Positions 1 through 62,321 of a stretch of DNA of 62,321 bases are shown piece by piece. The first letter of the stretch is position 1. The number at the start of each line of letters is the position of its first letter. Location of the stretch: assembly GCA_947373105.1 (NCBI GenBank), contig CANBWK010000006.1, positions 1-62,321 on the forward strand, written 5' to 3'. This DNA comes from Comamonadaceae bacterium. GTDB taxonomy: Bacteria; Pseudomonadota; Gammaproteobacteria; Burkholderiales; Burkholderiaceae_C. The notes beneath the pieces are model-generated. The model ran no database searches, was not told the DNA's origin, and was given only the letters and a program-made list of their open reading frames with translations. The position numbers and the translations under genes were made by a program.

Positions 1-389
1 ATCAGGGGAACACCACAGGCCAAAGCCAATTGCCGAGCCGAGGCTTTGTCGCCGAACAACTGCAAATGTGAAGCAGCAGGCCCAATGAAAGTGATGCCCG
101 CGTCCGCACAGGCTTGTGCAAAATCGGCGCGCTCGCTCAAAAATCCATAGCCTGGGTGGATCGCATCGCAATGCTGCTCCTTGGCAATGGCCAAGATCTT
201 GACTGAGTTGAGGTAGGCACCCGGGCCGCTGTCTTGCAGACTCACCGCAGCGCCAGCGAGTTGACAATGTAGCGCTTGTGCATCGTCCAGTGCGAACACG
301 GCCACACTCTCAATGTCCATGTCATGTGCAGCACGGATCAGGCGAACAGCGATTTCGCCGCGGTTGGCGATCAAGATTTTTTTGAACAT
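1..389 (-). CDS. Biotin carboxylase N-terminal part of an acyl-/acetyl-CoA carboxylase (partial)
   Basis: The reading frame starts with ATG at 389 and runs off the left edge without a stop, giving 129 residues. The N-terminus MFKKILIANRGEIAVRLIRA and the later HPGYGFLSE and FIGP segments are the biotin-carboxylase N-domain signature; this domain precedes the ATP-grasp domain that carboxylates biotin with bicarbonate and ATP. The sequence looks less like a standalone AccC than like biotin-dependent carboxylases with fused domains, but the fragment cannot decide that or the acyl-CoA substrate. It follows the reductive dehalogenase on the same strand after 187 bases with no clear terminator, so co-transcription is possible but unproven. 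Confidence 0.88.
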   Translation of the reverse strand, partial: MFKKILIANRGEIAVRLIRAAHDMDIESVAVFALDDAQALHCQLAGAAVSLQDSGPGAYLNSVKILAIAKEQHCDAIHPGYGFLSERADFAQACADAGITFIGPAASHLQLFGDKASARQLALACGVPL

Positions 390-576
390 CGATTTAATCT
401 TTCAGCATCCAGGCTAACTCTGTGCCACAAATAGTTATTCAGATTGAACCTCAAAAGCATCGATCAATGCAATCCAACCATTTCCGGGAGAAGCTTCTTC
501 TCATACAAGACCTGACATTAGTCTTAACTGTGTTTTTCAATTTTTCTAATCACTGACATTCTATTTGTACCTTGCA

Positions 577-2658
577 TTATTTTTGCCGCTTTTTGGCTTG
601 ACTAGGCTTCTCGGCATCAGCATATGCTTTAAGTCCGGCTTCACGATCCAGCAACACACTACTTGTAACGGTCGTACCCAAAGGTGGTTGCAAATGGGGT
701 GGGAAAAAAGCTAATTTTTGGTTTTGAGCGAGTTTATTTGTTCGATCTAAATCTAAATCACGTTCGTTCACGCCGCTAGGCGAAACACACACGCCGTTGA
801 TCATTTCCAAATCAAACCACCACCGCTTAACGGAATTGCGCATGCCTGCGCCTATGTGATCGTCAAAATCAATTAACGCTCTGCGCGCGCTTGGAACATG
901 GATTGATAGTTCAAGAAGACGCGTCGATTCAACCAAATCCTCTCTGTTGTAGGGGCAGGTTTTCATACACCGCCCACAGGCCGAGCCCTTCATGTTGGTT
1001 AAGCGGTACTTACCGCATTTTTCAACATCGGGTTTCCATATTTCATAGCCATTGAACATAACCTTAGGGCCAAAAGGAATGGCGTTGCAGGGACATTCAC
1101 GCGCGCACTTAAGGCACATGCTGCAGACCGATTGCAAACCGAAATCAATGGGTTGATCAAATGCCAAGGGTAAGTCGGTGGTCAGCAAAACACTCTTTGA
1201 TCGAGGCCCAATGAAAGGGTTTAAAACCAGCTCACCAATGCGAGAGAGCTCGCCGAGACCAGCCAACAAAGTTGCTGGAATGTGCAAGATATCTGATTCT
1301 GCGTTGGTGTGTGCACGCGAGGAAAAACCTAGGCGGCGTAAATGAGCGCCCATGACACCCGCTATAAAGGCGCCGCGCATGTAGCCCCGCATGGACTGAG
1401 CGCCGGAAATCCAATCGTCTCCCGAAGCACCTTCCATGGTCTCAAATCCTTGGTCAAGCAACATCACAATGCAGTGCTTGTGGCGGGGCTCGATGGGCTT
1501 GCCTTGTTGTGCCTCGTGTGAATAAAACATCCACGGTTCTGCTTCACAAATGCCCACCAAATCAGCGCCTAAGAAATATGCCAAGGCTTTGATGGACTCT
1601 GCATTTTTTTGGGGATCAGACAACTGCCCATTTCCATTTGCAGGCACAAGACGCTCGTAAGTTCCTTGCAGGGGCACCATGTTGCGTATCAAGGGCGTCA
1701 TGGCAAAAGCCAGCGGATGTTTTGTGGCAAAGCGAATGCGCTGCACCTTGGCTTTTTCCCCTAAATCGCCTGCCATTGCTCGCGTAAATAAATCGGCACG
1801 TTTGCTGTTGCGAATGATCTCTTCACGAAGAATCAGCGTTGTGGGCTCTGGTACCCGCTTCAATGTTTCCATGGGGTAGCGCCCCAAATGAAATGGGCGC
1901 AATTCGGATTCCGATTGAGCCCACCCAGGACGAGTGCCGGATTTGCCCATGTATGCGTTGGAATCAGGCCAATCTATGGAGGCGTTAGGCGCTATTGGAA
2001 GATCAATCTCTAAAGGCAAATCAGTGCTGATAGCTGCTAAAGCAAAGCCGCAGTTTAAAAAAGGCATTTTGAGCAAGCCGTTTTCAGACCGAGTAATGCC
2101 AGCGCGTTGCGACAAAACCTCTAAATTTAAAAGTGTGTTGCCCGCAACATGGCCTCGCGCGCTATATCCCAATGCGCGAACATAACCTGCCAATACGACA
2201 GCCACTTCGGTGGCGCGAGCATCTGTTCGGGCTTTGTTGCTGCCATGAATCCAAGAGGCACCAGGTGCATCTGACTTCGGCTCACGGCTGAACTCAATGA
2301 GAAAAATCAGTGCATGGGAATGCTTAAGAGAGCTTTTTACAAAGTCAGTGGTATCAACAGCGCATACACCTGCAAGCGTTGCATCTAAAAAATAGGCACT
2401 CGCTTTAAGATTTTTGCTACGAATACTTAAATCTTCTGGCAAGGGCGCGCGGGCATTGGCCCTCTCGCCATCCAAGTACTGCTCAAAAAGAGTTTGATAT
2501 GTTCCCAAGGCATCGTTTAGCGAATTCGGACCAGCCAAATATTGATCCTTGGGTGACGCAGCCTTGGGCTCTGGGGCGCCAACATCTCGAGCTATCAATT
2601 CTGTGGGTAAATCACCCATGTCGAAGTGTCGGTGTCGATTTGAGAATAAGCGGGTCAT
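577..2658 (-). CDS. Cytosolic NpRdhA-type reductive dehalogenase (cobalamin, two 4Fe-4S)
   Basis: The 693-residue protein matches the oxygen-tolerant catabolic reductive dehalogenases, which remove halide from aromatic rings using cob(II)alamin and two iron-sulfur clusters. Cluster cysteines are C512, C515, C518, C522 and C548, C561, C564, C568. Tyr426, Lys488 and Arg552 fall exactly at the numbers I recall for the active site of Nitratireductor NpRdhA, implying almost no indels up to that point. There is no twin-arginine signal and no rdhB anchor gene, so it should be cytosolic. It ends soon after the Fe-S domain, so no reductase domain is fused and electrons must come from another protein. 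Residues 80-220 look like a cofactor-free duplicate of 353-503. ATG start; ribosome-binding site weak. Substrate, likely a halogenated phenol or hydroxybenzoate, is inference. Confidence 0.88.
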   Translation of the reverse strand: MTRLFSNRHRHFDMGDLPTELIARDVGAPEPKAASPKDQYLAGPNSLNDALGTYQTLFEQYLDGERANARAPLPEDLSIRSKNLKASAYFLDATLAGVCAVDTTDFVKSSLKHSHALIFLIEFSREPKSDAPGASWIHGSNKARTDARATEVAVVLAGYVRALGYSARGHVAGNTLLNLEVLSQRAGITRSENGLLKMPFLNCGFALAAISTDLPLEIDLPIAPNASIDWPDSNAYMGKSGTRPGWAQSESELRPFHLGRYPMETLKRVPEPTTLILREEIIRNSKRADLFTRAMAGDLGEKAKVQRIRFATKHPLAFAMTPLIRNMVPLQGTYERLVPANGNGQLSDPQKNAESIKALAYFLGADLVGICEAEPWMFYSHEAQQGKPIEPRHKHCIVMLLDQGFETMEGASGDDWISGAQSMRGYMRGAFIAGVMGAHLRRLGFSSRAHTNAESDILHIPATLLAGLGELSRIGELVLNPFIGPRSKSVLLTTDLPLAFDQPIDFGLQSVCSMCLKCARECPCNAIPFGPKVMFNGYEIWKPDVEKCGKYRLTNMKGSACGRCMKTCPYNREDLVESTRLLELSIHVPSARRALIDFDDHIGAGMRNSVKRWWFDLEMINGVCVSPSGVNERDLDLDRTNKLAQNQKLAFFPPHLQPPLGTTVTSSVLLDREAGLKAYADAEKPSQAKKRQK

Positions 2659-2760
2659 GGCTTACATCTTAGCCAACTTAAAGCAGGCGCAATGACGGAT
2701 GACGAATAGGCAATTGCACAGCCTACCGAGATAAATCGCGCAATTTTCGGCTGATAGTCA

Positions 2761-2789
2761 CTAATACCCATTGCGCAGTAACCTATCAA
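2761..2789 (-). promoter_or_regulatory. Candidate sigma70 promoter of the reductive dehalogenase
   Basis: On the minus strand a -35 TTGATA (2784-2789) is followed after 17 bases by a -10 TATTAG (2761-2766). Transcription would begin near 2754, about 95 bases before the ATG. The -35 is part of the right-hand arm of the 2784-2806 palindrome, so a bound regulator would block or position RNA polymerase. Confidence 0.5.
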
Positions 2790-2806
2790 TATAATAACAA
2801 TTGATA
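2784..2806. promoter_or_regulatory. Palindromic operator candidate overlapping the -35
   Basis: Perfect 7-base arms TATCAAT and ATTGATA are separated by 9 AT-rich bases. Size and spacing suit a dimeric repressor or activator, but no regulator gene lies next to it in this window. The family of the regulator cannot be told from the site alone. Confidence 0.45.
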
Positions 2807-2880
2807 CGGCGTGCGTCTGAGGCGACTGCGCCATCCCAGCTTTGCCCTCAGTTGGGACAATGGATGATTCCGGAGCCGCA

Positions 2881-2919
2881 AAGAAGAAAGGACTTAGCCC
2901 CTTGCGAAGCTAAGTCCTT
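2881..2919 (-). terminator. Rho-independent terminator after tRNA-Pro
   Basis: On the minus strand an 11-base-pair stem (arms 2888-2898 and 2909-2919) is followed by a T-rich tail TTTCTTCTTT, just downstream of the tRNA 3' end. It should end the tRNA transcript before the reductive dehalogenase promoter. Confidence 0.8.
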
Positions 2920-2927
2920 GATTCATA

Positions 2928-3004
2928 TGGTCGGCGTGGCGGGATTCGAACTCGCGACCCCTTGCACCCCATGCAAGTGCGCTACCAGGCTGCGCTACAC
3001 GCCG
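2928..3004 (-). tRNA. tRNA-Pro (anticodon GGG), CCA encoded
   Basis: The 77-base minus-strand gene folds as a cloverleaf: acceptor CGGCGTG pairs with CACGCCG, the D-loop holds GCCTGGTAGC, the anticodon stem CTTGC/GCAAG encloses ATGGGGT with anticodon GGG, the T-arm holds GTTCGAATC, and CCA is encoded at 2928-2930. It reads proline codons CCC/CCU. It sits downstream of the merR-like gene, with the reductive dehalogenase on its 3' side, where integrated DNA is commonly found. Confidence 0.97.
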
Positions 3005-3036
3005 ACAAGATTTAAATTATAGCCTGCCTTGAACGC

Positions 3037-3507
3037 TTAAAGCGCCAAAAGCTCTCGGATTTCAAACAATTCTCTGCGCAGACTGACCCATTCCGAATCA
3101 GACATTTCACCGCCATGAAAGCTGATTTGCGGCGAAGGGTATCCGCCCATTGGGCGCTTCTCGTTTGACTCAGAATGATGCTCTTCATTAAGAGGCATTT
3201 CCAGATCGTCAGCAGTGTGTTGCCCGTTTTTTCGACCCTCCCGTTGCGATTGCAGGAGTTCTTGGAGTTGATTACGGGCACCACTGATGGTGAAGCCTTG
3301 CGAATACAAGAGGTCCGAGATACGCCGAATCATCAGCACTTCGTGATGCTGGTAGTACCTGCGGTTGCCCCGTCGCTTGACGGGCCGAAGCTGCGTGAAT
3401 TCCTGCTCCCAGTACCGAAGCACATGCGGCTTGACATCGCACAGCTCGCCAACTTCACCGATCGTGAAGTAGCGTTTGGTTGGTATGGGCGGGAGTAACT
3501 TCTCCAT
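3037..3507 (-). CDS. MerR-family transcriptional regulator downstream of ihfA
   Basis: A 156-residue protein with an N-terminal winged helix-turn-helix: FTIGEVGELCDV, HVLRYWEQEF and the RRGNRRYY wing cover roughly residues 14-62, followed by a coiled-coil dimerisation region. The C-terminal part lacks a cysteine-based metal site, so the ligand is unknown. It follows ihfA on the same strand, an arrangement widely conserved in Beta- and Gammaproteobacteria, which marks it as part of the pheST-ihfA locus rather than a metal-resistance regulator. The ATG at 3507 directly precedes the domain; the ribosome-binding site is weak. Confidence 0.88.
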   Translation of the reverse strand: MEKLLPPIPTKRYFTIGEVGELCDVKPHVLRYWEQEFTQLRPVKRRGNRRYYQHHEVLMIRRISDLLYSQGFTISGARNQLQELLQSQREGRKNGQHTADDLEMPLNEEHHSESNEKRPMGGYPSPQISFHGGEMSDSEWVSLRRELFEIRELLAL

Positions 3508-3629
3508 TGGAATCAGTAACTTGCGTGGAAAACCTTCGAGCTTACTCCAACAGAGCTAGCTTCGTCCAGTAAGATTTTCAATGTAAAACAATTGAACACA
3601 ATAATGGACAACTGCGTATCCAAACAGAC

Positions 3630-3965
3630 TCAGGGTCCAAAATCCTCAGAAGGATTTCCCTGGATTTGTGCTTTGAGTTTGAGGCTGGCATGGAAGGTTG
3701 CGACACTGCGAGCCTCAATGGGAATCAGCTCACCAGTACGTGGATTGCGACCCGGTCGAGGTGCTTTTGTACGAATCTGGAAATTTCCAAAGCCTGAAAT
3801 TTTGACGTCAGTTCCCTGCACCAGGCTTTGTGATATCAAATCAAAAAACGCATCAACCATGTCTTTCGACTCGCGTTTGTTCAAGCCGATTTTCTCAAAG
3901 AGTAAATCAGACAGATGCGCCTTGGTCAGCGCAGGTGTTTCCATACTGTCAACAGAAAAGTCCAT
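3630..3965 (-). CDS. ihfA: Integration host factor subunit alpha
   Basis: IHF alpha pairs with IHF beta to bend DNA sharply at specific sites in replication, recombination and transcription. The 111-residue protein has the HU/IHF fold: LTKAHLSDLLF helix, the VDAFFD segment, the GFGNF turn and the DNA-intercalating arm PRPGRNPRTGE. It lies 27 bases after pheT, the standard place for ihfA. The first ATG (3965) has GAAAGAAC upstream; the ATG seven codons later would give the shorter N-terminus usual in other species and remains possible. Confidence 0.95.
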   Translation of the reverse strand: MDFSVDSMETPALTKAHLSDLLFEKIGLNKRESKDMVDAFFDLISQSLVQGTDVKISGFGNFQIRTKAPRPGRNPRTGELIPIEARSVATFHASLKLKAQIQGNPSEDFGP

Positions 3966-3992
3966 GCTGTTCTTTCAAAGACTCAAGGCAAT

Positions 3993-6428
3993 TTAAGCAC
4001 GCAATCGCGCAGCCAACTGATCAGACAGGTGCGTAATTTGCGCTGTCATGACTGCGTCAATTTGGGCTTCGGTCAGTGTCGCTTCATCGCTGTTCAAGGT
4101 CAAGCGCACAGCCATACTTTTTTCGCCTTCATTCAAACCAGCTGCAGAAGACTTTCCTGGCTGGGGTCGATAGATATCGAACAAAACTGCCTCGCGCAGC
4201 AGACCTTGGCTGGGTGCCGACCAGACTGCCGCCATGAGCTCTGCATGGCTTACTTTTTCGGCCACGATGATGGCTAAATCACGTTCGACCGCCTGATGGC
4301 GTGATACGGCCTGCGCCATGGGCACATGACTTTGCAGGACAGCGTCAAGATCGAGTTCAAAAACAACCGGCGCACTCGCCAAATCCCAGTCTTGTCTCCA
4401 GCGAGGGTGTAACTCGCCAACAAAGCCAACGACTTGGCCATTGATCACAACCTGGGCACTGCGACCAGGATGCAATGCGGGATGTTCTGCGGCTTCGAAT
4501 AGGGCTTGGACGGGGGCGAGCATTGCTTGCACATCGGCTTTGACATCAAAGAAATCGACATTGCGCGACTTGCCGCTCCAGCCAACAGGCTCTAGTGGAC
4601 CCCAGGCCATGGCCGCCACGCGCATGGGCTGATGAAAGCCTTTGACTGTGGTGTCCGTGTCTTGCACAGATTCGTCGCGCAGGAATACACGCCCTAGCTC
4701 GAACACGCGCACGCGATCGGCCTTGCGGTCGGTGTTGAACTTGACGACTTGCAGCAGGGAGCCAATCAAGCTCGAGCGCATGACACTCATCTGGCTGGCA
4801 ATCGGATTGAGCAGTCGAATGGGATGGGCGTTACCCGCCAATTGATGCTCCCAGCTTTCTTCGACAAAGCTGAAGTTGATGGTTTCTTGGTAACCCAGGC
4901 CGGCTAAGCTGCGGCGCACGGCAAAAGGACTGCGGAGTTGTTCAGCGCGAATCTTGGCGGTGATGGGCGCCAATGGCGCCGTGGTGGGCAGGTTGTTGTA
5001 ACCCACCATGCGGGCGATTTCTTCGATCAGATCTTCTTCGATTTGCAAATCGAAGCGCCAGCTGGACGGGTTCACCGTCACGGTGCCTTCAGCTTCTGTG
5101 ACGGCAAAGCCCAGCCCACGCAGCGCGTCAGCGCATTGCTTTTGAGTGAGTGGCATGCCAATGACTTTGACCGCTCGGGCCACGCGCAGCGTGACAGGTG
5201 GGTGCACCGGCACGTTGACGGTTTGATCGTCCATCGGGCCAATTTGCGTTTGCGGTGTGCCACAAATGTCGATCACCAACTGGGTAATACGTTCGATGTG
5301 TTCGACCGTTTGTTGCGGGTCCACACCCCGTTCAAAGCGATGACCTGCATCTGTCGAAAAGTTGTACCGGCGTGAACGACCGGCAATGGCTGCGGGCCAC
5401 CAGAATGCGGCTTCGATGTAGATGTTTTGTGTATCGTCCGAAACGGCTGTGGCGTTGCCGCCCATGATGCCTGCGAGGGACTCAACCTGGTTGTCGTCGG
5501 CAATGACGCCCACTTTGCCGTCGACGGTGACGGTGTTGCCGTTGAGCAGCTCGAGTTGTTCGCCCTCACGGCCCCAGCGCACTTGAAGGCCACCGTGAAT
5601 TTTGTCGAAGTCAAAAATATGCGAGGGGCGACCGAACTCGAACATCACATAGTTAGAGATATCGACCAAAGCACTGACACTGCGCTGGCCACAGCGGGCC
5701 AAGCGGTCCACCATCCAGGAAGGGGTGCTGGCTTTGGGGTTCACACCCTTGAGCACACGACCACTGAAGCGACCGCACAAATCAGGGGCCTCAATTTTGG
5801 CGGGCAGGATATCGGCCACAGTCGATGGAACTGCGGGGAATGCGACCTCTTTCAGCGGCGCACCAGTCAAAGCCGAAACCTCACGGGCGATACCGTACAC
5901 ACTCAGGCAATGCGCCAGGTTGGGCGTGAGCTTGAGCGTGAACAGCGTGTCGTCAAGGTTCAAGTACTGGCGAATGTTCTGGCCCAAAGGCGCGTCAACG
6001 GGCAACTCCAAAAGACCGCCATGGTCATCGGCAATTTGCAATTCTTTGGCTGAGCACAACATGCCTTGGCTTTCCACGCCGCGCAATTTGCCCACCTTGA
6101 TGAGAAAAGGCTTACCGTCTTCGCCGGGTGGCAATTGAGCACCCACCAAGGCGCAAGGAATGCGGATACCCACGCGGGCATTGGGCGCACCACAAACAAT
6201 GTTGAGCAAGCTGCCCTGCCCCACGTCAACCTGGCACACGCGCAGGCGATCGGCATTGGGGTGTTGAACGGCTTCTTTGATCTCGCCCACGACGATGTGG
6301 GTAAACGGGGGCGCCACAGGCTCGAGTTCTTCTACCTCCAAACCGGCCATGGTCAAAGTGTCAGCCAGTTGCTGTGTGGTCAGTGGCGGGTTGCAAAATT
6401 CGCGCAACCAGGATTCAGGAAATTGCAT
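3993..6428 (-). CDS. pheT: Phenylalanyl-tRNA synthetase beta subunit
   Basis: PheT is the large subunit of the alpha2-beta2 enzyme that charges tRNA-Phe and edits mischarged tyrosine. The 811-residue length is normal. It begins with MQFPESWLREFCNPPLTT, then a tRNA-binding OB-fold (HIVVGEIKEAVQHPNADRLRVCQVDVG split across residues 45-71), the B3/B4 editing region, B5 domains and the C-terminal anticodon-binding domain with VSRHQAVERDLAII. It follows pheS after 46 bases on the same strand. Confidence 0.97.
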   Translation of the reverse strand: MQFPESWLREFCNPPLTTQQLADTLTMAGLEVEELEPVAPPFTHIVVGEIKEAVQHPNADRLRVCQVDVGQGSLLNIVCGAPNARVGIRIPCALVGAQLPPGEDGKPFLIKVGKLRGVESQGMLCSAKELQIADDHGGLLELPVDAPLGQNIRQYLNLDDTLFTLKLTPNLAHCLSVYGIAREVSALTGAPLKEVAFPAVPSTVADILPAKIEAPDLCGRFSGRVLKGVNPKASTPSWMVDRLARCGQRSVSALVDISNYVMFEFGRPSHIFDFDKIHGGLQVRWGREGEQLELLNGNTVTVDGKVGVIADDNQVESLAGIMGGNATAVSDDTQNIYIEAAFWWPAAIAGRSRRYNFSTDAGHRFERGVDPQQTVEHIERITQLVIDICGTPQTQIGPMDDQTVNVPVHPPVTLRVARAVKVIGMPLTQKQCADALRGLGFAVTEAEGTVTVNPSSWRFDLQIEEDLIEEIARMVGYNNLPTTAPLAPITAKIRAEQLRSPFAVRRSLAGLGYQETINFSFVEESWEHQLAGNAHPIRLLNPIASQMSVMRSSLIGSLLQVVKFNTDRKADRVRVFELGRVFLRDESVQDTDTTVKGFHQPMRVAAMAWGPLEPVGWSGKSRNVDFFDVKADVQAMLAPVQALFEAAEHPALHPGRSAQVVINGQVVGFVGELHPRWRQDWDLASAPVVFELDLDAVLQSHVPMAQAVSRHQAVERDLAIIVAEKVSHAELMAAVWSAPSQGLLREAVLFDIYRPQPGKSSAAGLNEGEKSMAVRLTLNSDEATLTEAQIDAVMTAQITHLSDQLAARLRA

Positions 6429-6474
6429 GGTCTCTACTCGGTAATTGGCTCAAGAATTTGACGGGCGGGTTGCA

Positions 6475-7512
6475 TTATTGGAATTGACTCAGGAAGCGAA
6501 TATCGCCGTCAAAGAACAAACGCAAATCGTTCACGCCATAGCGCAGCATGGTCAGACGGTCTGGCCCCATACCAAAGGCAAAGCCAATGAAGCGCTCGGG
6601 GTCCAGTCCCATGTTGCGCACCACGTTCGGATGGACCTGACCGGAGCCGGCCACTTCGAGCCAGCGGCCTGCCAAGGGGCCTGTTTGGAATTGGATGTCA
6701 ATTTCGGCGCTGGGCTCTGTGAACGGGAAAAAGCTGGGCCGAAAGCGCAGAACCAGATCGTCGCTTTCAAAGAAAGTGCGGCAAAAATCAGTGAACACGA
6801 CTTTCAAGTCTTTGAAGCTCATGTTCTCACCTATCCACAGGCCTTCACACTGATGGAACATGGGAGAGTGGGTGGCATCGCTGTCCACGCGGTAAGTTCG
6901 GCCTGGGGCAATGACGCGGATCTCGGGCATGCCCTGCCCGGCATCGAGTTGGTTGCGGTAACGCTTGACGTGCTGCACCGCATGACGGATTTGCATTGGG
7001 CTGGTGTGAGTACGAAGCAAGTAGCCGCCTTCGACATAAAAGGTGTCGTGCATGGAGCGAGCTGGATGGTCTTCTGGTGTGTTGAGCGCCGTGAAGTTGA
7101 ACCAATCGGTTTCAATCTCGGGGCCTTGCGCTACTTCAAAGCCCATGGAGCCAAAAATCTGCTCTATGCGCTCTAGTGTCAAGGACACGGGATGTAAGCC
7201 GCCTTGTCCACGAACGCGGCCTGGAAGGGTCACATCCAGAGCTTCGGCTTTGAGCTGATTTTGCAGCTCGGCATCTTGCAAAGCTTGCCGGCGCTCGTTC
7301 AAGGCGCCTTCAATGGCTTGTTTGGCCACGTTAATGGCGGCGCCAAGTCTTTTTTTCTCGTCTACGCTCAAAGCTGCCATGCCCTTCATCATCTCGGTAA
7401 TGCGCCCGGATTTCCCCGTATAAAGGGCTTTGGCATTCTCGAGGTCTGCAGGGGTTTGGGCCTGCGCAAAGCTTTGGCGGGCGCTGACAACCAGGGTGTC
7501 CAACTCGTTCAT
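6475..7512 (-). CDS. pheS: Phenylalanyl-tRNA synthetase alpha subunit
   Basis: PheS carries the catalytic class II aminoacylation core. I place the start at the ATG at 7512 (345 residues, beginning [15 protein letters not shown]), which matches the family; the frame stays open 27 codons further up but that extension lies downstream of a terminator-like hairpin and has no family support. A coiled-coil tRNA-binding region occupies about residues 1-90; motif 2 ([26 protein letters not shown]) and motif 3 ([13 protein letters not shown]) follow. The ribosome-binding site is poor. Confidence 0.96.
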
Positions 7513-7561
7513 AAGGGTGCTTTTCAAAGAGCTGATAAAGCTCAAAAAGGGGGTGCGAAAT

Positions 7562-7601
7562 AAAAAAAGGATTGAAGCCTTCGCAAGCCTCAACCCCTTT
7601 T
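7562..7601 (-). terminator. Terminator or attenuator between rplT and pheS
   Basis: On the minus strand a 15-base-pair stem with three G-T wobbles (arms 7564-7578 and 7587-7601, loop of 8) is followed by a T run. It lies where Escherichia coli has the pheM leader attenuator. It may end infC-rpmI-rplT transcripts or tune pheST. A 19-codon GTG ORF that starts right after the rplT stop enters the upstream arm and contains two Phe codons. Confidence 0.7.
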
Positions 7602-7649
7602 ATTTACTGCGCGAAACAAGGACTCAAAGAGCCCCTGTCGCTCGTTCAC

Positions 7650-8012
7650 TCAAGCGGCGGCCAGTGTGGCTTTGAATTGGTTCACGATGCCAGCAAAAGC
7701 AGCCTTATCGTGCACGGCGATGTCAGCCAACACTTTACGGTCGATCTCGATGGCAGCCTTTTTAAGGCCGTTGGCAAACTGGCTGTAGGTCATACCGCAT
7801 TCACGCGCAGCGGCGTTAATACGGGCAATCCACAACTGACGGAAGACGCGCTTTTTGGCGCGACGGTCACGGTATGCGTATTGACCCGCCTTCATCACCG
7901 CTTGTTTAGCGATGCGGAAGACATTACCGCGGCGACCGCGGAAACCTTTGGCCAGGGCCAAGACTTTTTTGTGACGGGCGCGTGCCGTTACACCACGTTT
8001 AACGCGAGGCAT
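7650..8012 (-). CDS. rplT: 50S ribosomal protein L20
   Basis: L20 binds 23S rRNA early in 50S assembly and in several bacteria represses its own operon. The 120-residue protein starts [18 protein letters not shown] and has the basic extended N-terminal tail plus the globular part ([29 protein letters not shown]). It sits directly after rpmI, with infC upstream, the universal order. Confidence 0.98.
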
Positions 8013-8038
8013 GTGTGTTCTCCTTGATCGTCAGTGAA

Positions 8039-8242
8039 TTACAGGCCAGCAGATGGCAGCATTTGTGCCATGTGACCCATGTTGGTCTCATGCACGCTTG
8101 TTGAGCCACGCAGATGACGCTTGTTCTTGGTAGTCTTCTTGGTCAGAATGTGACGTTTGAAGGCTTGTCCGCGTTTAACGGTACCACCTGGACGAACGCG
8201 AAAACGCTTTTTAGCGCTACTCTTGGTCTTCATTTTGGGCAT
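8039..8242 (-). CDS. rpmI: 50S ribosomal protein L35
   Basis: A 67-residue basic protein, [16 protein letters not shown], followed by [13 protein letters not shown], typical L35. Two ATGs are six bases apart; AGGAG lies only one base before the first (8248) but seven bases before the second (8242), so I choose 8242, which also gives the family N-terminus. It lies between infC and rplT. Confidence 0.97.
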
Positions 8243-8248
8243 ATTCAT

Positions 8249-8384
8249 GCTCCTTTACTTGTGCTCGTGAGGCGTCTGCAAACTCCTTGCAGCCTTGTTG
8301 GCCCCGAGCCACTTTTTTCAACAATTCACCGAAGCAAACTGTTGTTTTGGAAAGACCTTTCGGCCTTTCACAAACCTTGATCGT
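8249..8384 (-). promoter_or_regulatory. Structured rpmI leader, possible L20 control site
   Basis: The 136 bases between infC and rpmI contain an 8-base-pair hairpin with a GAAA tetraloop (arms 8350-8357 and 8362-8369) 15 bases after the infC stop, and a perfect 6-base-pair hairpin (8276-8281 with 8287-8292) close to the rpmI ribosome-binding site. L20-repressed leaders occur at this position in other bacteria; I did not model a pseudoknot, so the link to L20 is inference. Confidence 0.35.
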
Positions 8385-8984
8385 TCAAGACTCCGTCGCC
8401 AGTGTTGGCGCAGATTCTGAGGCTGACTTGCCTGCAGGCTTTTTACGTCCCGGCGCGATCATCATGATCATCTGGCGACCTTCCAACTTAGGAAACTGCT
8501 CCACAACGATCAAATCAACTAACTCATCGCGAATACGCTGGAGCAAGGCCATGCCGATTTCCTGGTGCGTGATTTCACGGCCACGGAATCTCAAAGTGAT
8601 CTTGCATTTGTCACCATCGGCCAAAAACCGCTTGATGTTGCGCATCTTGATGTTGTAGTCACCATCATCGGTACCGGGGCGGAATTTAACTTCCTTGATC
8701 TCAATGACCGTCTGCTTGGCTTTGGCTTCAGCAGCACGTTTTTGTTCTTGGTATTTGAACTTGCCGTAATCCATAAGGCGGCAAACCGGTGGGTTCGCTG
8801 TGGCAGCAATTTCAACCAAGTCCACGTCCAGCTCACCAGCCATACGAAGCGCTTCAGACAGTGACACGATGCCCATAGGCTCATTGTCGGGTCCCGAGAG
8901 GCGAACCTCTGGAAAGCTGATTTCACGGTTCAGGCGATGTTTGCGTTCTTCGCGCTGGCGACGATCACGAAATTCGGTAGCGAT
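8385..8984 (-). CDS. infC: Translation initiation factor IF-3 with AUC start codon
   Basis: IF-3 binds the 30S subunit and rejects non-standard start codons. The conserved protein clearly extends 36 codons above the first ATG (8876): [20 protein letters not shown] then [16 protein letters not shown], the family N-terminus. No ATG, GTG or TTG exists there; the frame opens at ATC (8982-8984), eight bases after AGGA. The protein is thus 199 residues. A rare start codon on infC is the known device by which IF-3 limits its own synthesis (AUU in Escherichia coli). A short C-terminal tail rich in A, S, P and T follows the core. Confidence 0.93.
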
Positions 8985-9008
8985 GGCTCAAATCCTTTAC
9001 TAATTAGA

Positions 9009-9025
9009 GACTGTTAGAAACAGTC
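9009..9025 (-). promoter_or_regulatory. Hairpin in the infC leader
   Basis: Perfect 7-base-pair inverted repeat GACTGTT/AACAGTC with a 3-base loop, about 25 bases upstream of the infC ATC start and just after thrS. It lacks a T run on either strand, so it is more likely a leader or mRNA-processing structure than a terminator. Confidence 0.35.
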
Positions 9026-9083
9026 AAACCGCCCTGCTCTCGCGAGCTAAAGCTGAAAAAACAAACCACAGAGGGAAAGGCCT

Positions 9084-11003
9084 TCAAACTTTAGAAGCAA
9101 TGTCGGAGGTGATGCGTTCAATGAACGCTTCTATCGACATCACACCGAGGTCAATATTTCCTCGGGCGCGCACTGCGACGGTACCTGCCGCTTTTTCCTT
9201 GTCGCCGGCGACAAGGATGTAAGGCGGCTTTTGCAATGAATGCTCGCGTATTTTATACGTAATTTTCTCGTTGCGAAGGTCCAAATTGACCCTAAGGCCT
9301 TGATTTGTCACTGATTTTTGCAGTTTTGCAGCGATTTCACGACAGTAATCGGACTGCGCATCGGTGATATTGAGCACGTCAACCTGCACTGGGGCCAACC
9401 AAACCGGCAAGGCACCCGCGTGCTGTTCGATCAAAATGCCGATGAATCGTTCCAAACTGCCCACGATCGCGCGGTGCAACATCACGGGTCGATGACGCGC
9501 TCCGTCTTCACCCACATACTCTGCGTCCAAACGTTCTGGCATGGAAAAATCAACCTGAATCGTGCCACACTGCCACTGTCGGCCAATTGCATCCTTGAGC
9601 GTGTACTCGATCTTGGGGCCATAAAAAGCACCATCGCCAGGCGAAATGATGTAGTCACAGCCAGAAGCCTTCAGGCTTTCAATCAAAGCCTGCTCAGCAC
9701 GGTCCCAGCTTTCGTCAGAGCCAATCCTCTGCGCAGGTCGTGTGGCCACTTTATAGATGATGTCGGTAAAACCAAAATCCGTGTAGACCTTTTGCAGCAG
9801 TTCGGTGTAGTTCACGCACTCGGCCAAGATCTGAGCTTCGGTGCAGAAGATGTGTCCATCGTCTTGCGTAAAGCCGCGTACACGCATGATGCCGTGCAGA
9901 CCACCCGTAGGCTCGTTGCGGTGACATTGACCAAACTCTCCATAGCGCAATGGCAGGTCACGGTAGCTCTTGATACCCTGGTTGAAGATGAGGATGTGGC
10001 CCGGGCAGTTCATGGGCTTCAAAGCGTAATCACGCTTTTCCGACTCGGTAGTGAACATGTTGTCCCGGTACTTGTCCCAGTGGCCTGTTTTTTCCCACAG
10101 ACCTTTGTCCAGAATTTGCGGGCCTTTGACCTCCAAATAACCGTTATCGCGGTAAACACGGCGCATGTACTGCTCGACCTCTTGCCAAACGGTCCAGCCT
10201 TTGGGGTGCCAAAACACCGTGCCTGGTGAGTGCTCATCGATGTGGAACAAATCCAACTCACGCCCAAGCTTTCGGTGGTCGCGCTTTTCAGCTTCTTCCA
10301 AGCGGGTCAGGTACTGCTGCAATTCGTCTTTACTGGCCCAGGCGGTGCCATAAATCCGCTGAAGCATTTCGTTTTTGCTGTCACCGCGCCAATACGCACC
10401 AGCGACTTTCATCAGCTTGAAATGCTTGAGCTTGCCGGTGCTGGGCACGTGCGGTCCGCGGCACAAATCTTCAAAAGCGCCTTCACGGTAGAGGCTGACG
10501 TCTTGATCGGCCGGAATACTGGCGATGATTTCCGCCTTGTAGTGCTCGCCCAGCCCTTTGAAATACGCCACGGCTTCGTCACGGGGCAACACACGGCGAA
10601 CAATCGGCTCGTCTTTGTTAGCCAACTCGCTCATTCGTTTTTCGATGGCCGTCAAATCTTCAGGGGTGAAAGGACGACTGTATGAAAAGTCGTAGTAAAA
10701 GCCGTTTTCAATCACGGGGCCGATGGTGACCTGCGCTTGCGGAAACAGATCTTTTACCGCATAGGCCAACAAGTGGGCCGTAGAGTGGCGGATCACCTCC
10801 AAACCGGCTTCGTCCTTGGCGGTAATAATGGCAAGCTGCGCATTGGCCGTCATCTGATGGCTTGTATCGACCACTTGGCCATTGACTCTACCGGCCAATG
10901 CCGCCTTGGCCAAGCCAGCGCCAATGGAAGCGGCCACTTCGGCTACTGTGACGGGGCCGGGAAACTCACGCAATGAACCGTCGGGAAGTGTGATCTGAAC
11001 CAT
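9084..11003 (-). CDS. thrS: Threonyl-tRNA synthetase
   Basis: ThrRS charges tRNA-Thr and edits misacylated serine. The start chosen is ATG at 11003 (639 residues, [16 protein letters not shown]); the frame can be pushed to a TTG at 11030 but that would place the start in a hairpin. Domains: TGS (1-60), SAD editing domain ([11 protein letters not shown], later CRGPH), class II catalytic core ([10 protein letters not shown]; zinc ligands in [12 protein letters not shown] and LHRAIVGS segments) and anticodon-binding domain. It leads the infC-rpmI-rplT-pheST cluster. Confidence 0.97.
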
Positions 11004-11021
11004 GTGATTGCAATTTAAAGC

Positions 11022-11039
11022 GCACGGCAAGGGCCGTGC
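11022..11039 (-). promoter_or_regulatory. Hairpin upstream of thrS
   Basis: Perfect 7-base-pair stem GCACGGC/GCCGTGC with a 4-base loop, 18 bases before the thrS ATG. It lacks a T run. ThrRS represses its own mRNA through leader hairpins in Escherichia coli; whether this hairpin does so is inference. A -10-like TAAAAT lies further upstream on the minus strand near 11060. Confidence 0.35.
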
Positions 11040-11125
11040 TTAGGATGTCTATGGGCCATTTTAACGTGTAGCCGACTTCAATTCACTCAGACCGATGAGC
11101 ACACTCACTTAGAATAAAAATTCAA

Positions 11126-11956
11126 ATGAATTCCAAAACTCTTCCAAACTTGAACTCCCATTTAAAAAGCATGGGTTTGATCGCAACCCTGTGGATTGCA
11201 AGCAGCGCTTGGGCAGGGCCAGTCATGGCCATTCGGGTCGGGCCCATTAATGCATCTCAAGCTGATATCAGCATGGTGTTAACGGCTGAAGCCGTCAAAA
11301 AATGTGCTGGAACCTATCGTGGGGTGATGCAATTTTACGAAGCTACGCCCGGCGTCAACGTCTCGGGTCCATTGAAAAGCAATGCGGGTGCCTGCGAACT
11401 GACGGCATCAGTGCCTTGGGCCGCTCTGTCTGAGAAGGTCATTCAACTCGCACGCGGTGACATGCTGCAAGTGAGATTCAAAGGCGATTTGGTGGATGGC
11501 AAAACCGTCACTAAAGTCAATTGGATGCTGCCTGCCCCAAAAGCGGCGGTCTTGTTGACAGAGCCAATGAAGAACACCGTCCAGCGTTTTGCCAAGGCCA
11601 CAGATCTTCAGCTTGGCACACTGGGTTTGAAATCATCCACCGTGAATGCGGACATCACGGTTCAATCCCCATTGGGGTTTGACTTGCGCGTCATGCATGC
11701 CACCTGCGAACTTGAAATTCATGGCAAGGTGGTCGCCACGGGCATCAAGGAGAACTTTGTTTTGAGTGCCAAACACGCGACCGTGCTGCGCATTCCGATC
11801 ACGCTCAATCACAAGTCGCTGCTATCTGCCACAGGCAATGTGCTGACGCAATTGGGCAAAGTGGATGGCAAGTTAGTCGGCTGGGTCCGCGTCAAACTCC
11901 CTGGAGGCGATGTGGATTTTCCACTTGAGTTTCCGATCAAATTGACCTTGTTGTAA
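11126..11956 (+). CDS. Exported LEA14/WHy-like domain protein
   Basis: 276 residues. The N-terminus has a basic start, a hydrophobic stretch MGLIATLWIASSAWA and a likely signal-peptidase site after AWA. Residues about 155-275 look like an LEA_2 (WHy) beta-sandwich: LKSSTVNADITVQSPLGFDL, VMHATCELEIHGKVVATGIK, then a hydrophobic strand array ending DFPLEFPIKLTL. Such domains occur in desiccation-related and lipid-associated proteins; biochemical role unknown. The first 150 residues I do not recognise. It is monocistronic, divergent from thrS, with no clear ribosome-binding site at the first ATG; an ATG 15 codons later would leave a compact signal peptide. Confidence 0.7.
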   Translation: MNSKTLPNLNSHLKSMGLIATLWIASSAWAGPVMAIRVGPINASQADISMVLTAEAVKKCAGTYRGVMQFYEATPGVNVSGPLKSNAGACELTASVPWAALSEKVIQLARGDMLQVRFKGDLVDGKTVTKVNWMLPAPKAAVLLTEPMKNTVQRFAKATDLQLGTLGLKSSTVNADITVQSPLGFDLRVMHATCELEIHGKVVATGIKENFVLSAKHATVLRIPITLNHKSLLSATGNVLTQLGKVDGKLVGWVRVKLPGGDVDFPLEFPIKLTLL

Positions 11957-11960
11957 GCGT

Positions 11961-11996
11961 AAAAAAGCCATCTGATCACTGAGCATCAGATGGCTT
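11961..11996 (-). terminator. Terminator between the LEA-like gene and aceA
   Basis: A perfect 12-base-pair stem (11965-11976 with 11985-11996) with an 8-base loop. On the minus strand it is followed by six T residues, so it ends aceA; it may also stop the converging plus-strand transcript. Confidence 0.85.
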
Positions 11997-12031
11997 AAAG
12001 GTACAAGCGCTTTTTCAAACGCTTTTGCAGA

Positions 12032-13363
12032 TCAGTGGAACTGCTCTTCTTCAGTCGAACCGGTGAGGGCTTTGACAGAAGACGAGCCGCCTTGGATCAC
12101 GGTGGTCACGTCGTCGAAGTAGCCTGCGCCCACTTCTTGTTGGTGTGACACGAAGGTGTAACCCTTGTCGCGTGCTGCAAATTCTGGCTCTTGCACCATG
12201 TTGACGTAGTGCTTCATGCCTTCGCCATTGGCGTAGGCGTGTGCAAACTGGAATGTGTTGTACCAGTTGATGTGGATTCCAGCCAAGGTGATGAACTGGT
12301 ATTTGTAGCCCAAAGCCGAGAGGTCTTCTTGGAACGAAGCGATCTGTGTGTCGTTGAGGTTTTTCTTCCAGTTGAAAGAGGGTGAGCAGTTGTACGACAG
12401 CAACTTGCCTGGGCAAGCAGCGTGCACAGCTTGTGCGAATTCGCGTGCGAAGCCAATGTCTGGCACGCCTGTTTCGCACCACACCAAGTCAGCGTAAGGG
12501 GCGTATGCAACGCCGCGGCTGATAGCTTGTTCCAAACCGTTTTTGACGCGGTAGAAGCCTTCAGGTGTGCGTTCGCCAGTCAAGAACGGCTTGTCGTTGG
12601 CGTCATGGTCTGAGGTGATCAGGTTAGCCGCTTCAGCATCGGTACGGGCCAACACGATGGTGGATGTACCCATGACGTCAGCAGCGAAACGTGCAGAGAT
12701 CAACTTCTCGCAAGCTTCTTGTGTTGGGACCAACACTTTGCCGCCCATGTGACCGCATTTTTTCACCGCAGCCAATTGGTCTTCGAAGTGAACGCCAGCA
12801 GCGCCAGAAGCGATCATGTTCTTCATCAATTCAAACGCGTTCAACACGCCGCCAAAACCGGCCTCAGCGTCAGCCACGATAGGCAAGAAGTAATCGATGA
12901 ATTCTTTATCGCCGGGGTTCACGCCGCGTCCCCATTGGATTTCATCAGCGCGTTTGAAGGTGTTGTTGATGCGGCGCACCATTGTGGGCACAGAGTCATA
13001 CGCGTAGAGCGATTGGTCTGGGTACATGGTTTCAGATGAGTTGCCATCGGCAGCGACTTGCCAACCGGACAAATACACGGCTTCTAAGCCGGCTTTGGCT
13101 TGTTGCATGGCTTGACCCGCGCTGATGGCGCCGAAGGAATTGACGTAACCCTTTTTGGCGCCGCCATTGATTTTGTCCCACAGCTTTTCTGCGCCGCGTT
13201 GGGCCAGTGTGTGCTCAATGGGCATGCTGCCTCGCAGACGCACGACGTCAGCAGCAGAGTAACCTCGCTTCACGCCTTTCCAACGGGGGTTTGTGGCCCA
13301 GTCTTTTTCTAATGCAGCAATTTGTTGCTCGCGGCTGAGTTGTTCGGTGAAGTTTTGTGGCAT
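12032..13363 (-). CDS. aceA: Isocitrate lyase
   Basis: AceA splits isocitrate into glyoxylate and succinate, the first step of the glyoxylate bypass used for growth on acetate and fatty acids. The 443-residue protein carries the signature [14 protein letters not shown] with the catalytic cysteine of KKCGH, plus GWQVAADGN near the N-terminus and [13 protein letters not shown]. Length and motifs fit the bacterial aceA type. Start ATG follows GGAG by 7 bases. It is monocistronic; no malate synthase gene is in the window. The upstream region is rich in palindromes, consistent with carbon-source control. Confidence 0.97.
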
Positions 13364-13436
13364 GGTGAGCTCCAGAGAGTTAAAGAAATTAGGTTGACTT
13401 GCGACCGCACTGTGCGAGTCGGTGATTTATCTTAAC

Positions 13437-13477
13437 TCTTATATAAGACATTGAAAAATCTTATATCTTATACAAGA
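13437..13477. promoter_or_regulatory. Two-site operator upstream of aceA
   Basis: A perfect 12-base palindrome TCTTATATAAGA (13437-13448) is repeated as TCTTATACAAGA (13466-13477), centres 29 bases apart, with a further half site TCTTATAT at 13459-13466. They lie 74-114 bases above the aceA start. Paired palindromes like this suggest a dimeric regulator binding cooperatively; its identity is not shown by the window. Confidence 0.6.
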
Positions 13478-13518
13478 CTTTTTTTTAATTGTTTAAAATC
13501 AATAACTTACAAATACAA

Positions 13519-13555
13519 TTTCTCAATATGAAATTCATTTTCTCATATTGAGAAA
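13519..13555. repeat. 13-base perfect inverted repeat
   Basis: Arms 13519-13531 (TTTCTCAATATGA) and 13543-13555 are exact reverse complements with an 11-base spacer, and the flanks ACAAT/ATTGT extend the symmetry after a two-base slip. No T run specific to one side marks it as a terminator, and no gene ends here. An operator or a cruciform-forming element is more likely. Confidence 0.75.
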
Positions 13556-13774
13556 AATTGTCGCGGCGCAACATTTTTGAATATCACATTGCAAAAATGG
13601 AATTCCACCCTACGGAACAAAAATCATGGGGACAGATCTTTCCTTCTTCTCGGGAAGGTAAATTGTGAAGATCTTGACGCTATCAACGTGGCATAAATAG
13701 CAACAACAATGGAATTTACATGTGAAAAATAATTTCTTCACTTGGAAACCTTGGTTTTCTCCATTAGCATGAAG

Positions 13775-13805
13775 GAAGCCGGGCCAAATCATTGTTTCCG
13801 GCTTC
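13775..13805 (+). promoter_or_regulatory. Leader hairpin before the SWIB gene
   Basis: Perfect GAAGCCGG/CCGGCTTC stem with a 15-base loop, ending 30 bases before the ATG. It would sit in the 5' untranslated mRNA and may affect stability or translation. Confidence 0.4.
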
Positions 13806-13835
13806 GAACCAACTTCCGTACAAAGGAATCTCAAC

Positions 13836-14213
13836 ATGGCAACTGCAAAGAAAACTCCGGCAAAAAAAGCTGCCCCCGCTAAAAAAGCAGCACCGGCAAA
13901 AAAAGTAGCGACTGCGAAAGCGGCTCCAGCTAAAAAAGTAGCGGCTAAAGCGCCTGCTAAAAAACGCACGCCCAACGCTGCGTTCATGAAAGCTTTGACA
14001 CCTAGCGCCGCTTTGGCTGCTGTGGTGGGTGCAGCACCTCTGCCACGCACAGAAGTCGTGAGCAAGTTGTGGGTGTACATCAAAAAGCATGGTCTGCAAG
14101 ACAGCGTCAACAAACGCAACATCAATGCAGACGACAAACTCAAAGCGATTTTCGGCAAAGCCCAAGTCACCATGTTTGAATTGGCAGGCTTGATCGGCAA
14201 GCACCTGAAATAA
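13836..14213 (+). CDS. Lysine/alanine-tailed SWIB domain DNA-binding protein
   Basis: 125 residues in two parts. Residues 1-48 are a histone H1-like tail of repeated PAKKA, PAKKV and AKKA units, nearly all Lys, Ala, Pro and Val. Residues about 50-125 form a SWIB/MDM2-type fold: ALTPSAALAAVVGAAPLPR, KLWVYIKKHGLQD, INADDKLKAIFGK and MFELAGLIGKHLK. In bacteria such proteins are seen in Chlamydia and some Burkholderiales; the tail should bind DNA or RNA electrostatically and suggests a chromatin role. AAAGGAATC lies before the ATG. It has its own strong terminator and is monocistronic. Confidence 0.88.
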   Translation: MATAKKTPAKKAAPAKKAAPAKKVATAKAAPAKKVAAKAPAKKRTPNAAFMKALTPSAALAAVVGAAPLPRTEVVSKLWVYIKKHGLQDSVNKRNINADDKLKAIFGKAQVTMFELAGLIGKHLK

Positions 14214-14233
14214 TCGTCATCGATTGCCTCTCA

Positions 14234-14271
14234 AAAAAGGGCTGAACACTTTGATGTGTTCAGCCCTTTTT
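14234..14271. terminator. Bidirectional terminator after the SWIB gene
   Basis: A 16-base-pair stem (14234-14249 with 14256-14271) whose outer part is A5/T5, enclosing GGGCTGAACAC, with a 6-base loop. It serves the SWIB gene on the plus strand and the ThDP enzyme gene on the minus strand. Confidence 0.92.
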
Positions 14272-14323
14272 AGTTCCAAGCCTTCATCCCAGCCCTTGGA
14301 GTCAAGTTATTTTCTCCCGAAGC

Positions 14324-16051
14324 TCATTTTTTTAGCGCTGCATCTGTCATTGCGCTGAGGGTGCCACGCGTGGTGATGACTTCAGGGTTGAGGGTCACTT
14401 CAATCAAAGTACCTTGCTCGCGGGCCAGGGCAGCGAGCAAAGCGGCTTCAAATTCTGCAGTGCGTGAAATGCGTGTTCCCACATAACCATAGGCTTGCGC
14501 CAAAGCAGCAAAATCAGGGTTCATCAAACTCGATCCCGATATGTGCTTGGGGTATTCGCGTTCCTGATGCATCCGAATGGTGCCGTACATCCCGTTGTTC
14601 AGCAAAACGATGATGCTTTTGGCACCGTGTTGCACCGCAGTAGCCAACTCCTGGCCGTTCATCAAAAAGTCACCGTCGCCAGCAATGGTAAAAACCACCC
14701 TGCCCGTCAAAATGGCCGCAGCAATACCTGCTGGCACGCCGTAGCCCATGGCACCCACTGTAGGTGCCAGCTGTGTTTTATGCCCTTTCACGAGCCCATG
14801 GTGCTTGAAATAGCGGTGCACCCAACTTGCAAAGTTTCCGGCCCCGTTGGTCAGTACCGCATCGCTGGGAAGGTGTTTTTGCAGCGTTGCAATGACCGCG
14901 GGCATATCAACCAATCCTGCCTCGTTGTCCGCGGGCAGACCTGCCAAGGGCTGAGGCAAGACATTGGCTTCGTATTCCGCATGAATTTCATGTGTCCAGG
15001 ACTCCCATGGCAATGATGTGGGAGCGGTCAGCACCTCCAAACTGCGTGCAGCCGCATTCATGGTCGCGCACAAGGCCAGATCGGCTTGGTAGACACGGTT
15101 CAACTCTTCAGCGCTGGCATGAATGTGCACCAGCTTCTGAACCGGCTTGGGTGGGACCAACAAGGTATATCCGCCCGTCGTCATTTCCCCCAAACGAGGG
15201 CCAATCGCAATGATCAAATCGCTGTTTTTGATACGCGCCGCCAGCTTGGGATTGATACCGATACCGACGTCTCCCGCGTACTGAGGGTGGAAATTATCAA
15301 AAGTGTCCTGAAAACGAAATGCATTGCCAACGGGCAGCTTCCAGTTTTCCGCAAATCGCTGCAAAGCTTGCGCAGATTGAGGCGTCCAACCACCGCCACC
15401 GGCAATCACGAAGGGCCGCTCTGCTTGCAGCAGCATTTCACGCAGACGGCGCAAGGCCCCCGGGTCGCTCCAAGCTTCAACAGCCTCGACGCGAGCCAGG
15501 GGCTGGACTTGAACCATATGCGTCAGCATGTCCTCAGGCAGGACCAGCACCACAGGACCCGGGCGCCCGTTCATGGCAGTGGCAAAGGCTCGGGCAACGT
15601 ACTCTGGAATCCGCTTTGCATCGTCAATGCGTTCAACCCGCTTGGCCATGCCTTTGGTGCTGGGTCCAAAAAATGCGCAAAAGTCGACTTCTTGAAAAGC
15701 CTCGCGATCGCGGGTGTCACTGGCCACATCGCCGACAAACAAGACCATCGGGGTTGAATCCTGAAATGCCGTATGGATTCCAATGGACGCATTGGTGGCC
15801 CCCGGGCCTCGGGTGACAAAGCACACGCCAGGTCGGCCAGTCAAGCGCCCCTGCGCGTCGGCCATATAAGCGGCACCGCCTTCTTGTCGACAGGTGACAA
15901 ACTGAATACGCTCAGCGTGCGCATGAAACCCATCGAGCACCGCCAGATAACTTTCGCCAGGTACACCAAAGGCATGCGTAACGCCTTGTGCGATCAGACA
16001 GTCGACCAGCAAGTGGCCAGCCATGACGGGTTGTATTTCGGTAGTATTCAT
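14324..16051 (-). CDS. Thiamine-diphosphate-dependent enzyme of the acetolactate synthase superfamily
   Basis: 575 residues with the three-domain layout of ThDP enzymes such as acetolactate synthase, benzoylformate decarboxylase and oxalyl-CoA decarboxylase. Glu57 in CRQEGGAAYMADAQG is the cofactor-activating glutamate; the ThDP/Mg motif is GDGDFLMNGQEL followed by VLLNN. It is annotated commonly as acetolactate synthase-like, but no small subunit gene is adjacent, so a role in branched-chain amino acid synthesis is doubtful. It diverges from an SMP-30-like gene, which hints at sugar-acid or 2-oxoacid catabolism. Substrate unknown. Confidence 0.85.
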   Translation of the reverse strand: MNTTEIQPVMAGHLLVDCLIAQGVTHAFGVPGESYLAVLDGFHAHAERIQFVTCRQEGGAAYMADAQGRLTGRPGVCFVTRGPGATNASIGIHTAFQDSTPMVLFVGDVASDTRDREAFQEVDFCAFFGPSTKGMAKRVERIDDAKRIPEYVARAFATAMNGRPGPVVLVLPEDMLTHMVQVQPLARVEAVEAWSDPGALRRLREMLLQAERPFVIAGGGGWTPQSAQALQRFAENWKLPVGNAFRFQDTFDNFHPQYAGDVGIGINPKLAARIKNSDLIIAIGPRLGEMTTGGYTLLVPPKPVQKLVHIHASAEELNRVYQADLALCATMNAAARSLEVLTAPTSLPWESWTHEIHAEYEANVLPQPLAGLPADNEAGLVDMPAVIATLQKHLPSDAVLTNGAGNFASWVHRYFKHHGLVKGHKTQLAPTVGAMGYGVPAGIAAAILTGRVVFTIAGDGDFLMNGQELATAVQHGAKSIIVLLNNGMYGTIRMHQEREYPKHISGSSLMNPDFAALAQAYGYVGTRISRTAEFEAALLAALAREQGTLIEVTLNPEVITTRGTLSAMTDAALKK

Positions 16052-16192
16052 GCTTTTCTCTCAGTAAGTTGCCTATGAGATTAGCAGAATCTGCCCCTTG
16101 TCGAAAACCCGTACCTCAACCTGCGGGAACACAGGTGACAGACTAGAAGAAAGAAGTTACAGACACTGAAACCAACACACAAGGAGAAACGC

Positions 16193-17122
16193 ATGAAAAT
16201 ACGCGAAATTGCTTCGGGACTGCAATTCCCAGAGGGCCCGATTGCCATGGACGATGGCTCGGTATTGTTGGTTGAAATTGCCCGCGGCACCCTGACACGT
16301 GTCACGCCAGATGGCAAAGTCTCTGTAGTGGCTGATTTGGGGGGTGGGCCCAACGGTGCAGCCATTGGACCTGATGGTGCGGTCTATATTTGCAACAACG
16401 GTGGATTCAACTACACCACAGAGTCAGATGGGTGCTTCAGGCCCATCGGTCAAGCCAACGATTACAGTGGCGGGCGCATCGAGAGGGTTAACCTGAACAC
16501 GGGCAAGTTCGATCGGCTTTATGACACCGTAGAAGGCTTGGGTCTTCGGGGACCCAATGACATTGTGTTTGATACCCATGGTGGTTTTTATTTTTCGGAT
16601 TTAGGTAAAGCACGGCACAGCGATATGGACCGGGGTGGGATTTATTACGGCACCTCCCATGGTGCGTCTGCGAGCGTGATTGCCAGGCCAGTGATGACAC
16701 CCAATGGCATTGCCCTTTCACCAGATGGCCAGACCCTTTATTACGCAGAAACCGAAGGCGCCAGAGTCTGGGCTTTTGATGTAACAGGCGCGGGTCAGGT
16801 CCGCAAAGAGGGTTGGCCATCTCCCCAAGGCGCACGCATGATCGCTGCATCACCTGGCGGGCTTTATCAGCGCTTTGATTCCATGGCTGTAGATGCATTG
16901 GGCAATGTGTGCGTGGCGACTTTGATGCACGGCGGTATCACCATCATTTCACCCGACGGCAAACTACAGTCACACGTCAGCTTGCCAGACCGATTTACCA
17001 CCAACTTGTGTTTTGGCGGGCCAGACAACCGAACGGTCTTTGTGACCTTGTCGGGCAGCGGCAAACTGATCGCCATTGACGAATGGCCGGTACCAGGCCT
17101 GACACTCAATTACCCGGCCTGA
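16193..17122 (+). CDS. SMP-30/gluconolactonase-family lactone hydrolase
   Basis: 309 residues forming a six-bladed beta-propeller of the SMP-30/gluconolactonase type, which hydrolyses lactones with a divalent metal. Likely metal ligands are Glu14 (QFPEGP), Asn122 (GPNDIVFD), Asn171 (TPNGIALS) and Asp229 (FDSMAVDALGN). AAGGAG lies seven bases before the ATG. It is divergent from the ThDP enzyme and overlaps the MFS gene tail to tail by 13 bases. Substrate could be an aldonolactone or another lactone; the sequence cannot tell. Confidence 0.85.
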   Translation: MKIREIASGLQFPEGPIAMDDGSVLLVEIARGTLTRVTPDGKVSVVADLGGGPNGAAIGPDGAVYICNNGGFNYTTESDGCFRPIGQANDYSGGRIERVNLNTGKFDRLYDTVEGLGLRGPNDIVFDTHGGFYFSDLGKARHSDMDRGGIYYGTSHGASASVIARPVMTPNGIALSPDGQTLYYAETEGARVWAFDVTGAGQVRKEGWPSPQGARMIAASPGGLYQRFDSMAVDALGNVCVATLMHGGITIISPDGKLQSHVSLPDRFTTNLCFGGPDNRTVFVTLSGSGKLIAIDEWPVPGLTLNYPA

Positions 17123-18342
17123 ACCTGCACCGTCTTACGCCCCACGCCCAAGGCGACTCCCACGCTGAGCATCAACACCGCTGAGGCGCAAGCCAAAGTG
17201 GCGCTGTACCAGCCACGGTCCATGAAAGCACCAAAGACAAGAGGCGAGACCGCAAACCCAACGTCAAAACCCGAGTACACCAAGCCGTACATGCGGCCTG
17301 TGGCGCCTTGGGGCGTGGCTTTTTTAATCATCAAGTCACGACTGGGCCCGCCAATGCCGACGGCGAAACCTGTAAAGGCCAACACCGCCATCGTACCGAA
17401 TGCACCTAGCCAACCACTGGCGCACAAGGCAAGCAACACGGCACCGCCACACATGCTACTGGCCACAATGCGGTCGCTTCGAAAAGGCCAACGGGAAGCT
17501 ACAAAACCCCCAGCAAGCACCCCGAAGGCACTGCAAAGCATATAAACGGTGAGGGTCAGCGTAGCGGCCTCAAAACTGACTTGATGCAAGGCTTGAAGAA
17601 TAGGCAAAGAAAAATTTTGAACCACAGCCAATGTGACAGTTGACAATAAAAAGAAGCAAAAACACCACCACACCACAGGCAGCCGCATGAACGCCATGTC
17701 GTGGCCTCGGGGTAGATTGACTTGCTTTTTAACAGTACAGGTGAGCAGTTTCTCGCGGTTAAACAACATCAAAGCCAAAATGAGTAAATACAAAAACGCT
17801 GCAGCTGTGTAGGCAGCTCTCCAATCGAACATCGTCGTCATAACCCCCATAAATATGGGTGCCGCAGCCCAGCCTAGATTGCCCGTCAAACCGTGCACGC
17901 TAAAAGCATATCCAATGCGCGCGCTTGAGATGCGTTGATTCAAAATAGTGAAGTCCAAGGGGTGAAAAGCACAGTTACCCAAACCGGCCAGCACGGCCAC
18001 CAGCATCATGGCTGGGTAACTGTTGGCCACTGATGCGAGCAAGCACGCTAGAGCAAATAGACCCAATGCGGTAAACAAGATAGGCCTGGCACCCAAACGG
18101 TCCACAACAAAACCCGAGCAGGCCTGACCGGCACCCGAGACCACAAAAAAAAGTGAACTCATCATGCCAAGCTCAGAATACGTCCAACCGAACTCCCTCA
18201 TGAAAACAGGGAACATCAGAGGCAACAGCAAATGCGCGAAATGGGAACTTGCGTGCGATAACCCCACCAAGGCCATGATGATGGCATCTTCACGCAATGG
18301 CGCGCTCGCCGGTGTTGTCGACGCAGCGGAAAGAGTGGTCAT
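17110..18342 (-). CDS. MFS transporter
   Basis: 410 residues with about 12 hydrophobic segments in two halves and the loop 2-3 pattern GFVVDRLGARPILF typical of the major facilitator superfamily. The first about 16 residues are polar. It overlaps the SMP-30-like gene by 13 bases at the 3' ends. Cargo is unknown; neighbours suggest an organic acid, sugar acid or related small molecule. Confidence 0.88.
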   Translation of the reverse strand: MTTLSAASTTPASAPLREDAIIMALVGLSHASSHFAHLLLPLMFPVFMREFGWTYSELGMMSSLFFVVSGAGQACSGFVVDRLGARPILFTALGLFALACLLASVANSYPAMMLVAVLAGLGNCAFHPLDFTILNQRISSARIGYAFSVHGLTGNLGWAAAPIFMGVMTTMFDWRAAYTAAAFLYLLILALMLFNREKLLTCTVKKQVNLPRGHDMAFMRLPVVWWCFCFFLLSTVTLAVVQNFSLPILQALHQVSFEAATLTLTVYMLCSAFGVLAGGFVASRWPFRSDRIVASSMCGGAVLLALCASGWLGAFGTMAVLAFTGFAVGIGGPSRDLMIKKATPQGATGRMYGLVYSGFDVGFAVSPLVFGAFMDRGWYSATLACASAVLMLSVGVALGVGRKTVQVQAG

Positions 18343-18354
18343 GAAATCGAAGTC

Positions 18355-18385
18355 TCAAAAGATACGGGCGCATAGGAGCGCCCGT
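18355..18385 (-). terminator. Terminator after clpB
   Basis: Perfect 8-base-pair stem ACGGGCGC/GCGCCCGT (18364-18371 with 18378-18385), 6-base loop, followed on the minus strand by ATCTTTTG. It lies 48 bases after the clpB stop. Confidence 0.7.
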
Positions 18386-18432
18386 GCAAAACTTCATCAT
18401 AACGACCAGAACGTCGCTTTGCAGTCACTTAA

Positions 18433-21048
18433 CTAACTCGTGGCTATGGCCCCCACGGGACGGTCAAACTTGAACACGCCAGGCTCGCGAACCGGGTCCA
18501 CATCCACGGGGATGGTGGCTTTGGGCGGGAAACGCCCTTCGAGCAAGAGCTTGGACAGCGGGTTTTCAATCCGTTGCTGAATCGCTCGCTTCAGCGGCCG
18601 CGCACCAAAAATCGGGTCAAAACCGACTTTAGCAAGCTCAGCATAAGCCGCCTCAGAGACCTCAAGATGCAGATCCAACTTAGCCAGCCGAGCAGACAAT
18701 GCTTGAACCTGGATCTTGGCAATAGACTCGATATGTTTGGCATCAAGCGAATGAAAGACCACGGTTTCGTCAATGCGGTTCAAGAACTCGGGTCGGAAGT
18801 AATTTTTCAGCTCTCCCCACACCGCGTCTTTGACATCTTCATAAGGGTCACCGACCATGGTTTGAATCATTTGCGATCCAATATTGGAGGTCATCACAAT
18901 GACCGTGTTTTTGAAATCCACGGTACGGCCCTGCCCATCCGTCAAGCGACCATCGTCAAGCACCTGCAAAAGCACGTTAAAGACATCCGGGTGGGCTTTT
19001 TCAACCTCGTCAAGTAACAGGACCGAATAGGGCTTGCGCCGCACGGCCTCCGTCAGGTAGCCGCCCTCCTCGTAACCCACATAGCCAGGTGGGGCGCCAA
19101 TCAAGCGCGCAACCGAGTGCTTTTCCATGAATTCGCTCATATCGATGCGAATCAAATGGTCCTCGCTGTCAAACAAGAATCCCGCCAGCGCTTTGCACAG
19201 CTCAGTTTTACCCACGCCGGTAGGGCCAAGGAACAAGAACGATCCGGTTGGACGGTTCGGATCAGACAGGCCGGAGCGTGAACGGCGAATGGCATTGGCC
19301 ACAGCGCTGATGGCCTCATCTTGACCGACCACACGATCGTGCAATTTGCCTTCCATTTTGAGCAATTTTTCGCGCTCACCCTGCATCATTTTGGAAACCG
19401 GTATGCCAGTGGCACGGCTCACCACCTCGGCAATTTCTTCAGCCCCCACCTGGGTGCGCAGTAAACGGGGCCCAGTGCCCGCGCTTTTCCCTGTTTCTTT
19501 GGCCTGCGCTTCTTTAAGTTGCTTTTCCAATTCAGGCAATTGCCCGTACTGCAGTTCTGCAACTTTGTTGAAATCGCCTTTGCGGGTGTGCGCTTCAATC
19601 TGCTGTCTCAGTTGATCTATTTTTTCGCGCACGACCTGGCTCCCTTGGGCTTGGGCTTTTTCGGCACGCCAGATTTCTTCCAGGTCTGCGGCTTCTTTTC
19701 TCAGTTTGACAATCTCCTCCTCAATCAATTCCAGTCGCTTGCGTGAGGCTTCGTCTTTTTCTTTGCGGATGGCTTCGCGTTCGATTTGCAACTGAATCAA
19801 GCGACGGTCAAGCTTGTCAATGACCTCAGGCTTGGAGTCAATTTCGATCTTGATTTTGGCGGCTGCTTCGTCGATCAAATCAATGGCCTTGTCGGGCAAA
19901 AATCGATCCGTGATGTAACGGTGACTCAATTCAGCCGCAGCTACGATGGCGGGGTCGGTGATATCAACGCCATGGTGCACTTCGTACTTTTCTTGCAGGC
20001 CTCGCAATATGGCAATGGTTGCTTCGACACTGGGTTCACCCACCAGAATTTTTTGAAAACGGCGCTCCAAAGCAGCATCTTTTTCAATGTATTTCCGGTA
20101 CTCATCCAGCGTGGTAGCGCCTACGCAATGCAGCTCGCCACGCGCCAAAGCAGGCTTGAGCATATTGCCAGCATCCATGGCGCCCTCCGCCTTTCCGGCT
20201 CCCACCATCGTATGCAATTCGTCAATAAAGACAATGGTCATCCCTTCATCTTTGGCCAACTCGCTGAGCACTGTTTTCAGGCGCTCCTCAAACTCACCAC
20301 GAAACTTGGCACCCGCCAGTAATGCAGCCATGTCCAGCGACAGCACCCGCTTGCCACGCAAGGAGTCAGGCACTTCACCCGCGACAATGCGCTGGGCAAG
20401 ACCCTCAACGATGGCGGTCTTGCCGACCCCTGGCTCGCCTATCAGGACCGGATTGTTTTTGGTACGACGCTGCAACACTTGTATAGCACGGCGTATTTCA
20501 TCATCCCGGCCAATGACCGGGTCCAGCTTGCCCATACGGGCTCGCTCTGTCAAATCTATGCAATACTTTTTCAAGGCTTCTCTTTGACCTTCAGATTCGG
20601 CACTGTTCACGTTTTGCCCGCCACGAACAGCTTCAATGGCCGATTCAAGACTTTTTCGCGAAACGCCATTTTCTTTAAGTACACGTCCTATCTCTGATTT
20701 ACTGTCGCTCAAAGCCAGCAAAAACAGCTCGCTGGCCACAAAAGCATCACCACGCTTAATGGCTTCCTTTTCTGTCGCTTGCAACAACTTGACAAGATCA
20801 GGGCCCACTTGAACTTGGTCTTGCCCGCTCACTTGCGGTAAACGCTTGACGGTTTGGTCTGCCGCTAACGTCAAGCCGGCCACGTTCACGCCCGCACGCT
20901 CGAGCAAAGCGCGGGGGCCATCGTCCTGCTTGAGCATGGCCAATAAAACATGGGATGGGTCAATGTACGCGTGGTCTTGCCCAAGCGCCAAGGTTTGCGC
21001 CTCGCTCAAGGCCTCCTGGAATTTAGTGGTTAACTTGTCAATTCGCAT
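18433..21048 (-). CDS. clpB: ATP-dependent disaggregase ClpB
   Basis: ClpB is a hexameric AAA+ machine that, with DnaK, pulls proteins out of aggregates after heat stress. The 871-residue protein has the Clp N-domain ([14 protein letters not shown]), AAA-1 with Walker A GEPGVGKT near residue 206, a long coiled-coil middle domain (about 400-530) and AAA-2 with GPTGVGKT near 604 and the GYVG pore loop ([14 protein letters not shown]). AGGAG lies 8 bases before the ATG. CTTGAA occurs upstream as a possible sigma32 -35, but no good -10 follows, so heat-shock control is not shown. Confidence 0.98.
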
Positions 21049-21135
21049 GGCTAAAACTCCTGTTTGAATGAAGCTTGTGCTATTTCTCTCATTTTCAAGT
21101 GGCGCAAGTCACTGACAACTGTCTAAAATCAAGGA

Positions 21136-21693
21136 ATGAATATCCACCAAATGTCGGTGAACTATGCAGAACGGGACGATCGTTTGCTGTTGCGCGTGAA
21201 CACGCAGGATGGTCAAGAGTTCCGCCTATGGCTTACACGCCGCATGACGGGCCGCTTGCTGCCCCACTTGCAAGCGTGTGTGGTTCAACTGGAAACCCGC
21301 AATCCGCAAGTGATGGTGTCGGACCCGACAGCCCAGCAAATGCTGACCGAACTCAAGCGTGAAACCTTTCTGGAAAAAGCCGACTTCAAAACCCCTTTTA
21401 CCAGTGAAACACTATCACTGCCTTTGGGTACCGATCCCATACTGGTGACTGATGTGCAATTGAATGTGCATACCAGTGGGACCCTGAATGTCGTCTTTCA
21501 GGACAAGAGCGGTGAAGGCGCAACAGGTCGCTCATGCCAACTCGGTTTACAGTCCGCATTACTGCATGGATTAGTGCACTTACTCCAACAAGCATTGCAA
21601 AAAGCCAACTGGCGAATGGAAACACCACAACAACTTACTGTCAATAATGCCGTAGAACCAGACAAACCAGCGCGTCCTGTTTATGCGCACTGA
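21136..21693 (+). CDS. Uncharacterised protein divergent from clpB
   Basis: 185 residues, no signal peptide and no membrane segment. Residues 1-55 alternate hydrophobic and charged positions (DRLLLRVNTQDGQEFRLWL), suggesting a beta-rich domain, followed by helical segments around LLPHLQACVVQL and ALLHGLVHLLQQALQKANW. I recognise no family motif. Coding support: clean start, normal base composition, and an ATG 87 bases from divergent clpB. It precedes the next small gene by 27 bases on the same strand, so the two may be co-transcribed. Confidence 0.7.
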   Translation: MNIHQMSVNYAERDDRLLLRVNTQDGQEFRLWLTRRMTGRLLPHLQACVVQLETRNPQVMVSDPTAQQMLTELKRETFLEKADFKTPFTSETLSLPLGTDPILVTDVQLNVHTSGTLNVVFQDKSGEGATGRSCQLGLQSALLHGLVHLLQQALQKANWRMETPQQLTVNNAVEPDKPARPVYAH

Positions 21694-21720
21694 ACTGATG
21701 CGTTAATCCAAAGGATTTTT

Positions 21721-22254
21721 ATGAAACACGCTTTTCTGCCTTTCTCCCTAGCATGGGGCTTGCTCTTACTGGCCTGGAGTGTTCCAGCTTTTGCCCAAAA
21801 AACATCTGCAGTACAAGACAAGTCCAAATGTTTGGTAGCCGAAATCAGGGGGATCGCCTTCAGTACACACCATCCGAGCGAACGGTATTTAGCTGTATCA
21901 GAATGGTTGAAAAAAAATGGGCCATCTTGTTCGCTTGAAAAGCTGCAGTACATCAACGGCAATCGTCCCAACTGGTTTGGCCATGCAGATTCCCCTGCGC
22001 TGGGGCAACTCATGGACCAGTTCATCGAAGTCGCCACAGGATCAGTACCCAAACAAGCGCCAGTCAATACAGAGGCCAACCGATCTTCGCTGGTGGCCAG
22101 CGCAGGAGGGGCTGACGCCCCCAAACCGATCGTCCAAAACCCCGGTTCCCAGCCTCCTGCAGTGGTTGCGCCTGTGGTCGCCATGCCGCCAGGCGGCAAA
22201 CCACCAGGCCCACCTAATCCGGGCAAAGCACCCGCAGCACCAGCCAAACCCTGA
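21721..22254 (+). CDS. Small exported protein with proline-rich C-terminus
   Basis: 177 residues. Residues 1-25 are a signal peptide (FLPFSLAWGLLLLAWSVPAFA, cleavage likely before QKTS). Residues 40-115 form a small domain with two cysteines (KCLVAEIRGIAFSTHHPSER and GPSCSLEKLQ), which could make a disulfide. From about 130 it is low-complexity Pro/Ala/Gly (PPGGKPPGPPNPGKAPAAP). I do not recognise a family. It ends 3 bases from the converging moaE stop. Confidence 0.7.
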   Translation: MKHAFLPFSLAWGLLLLAWSVPAFAQKTSAVQDKSKCLVAEIRGIAFSTHHPSERYLAVSEWLKKNGPSCSLEKLQYINGNRPNWFGHADSPALGQLMDQFIEVATGSVPKQAPVNTEANRSSLVASAGGADAPKPIVQNPGSQPPAVVAPVVAMPPGGKPPGPPNPGKAPAAPAKP

Positions 22255-22257
22255 GTC

Positions 22258-22743
22258 TTATTGCGAAAGCTGAATACCCCAGCGGGCAAGAGCGGCATCG
22301 TCGGAAATGCGCGCATCCACCCACTTGGCGCCTTGGGGTCCCAGCTCTTTTTTCCAAAAAGGGGCTTGCGTTTTAAGGTAGTCCATTAAAAACTCACAGG
22401 CTTTGAAGCTCTCACCACGGTGCGCAGAGGTTACCGCCACCATCACAATTTGATCGGTAGGCGCCAATTCACCTATACGGTGAATCACCTTAGCTTGGTA
22501 AATGTCAAAACGTTGGTGAGCTTCATCGATCATCGCTTCAATCGATTTTTCGGTCATCCCCGCATAATGCTCCAGCGCCATGGACTTGACTTCATCTTGA
22601 GCTTGGCCAGTCAAAGCCCGCGTATCACGCACCGTGCCCACAAAACTGCACACGGCACCGACTCGTGTGTCTGACATACGCAACAGTGCAATTTCGTGCG
22701 AAAGATCAAAGTCATCAGTCTGAATGGTCACGCGAGGCTGCAT
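22258..22743 (-). CDS. moaE: Molybdopterin synthase catalytic subunit
   Basis: MoaE with MoaD inserts the dithiolene sulfurs into cyclic pyranopterin monophosphate to make molybdopterin. I start it at ATG 22743 (161 residues, MQPRVTIQTDDFDLSHE) with AGGGGG upstream; a 16-codon longer frame would overlap moaD and lacks family support. Motifs: GAVCSFVGTVRD, HYAGMTEK, HRIGELAPTDQIV, HRGESFKACEFLMDYLK with TQAPFWKKE. It is the last gene of moeA-moaD-moaE. Confidence 0.95.
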   Translation of the reverse strand: MQPRVTIQTDDFDLSHEIALLRMSDTRVGAVCSFVGTVRDTRALTGQAQDEVKSMALEHYAGMTEKSIEAMIDEAHQRFDIYQAKVIHRIGELAPTDQIVMVAVTSAHRGESFKACEFLMDYLKTQAPFWKKELGPQGAKWVDARISDDAALARWGIQLSQ

Positions 22744-22747
22744 AGCG

Positions 22748-23020
22748 TTAGCCCCCTGTGACGGGCGGGAAAAAGCCCAGCTCGCACCCATCCCTCAGGA
22801 GCGCCGAATCTTGACACATCACTTGGTCAAGGGCCATTCGCACAGGTTTGTCTGCAGATAAACATTGGTAAGTCTGGCCTCTTGCCAACAACTCGGCACG
22901 CAATGCCCCGACCGTGGTGGCTGAGGTTTGCCAGTCCTCGTTGCCAAAGTTGAGGGACTCGCGAATGGAGGCGAAATAACGCAAATGCACGGTGATCATG
23001 GCTCGCTTTGTTTCAGACAT
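22748..23020 (-). CDS. moaD: Molybdopterin synthase sulfur carrier subunit
   Basis: MoaD is a ubiquitin-like sulfur carrier whose C-terminal glycine is thiocarboxylated. The 90-residue protein ends FFPPVTGG, the required Gly-Gly tail, and has the beta-grasp pattern ITVHLRYFASIRES. An ATG seven codons later (22999) would give the usual shorter N-terminus and cannot be excluded; neither start has a strong ribosome-binding site. It lies 11 bases after moeA and 4 before moaE. Confidence 0.93.
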   Translation of the reverse strand: MSETKRAMITVHLRYFASIRESLNFGNEDWQTSATTVGALRAELLARGQTYQCLSADKPVRMALDQVMCQDSALLRDGCELGFFPPVTGG

Positions 23021-23031
23021 TCAAGGAACAC

Positions 23032-24315
23032 TCACGACAGCAAATCAGCGAATGAGATGTAAGTCACCAAATCCCCATTTTGAATGGTTTCGCCGGCAGG
23101 GTTGTCAATCAGACCATCGCCCCAAACGGTCGAAGTCAGAACACCCGAGCTTTGATTAGGAAACAGGTCAAGCCCGCCACGGGCATTGCGGCGAACACGC
23201 AAAAATTCGCGGCGACGATCTGCTTTAGGGACGTCAAAATGGGCAGGCAACATCACACGTGCAGGCTCATGATCGTGGGCACCTTGCATTTGCAAAATGA
23301 AGGGACGCACCAAAAGCAAAAAGGTCACCAAACTTGAGACAGGATTGCCAGGCAGGCCCATGAAATGCGCTTTGCCCATGTGCCCCTCACGGTGCACTTG
23401 ACCATAAGCAAAGGGCTTGCCGGGCTTCATGCCGATCTGCCAGAGATCCAGTTGTCCTAGGGATTGCACCGCGGGTTTGATATGGTCCTCTTCACCCACC
23501 GAGACCCCGCCGCTGGTCAAGATCAGATCATGGTGATCGGCTGCACGCTTCAATGCTGCCACGGTGAGGTCACGGCTATCGGGCACGATGCCCAGATCAC
23601 TCACCTCGCAACCCAAACGATGCAACAAAGCCCGCAAAAAGAAACGGTTGGAGTTGTAGATTGCACCAGGTTTCATGTCCGCGGGCGCGACATCGCCGGG
23701 CATGACCAATTCGTCCCCGGTAGAAAATAAAGCCACACGGGGTTTGCGGCTGACTTGAAGTTCGGACAAACCAATGCTGGCCGCGAGACCTAAACTGGTG
23801 GGCTTTAGCCGGGCGCCTCGCCTTAATACGATGTCGCCACGACTGACATCTTCACCACTGCGGCGAATCCATTGCCCAGGTTGCGGCACAACCTGAACAA
23901 GGACCTGAGGAATGGCCTGAGCATCGTCGTCTGAAACGACTTGGGTGTCCTCTTGCATAACGACCGCGTCTGCTCCGGGTGGAATCGATGCGCCCGTGAA
24001 AATGCGAGCCGCCTCACCAGGCTTGAGCGCCGTGCCTTGCTGACCCGCAGGAATGCGTTGCATGACACTTAAAACCACCCCCACTTTCATCACATCGGCG
24101 CACCGCACCGCATACCCATCCATCGAAGAATTGTCTTGGGGGGGAACTTGCAAGGCAGAAACCACGTCTTGAGCCAACACGCGTCCATCGGCCTCGAAGG
24201 TGGCCACCGTGTCTATGCCCTCCAGGCGCAAAGCATGCACGCGCAACTGTGACAAGGCATCGTCCAAGCCCATCAGACCGGGGCGGGTGGGCGCTGTTGC
24301 AAGGGGCTGGATCAT
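23032..24315 (-). CDS. moeA: Molybdopterin molybdotransferase MoeA
   Basis: MoeA inserts molybdenum into adenylated molybdopterin. The 427-residue protein shows the N-terminal QDNSSMDGYAVRCADV segment, the IFTGASIPPGADAVVMQE block and the MoCF-domain signature LTSGGVSVGEEDHIK, with FMGLPGNPVSS after it and a C-terminal beta-barrel domain. It is 4 bases after thrC and begins the moeA-moaD-moaE set; joint transcription with hom-thrC is likely from spacing. Confidence 0.96.
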   Translation of the reverse strand: MIQPLATAPTRPGLMGLDDALSQLRVHALRLEGIDTVATFEADGRVLAQDVVSALQVPPQDNSSMDGYAVRCADVMKVGVVLSVMQRIPAGQQGTALKPGEAARIFTGASIPPGADAVVMQEDTQVVSDDDAQAIPQVLVQVVPQPGQWIRRSGEDVSRGDIVLRRGARLKPTSLGLAASIGLSELQVSRKPRVALFSTGDELVMPGDVAPADMKPGAIYNSNRFFLRALLHRLGCEVSDLGIVPDSRDLTVAALKRAADHHDLILTSGGVSVGEEDHIKPAVQSLGQLDLWQIGMKPGKPFAYGQVHREGHMGKAHFMGLPGNPVSSLVTFLLLVRPFILQMQGAHDHEPARVMLPAHFDVPKADRRREFLRVRRNARGGLDLFPNQSSGVLTSTVWGDGLIDNPAGETIQNGDLVTYISFADLLS

Positions 24316-24319
24316 GGCT

Positions 24320-25765
24320 TCAGTCGCAATGGGTGGCGATGTACTGTTTGATCAGCTCGGTGTCGGCTGGCATCACTTGCACCCGTTTGGGAAGAGCTTC
24401 AATACCGTTGAACTGAACCGGGCGGTCGGGCTCACGACCCAAAGCTTCAACCAAGGTAGACGCAAACTTGATGGGCAAAGCAGTTTCGAGCACCAGCATG
24501 GGTACACCTGTTTGCTGATGGTCACGCGCCACTTTCACACCATCGGCGGTGTGGGTGTCAATCATCACGCCATAGCGTGCAAATACGTCCCTGATCGTCG
24601 CCAAACGGTCGGCATGGGTGCTCTTTCCACTGACAAATCCGTAGCGCTGAGCAGCTTGAGCAAACAAGGGGTCGCTGCTCAGGTCAAACCGGCCTTGTTC
24701 ATGGATGGCGGGGCCAAACAATTGCGCCACCCTCGAACCATCTCGGCCAAGCAAGTCAAAAACAAACCGCTCAAAATTGCTGGCTTTGGAAATGTCCATT
24801 GATGGACTGGATGTTTCATGCGTATCGGCTGTGCCACGAACGCGGTAAACCCCAGTACGAAAAAACTCATCAAGTACATCATTTTCGTTGGTGGCGACCA
24901 CCAATTTCGCAATGGGTAAACCCATCATGCGGGCCACATGACCCGCGCAGACGTTGCCAAAGTTGCCGCTGGGCACGGAAAAGTTGACTTGCTCGGCATT
25001 GTTTTTTGTGGCCTGAAAGTAGCCAGCAAAGTAGTAAACCACCTGGGCGAGCAAACGTGCCCAATTGATCGAGTTGACCGTGCCAATTTTGTACTTGCGC
25101 TTGAACGCTAGATCGTTGGATACGGCTTTAACGATGTCTTGGCAGTCATCAAACACACCGTCTATAGCGATGTTATGGATATTTTCATCCAGTAAACTGA
25201 ACATTTGAGCTTGTTGAAAAGGGCTCATCCGACCGTTAGGGCTGGTCATGAAAACGCGCACACCTTTTTTGCCACGCATGGCATATTCCGCAGCACTTCC
25301 GGTGTCGCCTGAAGTGGCTCCCAATATGTTCAGCTCCTCTGAGCGACGCGCCAATTCGTATTCGAACAAATTGCCGAGCAATTGCATGGCCATGTCTTTG
25401 AAAGCCAGCGTAGGGCCGTTGGACAAAGCCTCAAGGTACAACTCAGGTGTTGGCGCACCAGGCGCGTGCAAAGGCTTCAGAGGCACAATTTGTGGAGAAC
25501 CAAATACCTGCTCCGTGTACGTCTTATCGCATAAGGCTTTCAGATCCGCCGCAGGGATATCGTCGATGTACAAAGACAATACAGCAAAGGCCAAACCGGC
25601 ATAGCCTTGGTTGTTCCAAATGCCGCGCCATTGTGCCAATTTCTGCGAATCTACATGCGGGTAATGCTCCGGCAGGTACAGGCCACCATCCGGTGCCAGA
25701 CCTTCAAGCAGGATTTGACAAAAACTTTTGCGATCAGTATGGCCGCGAGTCGACAGGTAACGCAT
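24320..25765 (-). CDS. thrC: Threonine synthase
   Basis: ThrC converts O-phosphohomoserine to threonine with pyridoxal phosphate. The 481-residue protein starts MRYLSTRGHTDRKSFCQILL and has the PLP lysine in PTLAFKDMAMQ, the ILGATSGDTGSAAEYAMRGK phosphate-binding segment and SVPSGNFGNVCAGHVARMMG. The ATG overlaps the hom stop as TGATG, pointing to translational coupling. Confidence 0.97.
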   Translation of the reverse strand: MRYLSTRGHTDRKSFCQILLEGLAPDGGLYLPEHYPHVDSQKLAQWRGIWNNQGYAGLAFAVLSLYIDDIPAADLKALCDKTYTEQVFGSPQIVPLKPLHAPGAPTPELYLEALSNGPTLAFKDMAMQLLGNLFEYELARRSEELNILGATSGDTGSAAEYAMRGKKGVRVFMTSPNGRMSPFQQAQMFSLLDENIHNIAIDGVFDDCQDIVKAVSNDLAFKRKYKIGTVNSINWARLLAQVVYYFAGYFQATKNNAEQVNFSVPSGNFGNVCAGHVARMMGLPIAKLVVATNENDVLDEFFRTGVYRVRGTADTHETSSPSMDISKASNFERFVFDLLGRDGSRVAQLFGPAIHEQGRFDLSSDPLFAQAAQRYGFVSGKSTHADRLATIRDVFARYGVMIDTHTADGVKVARDHQQTGVPMLVLETALPIKFASTLVEALGREPDRPVQFNGIEALPKRVQVMPADTELIKQYIATHCD

Positions 25766-27087
25766 CAGTTCAACTCTTCTTTGCGAATGCGTGTGATTGG
25801 CGCCAACACTGTAGGCAATGCTTGCATTTGCGATAGAACTTCGTTCATCGTGCCTTCGCGGATGTCATGGGTCAGGATGATCACATCCGTCTGGTTCTCG
25901 CCCGCTTGACTGACCTGATCAGCTTCACGTTGCAAGATGGCATCGATGCTGATCCCAGCACCGGCGAGCAAGCCGGTCAATTGAGCCAGAACGCCCGCCT
26001 CATCGGCGACGCGCAAGCGCAAGTAATAGCTGGTCACGATCTCACTCATGGGCATCACATTCAAATCGCTCATCGCATTGGGCTGAAAAGCCAGATGAGG
26101 CACACGATTCAGGGGGTCGGCTGTGTGCAAACGTGTGATGTCGACCAAGTCGGCAATCACTGCACTTGCGGTAGGCTCAGAGCCGGCACCTTTGCCATAA
26201 TACAAAGTGGTCCCAACCGCGTCGCCTTGAACCATGACCGCGTTCATGGCGCCTTCCACGTTGGCAATCAAACGTTGGGTTGGCACCAAACTCGGATGCA
26301 CGCGCAATTCAATGCCTTTGTCAGTTCGCTTGGTCACGCCCAACAACTTGATGCGGTAACCCAATTGCTCGGCGTACTTAATGTCGATAGCGCCCAACTG
26401 GGTGATGCCTTCGACATAGGCTTTATCGAACTGCACGGGAATGCCAAAAGCAATGGCACTCATCAAGGTGATCTTGTGGGCAGCGTCCACGCCTTCGATG
26501 TCGAAAGTCGGATCCGTTTCCGCATAACCCAGGCGTTGGGCTTCTTTGAGCACCACGCTGAAATCCAAACCTTTGTCACGCATTTCAGACAAGATGAAGT
26601 TGGTCGTGCCATTGATGATGCCAGCCACCCACTGGATGCTGTTGGCGGTCAAGCCCTCGCGCAAAGCTTTGATGATCGGGATACCCCCAGCGACAGCTGC
26701 CTCAAAGGCCACCATCACACCCTTGGCCTGTGCCGCGGCGAAAATTTCAGTGCCGTGAACAGCCAACAAGGCCTTGTTGGCCGTGACCACGTGTTTACCG
26801 GCTGCAATTGCCTCCAACACCAATGCCTTGGCAATACCGTAACCACCAATTAACTCGATGACGATGTCGATATCTGGGTTGGCGATGACCAATCGGGCGT
26901 CATTAACTACATTAACTTCAGAGCCCACCAGAGACTGTGCCCTCTCAACATCCAGGTCTGCCACCATGGTGATTTCAATGCTGCGCCCGGCACGGCGCAT
27001 GATTTCAGCTTGGTTACGCTTCAACACATTGAACGTTCCACTACCCACGGTACCAATGCCCAACAGGCCTACTTGAATCGGTTTCAT
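25765..27087 (-). CDS. hom: Homoserine dehydrogenase
   Basis: Hom reduces aspartate semialdehyde to homoserine, the branch point to threonine and methionine. I start it at ATG 27087 (440 residues, MKPIQVGLLGIGTVGSG), where the nucleotide-binding glycine motif begins; a longer frame starts 17 codons earlier but would be atypical. It has NKALLAVHG, the GIINGTTNFILSEM active-site block, and a C-terminal ACT domain (YYLRLRVADEAGVLAQLTG) suited to threonine feedback. It is monofunctional, with no aspartokinase domain. Confidence 0.97.
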   Translation of the reverse strand: MKPIQVGLLGIGTVGSGTFNVLKRNQAEIMRRAGRSIEITMVADLDVERAQSLVGSEVNVVNDARLVIANPDIDIVIELIGGYGIAKALVLEAIAAGKHVVTANKALLAVHGTEIFAAAQAKGVMVAFEAAVAGGIPIIKALREGLTANSIQWVAGIINGTTNFILSEMRDKGLDFSVVLKEAQRLGYAETDPTFDIEGVDAAHKITLMSAIAFGIPVQFDKAYVEGITQLGAIDIKYAEQLGYRIKLLGVTKRTDKGIELRVHPSLVPTQRLIANVEGAMNAVMVQGDAVGTTLYYGKGAGSEPTASAVIADLVDITRLHTADPLNRVPHLAFQPNAMSDLNVMPMSEIVTSYYLRLRVADEAGVLAQLTGLLAGAGISIDAILQREADQVSQAGENQTDVIILTHDIREGTMNEVLSQMQALPTVLAPITRIRKEELN

Positions 27088-27112
27088 ATCTTGATAAATT
27101 TCTATCGTCAAA

Positions 27113-28339
27113 TTAAATGCCCAGGCGCTTGCGCGCACCGGCTAGAAAGTGAGCCACGCGGCCAATGGCTTCACGCAGATCGTCTTCATGCGGCAGGAAC
27201 ACGATTCGGAAATGGTCCGTGTTTGGCCAGTTAAACCCCGTGCCTTGAACTAACATGACCCGTGTTTCTTGTAACAACTCCAGGAAAAACTGCTGGTCAT
27301 CTGCAATCGGATAGACCTTGGGGTCCAGTTTGGGAAACATGTACAAAGCCGCATGGGGCTTCACACAGGACACGCCAGGAATAGCGGTAATCAGTTCGTA
27401 GGCCAGGTCTCTTTGCTTACGCAAGCGTCCGCCCTCGCCCACCAACTCATTGATGCTTTGATGACCGCCCAGTGCTGTTTGAATCGCCCATTGCCCTGGC
27501 ACATTGGCACACAAGCGCATGTTTGACAACATGTTCAAGCCCTCAATGTAATCCTTGGCAGGCTTCTTGTCCCCGGACACCACCATCCATCCGGCCCGGT
27601 ATCCACAAGAGCGGTAACTTTTGGACAAAGAATTGAAAGTCAGTGTCAGTACATCCGTGCTCAAACTGGCGATCGGCGTGTGCTTCACGTCGTCATATAA
27701 AACTTTGTCGTAAACCTCATCTGCAAAAATGACCAAATCGTGCTCTCGGGCCAAATTGACGATGCTTTGCAGTAAGTCATCAGAATATAACGCGCCGGTG
27801 GGATTGTTCGGGTTGATAACCACAATGCCTTTGGTTCGCGGTGTGATCTTGCGGCGAATGTCGTCAATATCGGGCATCCAGCCATTGGCCTCTTCGCACA
27901 TGTAATGCACAGGCGTGCCGCCAGACAAACTGGTGGCAGCGGTCCACAAGGGATAGTCTGGGGCAGGCAAGAGCAATTCATCGCCGTTATCGAGCAGGCC
28001 ATTGGTCGCCATGACGATGAGTTCACTGGCACCATTGCCCAAATAAATATCGTCCAGCGTAACGCCTTTGATCCCTTGTTTCTGAGTCTCGTGCATGACC
28101 GCTTTGCGGGCACCAAAAATACCTTTACTGTCCGAATAACCCGCCGAATTGGGCAGGTTTCGGATCATGTCTTGCTGTATTTCTTCAGGCGCGTCAAAAC
28201 CAAATACCGCCAGGTTGCCGATATTCAATTTGATTATTTTTTGGCCTTCTTCCTCCATCTGACGCGCGCGGTCCATGATCGGTCCACGGATGTCGTAACA
28301 GACATTGGCAAGTTTTGCTGATTTGAGGATCGTCTTCAA
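27113..28339 (-). CDS. alaA: AlaA-type alanine/glutamate-pyruvate aminotransferase
   Basis: 408-residue class I/II PLP aminotransferase close to Escherichia coli AlaA: NVCYDIRGPIMDRARQME near the N-terminus, NPNNPTGALYSDDLLQ, the PLP lysine in NSLSKSYRSCGYRAGW and the C-terminal FRIVFLPHEDDL. It probably makes alanine from pyruvate and glutamate. The start is TTG at 28339, with a strong GGGAGG four bases ahead; no ATG is nearby. It precedes hom on the same strand by 25 bases. Confidence 0.92.
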   Translation of the reverse strand: MKTILKSAKLANVCYDIRGPIMDRARQMEEEGQKIIKLNIGNLAVFGFDAPEEIQQDMIRNLPNSAGYSDSKGIFGARKAVMHETQKQGIKGVTLDDIYLGNGASELIVMATNGLLDNGDELLLPAPDYPLWTAATSLSGGTPVHYMCEEANGWMPDIDDIRRKITPRTKGIVVINPNNPTGALYSDDLLQSIVNLAREHDLVIFADEVYDKVLYDDVKHTPIASLSTDVLTLTFNSLSKSYRSCGYRAGWMVVSGDKKPAKDYIEGLNMLSNMRLCANVPGQWAIQTALGGHQSINELVGEGGRLRKQRDLAYELITAIPGVSCVKPHAALYMFPKLDPKVYPIADDQQFFLELLQETRVMLVQGTGFNWPNTDHFRIVFLPHEDDLREAIGRVAHFLAGARKRLGI

Positions 28340-28457
28340 AGTCCCTCCCAGGGCATCGTCATTGGGGAAAACCTATAATTTGACCACAGTTCCGGTCACA
28401 TTTCGGACCCAAGCCTGAATGTCTGTCCTAAACACAGTCTGTCCACCTCAACGCCAC

Positions 28458-28865
28458 ATGAAACTCCAACCGGATCAATTCAACGTCCCATTCATCAGCG
28501 CCTACGAACCAGGCTGGATTGAAGTGAATGGCCATAAATACACAGGCTCTCTGGTGATCAGCTCAGAAAGTGGTTGCTCGCCTTGGTCCGTTGGTCAATT
28601 TGAGGCCTTAAACGCCGAATGTTTTAATGAATTAATGCAGTTCAAACCTGAATTGATCGTCTTTGGCGGCGGTCCGACCCTCCGCTTTCCCAAGCCCATT
28701 TGGCTTGCGGGGCTTATGCAGCATGGGATAGGTGTTGAATCCATGGACACGCCCGCCGCCTGCAGAACTTACAATATATTGGCCAGTGAAGGTCGCCGTG
28801 TCGTTGCCGCCCTGTTGCCTCTTGAGGAGGCAAAGCCAGCAATTCCTAAAATTTCACCCCCTTAA
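28458..28865 (+). CDS. Mth938-like domain protein (DUF498)
   Basis: 135 residues starting at MKLQPDQFNVPFISAYEPGW. The VNGHKYTGSLVISSESG, ELIVFGGGPTLRFP and ESMDTPAACRTYNILASEGR segments are the Mth938/NDUFAF3-like fold. Bacterial members are found across proteobacteria with no settled biochemistry; the mitochondrial relative helps complex I assembly, which should not be transferred without evidence. A longer start at 28419 is possible but ATG 28458 fits the family. Divergent from alaA. Confidence 0.88.
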   Translation: MKLQPDQFNVPFISAYEPGWIEVNGHKYTGSLVISSESGCSPWSVGQFEALNAECFNELMQFKPELIVFGGGPTLRFPKPIWLAGLMQHGIGVESMDTPAACRTYNILASEGRRVVAALLPLEEAKPAIPKISPP

Positions 28866-28886
28866 ATGTGACGATTGTGGCGGATT

Positions 28887-28916
28887 CAGCGCTTGCCCAG
28901 CGCTTGCCCAGCGCTT
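28887..28916. repeat. Phased 11-base repeat before the bcp promoter
   Basis: CAGCGCTTGCC occurs twice in tandem, followed by CAGCGCTT, giving three AGCGCT palindromes spaced exactly 11 bases. A -10-like TAAAAT starts at 28922. The repeats cover the -35 and upstream part of this candidate promoter, about 100 bases before the bcp ATG. Confidence 0.6.
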
Positions 28917-29013
28917 TAGGATAAAATACCCAATCACCAAATGATCAAGCAGCCTTAACCAAGGCTGATGAATTGCTTTTTGGCCTCATTCAGTTACCCG
29001 AGAATAAATTTCT

Positions 29014-29511
29014 ATGGCGATCGTTGTCAACAAACCCCTCCCTGAATTTGAAGCGAACGCAACCGGTGGCTTGAAGGTATCCAATACCTCGCACACTGGG
29101 AAAACGCTTATTTTGTATTTCTACCCCAAAGATAACACCCCCGGATGTACAACCGAGGCCATGCAATTCAGGGATAAATTCAAGGATTTCACCAAAGCCG
29201 GAGCCACTGTATTTGGTGTCTCTCGCGACAATATGAAATCCCATGACGAGTTCAAGGCTAATCTTGAGCTGCCTTTTGAATTGATTGCCGATACTGAAGA
29301 AAAAATGTGCCATATGTTTGGTGTGGTTAAAAACAAAATCATGTATGGCAAAAAAGTCAAAGGTATCGAACGCAGTACCTTTTTGATTGGCGCAGATGGT
29401 TTGCTTAAGAATGAGTGGCGCGGCCTTAAAGTACCAGGTCATGTGGAAGAGGTCCTTCAGGCCGTCAAAGATTTGAAAAAAGCCGTTCCCGCGACCACAA
29501 CAACTGTTTGA
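29014..29511 (+). CDS. bcp: Bcp/PrxQ-type thiol peroxidase
   Basis: Peroxiredoxin that reduces hydrogen and organic peroxides with thioredoxin. The 165-residue protein has the peroxidatic Cys45 in KDNTPGCTTEAM with the preceding YFYPKD. The resolving cysteine found five residues later in Escherichia coli Bcp is replaced by Met50; only one other cysteine (Cys99) exists, so it may work as a 1-Cys enzyme or use Cys99. The start has only a modest ribosome-binding site. The Thr-rich C-terminus is unremarkable. Confidence 0.93.
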   Translation: MAIVVNKPLPEFEANATGGLKVSNTSHTGKTLILYFYPKDNTPGCTTEAMQFRDKFKDFTKAGATVFGVSRDNMKSHDEFKANLELPFELIADTEEKMCHMFGVVKNKIMYGKKVKGIERSTFLIGADGLLKNEWRGLKVPGHVEEVLQAVKDLKKAVPATTTTV

Positions 29512-29587
29512 ATATGTCATGAAACTTATGCGCGGCTCGTGCATAATGTTTTCATGCAGTTGACCCACAGTTCGACAAATTCCTTAC

Positions 29588-29624
29588 AAAAAGCCGCCTT
29601 GGCCTCCAGGCGGCTTTTTGTTTT
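29588..29624 (+). terminator. Terminator between bcp and phoH
   Basis: 11-base-pair stem AAAAAGCCGCC/GGCGGCTTTTT (29588-29598 with 29609-29619), 10-base loop, followed by GTTTT. An imperfect longer inverted repeat (about 29518-29556, arms CATGAAAC and TTTTCATG) lies just upstream and may be a second structure or an operator. Confidence 0.85.
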
Positions 29625-29663
29625 GTAACTCTACTTGCTTTTTCTTTCAAGAGGCCCCGTTTC

Positions 29664-31379
29664 ATGCCATTGCCACCAGCACCAACCCAACGCGCATCCT
29701 TGCTTTCAAATGCGGCTTTTGATCACACCCAGAACACACCTAGCACAAACCAGCCGCGTGGCAAAAAAAACAATGCCTTGAGTGAAACTGCTCCAGTGCA
29801 AAAAACCACGCAACAAGAGGCCACAAAGAATCTGCTTGTGCAGGTTGAAACAACGCGACCCATCAAAAAAACACGCACAGACCCCGCACAAACGCCTGCT
29901 GAAACGTCACTACGCCAACCAGCAAATGCTTTGGATAAACCAACTCCGGTCGCCTCGAAAAACAACCGCACCACGAAACTGAAGAAAACAGGTCCAACCA
30001 AATTATTTGTACTGGACACCAATGTCCTGATGCATGACCCGATGTGCCTCTTTCGATTTGAAGAGCACGATGTTTTCCTGCCCATGATCGTGCTGGAAGA
30101 ACTTGATGGGCATAAAAAAGGAATGACCGAAGTTGCTCGCAATGCCCGCCAAACCAGTCGCTCTTTGGATGCCTTGGCCGCACAAGGCTCTGACATCAGT
30201 CAAGGCCTCAACTTGTCTGGCACGGGCCATGTCGATGCAACAGGAAAGCTTTTTTTCCAAACGCAAACTCTGGATGTCAGTCTTCCGATCAGCTTGCCGC
30301 AGGGCAAAGCTGACAACCAAATTCTCGGCGTTGTGCAAGCGCTGGGGCATCAAATGTCTCCCCGTGAAGTCGTTCTGGTCTCCAAAGACATCAACATGCG
30401 GGTCAAAGCACGCGCCTTGGGGCTGGCCGCTGAAGACTACCAAAACGACAAGGTTCTGGAAGACGGCGATATTCTGTATGCAGGCGTGATGGTTTTGCCA
30501 GCGGACTTTTGGTCACGCCATGGAAAAGCCGTAGAAAGTTGGCAGCAAGGTAGTCATACGTTCTACCGCATCAGTGGGCCGGTTGTGCCCAGCTTGTTGA
30601 TCAATCAGTTTGTATACCTTGAGGCGCCGGGTGAGCCCAGTCTCTATGCAAGAGTGACTGAGATTCGGGGCAAAACAGCGGTGCTTCGCACACTGAAAGA
30701 CTTCACACACCTCAAAAATGCAGTATGGGGCGTGACAACGCGCAACCGAGAGCAAAACTTTGCCATGAATTTACTGACCGATCCTGAAGTGGATTTTGTG
30801 ACTTTGGCAGGCACAGCAGGAACGGGCAAAACCCTGATGGCCTTGGCGGCAGGTTTAACCCAGGTACTGGACGATCGCCGCTATACCGAAATCATTATGA
30901 CCCGAGCCACCGTGAGTGTGGGTGAAGACATTGGCTTCTTACCAGGAACCGAGGAAGAAAAAATGGGGCCATGGATGGGTGCGCTGGATGACAACTTGGA
31001 GTTTTTGGCCAAAGGTGACGGCGGCAATGCAGGCGAATGGGGCCGCGCCGCGACCAATGAACTGATCCGCAGTCGCATCAAGATCAAGAGCATGAACTTC
31101 ATGCGGGGTCGCACCTTCATGAACAAGTACGTGATCATTGACGAGGCGCAGAACTTGACACCCAAGCAAATGAAAACCTTGATCACCCGGGCCGGGCCGG
31201 GCACCAAGATTGTCTGTATGGGCAATTTGGCACAAATCGACACACCCTATCTGACCGAAGGCTCTTCAGGTCTGACCTATGCAGTAGACCGCTTTAAGGG
31301 CTGGGCCCACGGTGGGCACATCACCCTGGCCCGCGGGGAACGCTCTCGCCTGGCTGACTTTGCCAGTGAGGTGCTTTGA
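29664..31379 (+). CDS. PIN-PhoH family ATPase
   Basis: 571 residues in three parts. Residues 1-110 are a polar, low-complexity, probably disordered tail. Residues about 112-270 are a PIN nuclease domain (LFVLDTNVLMHDP with the acidic site, IVLEELDGHKKG, VSKDINMRVKARALG). Residues about 350-571 are a PhoH ATPase with Walker A LAGTAGTGKTLMALAAG, Walker B YVIIDEAQNLTP and the ARGERSRLADFASEVL end. PIN-PhoH (PhoH2) proteins are RNA helicase/RNase enzymes. A terminator separates it from bcp, so it has its own promoter. Confidence 0.92.
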   Translation: MPLPPAPTQRASLLSNAAFDHTQNTPSTNQPRGKKNNALSETAPVQKTTQQEATKNLLVQVETTRPIKKTRTDPAQTPAETSLRQPANALDKPTPVASKNNRTTKLKKTGPTKLFVLDTNVLMHDPMCLFRFEEHDVFLPMIVLEELDGHKKGMTEVARNARQTSRSLDALAAQGSDISQGLNLSGTGHVDATGKLFFQTQTLDVSLPISLPQGKADNQILGVVQALGHQMSPREVVLVSKDINMRVKARALGLAAEDYQNDKVLEDGDILYAGVMVLPADFWSRHGKAVESWQQGSHTFYRISGPVVPSLLINQFVYLEAPGEPSLYARVTEIRGKTAVLRTLKDFTHLKNAVWGVTTRNREQNFAMNLLTDPEVDFVTLAGTAGTGKTLMALAAGLTQVLDDRRYTEIIMTRATVSVGEDIGFLPGTEEEKMGPWMGALDDNLEFLAKGDGGNAGEWGRAATNELIRSRIKIKSMNFMRGRTFMNKYVIIDEAQNLTPKQMKTLITRAGPGTKIVCMGNLAQIDTPYLTEGSSGLTYAVDRFKGWAHGGHITLARGERSRLADFASEVL

Positions 31380-31393
31380 TCACAGCGTGATCA
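31377..31393. repeat. Palindrome carrying both convergent stop codons
   Basis: TGATCAC/GTGATCA is a perfect 7-base inverted repeat with spacer AGC. Its left arm starts with the phoH TGA stop and its right arm ends with the dnaB stop. It lacks a T run, so any terminator role would be weak. Confidence 0.7.
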
Positions 31394-32815
31394 GTAGTCG
31401 CCACTACCACCCATGCCCCCGCTGGCCAAGCTTTCAAAGCGGGTCAACGGTTTCAAGAAGGTCAAGCGAACGGTCCCAGTGGGGCCGTTTCGTTGTTTGC
31501 CAATGATGATTTCGGCAATACCTGGCTCCTTGGATTCCTTGTTGTAATAGTCATCTCGATAAATGAACATGATGATGTCAGCATCTTGCTCAATGGCGCC
31601 TGATTCACGCAGATCGCTCATCATGGGCCGTTTGTCTGTGCGCTGCTCCACGCTTCGGTTCAACTGAGACAACGCAATGACTGGACACTGCAATTCTTTG
31701 GCAAGCATTTTCAAGCCACGTGAAATTTCACCCAGCTCGGTCGCCCTGTTATCACCACCCGTCGTAGAGCCACTCATCAGTTGCAAATAGTCCACCACGA
31801 TCAAACCCAATTTACCGCATTGCCGTGCCAGTCGGCGGGCATTGGCGCGCAATTCACTCGGCGTCAAACCAGGGGTCTCATCGATATGCAGCGATACAGT
31901 GCGTAAGCGATCAATCGCATCGGCTAAACGTGGCCATTCCTCGTCGCTGAGCTTACCCGTGCGCAAATGGCCTTGATCAATACGACCAATCGAGCCCACC
32001 ACACGAACAGCCAACTGGGAGGCCCCCATTTCCATCGAAAACACTGCTACAGGCAAGCCCTCGTTTAACGCAACATGTTCTGCAATGTTGACTGCAAGCG
32101 CCGTTTTACCCATTGAAGGTCGTGCAGCCAAAACCACCAGATCGCCGGCTTGCAGGCCGGAAGTCATGCGGTCCAAATCGTAAAAGCCAGTAGGCACCCC
32201 GGTGATGTCATTGGGGTTGTCAGCCATCTCCTGAACGCGGTCCATCAATTCAACGACCAAGGTGTCCATGGACTGAAACCCTTGTTTGGTGCGGGAGCCT
32301 TCTTCGCCTATATTGAAGATTTTTTGCTCAGCCTCGTCCAGAATTTTGTCCACCGGTCTGCCCTGTGGATTGAAAGCATTGGTGGCGATTTCGTCACTGG
32401 CGGTCACCAGTTTGCGCAAAATGGCCCGCTCGCGCACGATCTCAGCATAACGCCGTATGTTGCTTGCGCTGGGCACGTACTGAGCCAACGAGTTTAAATA
32501 GGCAAGCCCACCCATCCCCTCTGATTTCCCCTGATTTTGCAGGTGCTCGAAGACGGTAATGACATCAGCAGGTTTGGAGCCATTGACCAAGGTCCCGATT
32601 GCACTGAAGATCAACTTGTGTTCATGCCGATAAAAATCGTTCTCAACCAGTAAATCGTTCACGCGATCCCAAGCCTGATTATCGAGTAAAAGTCCGCCAA
32701 GCACGCTGGACTCGGCCTCAATCGAATGAGGGGGTACGCGCAGTTGAGCTACCTGCGCGTCTTGCGAACTGTTCAAAATAGAGCCTGACAAATGAGAAGA
32801 ATAAACAGCCGACAT
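31391..32815 (-). CDS. dnaB: Replicative DNA helicase DnaB
   Basis: DnaB is the hexameric 5'-3' helicase at the replication fork. 474 residues: N-terminal DnaG-binding helical domain (PHSIEAESSVLGGLLLD), linker, and RecA-like domain with Walker A ARPSMGKTALAVNI, FSMEMGASQLAVRV and DLRESGAIEQDADIIMFIYRD. No intein. It follows rplI after 174 bases in the conserved rpsF-priB-rpsR-rplI-dnaB order. Confidence 0.98.
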   Translation of the reverse strand: MSAVYSSHLSGSILNSSQDAQVAQLRVPPHSIEAESSVLGGLLLDNQAWDRVNDLLVENDFYRHEHKLIFSAIGTLVNGSKPADVITVFEHLQNQGKSEGMGGLAYLNSLAQYVPSASNIRRYAEIVRERAILRKLVTASDEIATNAFNPQGRPVDKILDEAEQKIFNIGEEGSRTKQGFQSMDTLVVELMDRVQEMADNPNDITGVPTGFYDLDRMTSGLQAGDLVVLAARPSMGKTALAVNIAEHVALNEGLPVAVFSMEMGASQLAVRVVGSIGRIDQGHLRTGKLSDEEWPRLADAIDRLRTVSLHIDETPGLTPSELRANARRLARQCGKLGLIVVDYLQLMSGSTTGGDNRATELGEISRGLKMLAKELQCPVIALSQLNRSVEQRTDKRPMMSDLRESGAIEQDADIIMFIYRDDYYNKESKEPGIAEIIIGKQRNGPTGTVRLTFLKPLTRFESLASGGMGGSGDY

Positions 32816-32876
32816 AGTGTGAATTGAGTTTTATTCGATCTTACGCAGTCATGCCGCACAAGTCACGGGACAACCC

Positions 32877-32885
32877 TGTGAATAA
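32877..32885. promoter_or_regulatory. DnaA-box match upstream of dnaB
   Basis: TGTGAATAA fits the DnaA-box consensus (TTATNCACA on the minus strand), 62 bases above the dnaB start. One such match per 30 kb is expected by chance, so function is not shown. Confidence 0.3.
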
Positions 32886-32936
32886 GGCGTGGGTAATCGG
32901 TGAATTCAAGTGCATAACTCACTGATCAAACAGCAA

Positions 32937-32972
32937 TAAAAAAGCCGCCAAGTCTCTCGACCCGGCGGCTTT
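32937..32972 (-). terminator. Terminator after rplI
   Basis: 9-base-pair stem AAAGCCGCC/GGCGGCTTT (32941-32949 with 32964-32972) followed on the minus strand by a T run. It ends the ribosomal protein operon before dnaB, implying a separate dnaB promoter or partial read-through. Confidence 0.85.
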
Positions 32973-32989
32973 GGGATGGGAAGCGCAGA

Positions 32990-33442
32990 TTAAGCGGTTT
33001 CGCCGTAGACAGAGACAGTAATGTCAACCAGCACGTCGGTGTGCAATGACACGGACACTGTGGACTCGCTGACAGTCTTGATAGGGCCGTGAGGCATGCG
33101 AATCTGAGCTTTGGACAAGGCGTAACCCTGTTTGTTCAACTCATCAGCAATGTCATGATTGGTCACAGAACCGAACAAACGGCCATCCACACCGGCTTTT
33201 TGGGTCAGTTTGACCACCATGCCTGACATTTTCTCGCCTTGAGCTTGCGCTTCGGCCAGTTTGGCTGCAGCTGCTTTTTCGAGCTCAACACGGCGCGCTT
33301 CAAATTGCGCTTTATTGGCTTCAGTGGCACGGCGTGCTTGACCACTGGGAATCAAGAAGTTGCGAGCGTAACCATCTTTAACTTTGACGATATCGCCCAG
33401 ATTACCCAGGTTCACGACCTTTTCGAGCAGAATAATTTGCAT
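32990..33442 (-). CDS. rplI: 50S ribosomal protein L9
   Basis: 150 residues with [19 protein letters not shown] and [16 protein letters not shown], the L9 N-domain, a long connecting helix (about 40-75) and the C-terminal rRNA-binding domain. AAGGAG lies 8 bases before the ATG. Last gene of the rpsF-priB-rpsR-rplI set. Confidence 0.98.
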
Positions 33443-33453
33443 GATCGGTCTCC

Positions 33454-33735
33454 TTAGACTTTGTGCTGATCGCTGTAAGGCAACATGGCCAAGAAGCGAG
33501 CGCGTTTGATAGCTGTGTTGAGCTGGCGCTGGTAAATGGCGCGAGTGCCAGTCAAGCGAGCGGGGATGATCTTGCCGTTTTCGGCGATGAAGTCACGCAA
33601 TGTGTCGACATCTTTGTAATCAATTTCCTCAACACCTGTCACTGTGAAGCGGCAAAAACGCTTGCGCTTGAACAAAAGGGATTGGGTGTTGCGCTTGGGG
33701 CGCTTATCTTTGTTGAATTTTTTGAACGTGGCCAT
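33454..33735 (-). CDS. rpsR: 30S ribosomal protein S18
   Basis: 93 residues, with the core [40 protein letters not shown] and [15 protein letters not shown]18 forms a heterodimer with S6 on 16S rRNA. The N-terminal basic tail is slightly longer than in Escherichia coli. CAGGAGG is a near-ideal ribosome-binding site. Confidence 0.98.
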
Positions 33736-33749
33736 GGGGCCTCCTGAAA

Positions 33750-34037
33750 TTAATCTTGCTGAAACTCTTGAACATGCAGAACAACACTTTTACCGTTTCG
33801 GGGTGTGGCTAAAAAACCGCTGAACCGCCAAACGCTACCTATGGGCTGACGTTGGACTCGCTCTGCAACTGCACCAATTGCCACGGCTTTCACCGAAGCT
33901 TTGACTTGTCTGGTCAGTCCTGCTTCTTGCACTGAGGACTCGTGTTCGAGTCGAAAGTCCAAGGCGGGTAGACCGGCTGGGGTGTAGCGCAAAGCTTGGA
34001 GCTCAACGATACTCGCGGACAAGTCGGTGCGGTTCAC
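33750..34037 (-). CDS. priB: Primosomal replication protein PriB
   Basis: PriB is a single-strand-binding OB-fold protein that helps reload DnaB at stalled forks. 95 residues; [21 protein letters not shown] matches the family start. The first possible start is GTG at 34037, an in-frame TAA lying just above it. That GTG abuts AAGGA, so the usual ribosome-binding spacing is absent, and it overlaps the stop of a 7-codon ORF that begins at the rpsF stop. Re-initiation is therefore likely. Confidence 0.9.
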
Positions 34038-34057
34038 TCCTTAACGACGCGTGTCAT
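34034..34057 (-). other. Possible 7-codon relay ORF between rpsF and priB
   Basis: ATG at 34057 shares a base with the rpsF TAA (TAATG) and opens the ORF MTRVVKE, whose TGA overlaps the priB GTG as GTGA. Both junctions are classic coupling geometries. It may pass ribosomes from rpsF to priB; the peptide itself need not matter. Confidence 0.35.
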
Positions 34058-34422
34058 TAACCTGCAAATTCTGTTTGTTGGGCTTTGCGGGCTTCTTCAC
34101 GCTCGACTGTTTTCATCATGGAAGATGGACCGGCATCGGCTTTCTTCTTTGAAACAGTCAGGTGACGCAGTACCGCGTCGTTGAACTTGAACGCATGTTC
34201 GAGTTCAGCCATCACAGCTTGATCGGCCTCGATGTTGACACACAGGTAGTGGGCTTTACCCAATTTGTTGATTTGGTAAGCCAACTGACGACGGCCCCAA
34301 TCTTCAACACGGTGGATCTTCCCGCCGCCGGCAGTGATCATGCCTTTGTAACGTTCCAGCATAGCTGGAACTTGTTCGCTTTGATCCGGGTGGATCAGCA
34401 ATATGATTTCGTAATGACGCAT
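34057..34422 (-). CDS. rpsF: 30S ribosomal protein S6
   Basis: 121 residues: [20 protein letters not shown], then [20 protein letters not shown] and [11 protein letters not shown], the S6 ferredoxin-like fold, with a basic and acidic tail after about residue 100. AAGGAG sits 7 bases before the ATG. First gene of the operon. Confidence 0.98.
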
Positions 34423-34432
34423 TCAAACTCCT

Positions 34433-34441
34433 TGTGGATAA
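34433..34441. promoter_or_regulatory. Perfect DnaA box in the rpsF leader
   Basis: TGTGGATAA (TTATCCACA on the minus strand) is the strict DnaA-box consensus, lying 11 bases above the rpsF ATG, immediately before the ribosome-binding site. A chance match to the strict form in this window is about one half, so DnaA control of the operon that carries priB is only a possibility. Confidence 0.3.
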
Positions 34442-34458
34442 CCCAAAAGATTGGTAAA

Positions 34459-34487
34459 GCTGCTCCCGGCGTCTGACGGGGTGCAGC
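34459..34487 (-). promoter_or_regulatory. Hairpin in the rpsF leader, candidate S6:S18 site
   Basis: On the minus strand GCTGCACCCCG pairs with CGGGAGCAGC with a bulge, enclosing a loop with CCG triplets. Many bacterial rpsF leaders carry a hairpin that binds the S6:S18 dimer to limit the operon. Position agrees, but I did not verify the motif base by base. Confidence 0.4.
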
Positions 34488-34502
34488 AAGGCGAAGCCTT
34501 AC

Positions 34503-34508
34503 ATTATA
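34503..34508 (-). promoter_or_regulatory. -10 element of the rpsF promoter
   Basis: A perfect TATAAT on the minus strand, about 80 bases above the rpsF ATG, just beyond the stop of the symporter gene. No convincing -35 lies 17 bases above it. Confidence 0.55.
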
Positions 34509-34517
34509 GCTCAGGCA

Positions 34518-36626
34518 TTAGAGGCCTGGATACTGATCTTTCGAAGAAATCAAGGGGGGATCATCTGTTTGCGTCTTGAACAGCAAGCTAAAAAGCCAAA
34601 TGACGACAAAACCAACAGGTACGCCAAAAACTCCGGCCGAAATGGGCTGAATACCAAACCACAGTCCAGCAGCAGGATTCAAACCCAAAAAAGCCCGTAC
34701 AAATGCCGCATTCATAAGCATATACGCGACAGTAACCCCCAAACCAGACAACATTCCACAAACCACACCCACTCGGTTTGCACCTTTCCAGACGATTCCA
34801 AGCACCATTCCGGGGAAAAATGCAGCGGCTGCAAGAGAAAACGACGCCGAGACCAATGCCAAAATAGCCGCAGGTTTCCAAGCTGCCACCAACGCAGCCA
34901 ACAAAGCCACGGCCAACAAGGCAAATTTAGACAAAATGACCCTGCCCTCGGGAGAACTCAACCCCTTTGAAGTTCGCGGCTTCATGTCATGTACCAGGGC
35001 GTTGCTGATAGTGAGCAGCAAGCCATCCGCAGTGGAGAGCGCAGCAGCCAATCCCCCTGCAGCAACCAAGCCAGAAACAACAAAAGGCATTCCGCCCAAC
35101 TCAGGCGTCGCCAGCATGATCATGTCCGCCCCAAGGCGCAACTCACCAAACTGCAATGTGCGGTCCCCATTGATATCAGCCACCTCCATCAGTGAAGGGT
35201 CGACGCGGGCCCATTGGGCTACCCAATTGGGCAGAGAATCAAAGCTGGTGCCCACCAAATTATTCATGATCTCAAACTTAACCAGAACGGCAAGCGCTGG
35301 CGCACTCAAGTAGAGCAGCGCAATGAAAAAAAGCGACCACGCTACGGACTGCCTAGCCTCTGCGACACTGGGCGTGGTGTAGTAACGTGTCAACAAATGC
35401 GGAAGTCCAGCGGTGCCCACCATCAAGCAAAAGATCAGCGCCAAAAAATTCAAACGAGAGGACTCAAAAAGTGCTTGTTGCTCAGGCAAGCCCTCAGGGT
35501 CTCCCTGAAAAGCCTGCGAGTGAAGTGGCAAACCTGAAAGCGGTTGCGCCCTCTCCAAGTTCTCATGCATAGCCCGTGTCCATTGCTCTTTGGCGGTTGC
35601 CGTGTCCTTGGGTAGGGCCAATAACTCACGGCGGGCTTGTGTAATCAAACCAAAATCGGCCCCTTGAGCTTTGAGACTGCGTACACGGGACTCTAATTCA
35701 TCGCGCTCTTTGCGCAAAGCCAATTCAACGTTGAGCAGTTTGAATTCATAGTTTTTGGCACGGTAGTAAAAGGCATCACGGACCTCAATTTCGGCAGGAT
35801 CAAAAATAAGTTTTTTCTCAAGCACCGCAATTTTCGGTAATTGCTCCCCATAGGCCATGATCGCTAAGGGCGTACCTAATTGTTTGTAAGCTAACCAAGA
35901 AACAGGGAGCAGGAAAGCCATCAACAACATGATGTATTGCGCGACCTGCGTCCAAGTGATAGCCCGCATGCCGCCCAAGAATGAGCAGAGCAAGATACCC
36001 CCCAATCCCAGCAAAATACCGATTTCAAACTGCACACCCGTCAGTCGTGAAGCGATTAAGCCAATGCCATAAATTTGAGCCACTACATAAGTGAAACAAC
36101 ACAGCACGGCCGCCCCTGCAGCGATGAGTCGGGGCCAACGCCCCCCATACCGAACGCTGAAGAAATCGGGCAAGGTATAGAGCCGCATTTCGCGCAACCT
36201 TGGCGCGATCAGGAGTGCAACCAAACAAAAGCCCCCAGTCCATCCCAAGATATAGGCCAAGCCTCCAGGTTGTGATCCCGCCCCTGAAAAACCCTGCAGA
36301 TACAAAGCCCCCGCCAAACTGATGAATGAAGCAGCACTCATCCAATCGGCTGCGGTGGCCATGCCGTTGTACATGGCAGGAATACGCCGTCCCGCCACAT
36401 AATATTCCTGAGCATCACTCGTTCGGCCGGCAATGCCAATCAAGGCATACATCATGACCGTTGTGAATAAGAAAATCGGTCCAATCAGATTTCGCGACAA
36501 GCCTTGTCGCTCCGCCCAGGCCATGAGTGCAAACAACACCAATAGCCCCAAAACATACAAGAGCACGTTACGGTGTAACCGCCACCGGTAGGTGGCGTAC
36601 TGCTGCAACATATCTGGATGTGTCAT
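34518..36626 (-). CDS. Sodium:solute symporter with an EF-hand loop and a large polar insertion
   Basis: About 702 residues from ATG 36626 (a TTG two codons earlier is also open). The core is a sodium:solute symporter related to acetate permeases and VC_2705-type proteins: YYVAGRRIPAMYNGMATAADWMSAASF and the following helices, GGMRAITWTQVAQYIML. Between the helix ending near residue 258 and the next near 395 lies about 135 charged residues with helical heptads (KERDELESRVRSLKAQGADF). Residues 484-495, DINGDRTLQFGE, are a canonical 12-residue EF-hand calcium loop between helices. Substrate is probably a short-chain carboxylate. Monocistronic; rpsF lies next on the same strand. Confidence 0.85.
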   Translation of the reverse strand: MTHPDMLQQYATYRWRLHRNVLLYVLGLLVLFALMAWAERQGLSRNLIGPIFLFTTVMMYALIGIAGRTSDAQEYYVAGRRIPAMYNGMATAADWMSAASFISLAGALYLQGFSGAGSQPGGLAYILGWTGGFCLVALLIAPRLREMRLYTLPDFFSVRYGGRWPRLIAAGAAVLCCFTYVVAQIYGIGLIASRLTGVQFEIGILLGLGGILLCSFLGGMRAITWTQVAQYIMLLMAFLLPVSWLAYKQLGTPLAIMAYGEQLPKIAVLEKKLIFDPAEIEVRDAFYYRAKNYEFKLLNVELALRKERDELESRVRSLKAQGADFGLITQARRELLALPKDTATAKEQWTRAMHENLERAQPLSGLPLHSQAFQGDPEGLPEQQALFESSRLNFLALIFCLMVGTAGLPHLLTRYYTTPSVAEARQSVAWSLFFIALLYLSAPALAVLVKFEIMNNLVGTSFDSLPNWVAQWARVDPSLMEVADINGDRTLQFGELRLGADMIMLATPELGGMPFVVSGLVAAGGLAAALSTADGLLLTISNALVHDMKPRTSKGLSSPEGRVILSKFALLAVALLAALVAAWKPAAILALVSASFSLAAAAFFPGMVLGIVWKGANRVGVVCGMLSGLGVTVAYMLMNAAFVRAFLGLNPAAGLWFGIQPISAGVFGVPVGFVVIWLFSLLFKTQTDDPPLISSKDQYPGL

Positions 36627-36655
36627 GGGCAAAGTTGGATGTAGCAGGCCTTAAC

Positions 36656-39049
36656 TTAATGCTTACCTAGTTGTGTCCAAGTTTCCACCACCGTATCAGG
36701 GTTCAGTGAAATTGAGCTGATGCCTTGTTTCATAAGCCATACCGCGAAATCAGGATGATCGCTCGGGCCTTGGCCGCAAATACCGATGTATTTACCCTGC
36801 GCCAAACACGCTTTGATGGCTTGGCTGATCAGTGCTTGAACGGCAGGGTCGCGCTCATCGAAGTCGACGGCCAACAACGCCATGCCAGAGTCGCGGTCGA
36901 GGCCCAAAGTCAATTGGGTCAAATCATTTGATCCAATTGAAAATCCATCGAAAAATTCCAAAAATTGCGCAGCCAAAATGGCGTTGCTAGGTACCTCGCA
37001 CATCATGATCAGCTTCAAATCGTCTTGCCCGCGCTTCAGTCCGTGTACGGCTAATAGCTGTGTCACGCGTTCTGCCTGCCCTAAGGTCCTCACAAAAGGG
37101 ACCATGACCTGCACATTGGTCAAACCCATTTCGCCGCGCACGCGCTTGATAGCCTCGCACTCCATCGCAAAGGCCTCCCCAAAGTCGGTACTGAGGTAAC
37201 GCGCCGCGCCGCGAAATCCAAGCATCGGGTTTTCTTCTTCAGGTTCGTAACGGCTGCCGCCAATGAGTTTACGGTACTCGTTGCTTTTGAAATCCGACAG
37301 GCGCACGATCACCGGCTTAGGCCAGAAGGCCGCTGCAATGCTGGCCACACCTTCCGTGACTTTATCGACATAAAAAGCGCGCGGCGAGGCGTGACCTCGT
37401 GCCACAGACTCGACGGCCTTCTTCAAATCAGCATCGATATTGGGGTAATCCAAAATAGCTTTGGGATGCACCCCGATGTTGTTGTTGATAATGAATTCCA
37501 ATCGGGCCAAACCGACGCCTGAATTGGGCAACTGAGCAAAGTCAAACGCCAACTGAGGGTTGCCTACGTTCATCATGATTTTGGTTGCAATGTCAGGCAT
37601 CGTGCCGCGCTGAACTTCGGTAATTTCAGTTTCCAAAAGCCCGTCATAAATGCGTCCCGTATCACCCTCGGCGCAACTGACTGTGACAAGGGTGCCGTCT
37701 TTGAGGTGGTCGGTCGCATCACCACAACCGACCACCGCAGGAATGCCCAACTCGCGGGCAATGATGGCTGCATGGCAGGTGCGACCACCCCGATTGGTCA
37801 CAATCGCGCTGGCCCGTTTCATCACAGGCTCCCAATTAGGGTCGGTCATGTCTGTGACCAGCACATCGCCAGGTTGAACTTGGTCCATCTCACTGATGTT
37901 ATGCACCAGACGCACAGGACCCGTTCCTATCTTCTGCCCGATGGCTCGGCCTTCGGCCAAAACAGGGCCTTTGCCTTTGAGCTTGTAACGCAGCTCTGCC
38001 GTCCCTTTGGATTGGCTTTTGACCGTCTCAGGCCGAGCTTGAAGGATGTAGAGCAAACCGTCACGCCCATCTTTTCCCCATTCAATGTCCATGGGCCGAC
38101 CGTAATGTTTTTCAATCACCATCGCGTAGTGCGCCAATTGCTCAACGTCGGCATCACTCAATGAATACCGGTTGCGCTGTTCAGTGGGAACATCTATCGT
38201 CTCCACCAAACGGCCGCTGGCGGCTTTGGCTTCAGGAGTTGCAAACACCATTTGAATCAGTTTGGAACCCAGGTGACGTCGAATCACTGAACGTTTGCCG
38301 GCAGCCAGCATCGGCTTGTGCACATAAAATTCATCCGGATTGACGGCGCCTTGCACCACTGTCTCACCCAATCCATAGCTCGACGTAATGAACACCACAT
38401 CTTCAAAACCAGACTCGGTATCGATAGTGAACATCACACCCGCAGCCCCCAAATCAGAGCGAACCATACGCTGCACACCGGCAGACAAAGCCACATCAGC
38501 GTGCGCAAACCCTTTGTGCACCCGGTAACTGATGGCGCGATCGTTGTACAAGGAGGCAAATACCTCTTTCATTTTGTGCAGTACATCCTCAATGCCAACC
38601 ACATTCAAAAATGTTTCCTGTTGTCCTGCAAAAGACGCGTCTGGCAAATCTTCGGCCGTGGCCGAAGATCGAACAGCAAAGGACGCTGTAGGGTTGTCTC
38701 CAGACAAGCGAATAAACTCTCGCCGAATGGCCTGCTCCAGATCAACGGGAAATGGTTGTGCCTCCACCATGGTTCGGATTTGCGCTCCTACGCTGGCCAG
38801 CTTACGAACATCATCAGTGTCTAGCGCATCCAACATGGCATTGATACGATCGTTGAGACCTTCAAAGTTTAAAAATTGACGAAATGCATGGGCCGTGGTG
38901 GCGAAACCCGTTGGCACACGCACGCCCGAAGGCAGTTGAGAAATCATCTCCCCCAAGCTGGCATTTTTGCCCCCCACAGACTCCACATCCGTCATGCGCA
39001 ATTGCTCGAAGGGCACAACGAGGGCCTCTTTCGCAAAAAGAGTGGTCAT
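36656..39049 (-). CDS. ppsA: Phosphoenolpyruvate synthase
   Basis: PpsA makes PEP from pyruvate and ATP for gluconeogenesis. Start at ATG 39049 (797 residues) with GGAG upstream; the longer frame has no support. It has the N-terminal ATP-binding domain ([32 protein letters not shown]), the phosphohistidine domain [21 protein letters not shown] with the catalytic His, and the C-terminal PEP/pyruvate barrel ending [14 protein letters not shown]. It diverges from its regulator gene, the usual arrangement. Confidence 0.97.
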
Positions 39050-39209
39050 AAAAAGCTCCAAAGTTAAAAACCGGTGTCGCTCCAGGGTCGTCAAGGGCTG
39101 TTTTGTTGTATTTTTAGCGCCTAAGCCGACCATGCCCAGAGATAATCAAAGCTATTTTAGGTGGGCCAACCTGCAAAGCGTCCTTCTTCATCCTTTAAAT
39201 CAACGAGCC

Positions 39210-40031
39210 ATGCCAAACCGCACAGTTTTTTTCATCTCCGACGGCACTGGGATTACAGCCGAGACCTTTGGAAATGCCATCTTGGCGCAGTTTGAAATGA
39301 AAACCAGGCACATTCGTTTGCCATTTTTGGACACAGTCGACAAGGCGCACCAAGCGGTTCGTCAAATCAACCACACAGCTGAAGTCGAAGGAACTAAACC
39401 TATTGTGTTCACCACGCTGGTGAACATGGAAGTACTCAAAGTCATTCAAGAGGGCTGTAAAGGCATGTTGCTGGACATGTTTGGCATGTTTGTGCAGCCG
39501 CTCGAAAAAGAGTTGGGCATCAAATCACACCACCGTGTAGGACGGTTTTCAGATGTGAGCAAAAGCAAGGAGTACCACGACAGAATTGAAGCGATCAACT
39601 ATTCGCTTGCCCACGATGACGGGCAGTCCAACCGCAACCTGGACACGGCCGATGTGATATTGGTTGGCGTCAGTCGCAGCGGAAAAACGCCCACCAGCCT
39701 GTATCTGGCGATGCAGCATGGTCTGAAAGCTGCCAACTACCCCTTGATTCCAGAAGACTTTGAACGCAAGCAGTTGCCCCCAGCATTGCTCCCGCATTGC
39801 AAGAAAATTTTTGGACTCTCGATTCATCCCGAGCGACTTTCGGAAATTCGAGCTGAACGACGACCGAACTCCAAGTATGCGAGCTTGATAAATTGCAGAA
39901 TGGAAGTGTCGGAAGCCGAAACCATGATGCGACGTTCGGGAATCAGATGGTTGTCAACCACAACAAAATCAATTGAAGAAATTGCAACCACCATCTTGCA
40001 GGAGATCAGGCCTGAGAGCCTGATTTACTGA
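39210..40031 (+). CDS. ppsR: PEP synthase regulatory kinase/pyrophosphorylase
   Basis: This bifunctional protein switches PEP synthase off by ADP-dependent phosphorylation of a threonine next to the catalytic His and on by phosphorolysis. 273 residues starting [25 protein letters not shown]-loop [15 protein letters not shown]; the frame stays open upstream but the family begins here. The adjacent, divergent ppsA is its target. The 160-base gap between them must hold both promoters. Confidence 0.95.
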
Positions 40032-40038
40032 ACCTTGA

Positions 40039-41370
40039 TCAAACCGACAAGGTATCCGCTATCCGTTGAGCAAAGATCTGTGCTTGCAAAGCCGTGCGTG
40101 CCTCGACCATAACGCGAACCAAAGGCTCGGTACCGCTGGCGCGAATCAAAACCCGTCCATCATGACCCAGCTCAGCTTCTACAGCCTGGGTTTCAGATTT
40201 CAACAACGCGTTTGAAGACCAATCTTGCCCTGGCTTTAAGCTTACATTGATGAGAGTTTGCGGGAAAAGCGTCACACCGTCCAACAATTGGGCCATGGTT
40301 TTATCGCTCGCCACGCATGCTTGAAGGACCTGGAGCGCACTGATCAAACCATCACCCGTGGTGTGTTTGTCCAAGGCCAATAAATGGCCAGATCCTTCAC
40401 CGCCCAAAAGCCAGCCTTTAGTCTTCAAGACCTCCAATACATAACGGTCTCCCACTTTGGCTCGCACAAACTCAACCCCTTTTCGCTGGAGTGCCACCTC
40501 GACCGCCATATTGGTCATCAAGGTGCCCACAACGCCAGGCACGTCCTCGTCTCTGGACAATCGATCAGCCACGATCAAATACAACAACTCATCACCGTTG
40601 TACAAACGCCCGCTACCGTCGACCAACAACAAACGGTCCGCATCACCGTCCAATGCAACACCCAAATCTGCCTGGTGATGCGCTACCGCTTGAATCAAGG
40701 CTTCTGGGTGTGTTGCCCCTACCTCTTTATTGATGTTCAGGCCATCGGGCGCACAACCGATAGCAATCACATCCGCACCAAGTTCATGAAAGACTTTAGG
40801 GGCAATTTGGTAAGCAGCCCCATGCGCCGCATCCACCACAATCTTCAAGCCCCTGAGGGTCAGGTCATTCGAAAAAGTGCTTTTGCAAAATTCAATGTAC
40901 CGACCTGCGGCATCGTCCAGTCGACGGGTTTTTCCGAGCGAAGCAGACGGCGCCCAAACAGGCAGTTGCCCCAAAGCCTCTTCCACTTGGCGCTCCCACT
41001 CGTCGCTGAGCTTGTTGCCTTGCGCACTGAAAAACTTGATACCGTTGTCATCAAAGGGGTTGTGGCTGGCGCTGATCACCACCCCCAAAGATGCGCGTTG
41101 AGCACGGGTCAAATAAGCGACAGCAGGCGTCGGCACAGGTCCTAACAAGACGACGTCTACGCCTGCGGAATTGAAACCCGACTCCAGCGCACTTTCGAGC
41201 ATGTAGCCCGAAATTCGGGTGTCTTTTCCGATCAGCACCGTGGGGTGTTGTTCTTTAGATTTGAGTACACGACCAACAGCATGGGCCAAGCGCAAAACAA
41301 AATCTGGGGTAATGGGGCTTTGACCAACGGTGCCGCGGATACCATCGGTGCCGAAATATTGACGGGTCAT
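40039..41370 (-). CDS. glmM: Phosphoglucosamine mutase
   Basis: GlmM interconverts glucosamine-6-phosphate and glucosamine-1-phosphate for UDP-GlcNAc, needed by peptidoglycan and lipid A. 443 residues. The phosphoserine site is Ser102 in [15 protein letters not shown]; the metal-binding loop is [11 protein letters not shown]; the C-terminal [15 protein letters not shown] binds phosphate. It follows folP in the folP-glmM order, downstream of ftsH. Confidence 0.98.
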
Positions 41371-41422
41371 GCTGCTTTCCTGCTCTTATTATTAGAAGTG
41401 TATTTTAAGCGCTGCTGGACGT

Positions 41423-42271
41423 TCAAAAAGAGGCGGCCTTGACCGCCTGCCAAACAGAGATGGCCTGAGCCGTTTCTTTGACATCGTGCACTCTCACCAC
41501 TTGCGCTCCTCTGTCTACAGCCAAAACGGCAGCTGACACGCTGGCAGCGATTCGCTCAAGGGGTTCTGCCGAATGCCCTTCAGCATCGATTACACGACCC
41601 AAAGCCGATTTACGCGACCAACCCGCTAACAAGGGATAACCCAAAGTCAAAATCTCTGATTGCCTCGCCAGTAAACTGAAATTTTGAGGCACTGTTTTGC
41701 CAAAACCGACACCGGGGTCCAGGATCACCCGATTAGGCGAAACACCTAAGTCAGTCAATGCCAAGCAACGTGACTGCAAAAATTCAATCACTTCGGGCAG
41801 AACGTCTCCGTCCATCGGCTGAACTTGCATGGTCTGCGGATCACGGTGCATGTGCATCAGGCACATACCGCAATGGGAATAAGACGCTACAAGTTCCAGA
41901 GCCCCAGGCTGACGCAGAGCCCAGATGTCATTGACGATGTCCACCCCCAAATCAAGGGCGGTTTGCATGACGCCGCATTTATATGTATCGATGGAAACCG
42001 GCACACCGAGCTTGAGCAACTCACGCAGCACCGGAACCACACGTGCCAACTCTTGTTCCAGTGAAATGACGGGCGCCCCAGGTCGCGTTGATTCGCCTCC
42101 TACGTCCAAAATATGGGCGCCATCCTTGAGCATTTGCTCTGCACGCGCCATCGCGGATCGCACATTGTTATGAAGCCCGCCATCAGAAAAAGAATCGGGC
42201 GTCATATTCAAAATGCCCATGACTTTAGGCGTTGAAAGATCTATGGAAAAACGCGTGGTTTGCCACATCAT
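41423..42271 (-). CDS. folP: Dihydropteroate synthase
   Basis: FolP joins p-aminobenzoate to the pterin pyrophosphate in folate synthesis and is the target of sulfonamides. 282 residues, TIM barrel; motifs VMGILNMTPDSFSDGG, LDVGGESTRPGA, NDIWALR and DPGVGFGKT are intact, as is SRKSALGRV. Two adjacent ATGs open the frame. It lies between ftsH and glmM. Confidence 0.97.
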   Translation of the reverse strand: MMWQTTRFSIDLSTPKVMGILNMTPDSFSDGGLHNNVRSAMARAEQMLKDGAHILDVGGESTRPGAPVISLEQELARVVPVLRELLKLGVPVSIDTYKCGVMQTALDLGVDIVNDIWALRQPGALELVASYSHCGMCLMHMHRDPQTMQVQPMDGDVLPEVIEFLQSRCLALTDLGVSPNRVILDPGVGFGKTVPQNFSLLARQSEILTLGYPLLAGWSRKSALGRVIDAEGHSAEPLERIAASVSAAVLAVDRGAQVVRVHDVKETAQAISVWQAVKAASF

Positions 42272-42297
42272 GGAATGTTCAAGCCTGGCGAAAAAAT

Positions 42298-42320
42298 GGA
42301 AAAAGGGGCCGAAGCCCCTT
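42298..42320 (-). terminator. Short terminator-like hairpin after ftsH
   Basis: On the minus strand AAGGGGC-TTCG-GCCCCTT is a 7-base-pair stem with a C(UUCG)G tetraloop, followed by a T run. It lies 5 bases after the ftsH stop and before folP, so it could partly uncouple folP-glmM from ftsH. Confidence 0.75.
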
Positions 42321-42325
42321 AAAAA

Positions 42326-44236
42326 TCAAGCCGCCGTAGGGGCTGGATCGGGTTGAACCGAAGGTGGGGTCCCACCTCCACCCGAGGGTGGCGTTCGGGG
42401 AGACCAGTCTTTTGAGGCTTGAGGCTCACGACCGGCCATGATGGCATCCAACTGTTCAACGTCGATGGTTTCCCATTCAAGCAGAGCTTTGGCCATGGCG
42501 TGCATTTTGTCGCTATTTTCTTCAATCAAGCGACGCGCAAAAGTGTACTGCTCGTCAATGATGCGGCGAACTTCAGCATCGACACGTTGCATCGTGGACT
42601 CGGACATATTCGTCGTTTTGGTGACCGAGCGGCCCAAGAAAACTTCACCTTCATTTTCCGCATAGACCATAGGACCCAAAGCCGCAGTCATACCGTAGCG
42701 CATCACCATGTCGCGAGCGATCGAGGTCGCGCGTTCGAAATCATTGCTTGCACCCGTGGTCATTTGGTGCATAAACACCTCTTCGGCAATGCGGCCACCG
42801 AACAACATGCTGATTTGATTGAGCATGTATTCGCTGTCGTAACTGTAGCGGTCTTTTTCAGGCAGACTCATGGTCACGCCCAAAGCGCGACCACGCGGAA
42901 TGATGGTCACTTTGTGGACTGGATCGCATTTAGGCAGCAGCTTACCAAGCAAGGCGTGACCGGCTTCATGGTAAGCCGTGTTGCGTCGCTCTTCTTCTGG
43001 CATCACCATGCTCTTGCGCTCGGGACCCATCAGAATCTTGTCCTTGGCCTTTTCAAAGTCCTGCATTTCAACCACGCGGGCATTGCGACGGGCAGCCATC
43101 AGGGCAGCTTCGTTACACAGGTTCGCCAAGTCAGCCCCACTCATTCCAGGGGTACCACGGGCAATAACGGCCGGATTCATGTCCTGTCCGATCGGAATTT
43201 TCCGCATGTGCACGGCCAAAATCTGCTCCCGACCTCGAATGTCGGGCAAGGTCACATAAACTTGGCGGTCAAAACGTCCCGGGCGCAGCAAGGCGGCATC
43301 TAAAATATCCGGCCGGTTGGTGGCTGCCACGACGATCACACCGAGATTGGTCTCAAAGCCGTCCATCTCCACCAGCATTTGGTTCAGAGTTTGTTCTCGT
43401 TCGTCATTGCCGCCGCCCAAACCGGCACCGCGCTGGCGACCCACAGCGTCAATTTCGTCAATGAAAATGATGCAAGGCGCATTCTTTTTGGCGTTATCGA
43501 ACATGTCGCGCACGCGGGAAGCGCCGACGCCAACGAACATCTCGACAAAATCAGAACCGGAGATGCTGAAAAAAGGCACTTTGGCCTCACCGGCAATGCT
43601 TTTGGCAAGCAAGGTTTTACCAGTGCCAGGCGGGCCGACCAACAGCAAACCACGCGGAATACGACCGCCCAGTTTCTGAAATTTCTGAGGGTCTTTGAGG
43701 AAGTCCACCACCTCTTTGACTTCTTCTTTGGCTTCGTCGCAACCGGCCACGTCGGCAAAAGTCACCGGCGTGGCGTTTTCATCCAGTAAGCGCGCTTTGC
43801 TTTTGCCGAAGCTAAAAGCACCGCCCTTGCCACCACCTTGCATCTGACGCATGAAGTAAACCCAAACGCCAATCAAAAGCAACATCGGGCCCCAGCTGAC
43901 CAGCAAAGTCATGAGCAAAGAGCCTTCTTCGCGGGGTTTCACATCAAACTTGACGCCATTGGCGATCAAGTCGCCCACCAGACCGCGGTCCAGGTAAGTA
44001 GCTGTTGTGCGCAAGCGACGATCGTCATTGGTCGTGGCCACAATCTCGGTGCCGCCCTGTCCTTCTTGGATTGTGGCGCTCTTGATGTGGTTCGCACGAA
44101 CCTCTTCGAGAAAGTCTGAATAACCCACATAACCTGCACCGGAGGCAGAGCGGGTGTCGAATTGTTTGAACACGGTGAAGAGCACCATGCCAATCACCAG
44201 CCAAACAGCTATTTTAGAAAACCACTGGTTATTCAA
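42326..44236 (-). CDS. ftsH: ATP-dependent membrane protease FtsH
   Basis: FtsH degrades membrane and short-lived cytosolic proteins, including the heat-shock sigma factor and LpxC. 636 residues: transmembrane helix near 7-25, periplasmic domain, second helix about 105-125, AAA domain with Walker [14 protein letters not shown], and zinc protease site HEAGH. The start is TTG at 44236 with GGAG six bases ahead; no ATG precedes the family N-terminus [12 protein letters not shown] proline-rich tail closes the protein. rlmE lies upstream. Confidence 0.97.
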
Positions 44237-44360
44237 GCAGGACTCCAGTCACAAAAGCTTCAAATTGATCTTGTATTCTAGGCTTCAGACAAGCCCTTCT
44301 GGCCACTGATATCAAGCTAAGCCTTAAAAACACAAGGAAATATCACAAAATACACACAAC

Positions 44361-45029
44361 TCACTTGGGATCGATCGGCTTGACTTCAATGCCGACCAGA
44401 AAAGTTTCCGAAGATTTGTCCCGCGAGGCCTTGGGTTTGATGGTTTTGACCACTTTGAAGGTCTCCTTGAACAACTGAACCAAGGGGGTGTAGCTTGCGC
44501 CATGGAACAGCTTGACGACCAAGGCCCCTTCTGGCTTCATGTGCGATTTAGAAAAATCCACAGCCAATTCGACCAAATGGGTAATACGCGCGGCATCAGC
44601 GGCGGCAATTCCAGACAAATTGGGCGCCATGTCTGACACGACCACATCGGCTTTTCGCCCCGCCATCAGGTTTTCAAGTTGGTCGAGCAACTCGGCCTCA
44701 CGAAAATCTCCAAGCAAAAACTGCACACCCTCGATTGGCTCCATGGGCAGCAAATCAAGGGCAATGATGGTCCCATTCAAGGTGCCTGAGGCAGCACCCT
44801 GAGGCGAGAGGCGGCGTCTCACGTACTGGCTCCATGCGCCCGGAGTTGAGCCCAAGTCCACCACCAAATGCCCGGGCTTGATCAGCCCCAGGGTCTCGTC
44901 AATTTCTTTCAATTTGTAGGCAGCTCGCGCGCGAAAGCCTTCCCTTTGAGCCAACTTGACGTAGGTATCGTTGACGTGGTCATTGAGCCATGACTTGTTG
45001 ACTTTTTTACTTTTGGTTTTGACTTTCAT
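44361..45029 (-). CDS. rlmE: 23S rRNA 2'-O-methyltransferase RlmE (FtsJ)
   Basis: RlmE methylates U2552 in 23S rRNA late in 50S assembly. 222 residues from ATG 45029 ([18 protein letters not shown]); a longer frame would overlap the yhbY start. The SAM site [15 protein letters not shown], the [11 protein letters not shown] block and VVKLFHG carry the K-D-K-E catalytic set. It is just upstream of ftsH, the universal rlmE-ftsH pair. Confidence 0.96.
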
Positions 45030-45060
45030 ATTCTCTCTTCCATGCGGGGATAATAGCGCC

Positions 45061-45537
45061 ATGTCCCAAATTCAACTCACAATCGCTGAGCGCAAGGTTC
45101 ACCGCGCCGATGCACACCACTTATCCCCTGTCGTGATGATCGGAAATGGCGGGCTCACACCCGCCGTAATCAAGGAGGCCGATGCCGCTTTGAACGCACA
45201 TGGCCTGATCAAAATTCGCGTCTTGGGTGACGACCGAGCCCTTCGCGAGGCCATGTATTTGGAGCTGGCTGACAAACTCAGCGCAGCCCCCATACAACAC
45301 ATCGGCAAACTTTTTGTCCTGTGGCGTCCTCAACCGGAAAAAACCAAAACCGTCGACGAAGACCGCATGTCAGGTCCTCGAGATTTCAAAGTCCTGAAAT
45401 ACAGCTCTCGCGGTGGCCAGCGTCCTGAGGTCAAGACACTGCGTGTTCTCGGGAACCAACGCCTGACGTCGGGCGGCCAAGTCAAACGCGCCAAGGTCAA
45501 ACAAAAGTCCGTCAAAAAGCGCAACCAAGGCGCCTGA
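45061..45537 (+). CDS. yhbY: YhbY/CRS1 RNA-binding protein
   Basis: 158 residues. Residues 1-95 are the CRM domain: [40 protein letters not shown] and [16 protein letters not shown], found with pre-50S particles in Escherichia coli. A Lys/Arg/Gln-rich tail follows ([16 protein letters not shown]). The ATG at 45061 is 31 bases from the divergent rlmE start; a -10-like GATAAT lies 9 bases before it, so the mRNA may have a very short leader. The glycosyltransferase follows after 1 base. Confidence 0.93.
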
Positions 45538-45538
45538 G

Positions 45539-46288
45539 ATGCCGGCGGAAGCTCCTCAGACTCAGCAACGCCACATCATATGCATGAAGTGGGGTACCAA
45601 ATACGGTCCCGAATACGTGAACCGCTTGTATGCCATGGTGCGACGCCATTTGTCTGGTGATTTCCACATGGTGTGCCTGACTGACGATGACCAGGGGATA
45701 CGGGCAGAAGTGTCCTGTCTGCCGATACCGCCTTTAGATCTTCCTGCTGGAATTCCAGAACGGGGGTGGACCAAATTGGTATCGTTTGCCGCCGACCTTC
45801 ATGGCCTGCAAGGCACTGCCCTATTTCTCGATGTGGATGTGGTCATCGTCGGCAGTCTGGATGTGTTCTTTGAGCAACCCGGCGAATTCTTGATCATTCA
45901 CGACTACAAACGTCCCTGGCGAATCACCGGAAACTCTTCGGTCTACCGTTTTGAGCTAGGGGCTCATCCTGATGTATTGAGTTATTTTCGAATCCATGTT
46001 GACGAGATCAGGCATAAGTTCCGCAACGAGCAAGCTTATTTGTCTGACTTTCTACATGGTCAAGGTAAGCTGCAGTACTGGGATGCGTCTTGGTGCCCCA
46101 GTTTCAAATACCACGGCATTCCGGCCTGGCCCACCAATTACTGGAAAGCACCCTTCATACCCAAGGATGCACGCATTGTCATTTTCCATGGCGAGTGCAA
46201 CCCTCCGGATGCGTTGGCGGGTAAACGCAACCGGCGATTCAGGTTCATTCAACCTGCAAGTTGGGTAGCAGATCACTGGCGCGAGTAA
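45539..46288 (+). CDS. Putative glycosyltransferase coupled to yhbY
   Basis: 249 residues with a GT-A-like layout: N-terminal strand HIICMKWGTKYGPEYVNRLYA, a DxD-type metal motif in ALFLDVDVVIVGSLDVFFE, and FLIIHDYKRPWRITGNSSVYRF. No membrane helix. Such proteins resemble small GT8/GT32-like transferases; acceptor and sugar are unknown. Its ATG lies one base after the yhbY stop, so it is probably translated by coupling, an odd partner for an RNA-binding ribosome assembly factor. It ends 15 bases before the greA stop on the other strand. Confidence 0.72.
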   Translation: MPAEAPQTQQRHIICMKWGTKYGPEYVNRLYAMVRRHLSGDFHMVCLTDDDQGIRAEVSCLPIPPLDLPAGIPERGWTKLVSFAADLHGLQGTALFLDVDVVIVGSLDVFFEQPGEFLIIHDYKRPWRITGNSSVYRFELGAHPDVLSYFRIHVDEIRHKFRNEQAYLSDFLHGQGKLQYWDASWCPSFKYHGIPAWPTNYWKAPFIPKDARIVIFHGECNPPDALAGKRNRRFRFIQPASWVADHWRE

Positions 46289-46303
46289 TCCAAGCCGTAA
46301 GGC

Positions 46304-46780
46304 TTACTCGTATCGGATGGCCAAAATTTCGTAAGTCTTGGCGCCACCAGGTGCCTGAACGACAGCCAAGTCGCCCTCTTCTTTGCCGATCAATGCGCGT
46401 GCAATGGGGCTGCTGATATTGACCAAGCCCAACTTCAAATCGGCTTCGTCTTCACCCACGATCTGATAGGTCACGTTCTCGCCTGAACTTTCTTCTTGCA
46501 AGTCGACGGTGGTACCAAACACCACCCGCCCACCGGCATCGACGCTGGAAGGGTCAATCACCTGCGCAGCAGACAGTTTCCCTTCTACTTCCTGGATACG
46601 GCCCTCAATGAAGCCTTGGCGATCCTTGGCGGCTTCATATTCAGCGTTTTCGCTCAAATCGCCTTGCGCGCGCGCCTCGGCAATCGCAGCAATCACCGAA
46701 GGGCGTTCTACGGTTTTAAGTCGATGCAACTCTGCCTTGAGCAGTTCTGAACCACGCTTCGTGATTGGAATGGTAGCCAT
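46304..46780 (-). CDS. greA: Transcription elongation factor GreA
   Basis: GreA rescues stalled RNA polymerase by activating transcript cleavage. 158 residues from ATG 46780: IPITKRGSELLKAELHRLK and the antiparallel coiled coil with the acidic tip SENAEYEAAKDRQGF, then the C-terminal FKBP-like domain. GGAG lies 8 bases upstream. It follows carB, the usual place; a hairpin with a T run stands in the 97-base gap. Confidence 0.97.
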   Translation of the reverse strand: MATIPITKRGSELLKAELHRLKTVERPSVIAAIAEARAQGDLSENAEYEAAKDRQGFIEGRIQEVEGKLSAAQVIDPSSVDAGGRVVFGTTVDLQEESSGENVTYQIVGEDEADLKLGLVNISSPIARALIGKEEGDLAVVQAPGGAKTYEILAIRYE

Positions 46781-46792
46781 CGTAATTTCTCC

Positions 46793-46827
46793 AAAAAACA
46801 AACCGCCGAGCGTTACCCCTCGGCGGT
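46793..46827 (-). terminator. Hairpin plus T run between carB and greA
   Basis: On the minus strand ACCGCCGAG/CTCGGCGGT (46802-46810 with 46819-46827) with an 8-base loop is followed by TTGTTTTTT, directly before the greA ribosome-binding site. It may terminate carAB or act as a greA leader attenuator, as in the Escherichia coli greA leader that yields the GraL RNA. Confidence 0.75.
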
Positions 46828-46877
46828 AAAAACAAACATTGCCATTCACCAAGCCATCTTTCAATGGCTCAATGGAT

Positions 46878-49800
46878 TTAAGCTGTCAATTGTGCATGCA
46901 TTTCTTGAATCGAAATCACATCCAACTGGTCCATGTATTTCATGCCTTCAACGGCAGCTTCCGCACCGGCAATGGTCGTGAAGGTCGTGACGCGATTAAG
47001 CAAAGCCGAGGTTCGGATGTGCCGCGAATCGGCAATCGCATTACGACGCTCTTCAACCGTATTGATCACCAAGACCACTTCATTGTTCTTAATCATGTCC
47101 ACAATGTGCGGACGGCCTTCTGTCACTTTGTTCACAGTAGCGCACGACACACCAGCGTCATTGAGGGACAAAGCCGTGCCCTTGGTGGCAATCAGGTTAA
47201 AGCCTTGCGCCACCAACTGCCTAGCCACCTCAATGGCTCGGGGCTTGTCATTGTTCTTGACCGAGATGAACACTTTGCCCGATGGTGAACCATCAGCCTG
47301 CATCGGACGAGGCAGTTTGGTGCCTGCGCCCAATTGACTTTTAATGAAGGCTTCGCCAAATGTTTTGCCAACGCCCATCACTTCACCGGTGGACTTCATT
47401 TCGGGGCCGAGGATGGTGTCAACACCTGGGAACTTCACAAACGGGAACACGGCTTCTTTGACGCAGAAATAAGGCGGATTCACCTCATGGGTGATGCCCT
47501 GCGAAGCCAAAGTTTGACCTGCCATGCAACGTGCAGCAACCTTGGCCAACTGAATGCCAGTGGCTTTGGATACGTACGGCACGGTGCGCGAGGCGCGCGG
47601 GTTGACTTCCAAAACATAGATGACGTCTTTGCCATCCACGTGTTGAATGGCGAACTGCACGTTCATCAAACCAATCACGTTCAACGCGCCGGCCATGGCG
47701 GCCGATTGACGTTTGAGTTCGTTCACTGTCTCGGCAGACAAGGAGTAAGGCGGCAAGGAACAAGCTGAGTCGCCACTGTGAACACCCGCTTGTTCGATGT
47801 GCTCCATCACGCCACCGATGAAGGTTTTGCCTTCTGGGTCGCGCAAGCAATCCACATCACACTCGATCGCATCGTTCAAGAAACGGTCCAATAACACCGG
47901 TGAGTCGTGTGAAACCTTGACCGCTTCGCGCATGTAGCGCTCCAAGTCGCGTTGTTCATGCACGATTTCCATGGCGCGGCCCCCCAGCACGTAGCTGGGG
48001 CGAACCACCAAGGGGTAGCCCAAGGCAGCGGCTTTTTCTAAAGCCTCTGGCTCGGTACGGGCGGTGGCATTGGGCGGCTGACGCAGACCAAGTTCTTGCA
48101 ACAATTTTTGGAAGCGTTCACGGTCTTCTGCTGCGTCGATCATGTCCGGGCTGGTCCCGATGATGGGAACACCAGCAGCTTCTAAATCAAGCGCTAATTT
48201 CAAAGGTGTTTGACCACCGTATTGAACGATCACGCCCGTCGGTTTTTCTTTGTCGACGATTTCGAGCACATCTTCCAAGGTCACAGGCTCAAAGTACAAA
48301 CGATCCGAAGTGTCGTAGTCGGTAGACACGGTCTCGGGGTTGCAGTTGACCATGATGGTCTCGTAGCCGTCTTCGCGCATAGCGAGAGCCGCGTGAACGC
48401 AGCAGTAATCAAACTCAATGCCTTGGCCGATTCGGTTAGGTCCGCCACCGAGAACCATGATCTTTTTGTTGTTGGTGGGTTCAGCTTCGCATTCGCCGTC
48501 CCCCACGCCAAAGGCGTCACCGTTACCTTCGTAGCACGAGTACATGTAAGCCGTGTCGGTCGAGAACTCAGCCGCACACGTGTCCACACGTTTGTAGACA
48601 GGGCGAATGTTCAGGGCGTGGCGGCGTGCACGCACCACATGCTCTGTGGTCTTGAGCAACTTGGCCAAGCGACGGTCGGAGAATCCTTTTTTCTTGAGAG
48701 ATCGCAACTCGTCAGCCGTGATGGCTTCCAGCGTGGTGGTTTCAAGCTCCAACTCGATCTTGACGATCTCTTGGATCTGTACGAGGAACCAAGGGTCGAT
48801 CTTGGTCAAGGCAAACACCTCGTCCACACTCAAACCCATGGCAAATGCATCCCCAACATACCAAATGCGTTCAGGACCGGGCTCACCCAGTTCTTTTTCG
48901 AGCACTTCGCGGTCTTGGGTTTTTTCGTTCATACCGTCCACGCCGACTTCCAGGCCACGCAAGGCTTTTTGGAAGGACTCTTGGAAGGTGCGACCCATCG
49001 CCATCACCTCGCCCACCGATTTCATCTGGGTGGTCAAACGGCTGTCAGCGGTTGGGAATTTTTCAAAAGCAAAACGTGGAATTTTGGTGACCACGTAGTC
49101 GATTGAGGGCTCAAAAGAAGCTGGTGTTGCGCCGCCTGTGATGTCATTGCGCAATTCGTCGAGTGTGTAGCCTACAGCCAACTTGGCTGCCACCTTGGCG
49201 ATCGGAAAACCTGTGGCCTTAGAAGCCAAAGCGGATGAGCGCGAGACCCGAGGATTCATCTCAATGACGATCATGCGGCCGTCTATGGGGTTGATGGAGA
49301 ACTGAACGTTGGAGCCCCCCGTGTCCACACCAATTTCACGCAACACAGCCAACGAGGCGTTGCGCATGATTTGGTATTCCTTGTCGGTCAAGGTTTGCGC
49401 TGGGGCCACGGTGATGGAGTCACCCGTGTGCACGCCCATGGGGTCCAAGTTCTCTATCGAACAAACAATGATGCAGTTGTCCGCTTTGTCGCGCACCACT
49501 TCCATCTCGTATTCTTTCCAGCCAAGCAAAGACTCTTCTATCAATAACTCGTTGGTGGGCGAAGCCTCCAGGCCGCGCTTACAGATGGTCTCGAATTCTT
49601 CCGGATTGTAGGCAATGCCGCCACCCGTGCCACCCAAAGTGAAGCTGGGACGAATGACGGTGGGAAAACCCAACGTCTTTTGCACGTCCCAGGCCTCTTC
49701 CATGCTGTGGGCGATGCCGGAACGGGCCGATCCAAGACCGATCTTGGTCATGGCATCTTTGAACTTCAGACGGTCTTCTGCTTTATCGATGGCCTCTGGT

Positions 49801-50156
49801 GTCGCACCAATCAACTCGACTTTGTATTTTTCCAGCACGCCGTTGTGCCACAGGTCTAACGCGCAGTTCAGCGCAGTTTGCCCACCCATGGTGGGCAAGA
49901 TCGCGTCGGGACGTTCTTTGGCAATGATCTTTTCAACCGTTTGCCAAGTGATGGGCTCGATGTAAGTGACGTCTGCCGTGGCAGGGTCGGTCATGATCGT
50001 GGCAGGATTGCTGTTGATCAAGATGACTTTGTAGCCCTCTTCGCGTAAAGCTTTACAAGCTTGAACACCAGAGTAATCGAACTCACAGGCCTGGCCAATG
50101 ATGATGGGGCCAGCGCCTATGATGAGAATGCTTTTGAGATCGGTCCGCTTTGGCAT
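46878..50156 (-). CDS. carB: Carbamoyl-phosphate synthase large subunit
   Basis: CarB makes carbamoyl phosphate for arginine and pyrimidines from bicarbonate, ammonia and two ATP. 1092 residues: two homologous ATP-grasp halves (first starts [20 protein letters not shown], second near [19 protein letters not shown]), and a C-terminal methylglyoxal-synthase-like allosteric domain after about residue 960. It begins one base after carA; greA follows. Confidence 0.98.
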
Positions 50157-50157
50157 G

Positions 50158-51321
50158 TTATTTTTTCCCCATCAAGTTGATGAAGCGATCAAAAAGATAG
50201 GCAATGTCGTGCGGGCCGGGCGATGCTTCAGGGTGACCTTGGAAGCAGAACGCGGGCTTGTCAGTGCGGGCCAAGCCCTGCAAAGTGCCGTCAAACAAAG
50301 ACACGTGCGTGGCACGCAAGTTGGCGGGTAATGATTTTTCATCCACCGCAAAACCATGGTTTTGGCTGGTAATGGAAACACGACCAGAGTCAAGTTCTTT
50401 TACGGGATGGTTCGCACCATGGTGGCCAAACTTCATCTTGAAGGTTTTAGCGCCGCTGGCCAAAGCCATGATCTGGTGTCCAAGGCAAATGCCGAAAGTC
50501 GGAGTGCCGGTTTCGATCAACTCAGCAGCCGCTGCAATCGCGTAGTCGCAAGGCTGTGGATCGCCAGGTCCATTGGACAAGAAGAAGCCATCGGGTTTGT
50601 ATTTGAGCACTTCTGCAGCTGGCGTCTTAGCGGGCACCACGGTCACTTTACAACCGCGCTCGGCCAACATGCGCAAGATGTTTTTCTTCACACCAAAGTC
50701 ATAGGCGACGACATGGAACTTAGGCGCGGCCAGGCTGCCATAGCCTTGGCCTAAAACCCATTCGGTTTGCGTCCATTCATACGGTTGTGCCACTGTCACC
50801 TTTTGCGCCAAATCAAGACCAGCCATGTTGGGCGCGCCTTTGGCAGCGGCCACAGCTTGATCGATCAGAGCTTGCGTCACAGCTTGACCTTTTGCCAAGC
50901 CCAGGATGGCCCCGTTTTGTGCACCCTTGGTCCGCAAAATGCGTGTGAGTTGACGGGTGTCGATGTTGGCAATCGCAACAGTACCGGCATCCATCAAATA
51001 GTTAGACAAAGTTTGGTGTGAGCGGAAGTTACTCGCAATCAAAGGCAGATCTTTGATGATCAAGCCTGCAGCATGGACTTTTTCAGCCTCGATATCTTCC
51101 GAGTTGACACCATAGTTGCCGATGTGCGGGTACGTCAAAGTGACGATCTGCTGGCAGTAGCTAGGGTCAGTAAGGATTTCTTGGTAACCAGTGAGGGCGG
51201 TGTTAAACACCACTTCGCCGATGGTAGAGCCATTAGCTCCGATCGAGTTGCCGATAAAGACCGTGCCGTCTGCGAGCGCCAAAATGGCGGGCGGGAAGGT
51301 TCCCTGAAGAGACAAAAGCAC
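50158..51321 (-). CDS. carA: Carbamoyl-phosphate synthase small subunit
   Basis: CarA is the glutaminase subunit that feeds ammonia to CarB. I start it at GTG 51321 (387 residues, [20 protein letters not shown]) with GGAG six bases upstream; the frame is open to a TTG at 51360 but that is not in the family. The GATase triad is about Cys279 in [10 protein letters not shown] and the His/Glu of [11 protein letters not shown]. One base separates it from carB. Confidence 0.96.
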
Positions 51322-51446
51322 TGGGTTCTCCGGTTGGTTTCGGGTACGCCCCAGACGCAAGAAAGTTAGACTCTCAGAGCGACTGCTTCAGGTGGGAGTT
51401 GGCTTGGACGAGCTGGTGCGTACGGGTTGATGCGGGAAAGCCTCTC

Positions 51447-51452
51447 ATTATA
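51447..51452 (-). promoter_or_regulatory. -10 element of the carAB promoter
   Basis: A perfect TATAAT on the minus strand about 126 bases above the carA GTG, in the gap after the TrmH-type gene. No strong -35 was found at the standard spacing. The leader of about 120 bases could host pyrimidine or arginine control, but I saw no clear attenuator. Confidence 0.5.
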
Positions 51453-51499
51453 GCCGCCCAAGCCCCAAAAAGGCTTACGTCGCCATACAAAATCTGCAT

Positions 51500-52285
51500 T
51501 CACAAAGCAGAAGTCAAAGCTGCTGAGGCACTGGCATGCAAGCAAATTGCAGCGGCGCTGGCCACATTCAGAGACTCCTCCCCGCCGGGCTGCGCAATGC
51601 GCACCTGCAGTTGGGCCAGCGCCATAATTTCCTTACAAACCCCCTGCCCTTCGTGGCCCATGACCCAAGCGCAGACCAATGGCAAACCTTGTTGAGCCAA
51701 CAATTGGTGCAAAAACGGCCCTTTATGACAGCTGGTCGTGATCAGGGGGGTGTCCAACTGAGACAGGCAGTCTAGCGAGCAGCCCTCAATCAAATTCATA
51801 CCGAAATGCGCCCCCATGCCTGCGCGAAGTACTTTAGCGGACCACAATGCCGCTGTGCCCTTCATGGCCAGCACCTGCTTGAAACCAAAGGCAGATGCGC
51901 TGCGCAAAATGGCGCCTACATTGCCTGCATCCTGGACACGGTCCAAGACGACAGTAGGCATAGAAGGTAAGACTTGAGGGTCTTGCGGATAGTCCAAAAC
52001 AAAACCCATCTGAGCCGGGGACTCCAGGCTACTGAGGCTGGCGAAAAGCGTGTCCGGCACCACAAAAATTTGCTCACAAATATCGCGCCATGCCAGATCT
52101 GCACTTTGCCAAACGCCCTGGGTTATCACGACCTGCAAGGGCTTGACACCCCGCTCCAAGGCGGCGCGGCAAAGATGATCACCTTCGAGCCAAATTTTGC
52201 CCAGCTTTCGATAAGCTGAAGGGTCTTGAGCAAGTCGCCGAATACTTTTGAGCAACGGGTTATCGCGAGAGGTGACTTCAATCAT
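51500..52285 (-). CDS. TrmH/SpoU-type RNA 2'-O-methyltransferase
   Basis: 261 residues with the SPOUT knot motifs: [21 protein letters not shown] split over the first motif, VMGHEGQGV and [18 protein letters not shown], which bind SAM in a trefoil knot. Residues 1-85 form the L30-like substrate-binding domain ([20 protein letters not shown]). It resembles the RlmB/TrmH group; the RNA target is not decided. Its ATG overlaps the rnhB stop as ATGA. Confidence 0.93.
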
Positions 52286-52899
52286 CGAAGGACCTTGGTC
52301 ACAGGCGCAAAAGAGCGACGATGCAAGGGTGTGGCGCCGTGGGCATTCAAAGCGTCCAGATGCTGCTTGGTGCCATAGCCCTTGTGTTGGTCAAAACCAT
52401 ACAAAGGAAATTCTTGGTGCATGGTGGCGCACAGGCGGTCGCGGTGAACTTTCGCCAAAATGGATGCCGCTGAAATGGCCTTAACTTTCGCATCGCCCTG
52501 CACAATGGCTTCAGCCAAAATGTCTAACTTGGGCAAACGATTGCCATCCACCAATACCAGCTGGGGCTTCAGTCGCAAACCCTCCACCGCCCTTTTCATG
52601 GCGAGCAAGGTGGCTTGCAAGATATTCAGGGTATCAATTTCTTCCACCGAAGCTTGTGCAATCGAAAAGCACAAAGCTTTTGCACGTATTTCATCAAACA
52701 ATTTTTCGCGCCGTTTTTCACTGAGCTTCTTAGAGTCTGCCAATCCGTGAATCGGATGCAGGTCATCCAAAATCACGGCTGCAGCCACAACGGGGCCGGC
52801 CAGAGGGCCGCGACCAGCCTCATCGACGCCAGCCATCAAGCCAGGCACATCCCAGGCCAATGGGGGCTGTTCAACGGGAAAGGACTTTTTGGATCGCAT
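52282..52899 (-). CDS. rnhB: Ribonuclease HII
   Basis: RNase HII cuts RNA in RNA-DNA hybrids, including single ribonucleotides in DNA. 205 residues from ATG 52899; a GTG at 52923 is also open. The catalytic D-E pair is in [18 protein letters not shown], with [11 protein letters not shown] and [20 protein letters not shown] behind it, all intact. It overlaps lpxB by 29 bases and the TrmH-type gene by 4, so translation is tightly packed. Confidence 0.96.
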
Positions 52900-54058
52900 T
52901 GGAAGCAAGTTGAGAGGTGTCACGCATCAGGTTTTGATGCAGTTGCGTGAAACGCTGTTGAAGACTTTGTATTTTCGCAGGCTTGCTCAACCAGTCCAAT
53001 ACCGCATCAGCCATCGCTACAGGTGTGGCTTGCTCCTGAAGCAGTTCAGGCACCACGAAATCCTGGCACAAAATATTAGGAAGTCCCACCCAAGGCTGCA
53101 ATTTCTGGCGCTTCATCACCTGCCAGCTTAACCAGTTCATGTTGTAGGCAATGACCATGGGTTTTTTGAAAAGCGCCGCCTCTAATGTGGCTGTGCCACT
53201 GGCAATCAAAGTCACATCGCAAGCGGCCAAAGCGTTATGCGACTGACCACTGAGGACTTTAATATGGAGGCTCATACCATTCATAGTCACAATGTTTTCG
53301 ATCCGGTGATGAAGGGCTGGGATGGCCGGCAAGACAAACTGCAACTCAGGCTGGACATTCAGCATGTGCCTGCTGGCTTTCACAAATCGATCAGCCAGAT
53401 AATCAATTTCAGAAGAACGGCTGCCAGGCAGCAAAGCCACTACGGGTCGATCACCATGCAGGCCCAATGCAACCCGCGCCTGTGCCTGATCTGCCTGCAT
53501 GGGAATGGCCTGGGCAAGGGGGTGCCCGACGTAAGTTGCATCAATACCGTGCAAAGCCAGCAAGCCCTCTTCAAAAGGAAAAATGCACAGAACGTGGTCC
53601 ACGCTCCGTCGAATTTTATCGATGCGATCTGCACGCCAAGCCCATATAGAAGGGCAGACAAAATGAACCGTCGGCACCCCTTGCGCTTTCAAATCACGCG
53701 CCAAGTCCAAATTAAAATCTGGCGCATCAACCCCAATGAAAACATCAGGCTTGTCCTCGAGCAATCGGTTGCGCAGTTGACGACGAATACCCACAATTTC
53801 GCGGTAATGCCGAAGCACCTCGACATAACCTCTTACGGCAAGTTTTTCATAGGGCCACCAAGCCTCGAATCCTTGCGCTTGCATACGCGGGCCACCAATG
53901 CCAAAGGAATGTGCTTCCGGCCATCGTTGTGCAAGTCCTTTTATCAACAATCCTGCTAGCAGATCACCCGATGGCTCACCGGCGACCATGGCAAACGACA
54001 AAGCCCCCGAAGGGGCTTGTGGGGCGGAATGCACAAACGGTGACACGTGGTTCTTCAA
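52871..54058 (-). CDS. lpxB: Lipid-A-disaccharide synthase
   Basis: LpxB joins UDP-2,3-diacylglucosamine and lipid X to make the lipid A disaccharide. About 395 residues of GT-B fold; [17 protein letters not shown] is the N-terminal signature, [19 protein letters not shown] and [10 protein letters not shown] follow. The start is unusual: the frame opens with TTG at 54058 (overlapping the lpxA stop as TTGA) or GTG four codons on; the first ATG is already inside the fold. A hairpin lies in the first 20 codons. Confidence 0.95.
54001..54018 (-). promoter_or_regulatory. Terminator-like hairpin inside the lpxB 5' coding region
   Basis: On the minus strand AAGCCCC-TTCG-GGGGCTT is a perfect 7-base-pair stem with a UUCG tetraloop, followed by TGTCGTTT. 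It codes for part of lpxB residues 14-21. The T content after it is modest, so it may slow ribosomes or polymerase rather than terminate. Confidence 0.5.
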
Positions 54059-54849
54059 CGAACAATGCCACGCTGTGCAGTTGTGTGAGCGAGAAAACCC
54101 AGCATCATCTGGATATCATCTGCCGCCTCTGGGTGACTGTCTAACAAGGTGGCCATTTTGATTTGAGCGGCCTGCAATGTCAGGTCCTCTCGGTACAAGC
54201 ACTTGTGAAGGGCTTTGACTGCAGCAATCCGATCTGCGGAAAACCCCCGGCGCCTCAGGCCTTCAAAATTCATGGAGCGCGCTTTAGCAGGTTGTCCTTG
54301 TGCCATCACAAAAGGTGGCAAGTCAGCAAACAACAAAGAATTCATAGCCGTGAAGCTGTGCGCCCCCAGGCGGCAAAACTGGTGAACCACCGTAAAGCCA
54401 CCCAAAATAACCCAATCCTCCACCACGACGTGTCCTGCTAACTGGGTGTTATTGGCGAAAATAGTGTGATTCCCGACCTGGCAGTCGTGAGCCAGATGTA
54501 CGTAGGCCATGATCCAATTGTCATTACCCACACGGGTCACGGCTTTGTCTCCAGGAGAGCCGATATTGAAGGTGCAAAATTCACGAACAGTGTTGCGGTC
54601 GCCGATGATCAACTCGCAAGGTTCACCGTTGTATTTTTTGTCCTGCGGTACTGCACCGATCGAGTTGAACTGGAAAATCCGGTTATCAGTGCCTATGGTC
54701 GTGTGTCCTTCGATTACACAATGACCGGCGACAGTTGTACCCGCACCGATTTTGACATTCGGGCCGATCAAACTGTAAGGACCAATCGAGGCTGTCGAGT
54801 CGATTTCAGCGCCCTTGTCGATGATGGCTGTGGGATGAATCAGCGACAT
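54055..54849 (-). CDS. lpxA: UDP-N-acetylglucosamine acyltransferase
   Basis: LpxA adds the first hydroxyacyl chain to UDP-GlcNAc in lipid A synthesis. 264 residues: left-handed beta helix of hexapeptide repeats (HPTAIIDKGAEID, IGPYSLIGPNVKIG, TTVAGHCVIEG), the catalytic His in YVHLAHDCQVGNH and a C-terminal helical domain. The stop overlaps the lpxB start. Order lpxD-fabZ-lpxA-lpxB is standard. Confidence 0.98.
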   Translation of the reverse strand: MSLIHPTAIIDKGAEIDSTASIGPYSLIGPNVKIGAGTTVAGHCVIEGHTTIGTDNRIFQFNSIGAVPQDKKYNGEPCELIIGDRNTVREFCTFNIGSPGDKAVTRVGNDNWIMAYVHLAHDCQVGNHTIFANNTQLAGHVVVEDWVILGGFTVVHQFCRLGAHSFTAMNSLLFADLPPFVMAQGQPAKARSMNFEGLRRRGFSADRIAAVKALHKCLYREDLTLQAAQIKMATLLDSHPEAADDIQMMLGFLAHTTAQRGIVR

Positions 54850-54862
54850 GATGTCGTCTACC

Positions 54863-55303
54863 TCAAGCGATTTTGCGCATGGTGCACATCAATTCGGCCT
54901 CTACAGCCAACTGTTCACCGACCATGGCACGAGACTTGAACTTGAAAATACCAGCTTTCATGCGGTCCAAAGTCACATCCAGAATGAGTTGATCACCGGG
55001 TTCAACCGGTCGCTTAAAACGTGCCCCATCAATGCCGGCAAAGTAATAAACAGTTTTGTCGTCAGGTGTTTCGCCTAGCGTATCGAACGCCAATAAAGCC
55101 GCAGCTTGCGCCAAGGCTTCAAGCATCAGTACCCCTGGCATCACTGGACGATGGGGAAAATGACCTGTGAAAAAAGGCTCGTTCATGGTCACATTTTTCA
55201 GTGCACGAATTCGGACGCCCTTTTCAATCTCCAAAACACGATCGACCAGTAAGAAAGGATAACGGTGCGGCAGCTGCTTGAGAATTTGATGAATGTCCAT
55301 CAT
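54863..55303 (-). CDS. fabZ: 3-hydroxyacyl-ACP dehydratase
   Basis: FabZ dehydrates 3-hydroxyacyl-ACP in fatty acid synthesis and competes with LpxA for 3-hydroxymyristoyl-ACP. 146 residues of hotdog fold; [15 protein letters not shown] near the start and the active-site [19 protein letters not shown] with His and Glu. The ATG overlaps the lpxD stop by 4 bases (ATGA). Confidence 0.98.
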
Positions 55304-56295
55304 GGTGAGGGTTCCTTTTTATTTGAATTTTCCAAGGCTTTCAGCCTTTCGCGCAGTCGATACAACTGTTTGAGACTGGCTGCATTTTTTTCCCAAGTCG
55401 CATTGTCATCAATGGGGAACATACCGGTGTATTGACCGGGTTTGAGTATTGAACGGGTGACGACAGAAGCCGCAGAAACATGAACGCCATCCACCAATGT
55501 CAAATGACCAAGCACCACCGCGCCCCCACCCACGGTGCAATGCGCACCAATACGCGCACTGCCAGCCACGCCAACGCAACCGGCCATGGCTGTATGCGCA
55601 CCGACATGCACGTTATGACCGATTTGAATCAAATTATCGAGCTTTACACCGTCTTCAATGACGGTATCTTCAATTGCACCCCGGTCGATACAGGTATTTG
55701 CGCCAATTTCAACATCATTGCCAATACGCACAGCGCCCAGTTGCTCTATTTTTTCCCAAGTGCCTTGATGCTGTGCAAAACCAAAACCATCCGCACCGAT
55801 CACAACACCTGAATGCAAAATACAACGATCACCCACCACACAATCTTCACCTATTGTGATGCGCGATTTGAGATGGGTGTGGGCACCGATGCGAGCCCCC
55901 TTCTCCACCACGCACAAAGGGCCGATGATGGCCGTCGGATCGATATACGCCAACGGATCAACCACTGCGCTCAAATGTACGCCCGCCGTTGCTGCCGGGG
56001 TCAAATAGCTCTTCCACAAGCGCGTTAAACGCGCGAAATAAAGATAAGGGTCAAGCGTCACGATGCATGCGCCACGGGCACGCGCCACGTCTTCAAAAGC
56101 TGGCGCCACAATAACGCAGGCTGCCAAGGAAGTTGGCAATTGAGATTGGTATTTGGAATGGCTTAAAAAACTGATCTGCGCAGCTGTTGCAGACTCAAGC
56201 GAATTCAAACCTTCGATCTCAATATCAGGGGCGCCATAGAGGGTCCCGCCGAGTGATTGAATGATGTCTCCAAGCTTTAAGAGCACGAGTTTCAA
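55300..56295 (-). CDS. lpxD: UDP-3-O-acylglucosamine N-acyltransferase
   Basis: LpxD adds the second hydroxyacyl chain. 331 residues: N-terminal uridine-binding domain ([19 protein letters not shown]), left-handed beta helix with many hexapeptides ([27 protein letters not shown], the catalytic His in [12 protein letters not shown]), C-terminal helix. The first start is TTG (56295), with GTG at 56286 as alternative; no ATG fits. It is 18 bases after skp. Confidence 0.96.
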
Positions 56296-56313
56296 TCAAT
56301 CCGGAATTGAAAT

Positions 56314-56826
56314 TTATTTGGCGCTGGAAGCGTTGAGCGCTTTGATCACTTTTTCAGTGATGTCATGCTTAGGATTCATATAAACAGCTTCTTGAAAAAT
56401 TGCATCGTATTTTTCAGCTTCAGCCACTTGTTTAACAGCTCGGTTGGCTCGCTCAATGACCAATTGCTGCTCTTCATTTTTACGGGTGTTCAAATCTTCC
56501 TGAAACTCTCGGCGTTTGCGCTGAAACTCTCTGTCTTGATCAATCAATTGCTTTTGGCGAGCGGTACGCTGGCTTTCGGACAAGGTGGGGGCTTCGCGTT
56601 CGAATTTTTCAGAGGCCGTCTTTAATGTATTACCAGTGTCGACAAGTTCTTTTTCACGCCGGGAAAATTCCTGCTCTAGTTTGGCCTGAGCCGCTTTGGC
56701 CGAGCTCGTTTCCCGAAAAATTCTGTCTGTATTGACAAAGCCAATTTTGATTTCTTGCGCATGCGCAGCCACCACAAAACAAGTTGTAGCGATTCCGAAC
56801 CACAGGGTTTGACGTAAAGTTTTCAT
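56314..56826 (-). CDS. skp: Periplasmic chaperone Skp (OmpH)
   Basis: Skp holds unfolded outer-membrane proteins on their way to BamA. 170 residues: signal peptide MKTLRQTLWFGIATTCFVVA ending AHA, then a beta core (KIGFVNTDRIFRET) and long charged coiled-coil arms (about 45-120) typical of the jellyfish trimer. Its ATG overlaps the bamA TAA stop as TAATG. Confidence 0.95.
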   Translation of the reverse strand: MKTLRQTLWFGIATTCFVVAAHAQEIKIGFVNTDRIFRETSSAKAAQAKLEQEFSRREKELVDTGNTLKTASEKFEREAPTLSESQRTARQKQLIDQDREFQRKRREFQEDLNTRKNEEQQLVIERANRAVKQVAEAEKYDAIFQEAVYMNPKHDITEKVIKALNASSAK

Positions 56827-59129
56827 TAAAAAGAGGTTCCAATCTGGAATTGCAATTGTTGAATTTTATCCATACTCTGTTTGCGAACAGGTATGGCATA
56901 GGAAAAACGAAGCGGCCCCATGGGCGAAATCCAGCTCAATCCGATGCCCATTGAAGCGCGAAGTTCCTTGGTCGTCACGGCCTCATGCTCGCCAAAAGCG
57001 CGGCCCACATCGGTAAAGGCAAACATACGAAGGGTTCTGTCGTTGCCAGCACCGGGGAACGGGGCATTGAGTTCAGCATTCATGACAATCTTTTTGGAAC
57101 CACCCAAATAAATGCTGTTCAGCGTGTCTGAAGGCCCCAGTGTTGATTGCTCAAAACCACGAACACTGCCCAAGCCACCGACATAAAAGTTCTTAAAAAT
57201 AGGGTATGGACGACCTGAAAGTCCTTGCCCATAACCCAAATCAGTATTGAATGCAAAAGTGTATTTTTTGGTTATGGGAATGTACTGTTGGAATTGGTAA
57301 CTGGTTCGCACGTAACGCACATCACCCGCAAAACTCACATCCGCATTGAACCGTTGGAGTTGACCATTGGTGGGCACCAAAGCACTGTCTCGACCATCGC
57401 GAGCCCAACCCAGCGTGAGCGGAAGTGAATTACTGGTGTAGCCGAATTTCTGTGCAAAGTCGATATACGTATTGGGCAGATTAGTCCCTGGATTGATCGT
57501 CGTTTGTTCAAAATTAGCACCTACAAAAACAGTATCTCGCTCAGAGATAGGAACGCCAAACCGCACGCCGGCCCCTGTGCTGACGAGGTTGTAAGAATTC
57601 AAATCAATCAAGTAGGGACGGGTTGTTCTTTGGAAAACGTCAAATGTTCTAGAAACACCTTCAGGCGTAAAAAATGGATCTGTGGTACTCAGCACCAATG
57701 CACGGTTGTACCGACTGGTGTTCACTTGAATACCCAAATAATTACCCGAGCCAAATGCGTTGTCCTGCTGAATACCAAAAGTGAGCGTCACTTTTTCAGT
57801 CGAAGAATAGCCCGCTCCCAATGAAACGCTCCCAGTCGGTTTTTCCATCACGGTGATGGTTAAATCCACTTGATCAGAAGTCCCCGCGACCTCCTGGGTT
57901 TCAATGTTGACATCGGTGAAATAACCCAAACGATCAACGCGGTCACGGGATAATTTAATCTTGTCCCCGTCATACCAAGCCGACTCCAATTGGCGAAATT
58001 GCCGACGAATAACTTCATCCCGAGTTCGGTTGTTGCCTGCCACTAAAATCCGACGAACGTAAGCGCGTCGTGAGGGCTCCGCTTGAAGCACAAAACTGAC
58101 GCGGTTATTCACTCTGTCAATGACAGGGCGGGGCTCTATACGCGCAAACGCATAACCAAAGCGTCCGAAATAATCGGTAAAGGCTTTGGTTGTTTCTGTC
58201 ACGGTTTCGGAGTTGTAGGGCTGGCCGGGCTTCATTTTGACCAAGGTTTTGAACTCTTCTTCCTTGCCCAGGTAATTGCCCTCCAACTGGATATCAGACA
58301 CCACAAAACGCTCTCCCTCAGTGATGTTGATGGTCACTGCAATTTCTTGTTTGTCTGGAGAAATGGCGACTTGCGTCGAGTCGATTCGGAATTCCAAATA
58401 ACCACGCGAAAGGTAGTAAGACCGCAGCGACTCCAAATCGGCATTGAGCTTGGTTCGGGAGTAACGATCTGATTTTGTGTACCAACTCAACCATCCGCCA
58501 GTGTCCAAATTGAACAGGTCACGCAAGGTGCCTTCGTCGAAAGCCTTATTGCCTGTCACCCGGATTTGCTTGATTTTTGCAGGGCCCCCTTCCGTGACTG
58601 TGAAAGTCAACCGCACACGGTTACGTTCTATGGGGGTCACGGTGGTCACAACCTCAGAGCCATAAAGACTGCGGTTAATGTATTGGCGCTTGAGTTCTTG
58701 TTCAGCTTTGTCTGTCAATGCCTTGTCATAAGGACGGCCTTCAGACAGACCAATTTCTTTCAGTGCTTTAGAAAGAACATCTTTGTCAAACTCTTTCAGA
58801 CCCGCAAACTCGACACCCGACACCGTAGGCCGTTCTTCCACAATCACGACCAAAACATCGCCTTCTGTCTCTAAGCGAACATCTTTAAAAAGACCGAGAC
58901 TAAACAAGGCTCTAATGGCTGCGGCACCCTTTTCATCGTTGTAAATTTCTCCCACACGAACGGGCAATGACGCAAAAATGGTTCCGGATTCGACCCGTTG
59001 AAGTCCCTCGACGCGAATATCCTTGACCGAGAAAGGTTCTGCTGCCCAGCCAGAAACCGAAGACCACGCCAAGGTGACCATCGCAACCAACTGGCGAAGG
59101 CGATAGGAATTGAAATGCAGTGTCATCAT
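56826..59129 (-). CDS. bamA: Outer membrane protein assembly factor BamA
   Basis: BamA inserts beta-barrel proteins into the outer membrane. 767 residues: signal peptide (about 1-30), five POTRA domains (starting FSVKDIRVEGLQRVESGTIF, near 31-420) and a 16-strand barrel with GLGSVRGFEQSTLGPSD and the VRGF-type loop 6, ending LQFQIGTSF with the terminal Phe required for assembly. It sits 58 bases below rseP. Confidence 0.98.
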   Translation of the reverse strand: MMTLHFNSYRLRQLVAMVTLAWSSVSGWAAEPFSVKDIRVEGLQRVESGTIFASLPVRVGEIYNDEKGAAAIRALFSLGLFKDVRLETEGDVLVVIVEERPTVSGVEFAGLKEFDKDVLSKALKEIGLSEGRPYDKALTDKAEQELKRQYINRSLYGSEVVTTVTPIERNRVRLTFTVTEGGPAKIKQIRVTGNKAFDEGTLRDLFNLDTGGWLSWYTKSDRYSRTKLNADLESLRSYYLSRGYLEFRIDSTQVAISPDKQEIAVTINITEGERFVVSDIQLEGNYLGKEEEFKTLVKMKPGQPYNSETVTETTKAFTDYFGRFGYAFARIEPRPVIDRVNNRVSFVLQAEPSRRAYVRRILVAGNNRTRDEVIRRQFRQLESAWYDGDKIKLSRDRVDRLGYFTDVNIETQEVAGTSDQVDLTITVMEKPTGSVSLGAGYSSTEKVTLTFGIQQDNAFGSGNYLGIQVNTSRYNRALVLSTTDPFFTPEGVSRTFDVFQRTTRPYLIDLNSYNLVSTGAGVRFGVPISERDTVFVGANFEQTTINPGTNLPNTYIDFAQKFGYTSNSLPLTLGWARDGRDSALVPTNGQLQRFNADVSFAGDVRYVRTSYQFQQYIPITKKYTFAFNTDLGYGQGLSGRPYPIFKNFYVGGLGSVRGFEQSTLGPSDTLNSIYLGGSKKIVMNAELNAPFPGAGNDRTLRMFAFTDVGRAFGEHEAVTTKELRASMGIGLSWISPMGPLRFSYAIPVRKQSMDKIQQLQFQIGTSF

Positions 59130-59187
59130 GGTGAAATTTCAGTAAATTCGAAGGCTGACCGGAAAAAGGGAAAAAATGGCTTTGACA

Positions 59188-60597
59188 TCATCGCCAAAGG
59201 CGCATTCCATCATTGACCAAGGCTGTAGCCATCAGAGCGAGTAGCAGCACCAGTCCCACTTTTTGTAATACATTCATCCAGTCCGAAGACACCGGCTTGC
59301 CTGTCAGCAACTCCCAAAGATAATACATCAGGTGCCCACCGTCCAGCATCGGCAAAGGTAACAGATTGAGAAGACCCAGGCTGACACTCAGAAAACCTAA
59401 AAAACCAACATAAGCGGTCCACCCGATGCTTGCAGATCGGCCGGCTTGATCAGCAATCGCCAAAGGCCCACCCAGCTGGTCCATGCTGCCTTGTCCCGTC
59501 AACATGCCGTAAATCACCTGCCCTGTTAATTCAGTCAGGGAAGCCACTTTTTGAAAACCCAAATACAGGCTTTCAACAATGCCGTGGTCGACCCAAACCG
59601 TAGCAGGTGACGCCCCCACAACGGCACCAATGCGGCCCGTCAAAGTGCCAGCTTGGCTCACGACCAAGGGTTGCAAGTCAAGCACCATGGCCTGGCCACC
59701 CCTTTCAACGACCAACTCAAGCGAAACCGCACGCCCACTATCAATCGATTTACGAATGATTTGGCGCAAAAACTGTGCGTCTGCAATGTCTCGCCCATTC
59801 ACCTTTAAAACCCTGTCCCCCTCTCGTAAACCGCCTCGAGCGGCTGGACTGTCTGGTTCTATCCGTCCCACTTTGGCAGGTGCCTGCGGGCCTTCAAAAC
59901 CCCATAAAACCAATGGCGACAATTTATCAACGGCTGAAAGTGGTTGGGCGATCTCAAGGGGCAAACGAATCGATCGAGCGGCATTTTGAGGCGATTGAGG
60001 GTCACGAACCTCCAAAACGATATCCTGGGCGCTGCGCGCAGCTTCAAGGGCCATCACATGTAAATCGTTATAAGACGCGATGGATGTTGAAGGCAATTCA
60101 GGCCACTCGCTCTCCTTAGGCGGCACCAGAGTCGCACCCGTCACGAGCTCTCCGCCCATAAAACCCGCTTTTTCTGCAACGGATTGCGCGACAGGGGTAG
60201 ACAAGATCGCGACAGGCTCGGCCTGCCCCCACCATGCTGTAACGGCAAATAACAAGCTGGCCAAGATCAGGTTCGCCAAGGGTCCGGCAGCCACGATCAA
60301 AGTACGGGCCAGCAAGGTTTTTCGATTGAACGCGCGGTGACGTTCTGCAGGATCAACAGGGCCTTGAGACTCATCCAGCATGGACACATAACCGCCCATC
60401 GGCAACCAGCCGATGGTCATTTCGGTTTCTTGACTTTGTTGCGGACTCGACTTTCGCCAACGCAACACGGGACGACCTAAACCGATCGAAAAACGCAAGA
60501 CTTTGACGTCAAAAGCCAAGGCCATACGGTAATGACCCCATTCGTGCACCGACACCAAAAGCATCAAGGCAAACATGAAAGCAAGAAAAGTCGACAT
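59188..60597 (-). CDS. rseP: Site-2 membrane protease RseP
   Basis: RseP cuts anti-sigma factor RseA and remnant signal peptides within the membrane. 469 residues: zinc site HEWGH at 18-22 in the first helix, two PDZ domains between helices (about 110-370) and the LNLLPLPMLDGGHLMYYLW zinc-ligand segment near the C-terminus. Its ATG overlaps the dxr stop as TGATG. No RseA/RseB gene is in the window. Confidence 0.97.
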   Translation of the reverse strand: MSTFLAFMFALMLLVSVHEWGHYRMALAFDVKVLRFSIGLGRPVLRWRKSSPQQSQETEMTIGWLPMGGYVSMLDESQGPVDPAERHRAFNRKTLLARTLIVAAGPLANLILASLLFAVTAWWGQAEPVAILSTPVAQSVAEKAGFMGGELVTGATLVPPKESEWPELPSTSIASYNDLHVMALEAARSAQDIVLEVRDPQSPQNAARSIRLPLEIAQPLSAVDKLSPLVLWGFEGPQAPAKVGRIEPDSPAARGGLREGDRVLKVNGRDIADAQFLRQIIRKSIDSGRAVSLELVVERGGQAMVLDLQPLVVSQAGTLTGRIGAVVGASPATVWVDHGIVESLYLGFQKVASLTELTGQVIYGMLTGQGSMDQLGGPLAIADQAGRSASIGWTAYVGFLGFLSVSLGLLNLLPLPMLDGGHLMYYLWELLTGKPVSSDWMNVLQKVGLVLLLALMATALVNDGMRLWR

Positions 60598-61787
60598 CAG
60601 GTCTGCAGTTGACGAACGTGGGCCGATGCATGCGCACGACTTTCCTGATCAAGGGCCAACAAGTCCTCTAACGATTCAGGAGCGGTGAAGGAGGCCGCGG
60701 CCAAACTGGCCTGGTTCACCGCATGAATCTGATCGAATCGAATCTGTCCCGCTAAAAATGCAGCAACGGCAATCTCATTGGCCGCGTTCAAAACAGCACA
60801 TGTCCCAAAACGGGCATCCAACGACTCCCAAGCCAGCTTTAATCCTGGGAAACGCAAACCATGGTCATGCTCATGCAGCGACTCAAAGGTCATCGGCGCC
60901 AGCTGTCGAAAATCCAGCGCTGATGCACCAGACTCGACGCGCTCAGGCCAGCTCAAACCGTAGGCGATGGGAACACGCATATCAGGTGTGCCCATTTGAG
61001 CCACTACCGAAGCGTCTTTGTACTGAACCATTGAATGGATCACGCTCTGAGGATGAATCACCACCTCAATTTGATGGGATTGAACCCCAAACAAATACCG
61101 TGCTTCTATCACTTCCAAAGCCTTGTTCATCATTGTGGCGGAGTCCACGGAAATTTTACGCCCCATGACCCAATTGGGGTGCGCGCAAGCTTGCTCTGGC
61201 GTGACATCACGCAAGGTTTCGACCGGCCGTGCACGAAAAGGCCCACCCGATGCAGTCAAAATAATTTTGTCAATCCGTTCAACCCAAGTGGCCGGGTCTT
61301 CAGGCAAAGACTGAAATATCGCTGAATGCTCACTGTCGATGGGCAATAGAGTGGCGCCGCCTTGTTTGACGGCCGATAAAAAAACATCTCCGCCAACGAC
61401 CAAGGCCTCTTTGTTGGCAAGCAAAAGCCGCTTACCTGCATGAGCCGCTGCAAGGCACGGCGCTAGACCGGCGGCCCCGACAATGGCGGCCATCACCGCA
61501 TCGACTTGGGGGTGCGATGAAATCTCCACCAAAGCCTTAGCGCCCCACATGACCTTCACACTCAAACCTTCGGCTTTTGCTCGCTCTGCCAAACGCCGGC
61601 CTGCATCCTCTTGAGCCATCACGGCAAATTCAGGTGAGAACTGAATGCACTGGGAAAGTAACAGATCAACTTGTGTGGACGCGCTCAAAGCAAACACCTT
61701 GAACCGATCAGGATGTCGGGCAATCACATCGAGCGTATTGCCACCAATGGAGCCTGTCGAACCTAAAACGGTAATTTGTTGTTGCAT
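60597..61787 (-). CDS. dxr: 1-deoxy-D-xylulose 5-phosphate reductoisomerase
   Basis: Dxr makes 2-C-methyl-D-erythritol 4-phosphate, the first committed step of the MEP isoprenoid pathway, with NADPH. 396 residues: NADPH-binding TVLGSTGSIGGNTLDVI, LLANKEALVVGG, the metal-binding PIDSEHSAIFQSL, and the HPNWVMGRKISVDSATMMNK flexible loop region. Between cdsA and rseP, as in most Burkholderiales. Confidence 0.98.
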   Translation of the reverse strand: MQQQITVLGSTGSIGGNTLDVIARHPDRFKVFALSASTQVDLLLSQCIQFSPEFAVMAQEDAGRRLAERAKAEGLSVKVMWGAKALVEISSHPQVDAVMAAIVGAAGLAPCLAAAHAGKRLLLANKEALVVGGDVFLSAVKQGGATLLPIDSEHSAIFQSLPEDPATWVERIDKIILTASGGPFRARPVETLRDVTPEQACAHPNWVMGRKISVDSATMMNKALEVIEARYLFGVQSHQIEVVIHPQSVIHSMVQYKDASVVAQMGTPDMRVPIAYGLSWPERVESGASALDFRQLAPMTFESLHEHDHGLRFPGLKLAWESLDARFGTCAVLNAANEIAVAAFLAGQIRFDQIHAVNQASLAAASFTAPESLEDLLALDQESRAHASAHVRQLQT

Positions 61788-61812
61788 TGGAATTCCTAAA
61801 TAGACACCCAGT

Positions 61813-62321
61813 TTACGAGGACCAAGTCATGATCATCATGGCCAAGGGCAAGGTGGGTATCAAGGCATCCACGCGGTCCAGTACCCCACCGTGACCGGGA
61901 AGCAAGCCAGAACTGTCCTTCACGCCTGCGCTTCGTTTGATCAACGACTCCACCAAATCACCAACGACGCTCATGGTCGTCATGAAAACCAATGCAGCCA
62001 ACCAAAACCACCAGCCTTGACGCCACAAACGGGTGTGAAAACTCGGATCAGCAAACTCAAAGTACTGATCCGCTTGTATCCAACACAAAGAAACCAACAA
62101 CACCCCCGCCATCCCGCCCCATACGCCCTCCCAGGTTTTACCTGGGCTGATGGAGGCGGCCAATTTGGAGTGGCTCCAGCGCCCCCCCAAGGCACGACCT
62201 GCGAAATAGGCAAACACGTCAGCAGCCCACACCAAAACCAAAATAGACAGCAAAAAATTGGGCCCTGTCCAACGGGCTTGTGCGAGGGCTAACCAGGCAA
62301 AGCACAAAGCCAAGAGTCCCA
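61813..62321 (-). CDS. cdsA: Phosphatidate cytidylyltransferase (partial, C-terminal part)
   Basis: CdsA makes CDP-diacylglycerol for phospholipid synthesis. The frame runs off the right edge without a start; about 169 residues are present of an expected 270 or so. The family signature GDLVESLIKRSAGVKDSS followed by LPGHGGVLDRVDALIP is intact, with two or three hydrophobic segments before it. It is the first gene of the visible cdsA-dxr-rseP-bamA set, 25 bases above dxr. Confidence 0.95.
   Translation of the reverse strand, partial: GLLALCFAWLALAQARWTGPNFLLSILVLVWAADVFAYFAGRALGGRWSHSKLAASISPGKTWEGVWGGMAGVLLVSLCWIQADQYFEFADPSFHTRLWRQGWWFWLAALVFMTTMSVVGDLVESLIKRSAGVKDSSGLLPGHGGVLDRVDALIPTLPLAMMIMTWSS

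Follow-up and report, generated by a model that had tools for sequence, protein, structure and literature searches.

The question raised by this locus is whether a bacterium of a freshwater genus carries a working catabolic reductive dehalogenase and, if so, what the enzyme acts on and how it is supplied with electrons and cobalamin. The window (the whole stretch of DNA analysed, 62,321 nucleotides) contains, at 577..2658 on the minus strand, an open frame of 693 amino acids (ATG to TAA), which we designate rdhA and assign to the stand-alone catabolic (NpRdhA-type) reductive dehalogenases. The source genome (G000) belongs to the same genus as freshwater assemblies named Limnohabitans, which NCBI places in the Comamonadaceae.

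The gene stands alone, separated from its neighbours by 269 and 187 bases. Downstream, at a distance of 187 bases, lies the start of a biotin-carboxylase-type gene (1..389, minus strand) that runs off the contig end; its NCBIfam matches are all carboxylases and all fall below their cut-offs, as expected for a gene cut in this way. Upstream are a tRNA-Pro (GGG) gene (2928..3004) and a gene for a merR-family regulator (3037..3507), both on the minus strand, the latter serving as a synteny marker. A hairpin of 14 pairs matching the consensus of intrinsic terminators (2888..2919, minus strand) is located between tRNA-Pro and rdhA, and rdhA is therefore probably a separate transcription unit. Terminator-like sites number 8 in the whole stretch (3.3 +/- 2.0 in shuffles), and a convincing promoter was absent (2 found, 2.8 expected). 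At 14324-18342 the window also holds a block of genes that by eye resemble those for a thiamine-pyrophosphate enzyme, an SMP-30 protein and an MFS transporter, surrounded by mostly housekeeping-looking genes.

The assignment to the reductive dehalogenase family rests on several lines of comparison. The protein passed the NCBIfam model TIGR02486 with 173.3 bits (cut-off 160.35), NpRdhA itself scoring 171.8 bits. The Pfam model PF13486 recognized neither of these two proteins, nor anything in the source genome or in any of 14 control genomes; this silence reflects a weakness of the model for this branch, since NpRdhA itself is unmatched. The best phmmer match in the PDB was NpRdhA (6zxu/4ras; 898 bits, E about 1e-269), and the other two matches listed were tetrachloroethene dehalogenases (80 and 74 bits). 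When aligned with NpRdhA of Nitratireductor pacificus pht-3B (PDB 4RAS, 6ZXU, 6ZXX, 6ZY1; reference sequence read from contig L027), 394 of 692 residues (56.9%) are identical. Apart from the ends, including one extra starting residue, the alignment is interrupted only by single-residue gaps at 107 and 628, as nearly free of indels as the sequence-only reading had supposed. Residues 108-628 are consequently numbered as in NpRdhA, which is why the residue counting of that reading worked. As judged from the alignment, chance could not plausibly produce a match of full length at 57% identity.

The similarity is unevenly distributed. Residues 346-600, the cobalamin and Fe-S catalytic core (859..1623, minus strand, boundary approximate), are 71% identical to NpRdhA (181/255), compared with 43% (116/269) for residues 1-270 (1849..2658, minus strand, boundary approximate). 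The latter correspond to the N-terminal half of NpRdhA, described in excerpts of PMC10463259 as a vestigial domain that does not bind cobalamin; this duplicated domain is present in the window protein, the alignment spanning NpRdhA from end to end. For an AlphaFold2 model of the protein chain alone, superposition on 4ras (VIA-align) covered 682 residues at 1.8 A, with low confidence in parts of the catalytic half (61-62 for residues 401-420, below 50 for 409-413, and 66-74 for 551-580). The match to the respiratory PceA of Sulfurospirillum multivorans (4UQU and related entries), by comparison, is largely confined to about residues 260-617 of the model. A C-terminal reductase domain is missing: the frame stops at residue 693, with no Fer2 or flavin-reductase match. 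In this the protein differs from BhbA and JtRdhA, the self-sufficient fused enzymes that bear such a domain, which resembles phthalate dioxygenase reductase (PMC10463259, in part). BhbA of Comamonas sp. 7D-2 is also a catabolic RdhA from the Comamonadaceae; along the part common to both, it shares 39.7% identity with the window protein. Fused RdhAs of the same genus as the source genome (L095-L100; 1,072-1,074 aa) belong to the same superfamily and have the catalytic Tyr, Lys and Arg, at 37.2-37.6% identity.

A scan of GTDB species contigs yielded at least 586 stretches encoding relatives, of which the best 80 loci were kept. For comparison of homologues we used 91 distinct sequences, having removed the interrupted copies L011 and L094 as well as the duplicate locus of the window (L081), and having collapsed 7 identical rows. 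In the tree of these sequences the window protein falls into a clade of 29 members (local support 0.993) that adjoins an 8-member group with NpRdhA; the joint clade of 37 sequences has a support of 1.0, and 14 sequences longer than 850 aa lie outside it. The enzyme type is already known, and the gene is a further representative of the stand-alone catabolic RdhAs. RdhAs of Burkholderiales are also in print, as the tree legend of PMC10463259 (the part available) names JOSHI_001 and Noviherbaspirillum Root189. Within the available portions of open-licence papers (e.g. PMC13350131) no RdhA was tied to Limnohabitans, the genus appearing there as a community member. Three database relatives (87%, 67% and 59% identical) come from L006 (Bacteroidetes bacterium), L017 and L065 (Bordetella parapertussis), entries whose titles look wrong or whose bins may be mixed.

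The residues expected to carry out catalysis are in place. The eight Fe-S cysteines that the sequence-only reading had counted, forming two 4Fe-4S motifs (Cys512/515/518/522 and Cys548/561/564/568; 955..1125, minus strand), are kept in 91/91 homologues; 4Fe-4S profiles match residues 512-571 with scores below their cut-offs. The same reading had placed Tyr426, Lys488 and Arg552 (codons at 1381..1383, 1195..1197 and 1003..1005, minus strand) at the catalytic positions of NpRdhA, and the alignment puts them in the columns of Y426, K488 and R552. Their roles agree with the accessible part of PMC7565698, according to which Y426 of NpRdhA is the proton donor and K488 and R552 are ligands of the hydroxyl group. 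By analogy, Tyr426 is the predicted proton donor, Lys488 its predicted partner as well as a phenol-OH ligand, and Arg552 a second predicted phenol-OH ligand. The identity and the residues had thus been read correctly, and the removal of halogen from phenolic compounds proposed alongside them is likely.

We consider it highly probable that the gene encodes an intact cytoplasmic cobalamin/2x[4Fe-4S] RdhA of the stand-alone clade, most likely taking ortho halogens off halophenols. If the steps known from NpRdhA are transferred, electrons would enter through the two Fe-S clusters, the halogen of the bound phenol would ligate Co(II), Lys488, Arg552 and Ser422 would hold the phenol hydroxyl, and Tyr426 would protonate the ring carbon. 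The substrates would be halophenols such as 3,5-dihalo-4-hydroxybenzoate, with bromine or iodine removed first and perhaps chlorine; the fused relative JtRdhA did not turn over chlorinated compounds, so that chlorine removal by the window protein cannot be assumed. The dehalogenated bare phenol would then pass to aerobic ring cleavage. Of the 90 genus genomes, 79 (the source genome among them) have a PobA (4-hydroxybenzoate 3-monooxygenase) match above the cut-off; debrominated 4-hydroxybenzoate could therefore be used, and the presence of PobA does not single out rdhA carriers. The substrate and the activity, as well as the oxygen tolerance, electron donor and cellular role considered here, are what we infer for this protein.

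The pocket is similar to that of NpRdhA, not identical. F291, F310, S422, M423, Y426, K488 and R552 are shared, and six positions differ: L290 (F in NpRdhA), R307 (K), A311 (P), G419 (A), A420 (S) and L491 (V). Because of these differences the substrate range may depart from that of NpRdhA. The Gly419 codon (1402..1404, minus strand) occupies, by alignment, the position of A419, which in NpRdhA lines the second-halogen site and whose replacement by methionine (A419M) shifts the relative preference towards mono-halogenated substrates (PMC7565698, section 3.5 and other excerpts). By inference from these data, Gly419 would leave extra space at the second-halogen site. Glycine is found at this position in 29/29 members of the clade and is common among distant stand-alone relatives, hence NpRdhA may be the exceptional one at position 419.

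The genes surrounding the other copies hint at halo-organic catabolism, and the window copy has no such neighbour. In N. pacificus (L027) rdhA is followed by genes for a reductase, a 2Fe-2S ferredoxin and an FdxA-like ferredoxin, an arrangement also reported in the available part of PMC10463259. Such an operon, with its reductase and two ferredoxins, is absent beside the solitary window gene, and it was not seen in the examined flanks of the genus carriers (simple ORF finding, several contigs short). Nor did a generally recurring operon partner emerge in the flanks of 36 sequences (7 of them without a visible rdhA, the simple ORF picker having chosen another frame), 32 loci and 13 genus loci, as surveyed by crude ORF finding that misses genes (e.g. 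the N. pacificus reductase in one pass). Partly recurrent neighbours were genes for haloacid dehalogenase (HAD) type II, DM13, sulfatase with TctC, MFS and GST proteins. HAD type II (TIGR01428) occurs within about 1.1 kb of rdhA in G019, G032, G006 and G034, upstream in three carriers and downstream in one, with scores above the cut-off at L102:6955-7644, L104:11087-11782, L109:8595-9290 and L113:1436-1837 (the L113 piece being partial); this family exceeds its cut-off in 49 of 90 genus genomes. GST-family genes lie near the HAD type II gene in G006 and G019. A binomial estimate for the adjacency of HAD genes to rdhA was set aside, since it presupposes that the loci are independent and they are not.

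Other neighbours were observed in smaller sets of loci. DM13 proteins (PF10517, "electron transfer DM13") adjoin rdhA at L109:9293-9790 (G006; above the cut-off) and L108:2009-2473 (G056; just at the cut-off). Genes that by eye encode MFS-type transporters precede rdhA on the same strand in L010, L012, L017 and L019, at 12-107 bases in the last three and at 1.4 kb in L010. Near rdhA of G049 there are genes for a sulfatase and TctC-type receptors (Pfam; L107:12932-14302 with L107:8826-9812), and a sulfatase-like gene (BLAST similarity) with TctC-type receptors is found in a different order in L023, L024 and L065. Sulfated halophenols are a possible source of substrate.

These observations bear on the alternative that survives best, namely that the protein, a class III cobalamin reductase, applies the chemistry of the clade to something other than the tested halophenols: another ortho-substituted phenol, or a natural halo-compound outside the tested range. 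Across loci the neighbours of rdhA, ranging from transporters and sulfatase to HAD type II and GST, vary so widely that no single pathway is indicated, and R307, A311, G419 and A420 (29/29 in the clade) and L290 (27/29) are conserved and unlike NpRdhA. However, R307, A311 and G419 are also common states among more distant stand-alone relatives and are no specificity mark alone, the residues for the phenol hydroxyl and for carbon protonation are kept, and all catabolic RdhAs characterised by 2023 were specific for ortho-halogenated phenols, as stated in the accessible text of PMC10463259. We regard this alternative as unlikely and retain the dehalogenation of ortho-halophenols as the preferred reading.

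The position of the gene differs between species. Among the best 30 of the 84 genomes with a merR match (source genome included), tRNA-Pro follows merR in 29, the remaining locus stopping at a contig end. Beyond merR/tRNA-Pro(GGG) the sequence (loci L120-L149) changes from one species or species group to the next, as it would at a site prone to insertion, and among the 30 loci rdhA is present there in the source genome only. G013 carries its rdhA on the opposite side of merR, at a distance of about 3 kb. We considered and rejected a simple empty site at tRNA-Pro, the carboxylase being unmatched in up to 1.5 kb beyond merR in the 29 loci of other genomes. G072, the nearest genome by both rdhA (93%) and pheT (93%), carries rdhA on a different contig and another gene after tRNA-Pro, and outside rdhA its similarity to the source genome extends, by eye, over roughly 100 bases upstream and 50 downstream. 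Flanks are shared by G019, G034 and G032, with G006 joining through the same HAD region; G006 also shares flanks with G056 and, upstream only, with G013, and G032 with G040 downstream. A close shared flank was not seen for the other genus copies, on contigs that are often short. We did not see rdhA in G082, G081, G083, G077 and G080 (pheT 87-90%), 3 of these 5 assemblies being less than 90% complete.

The 13 genus copies compared (the interrupted G040 and G034 excluded; pheT pieces of G064 and G074 partial) group together to the exclusion of five outgroups, and the rdhA tree partly matches the pheT tree. Identities in rdhA and pheT are correlated (rho 0.54 over 78 pairs of 13 genomes), yet some pairs clearly conflict, e.g. 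G019 with G064; strictly vertical inheritance does not fit this pattern, and neither does unrestricted transfer. We also rejected carriage on a plasmid or phage: the best plasmid match was 39.7% (BhbA), and phage matches were none. In our reading the gene was acquired long ago and was afterwards lost in places, relocated and to some extent transferred.

It might be argued that such an acquired gene has little or no present function and is stranded without redox partners. Its solitary position, a GC3 of 0.48 (0.63 for pheT), a GC content slightly lower than that of the window (0.495 vs 0.525, sd 0.020) and the interrupted copies in G040 and G034 (the latter also cut) would suit such a gene. On the other hand, its frame is open and of full length, and dN/dS values of 0.064-0.124 in 11 comparisons indicate purifying selection and show that rdhA is kept as a working protein; moreover, 12 of the 15 stand-alone copies in the genus are full length and unbroken, and that of G064 is merely cut by a contig end. 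A stranded gene is therefore improbable. Even less credible is an assembly or binning artefact, which the location of rdhA near the very end of a contig in a 207-contig assembly could suggest: the contig continues without a break into merR and (by eye) pheT-, pheS-, rplT- and infC-like genes, and the same genome, G072, is nearest by both pheT and rdhA. A respiratory reductive dehalogenase is extremely unlikely, given the extra N-terminal domain and the 57% identity to a non-respiratory enzyme, and given that, in line with the sequence-only reading, no Tat-like motif occurs in the first 60 residues (a motif search, not a dedicated signal-peptide program), no hydrophobic anchor is apparent (highest 19-residue Kyte-Doolittle mean 1.25) and no membrane-anchor gene adjoins rdhA at the locus, where it was looked for.

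For an intact dehalogenase, the source of electrons becomes a central question. They would come from a separate carrier encoded elsewhere, the best candidate being an unlinked ferredoxin with a ferredoxin reductase. The source genome has an adjacent FdxA/reductase pair on a contig other than that of rdhA (52% and 47% identical to the N. pacificus proteins). Of the 90 genus genomes, 75 have a strong reductase homologue, namely 66 of the 75 without a stand-alone rdhA and no more than 9 of the 15 stand-alone carriers; the six carriers without it include G072, G056 and G064 (94-96% complete). This weakens the NpRdhA-type reductase as an obligate donor, and the pair is a candidate, not the answer. 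According to excerpts of PMC10463259, NpRdhA activity could not be reconstituted in vitro with the enzyme's own partners from N. pacificus. With 15 stand-alone carriers lacking an NpRdhA-like operon in the examined flanks, the question of a host ferredoxin becomes testable.

Cobalamin is probably imported, not made. CobS was not detected in the source genome; the search was positive for 10 of 14 control genomes and for 8 of the 90 in the genus, G084 being the only one of the 15 stand-alone carriers among them. The source genome has MetH and, immediately upstream of a TonB receptor gene, a cobalamin riboswitch (76.3 bits). After the receptor gene come those for a binding protein, a FecCD permease and an ATPase. 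With 356 bits the receptor stays under the curated BtuB cut-off of 599.7 bits, which none of the 90 genus genomes pass. The riboswitch-led uptake operon and the undetected CobS fit B12 import, in agreement with the part of PMC6971282 available, where Limnohabitans MAGs from Daphnia have btuB and salvage genes. Import as a general rule is counted against by the carriers G006 and G007 (99-100% complete) and G084 (75%), in which a strong BtuB-like receptor was not found.

The genomic setting is less ordinary than the enzyme type, RdhA being unusually common in this genus. A catabolic RdhA or its remnant is present in 32 of 90 genus genomes, 15 with the stand-alone and 17 with the fused type, none with both. 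Fused-type frames of 1,076-1,128 aa occur in 15 genomes (a C-terminal Fer2 match in 3/3 scanned, 2 of these above the cut-off) and broken copies in G029 and G003. At L118 (G003) two fused-type parts lie side by side with the middle missing, and at L119 (G029) the remnant is frame-broken and stops at the contig end. In a family survey 12 of 399 evenly drawn genomes matched, the source genome and G049 among them; as six same-genus genomes were visible among the 399, the rest of the family amounts to 10 of about 393, a contrast with the genus (Fisher p 9e-18) that is rough because the two surveys sample differently. The lack of overlap between 15 and 17 carriers in 90 genomes has a P of 0.032 (0.050 with 15 and 15), weak grounds for exclusion since the test ignores kinship and assemblies are incomplete.

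What we have in hand is the sequence with its residues, the modelled fold, purifying selection, the setting, the B12-riboswitch uptake operon and no detectable CobS. We tentatively suggest, at somewhat less than even confidence, that this is a freshwater plankton genus with widespread dehalogenation, in which the stand-alone rdhA is nomadic and travels without partners, any host ferredoxin may serve as donor, and B12 comes from the community; about a third of the species sampled have one or the other of two RdhA types, never both together. The added interest lies in the frequency of the gene in one freshwater genus, its partner-less, shifting position and the electron-donor question. An active enzyme would mean that freshwater plankton can remove halophenols by an oxygen-compatible, B12-dependent route and, were B12 indeed obtained from other community members, that the supply of B12 would limit how far natural and man-made halophenols are dehalogenated in oxic lake water.
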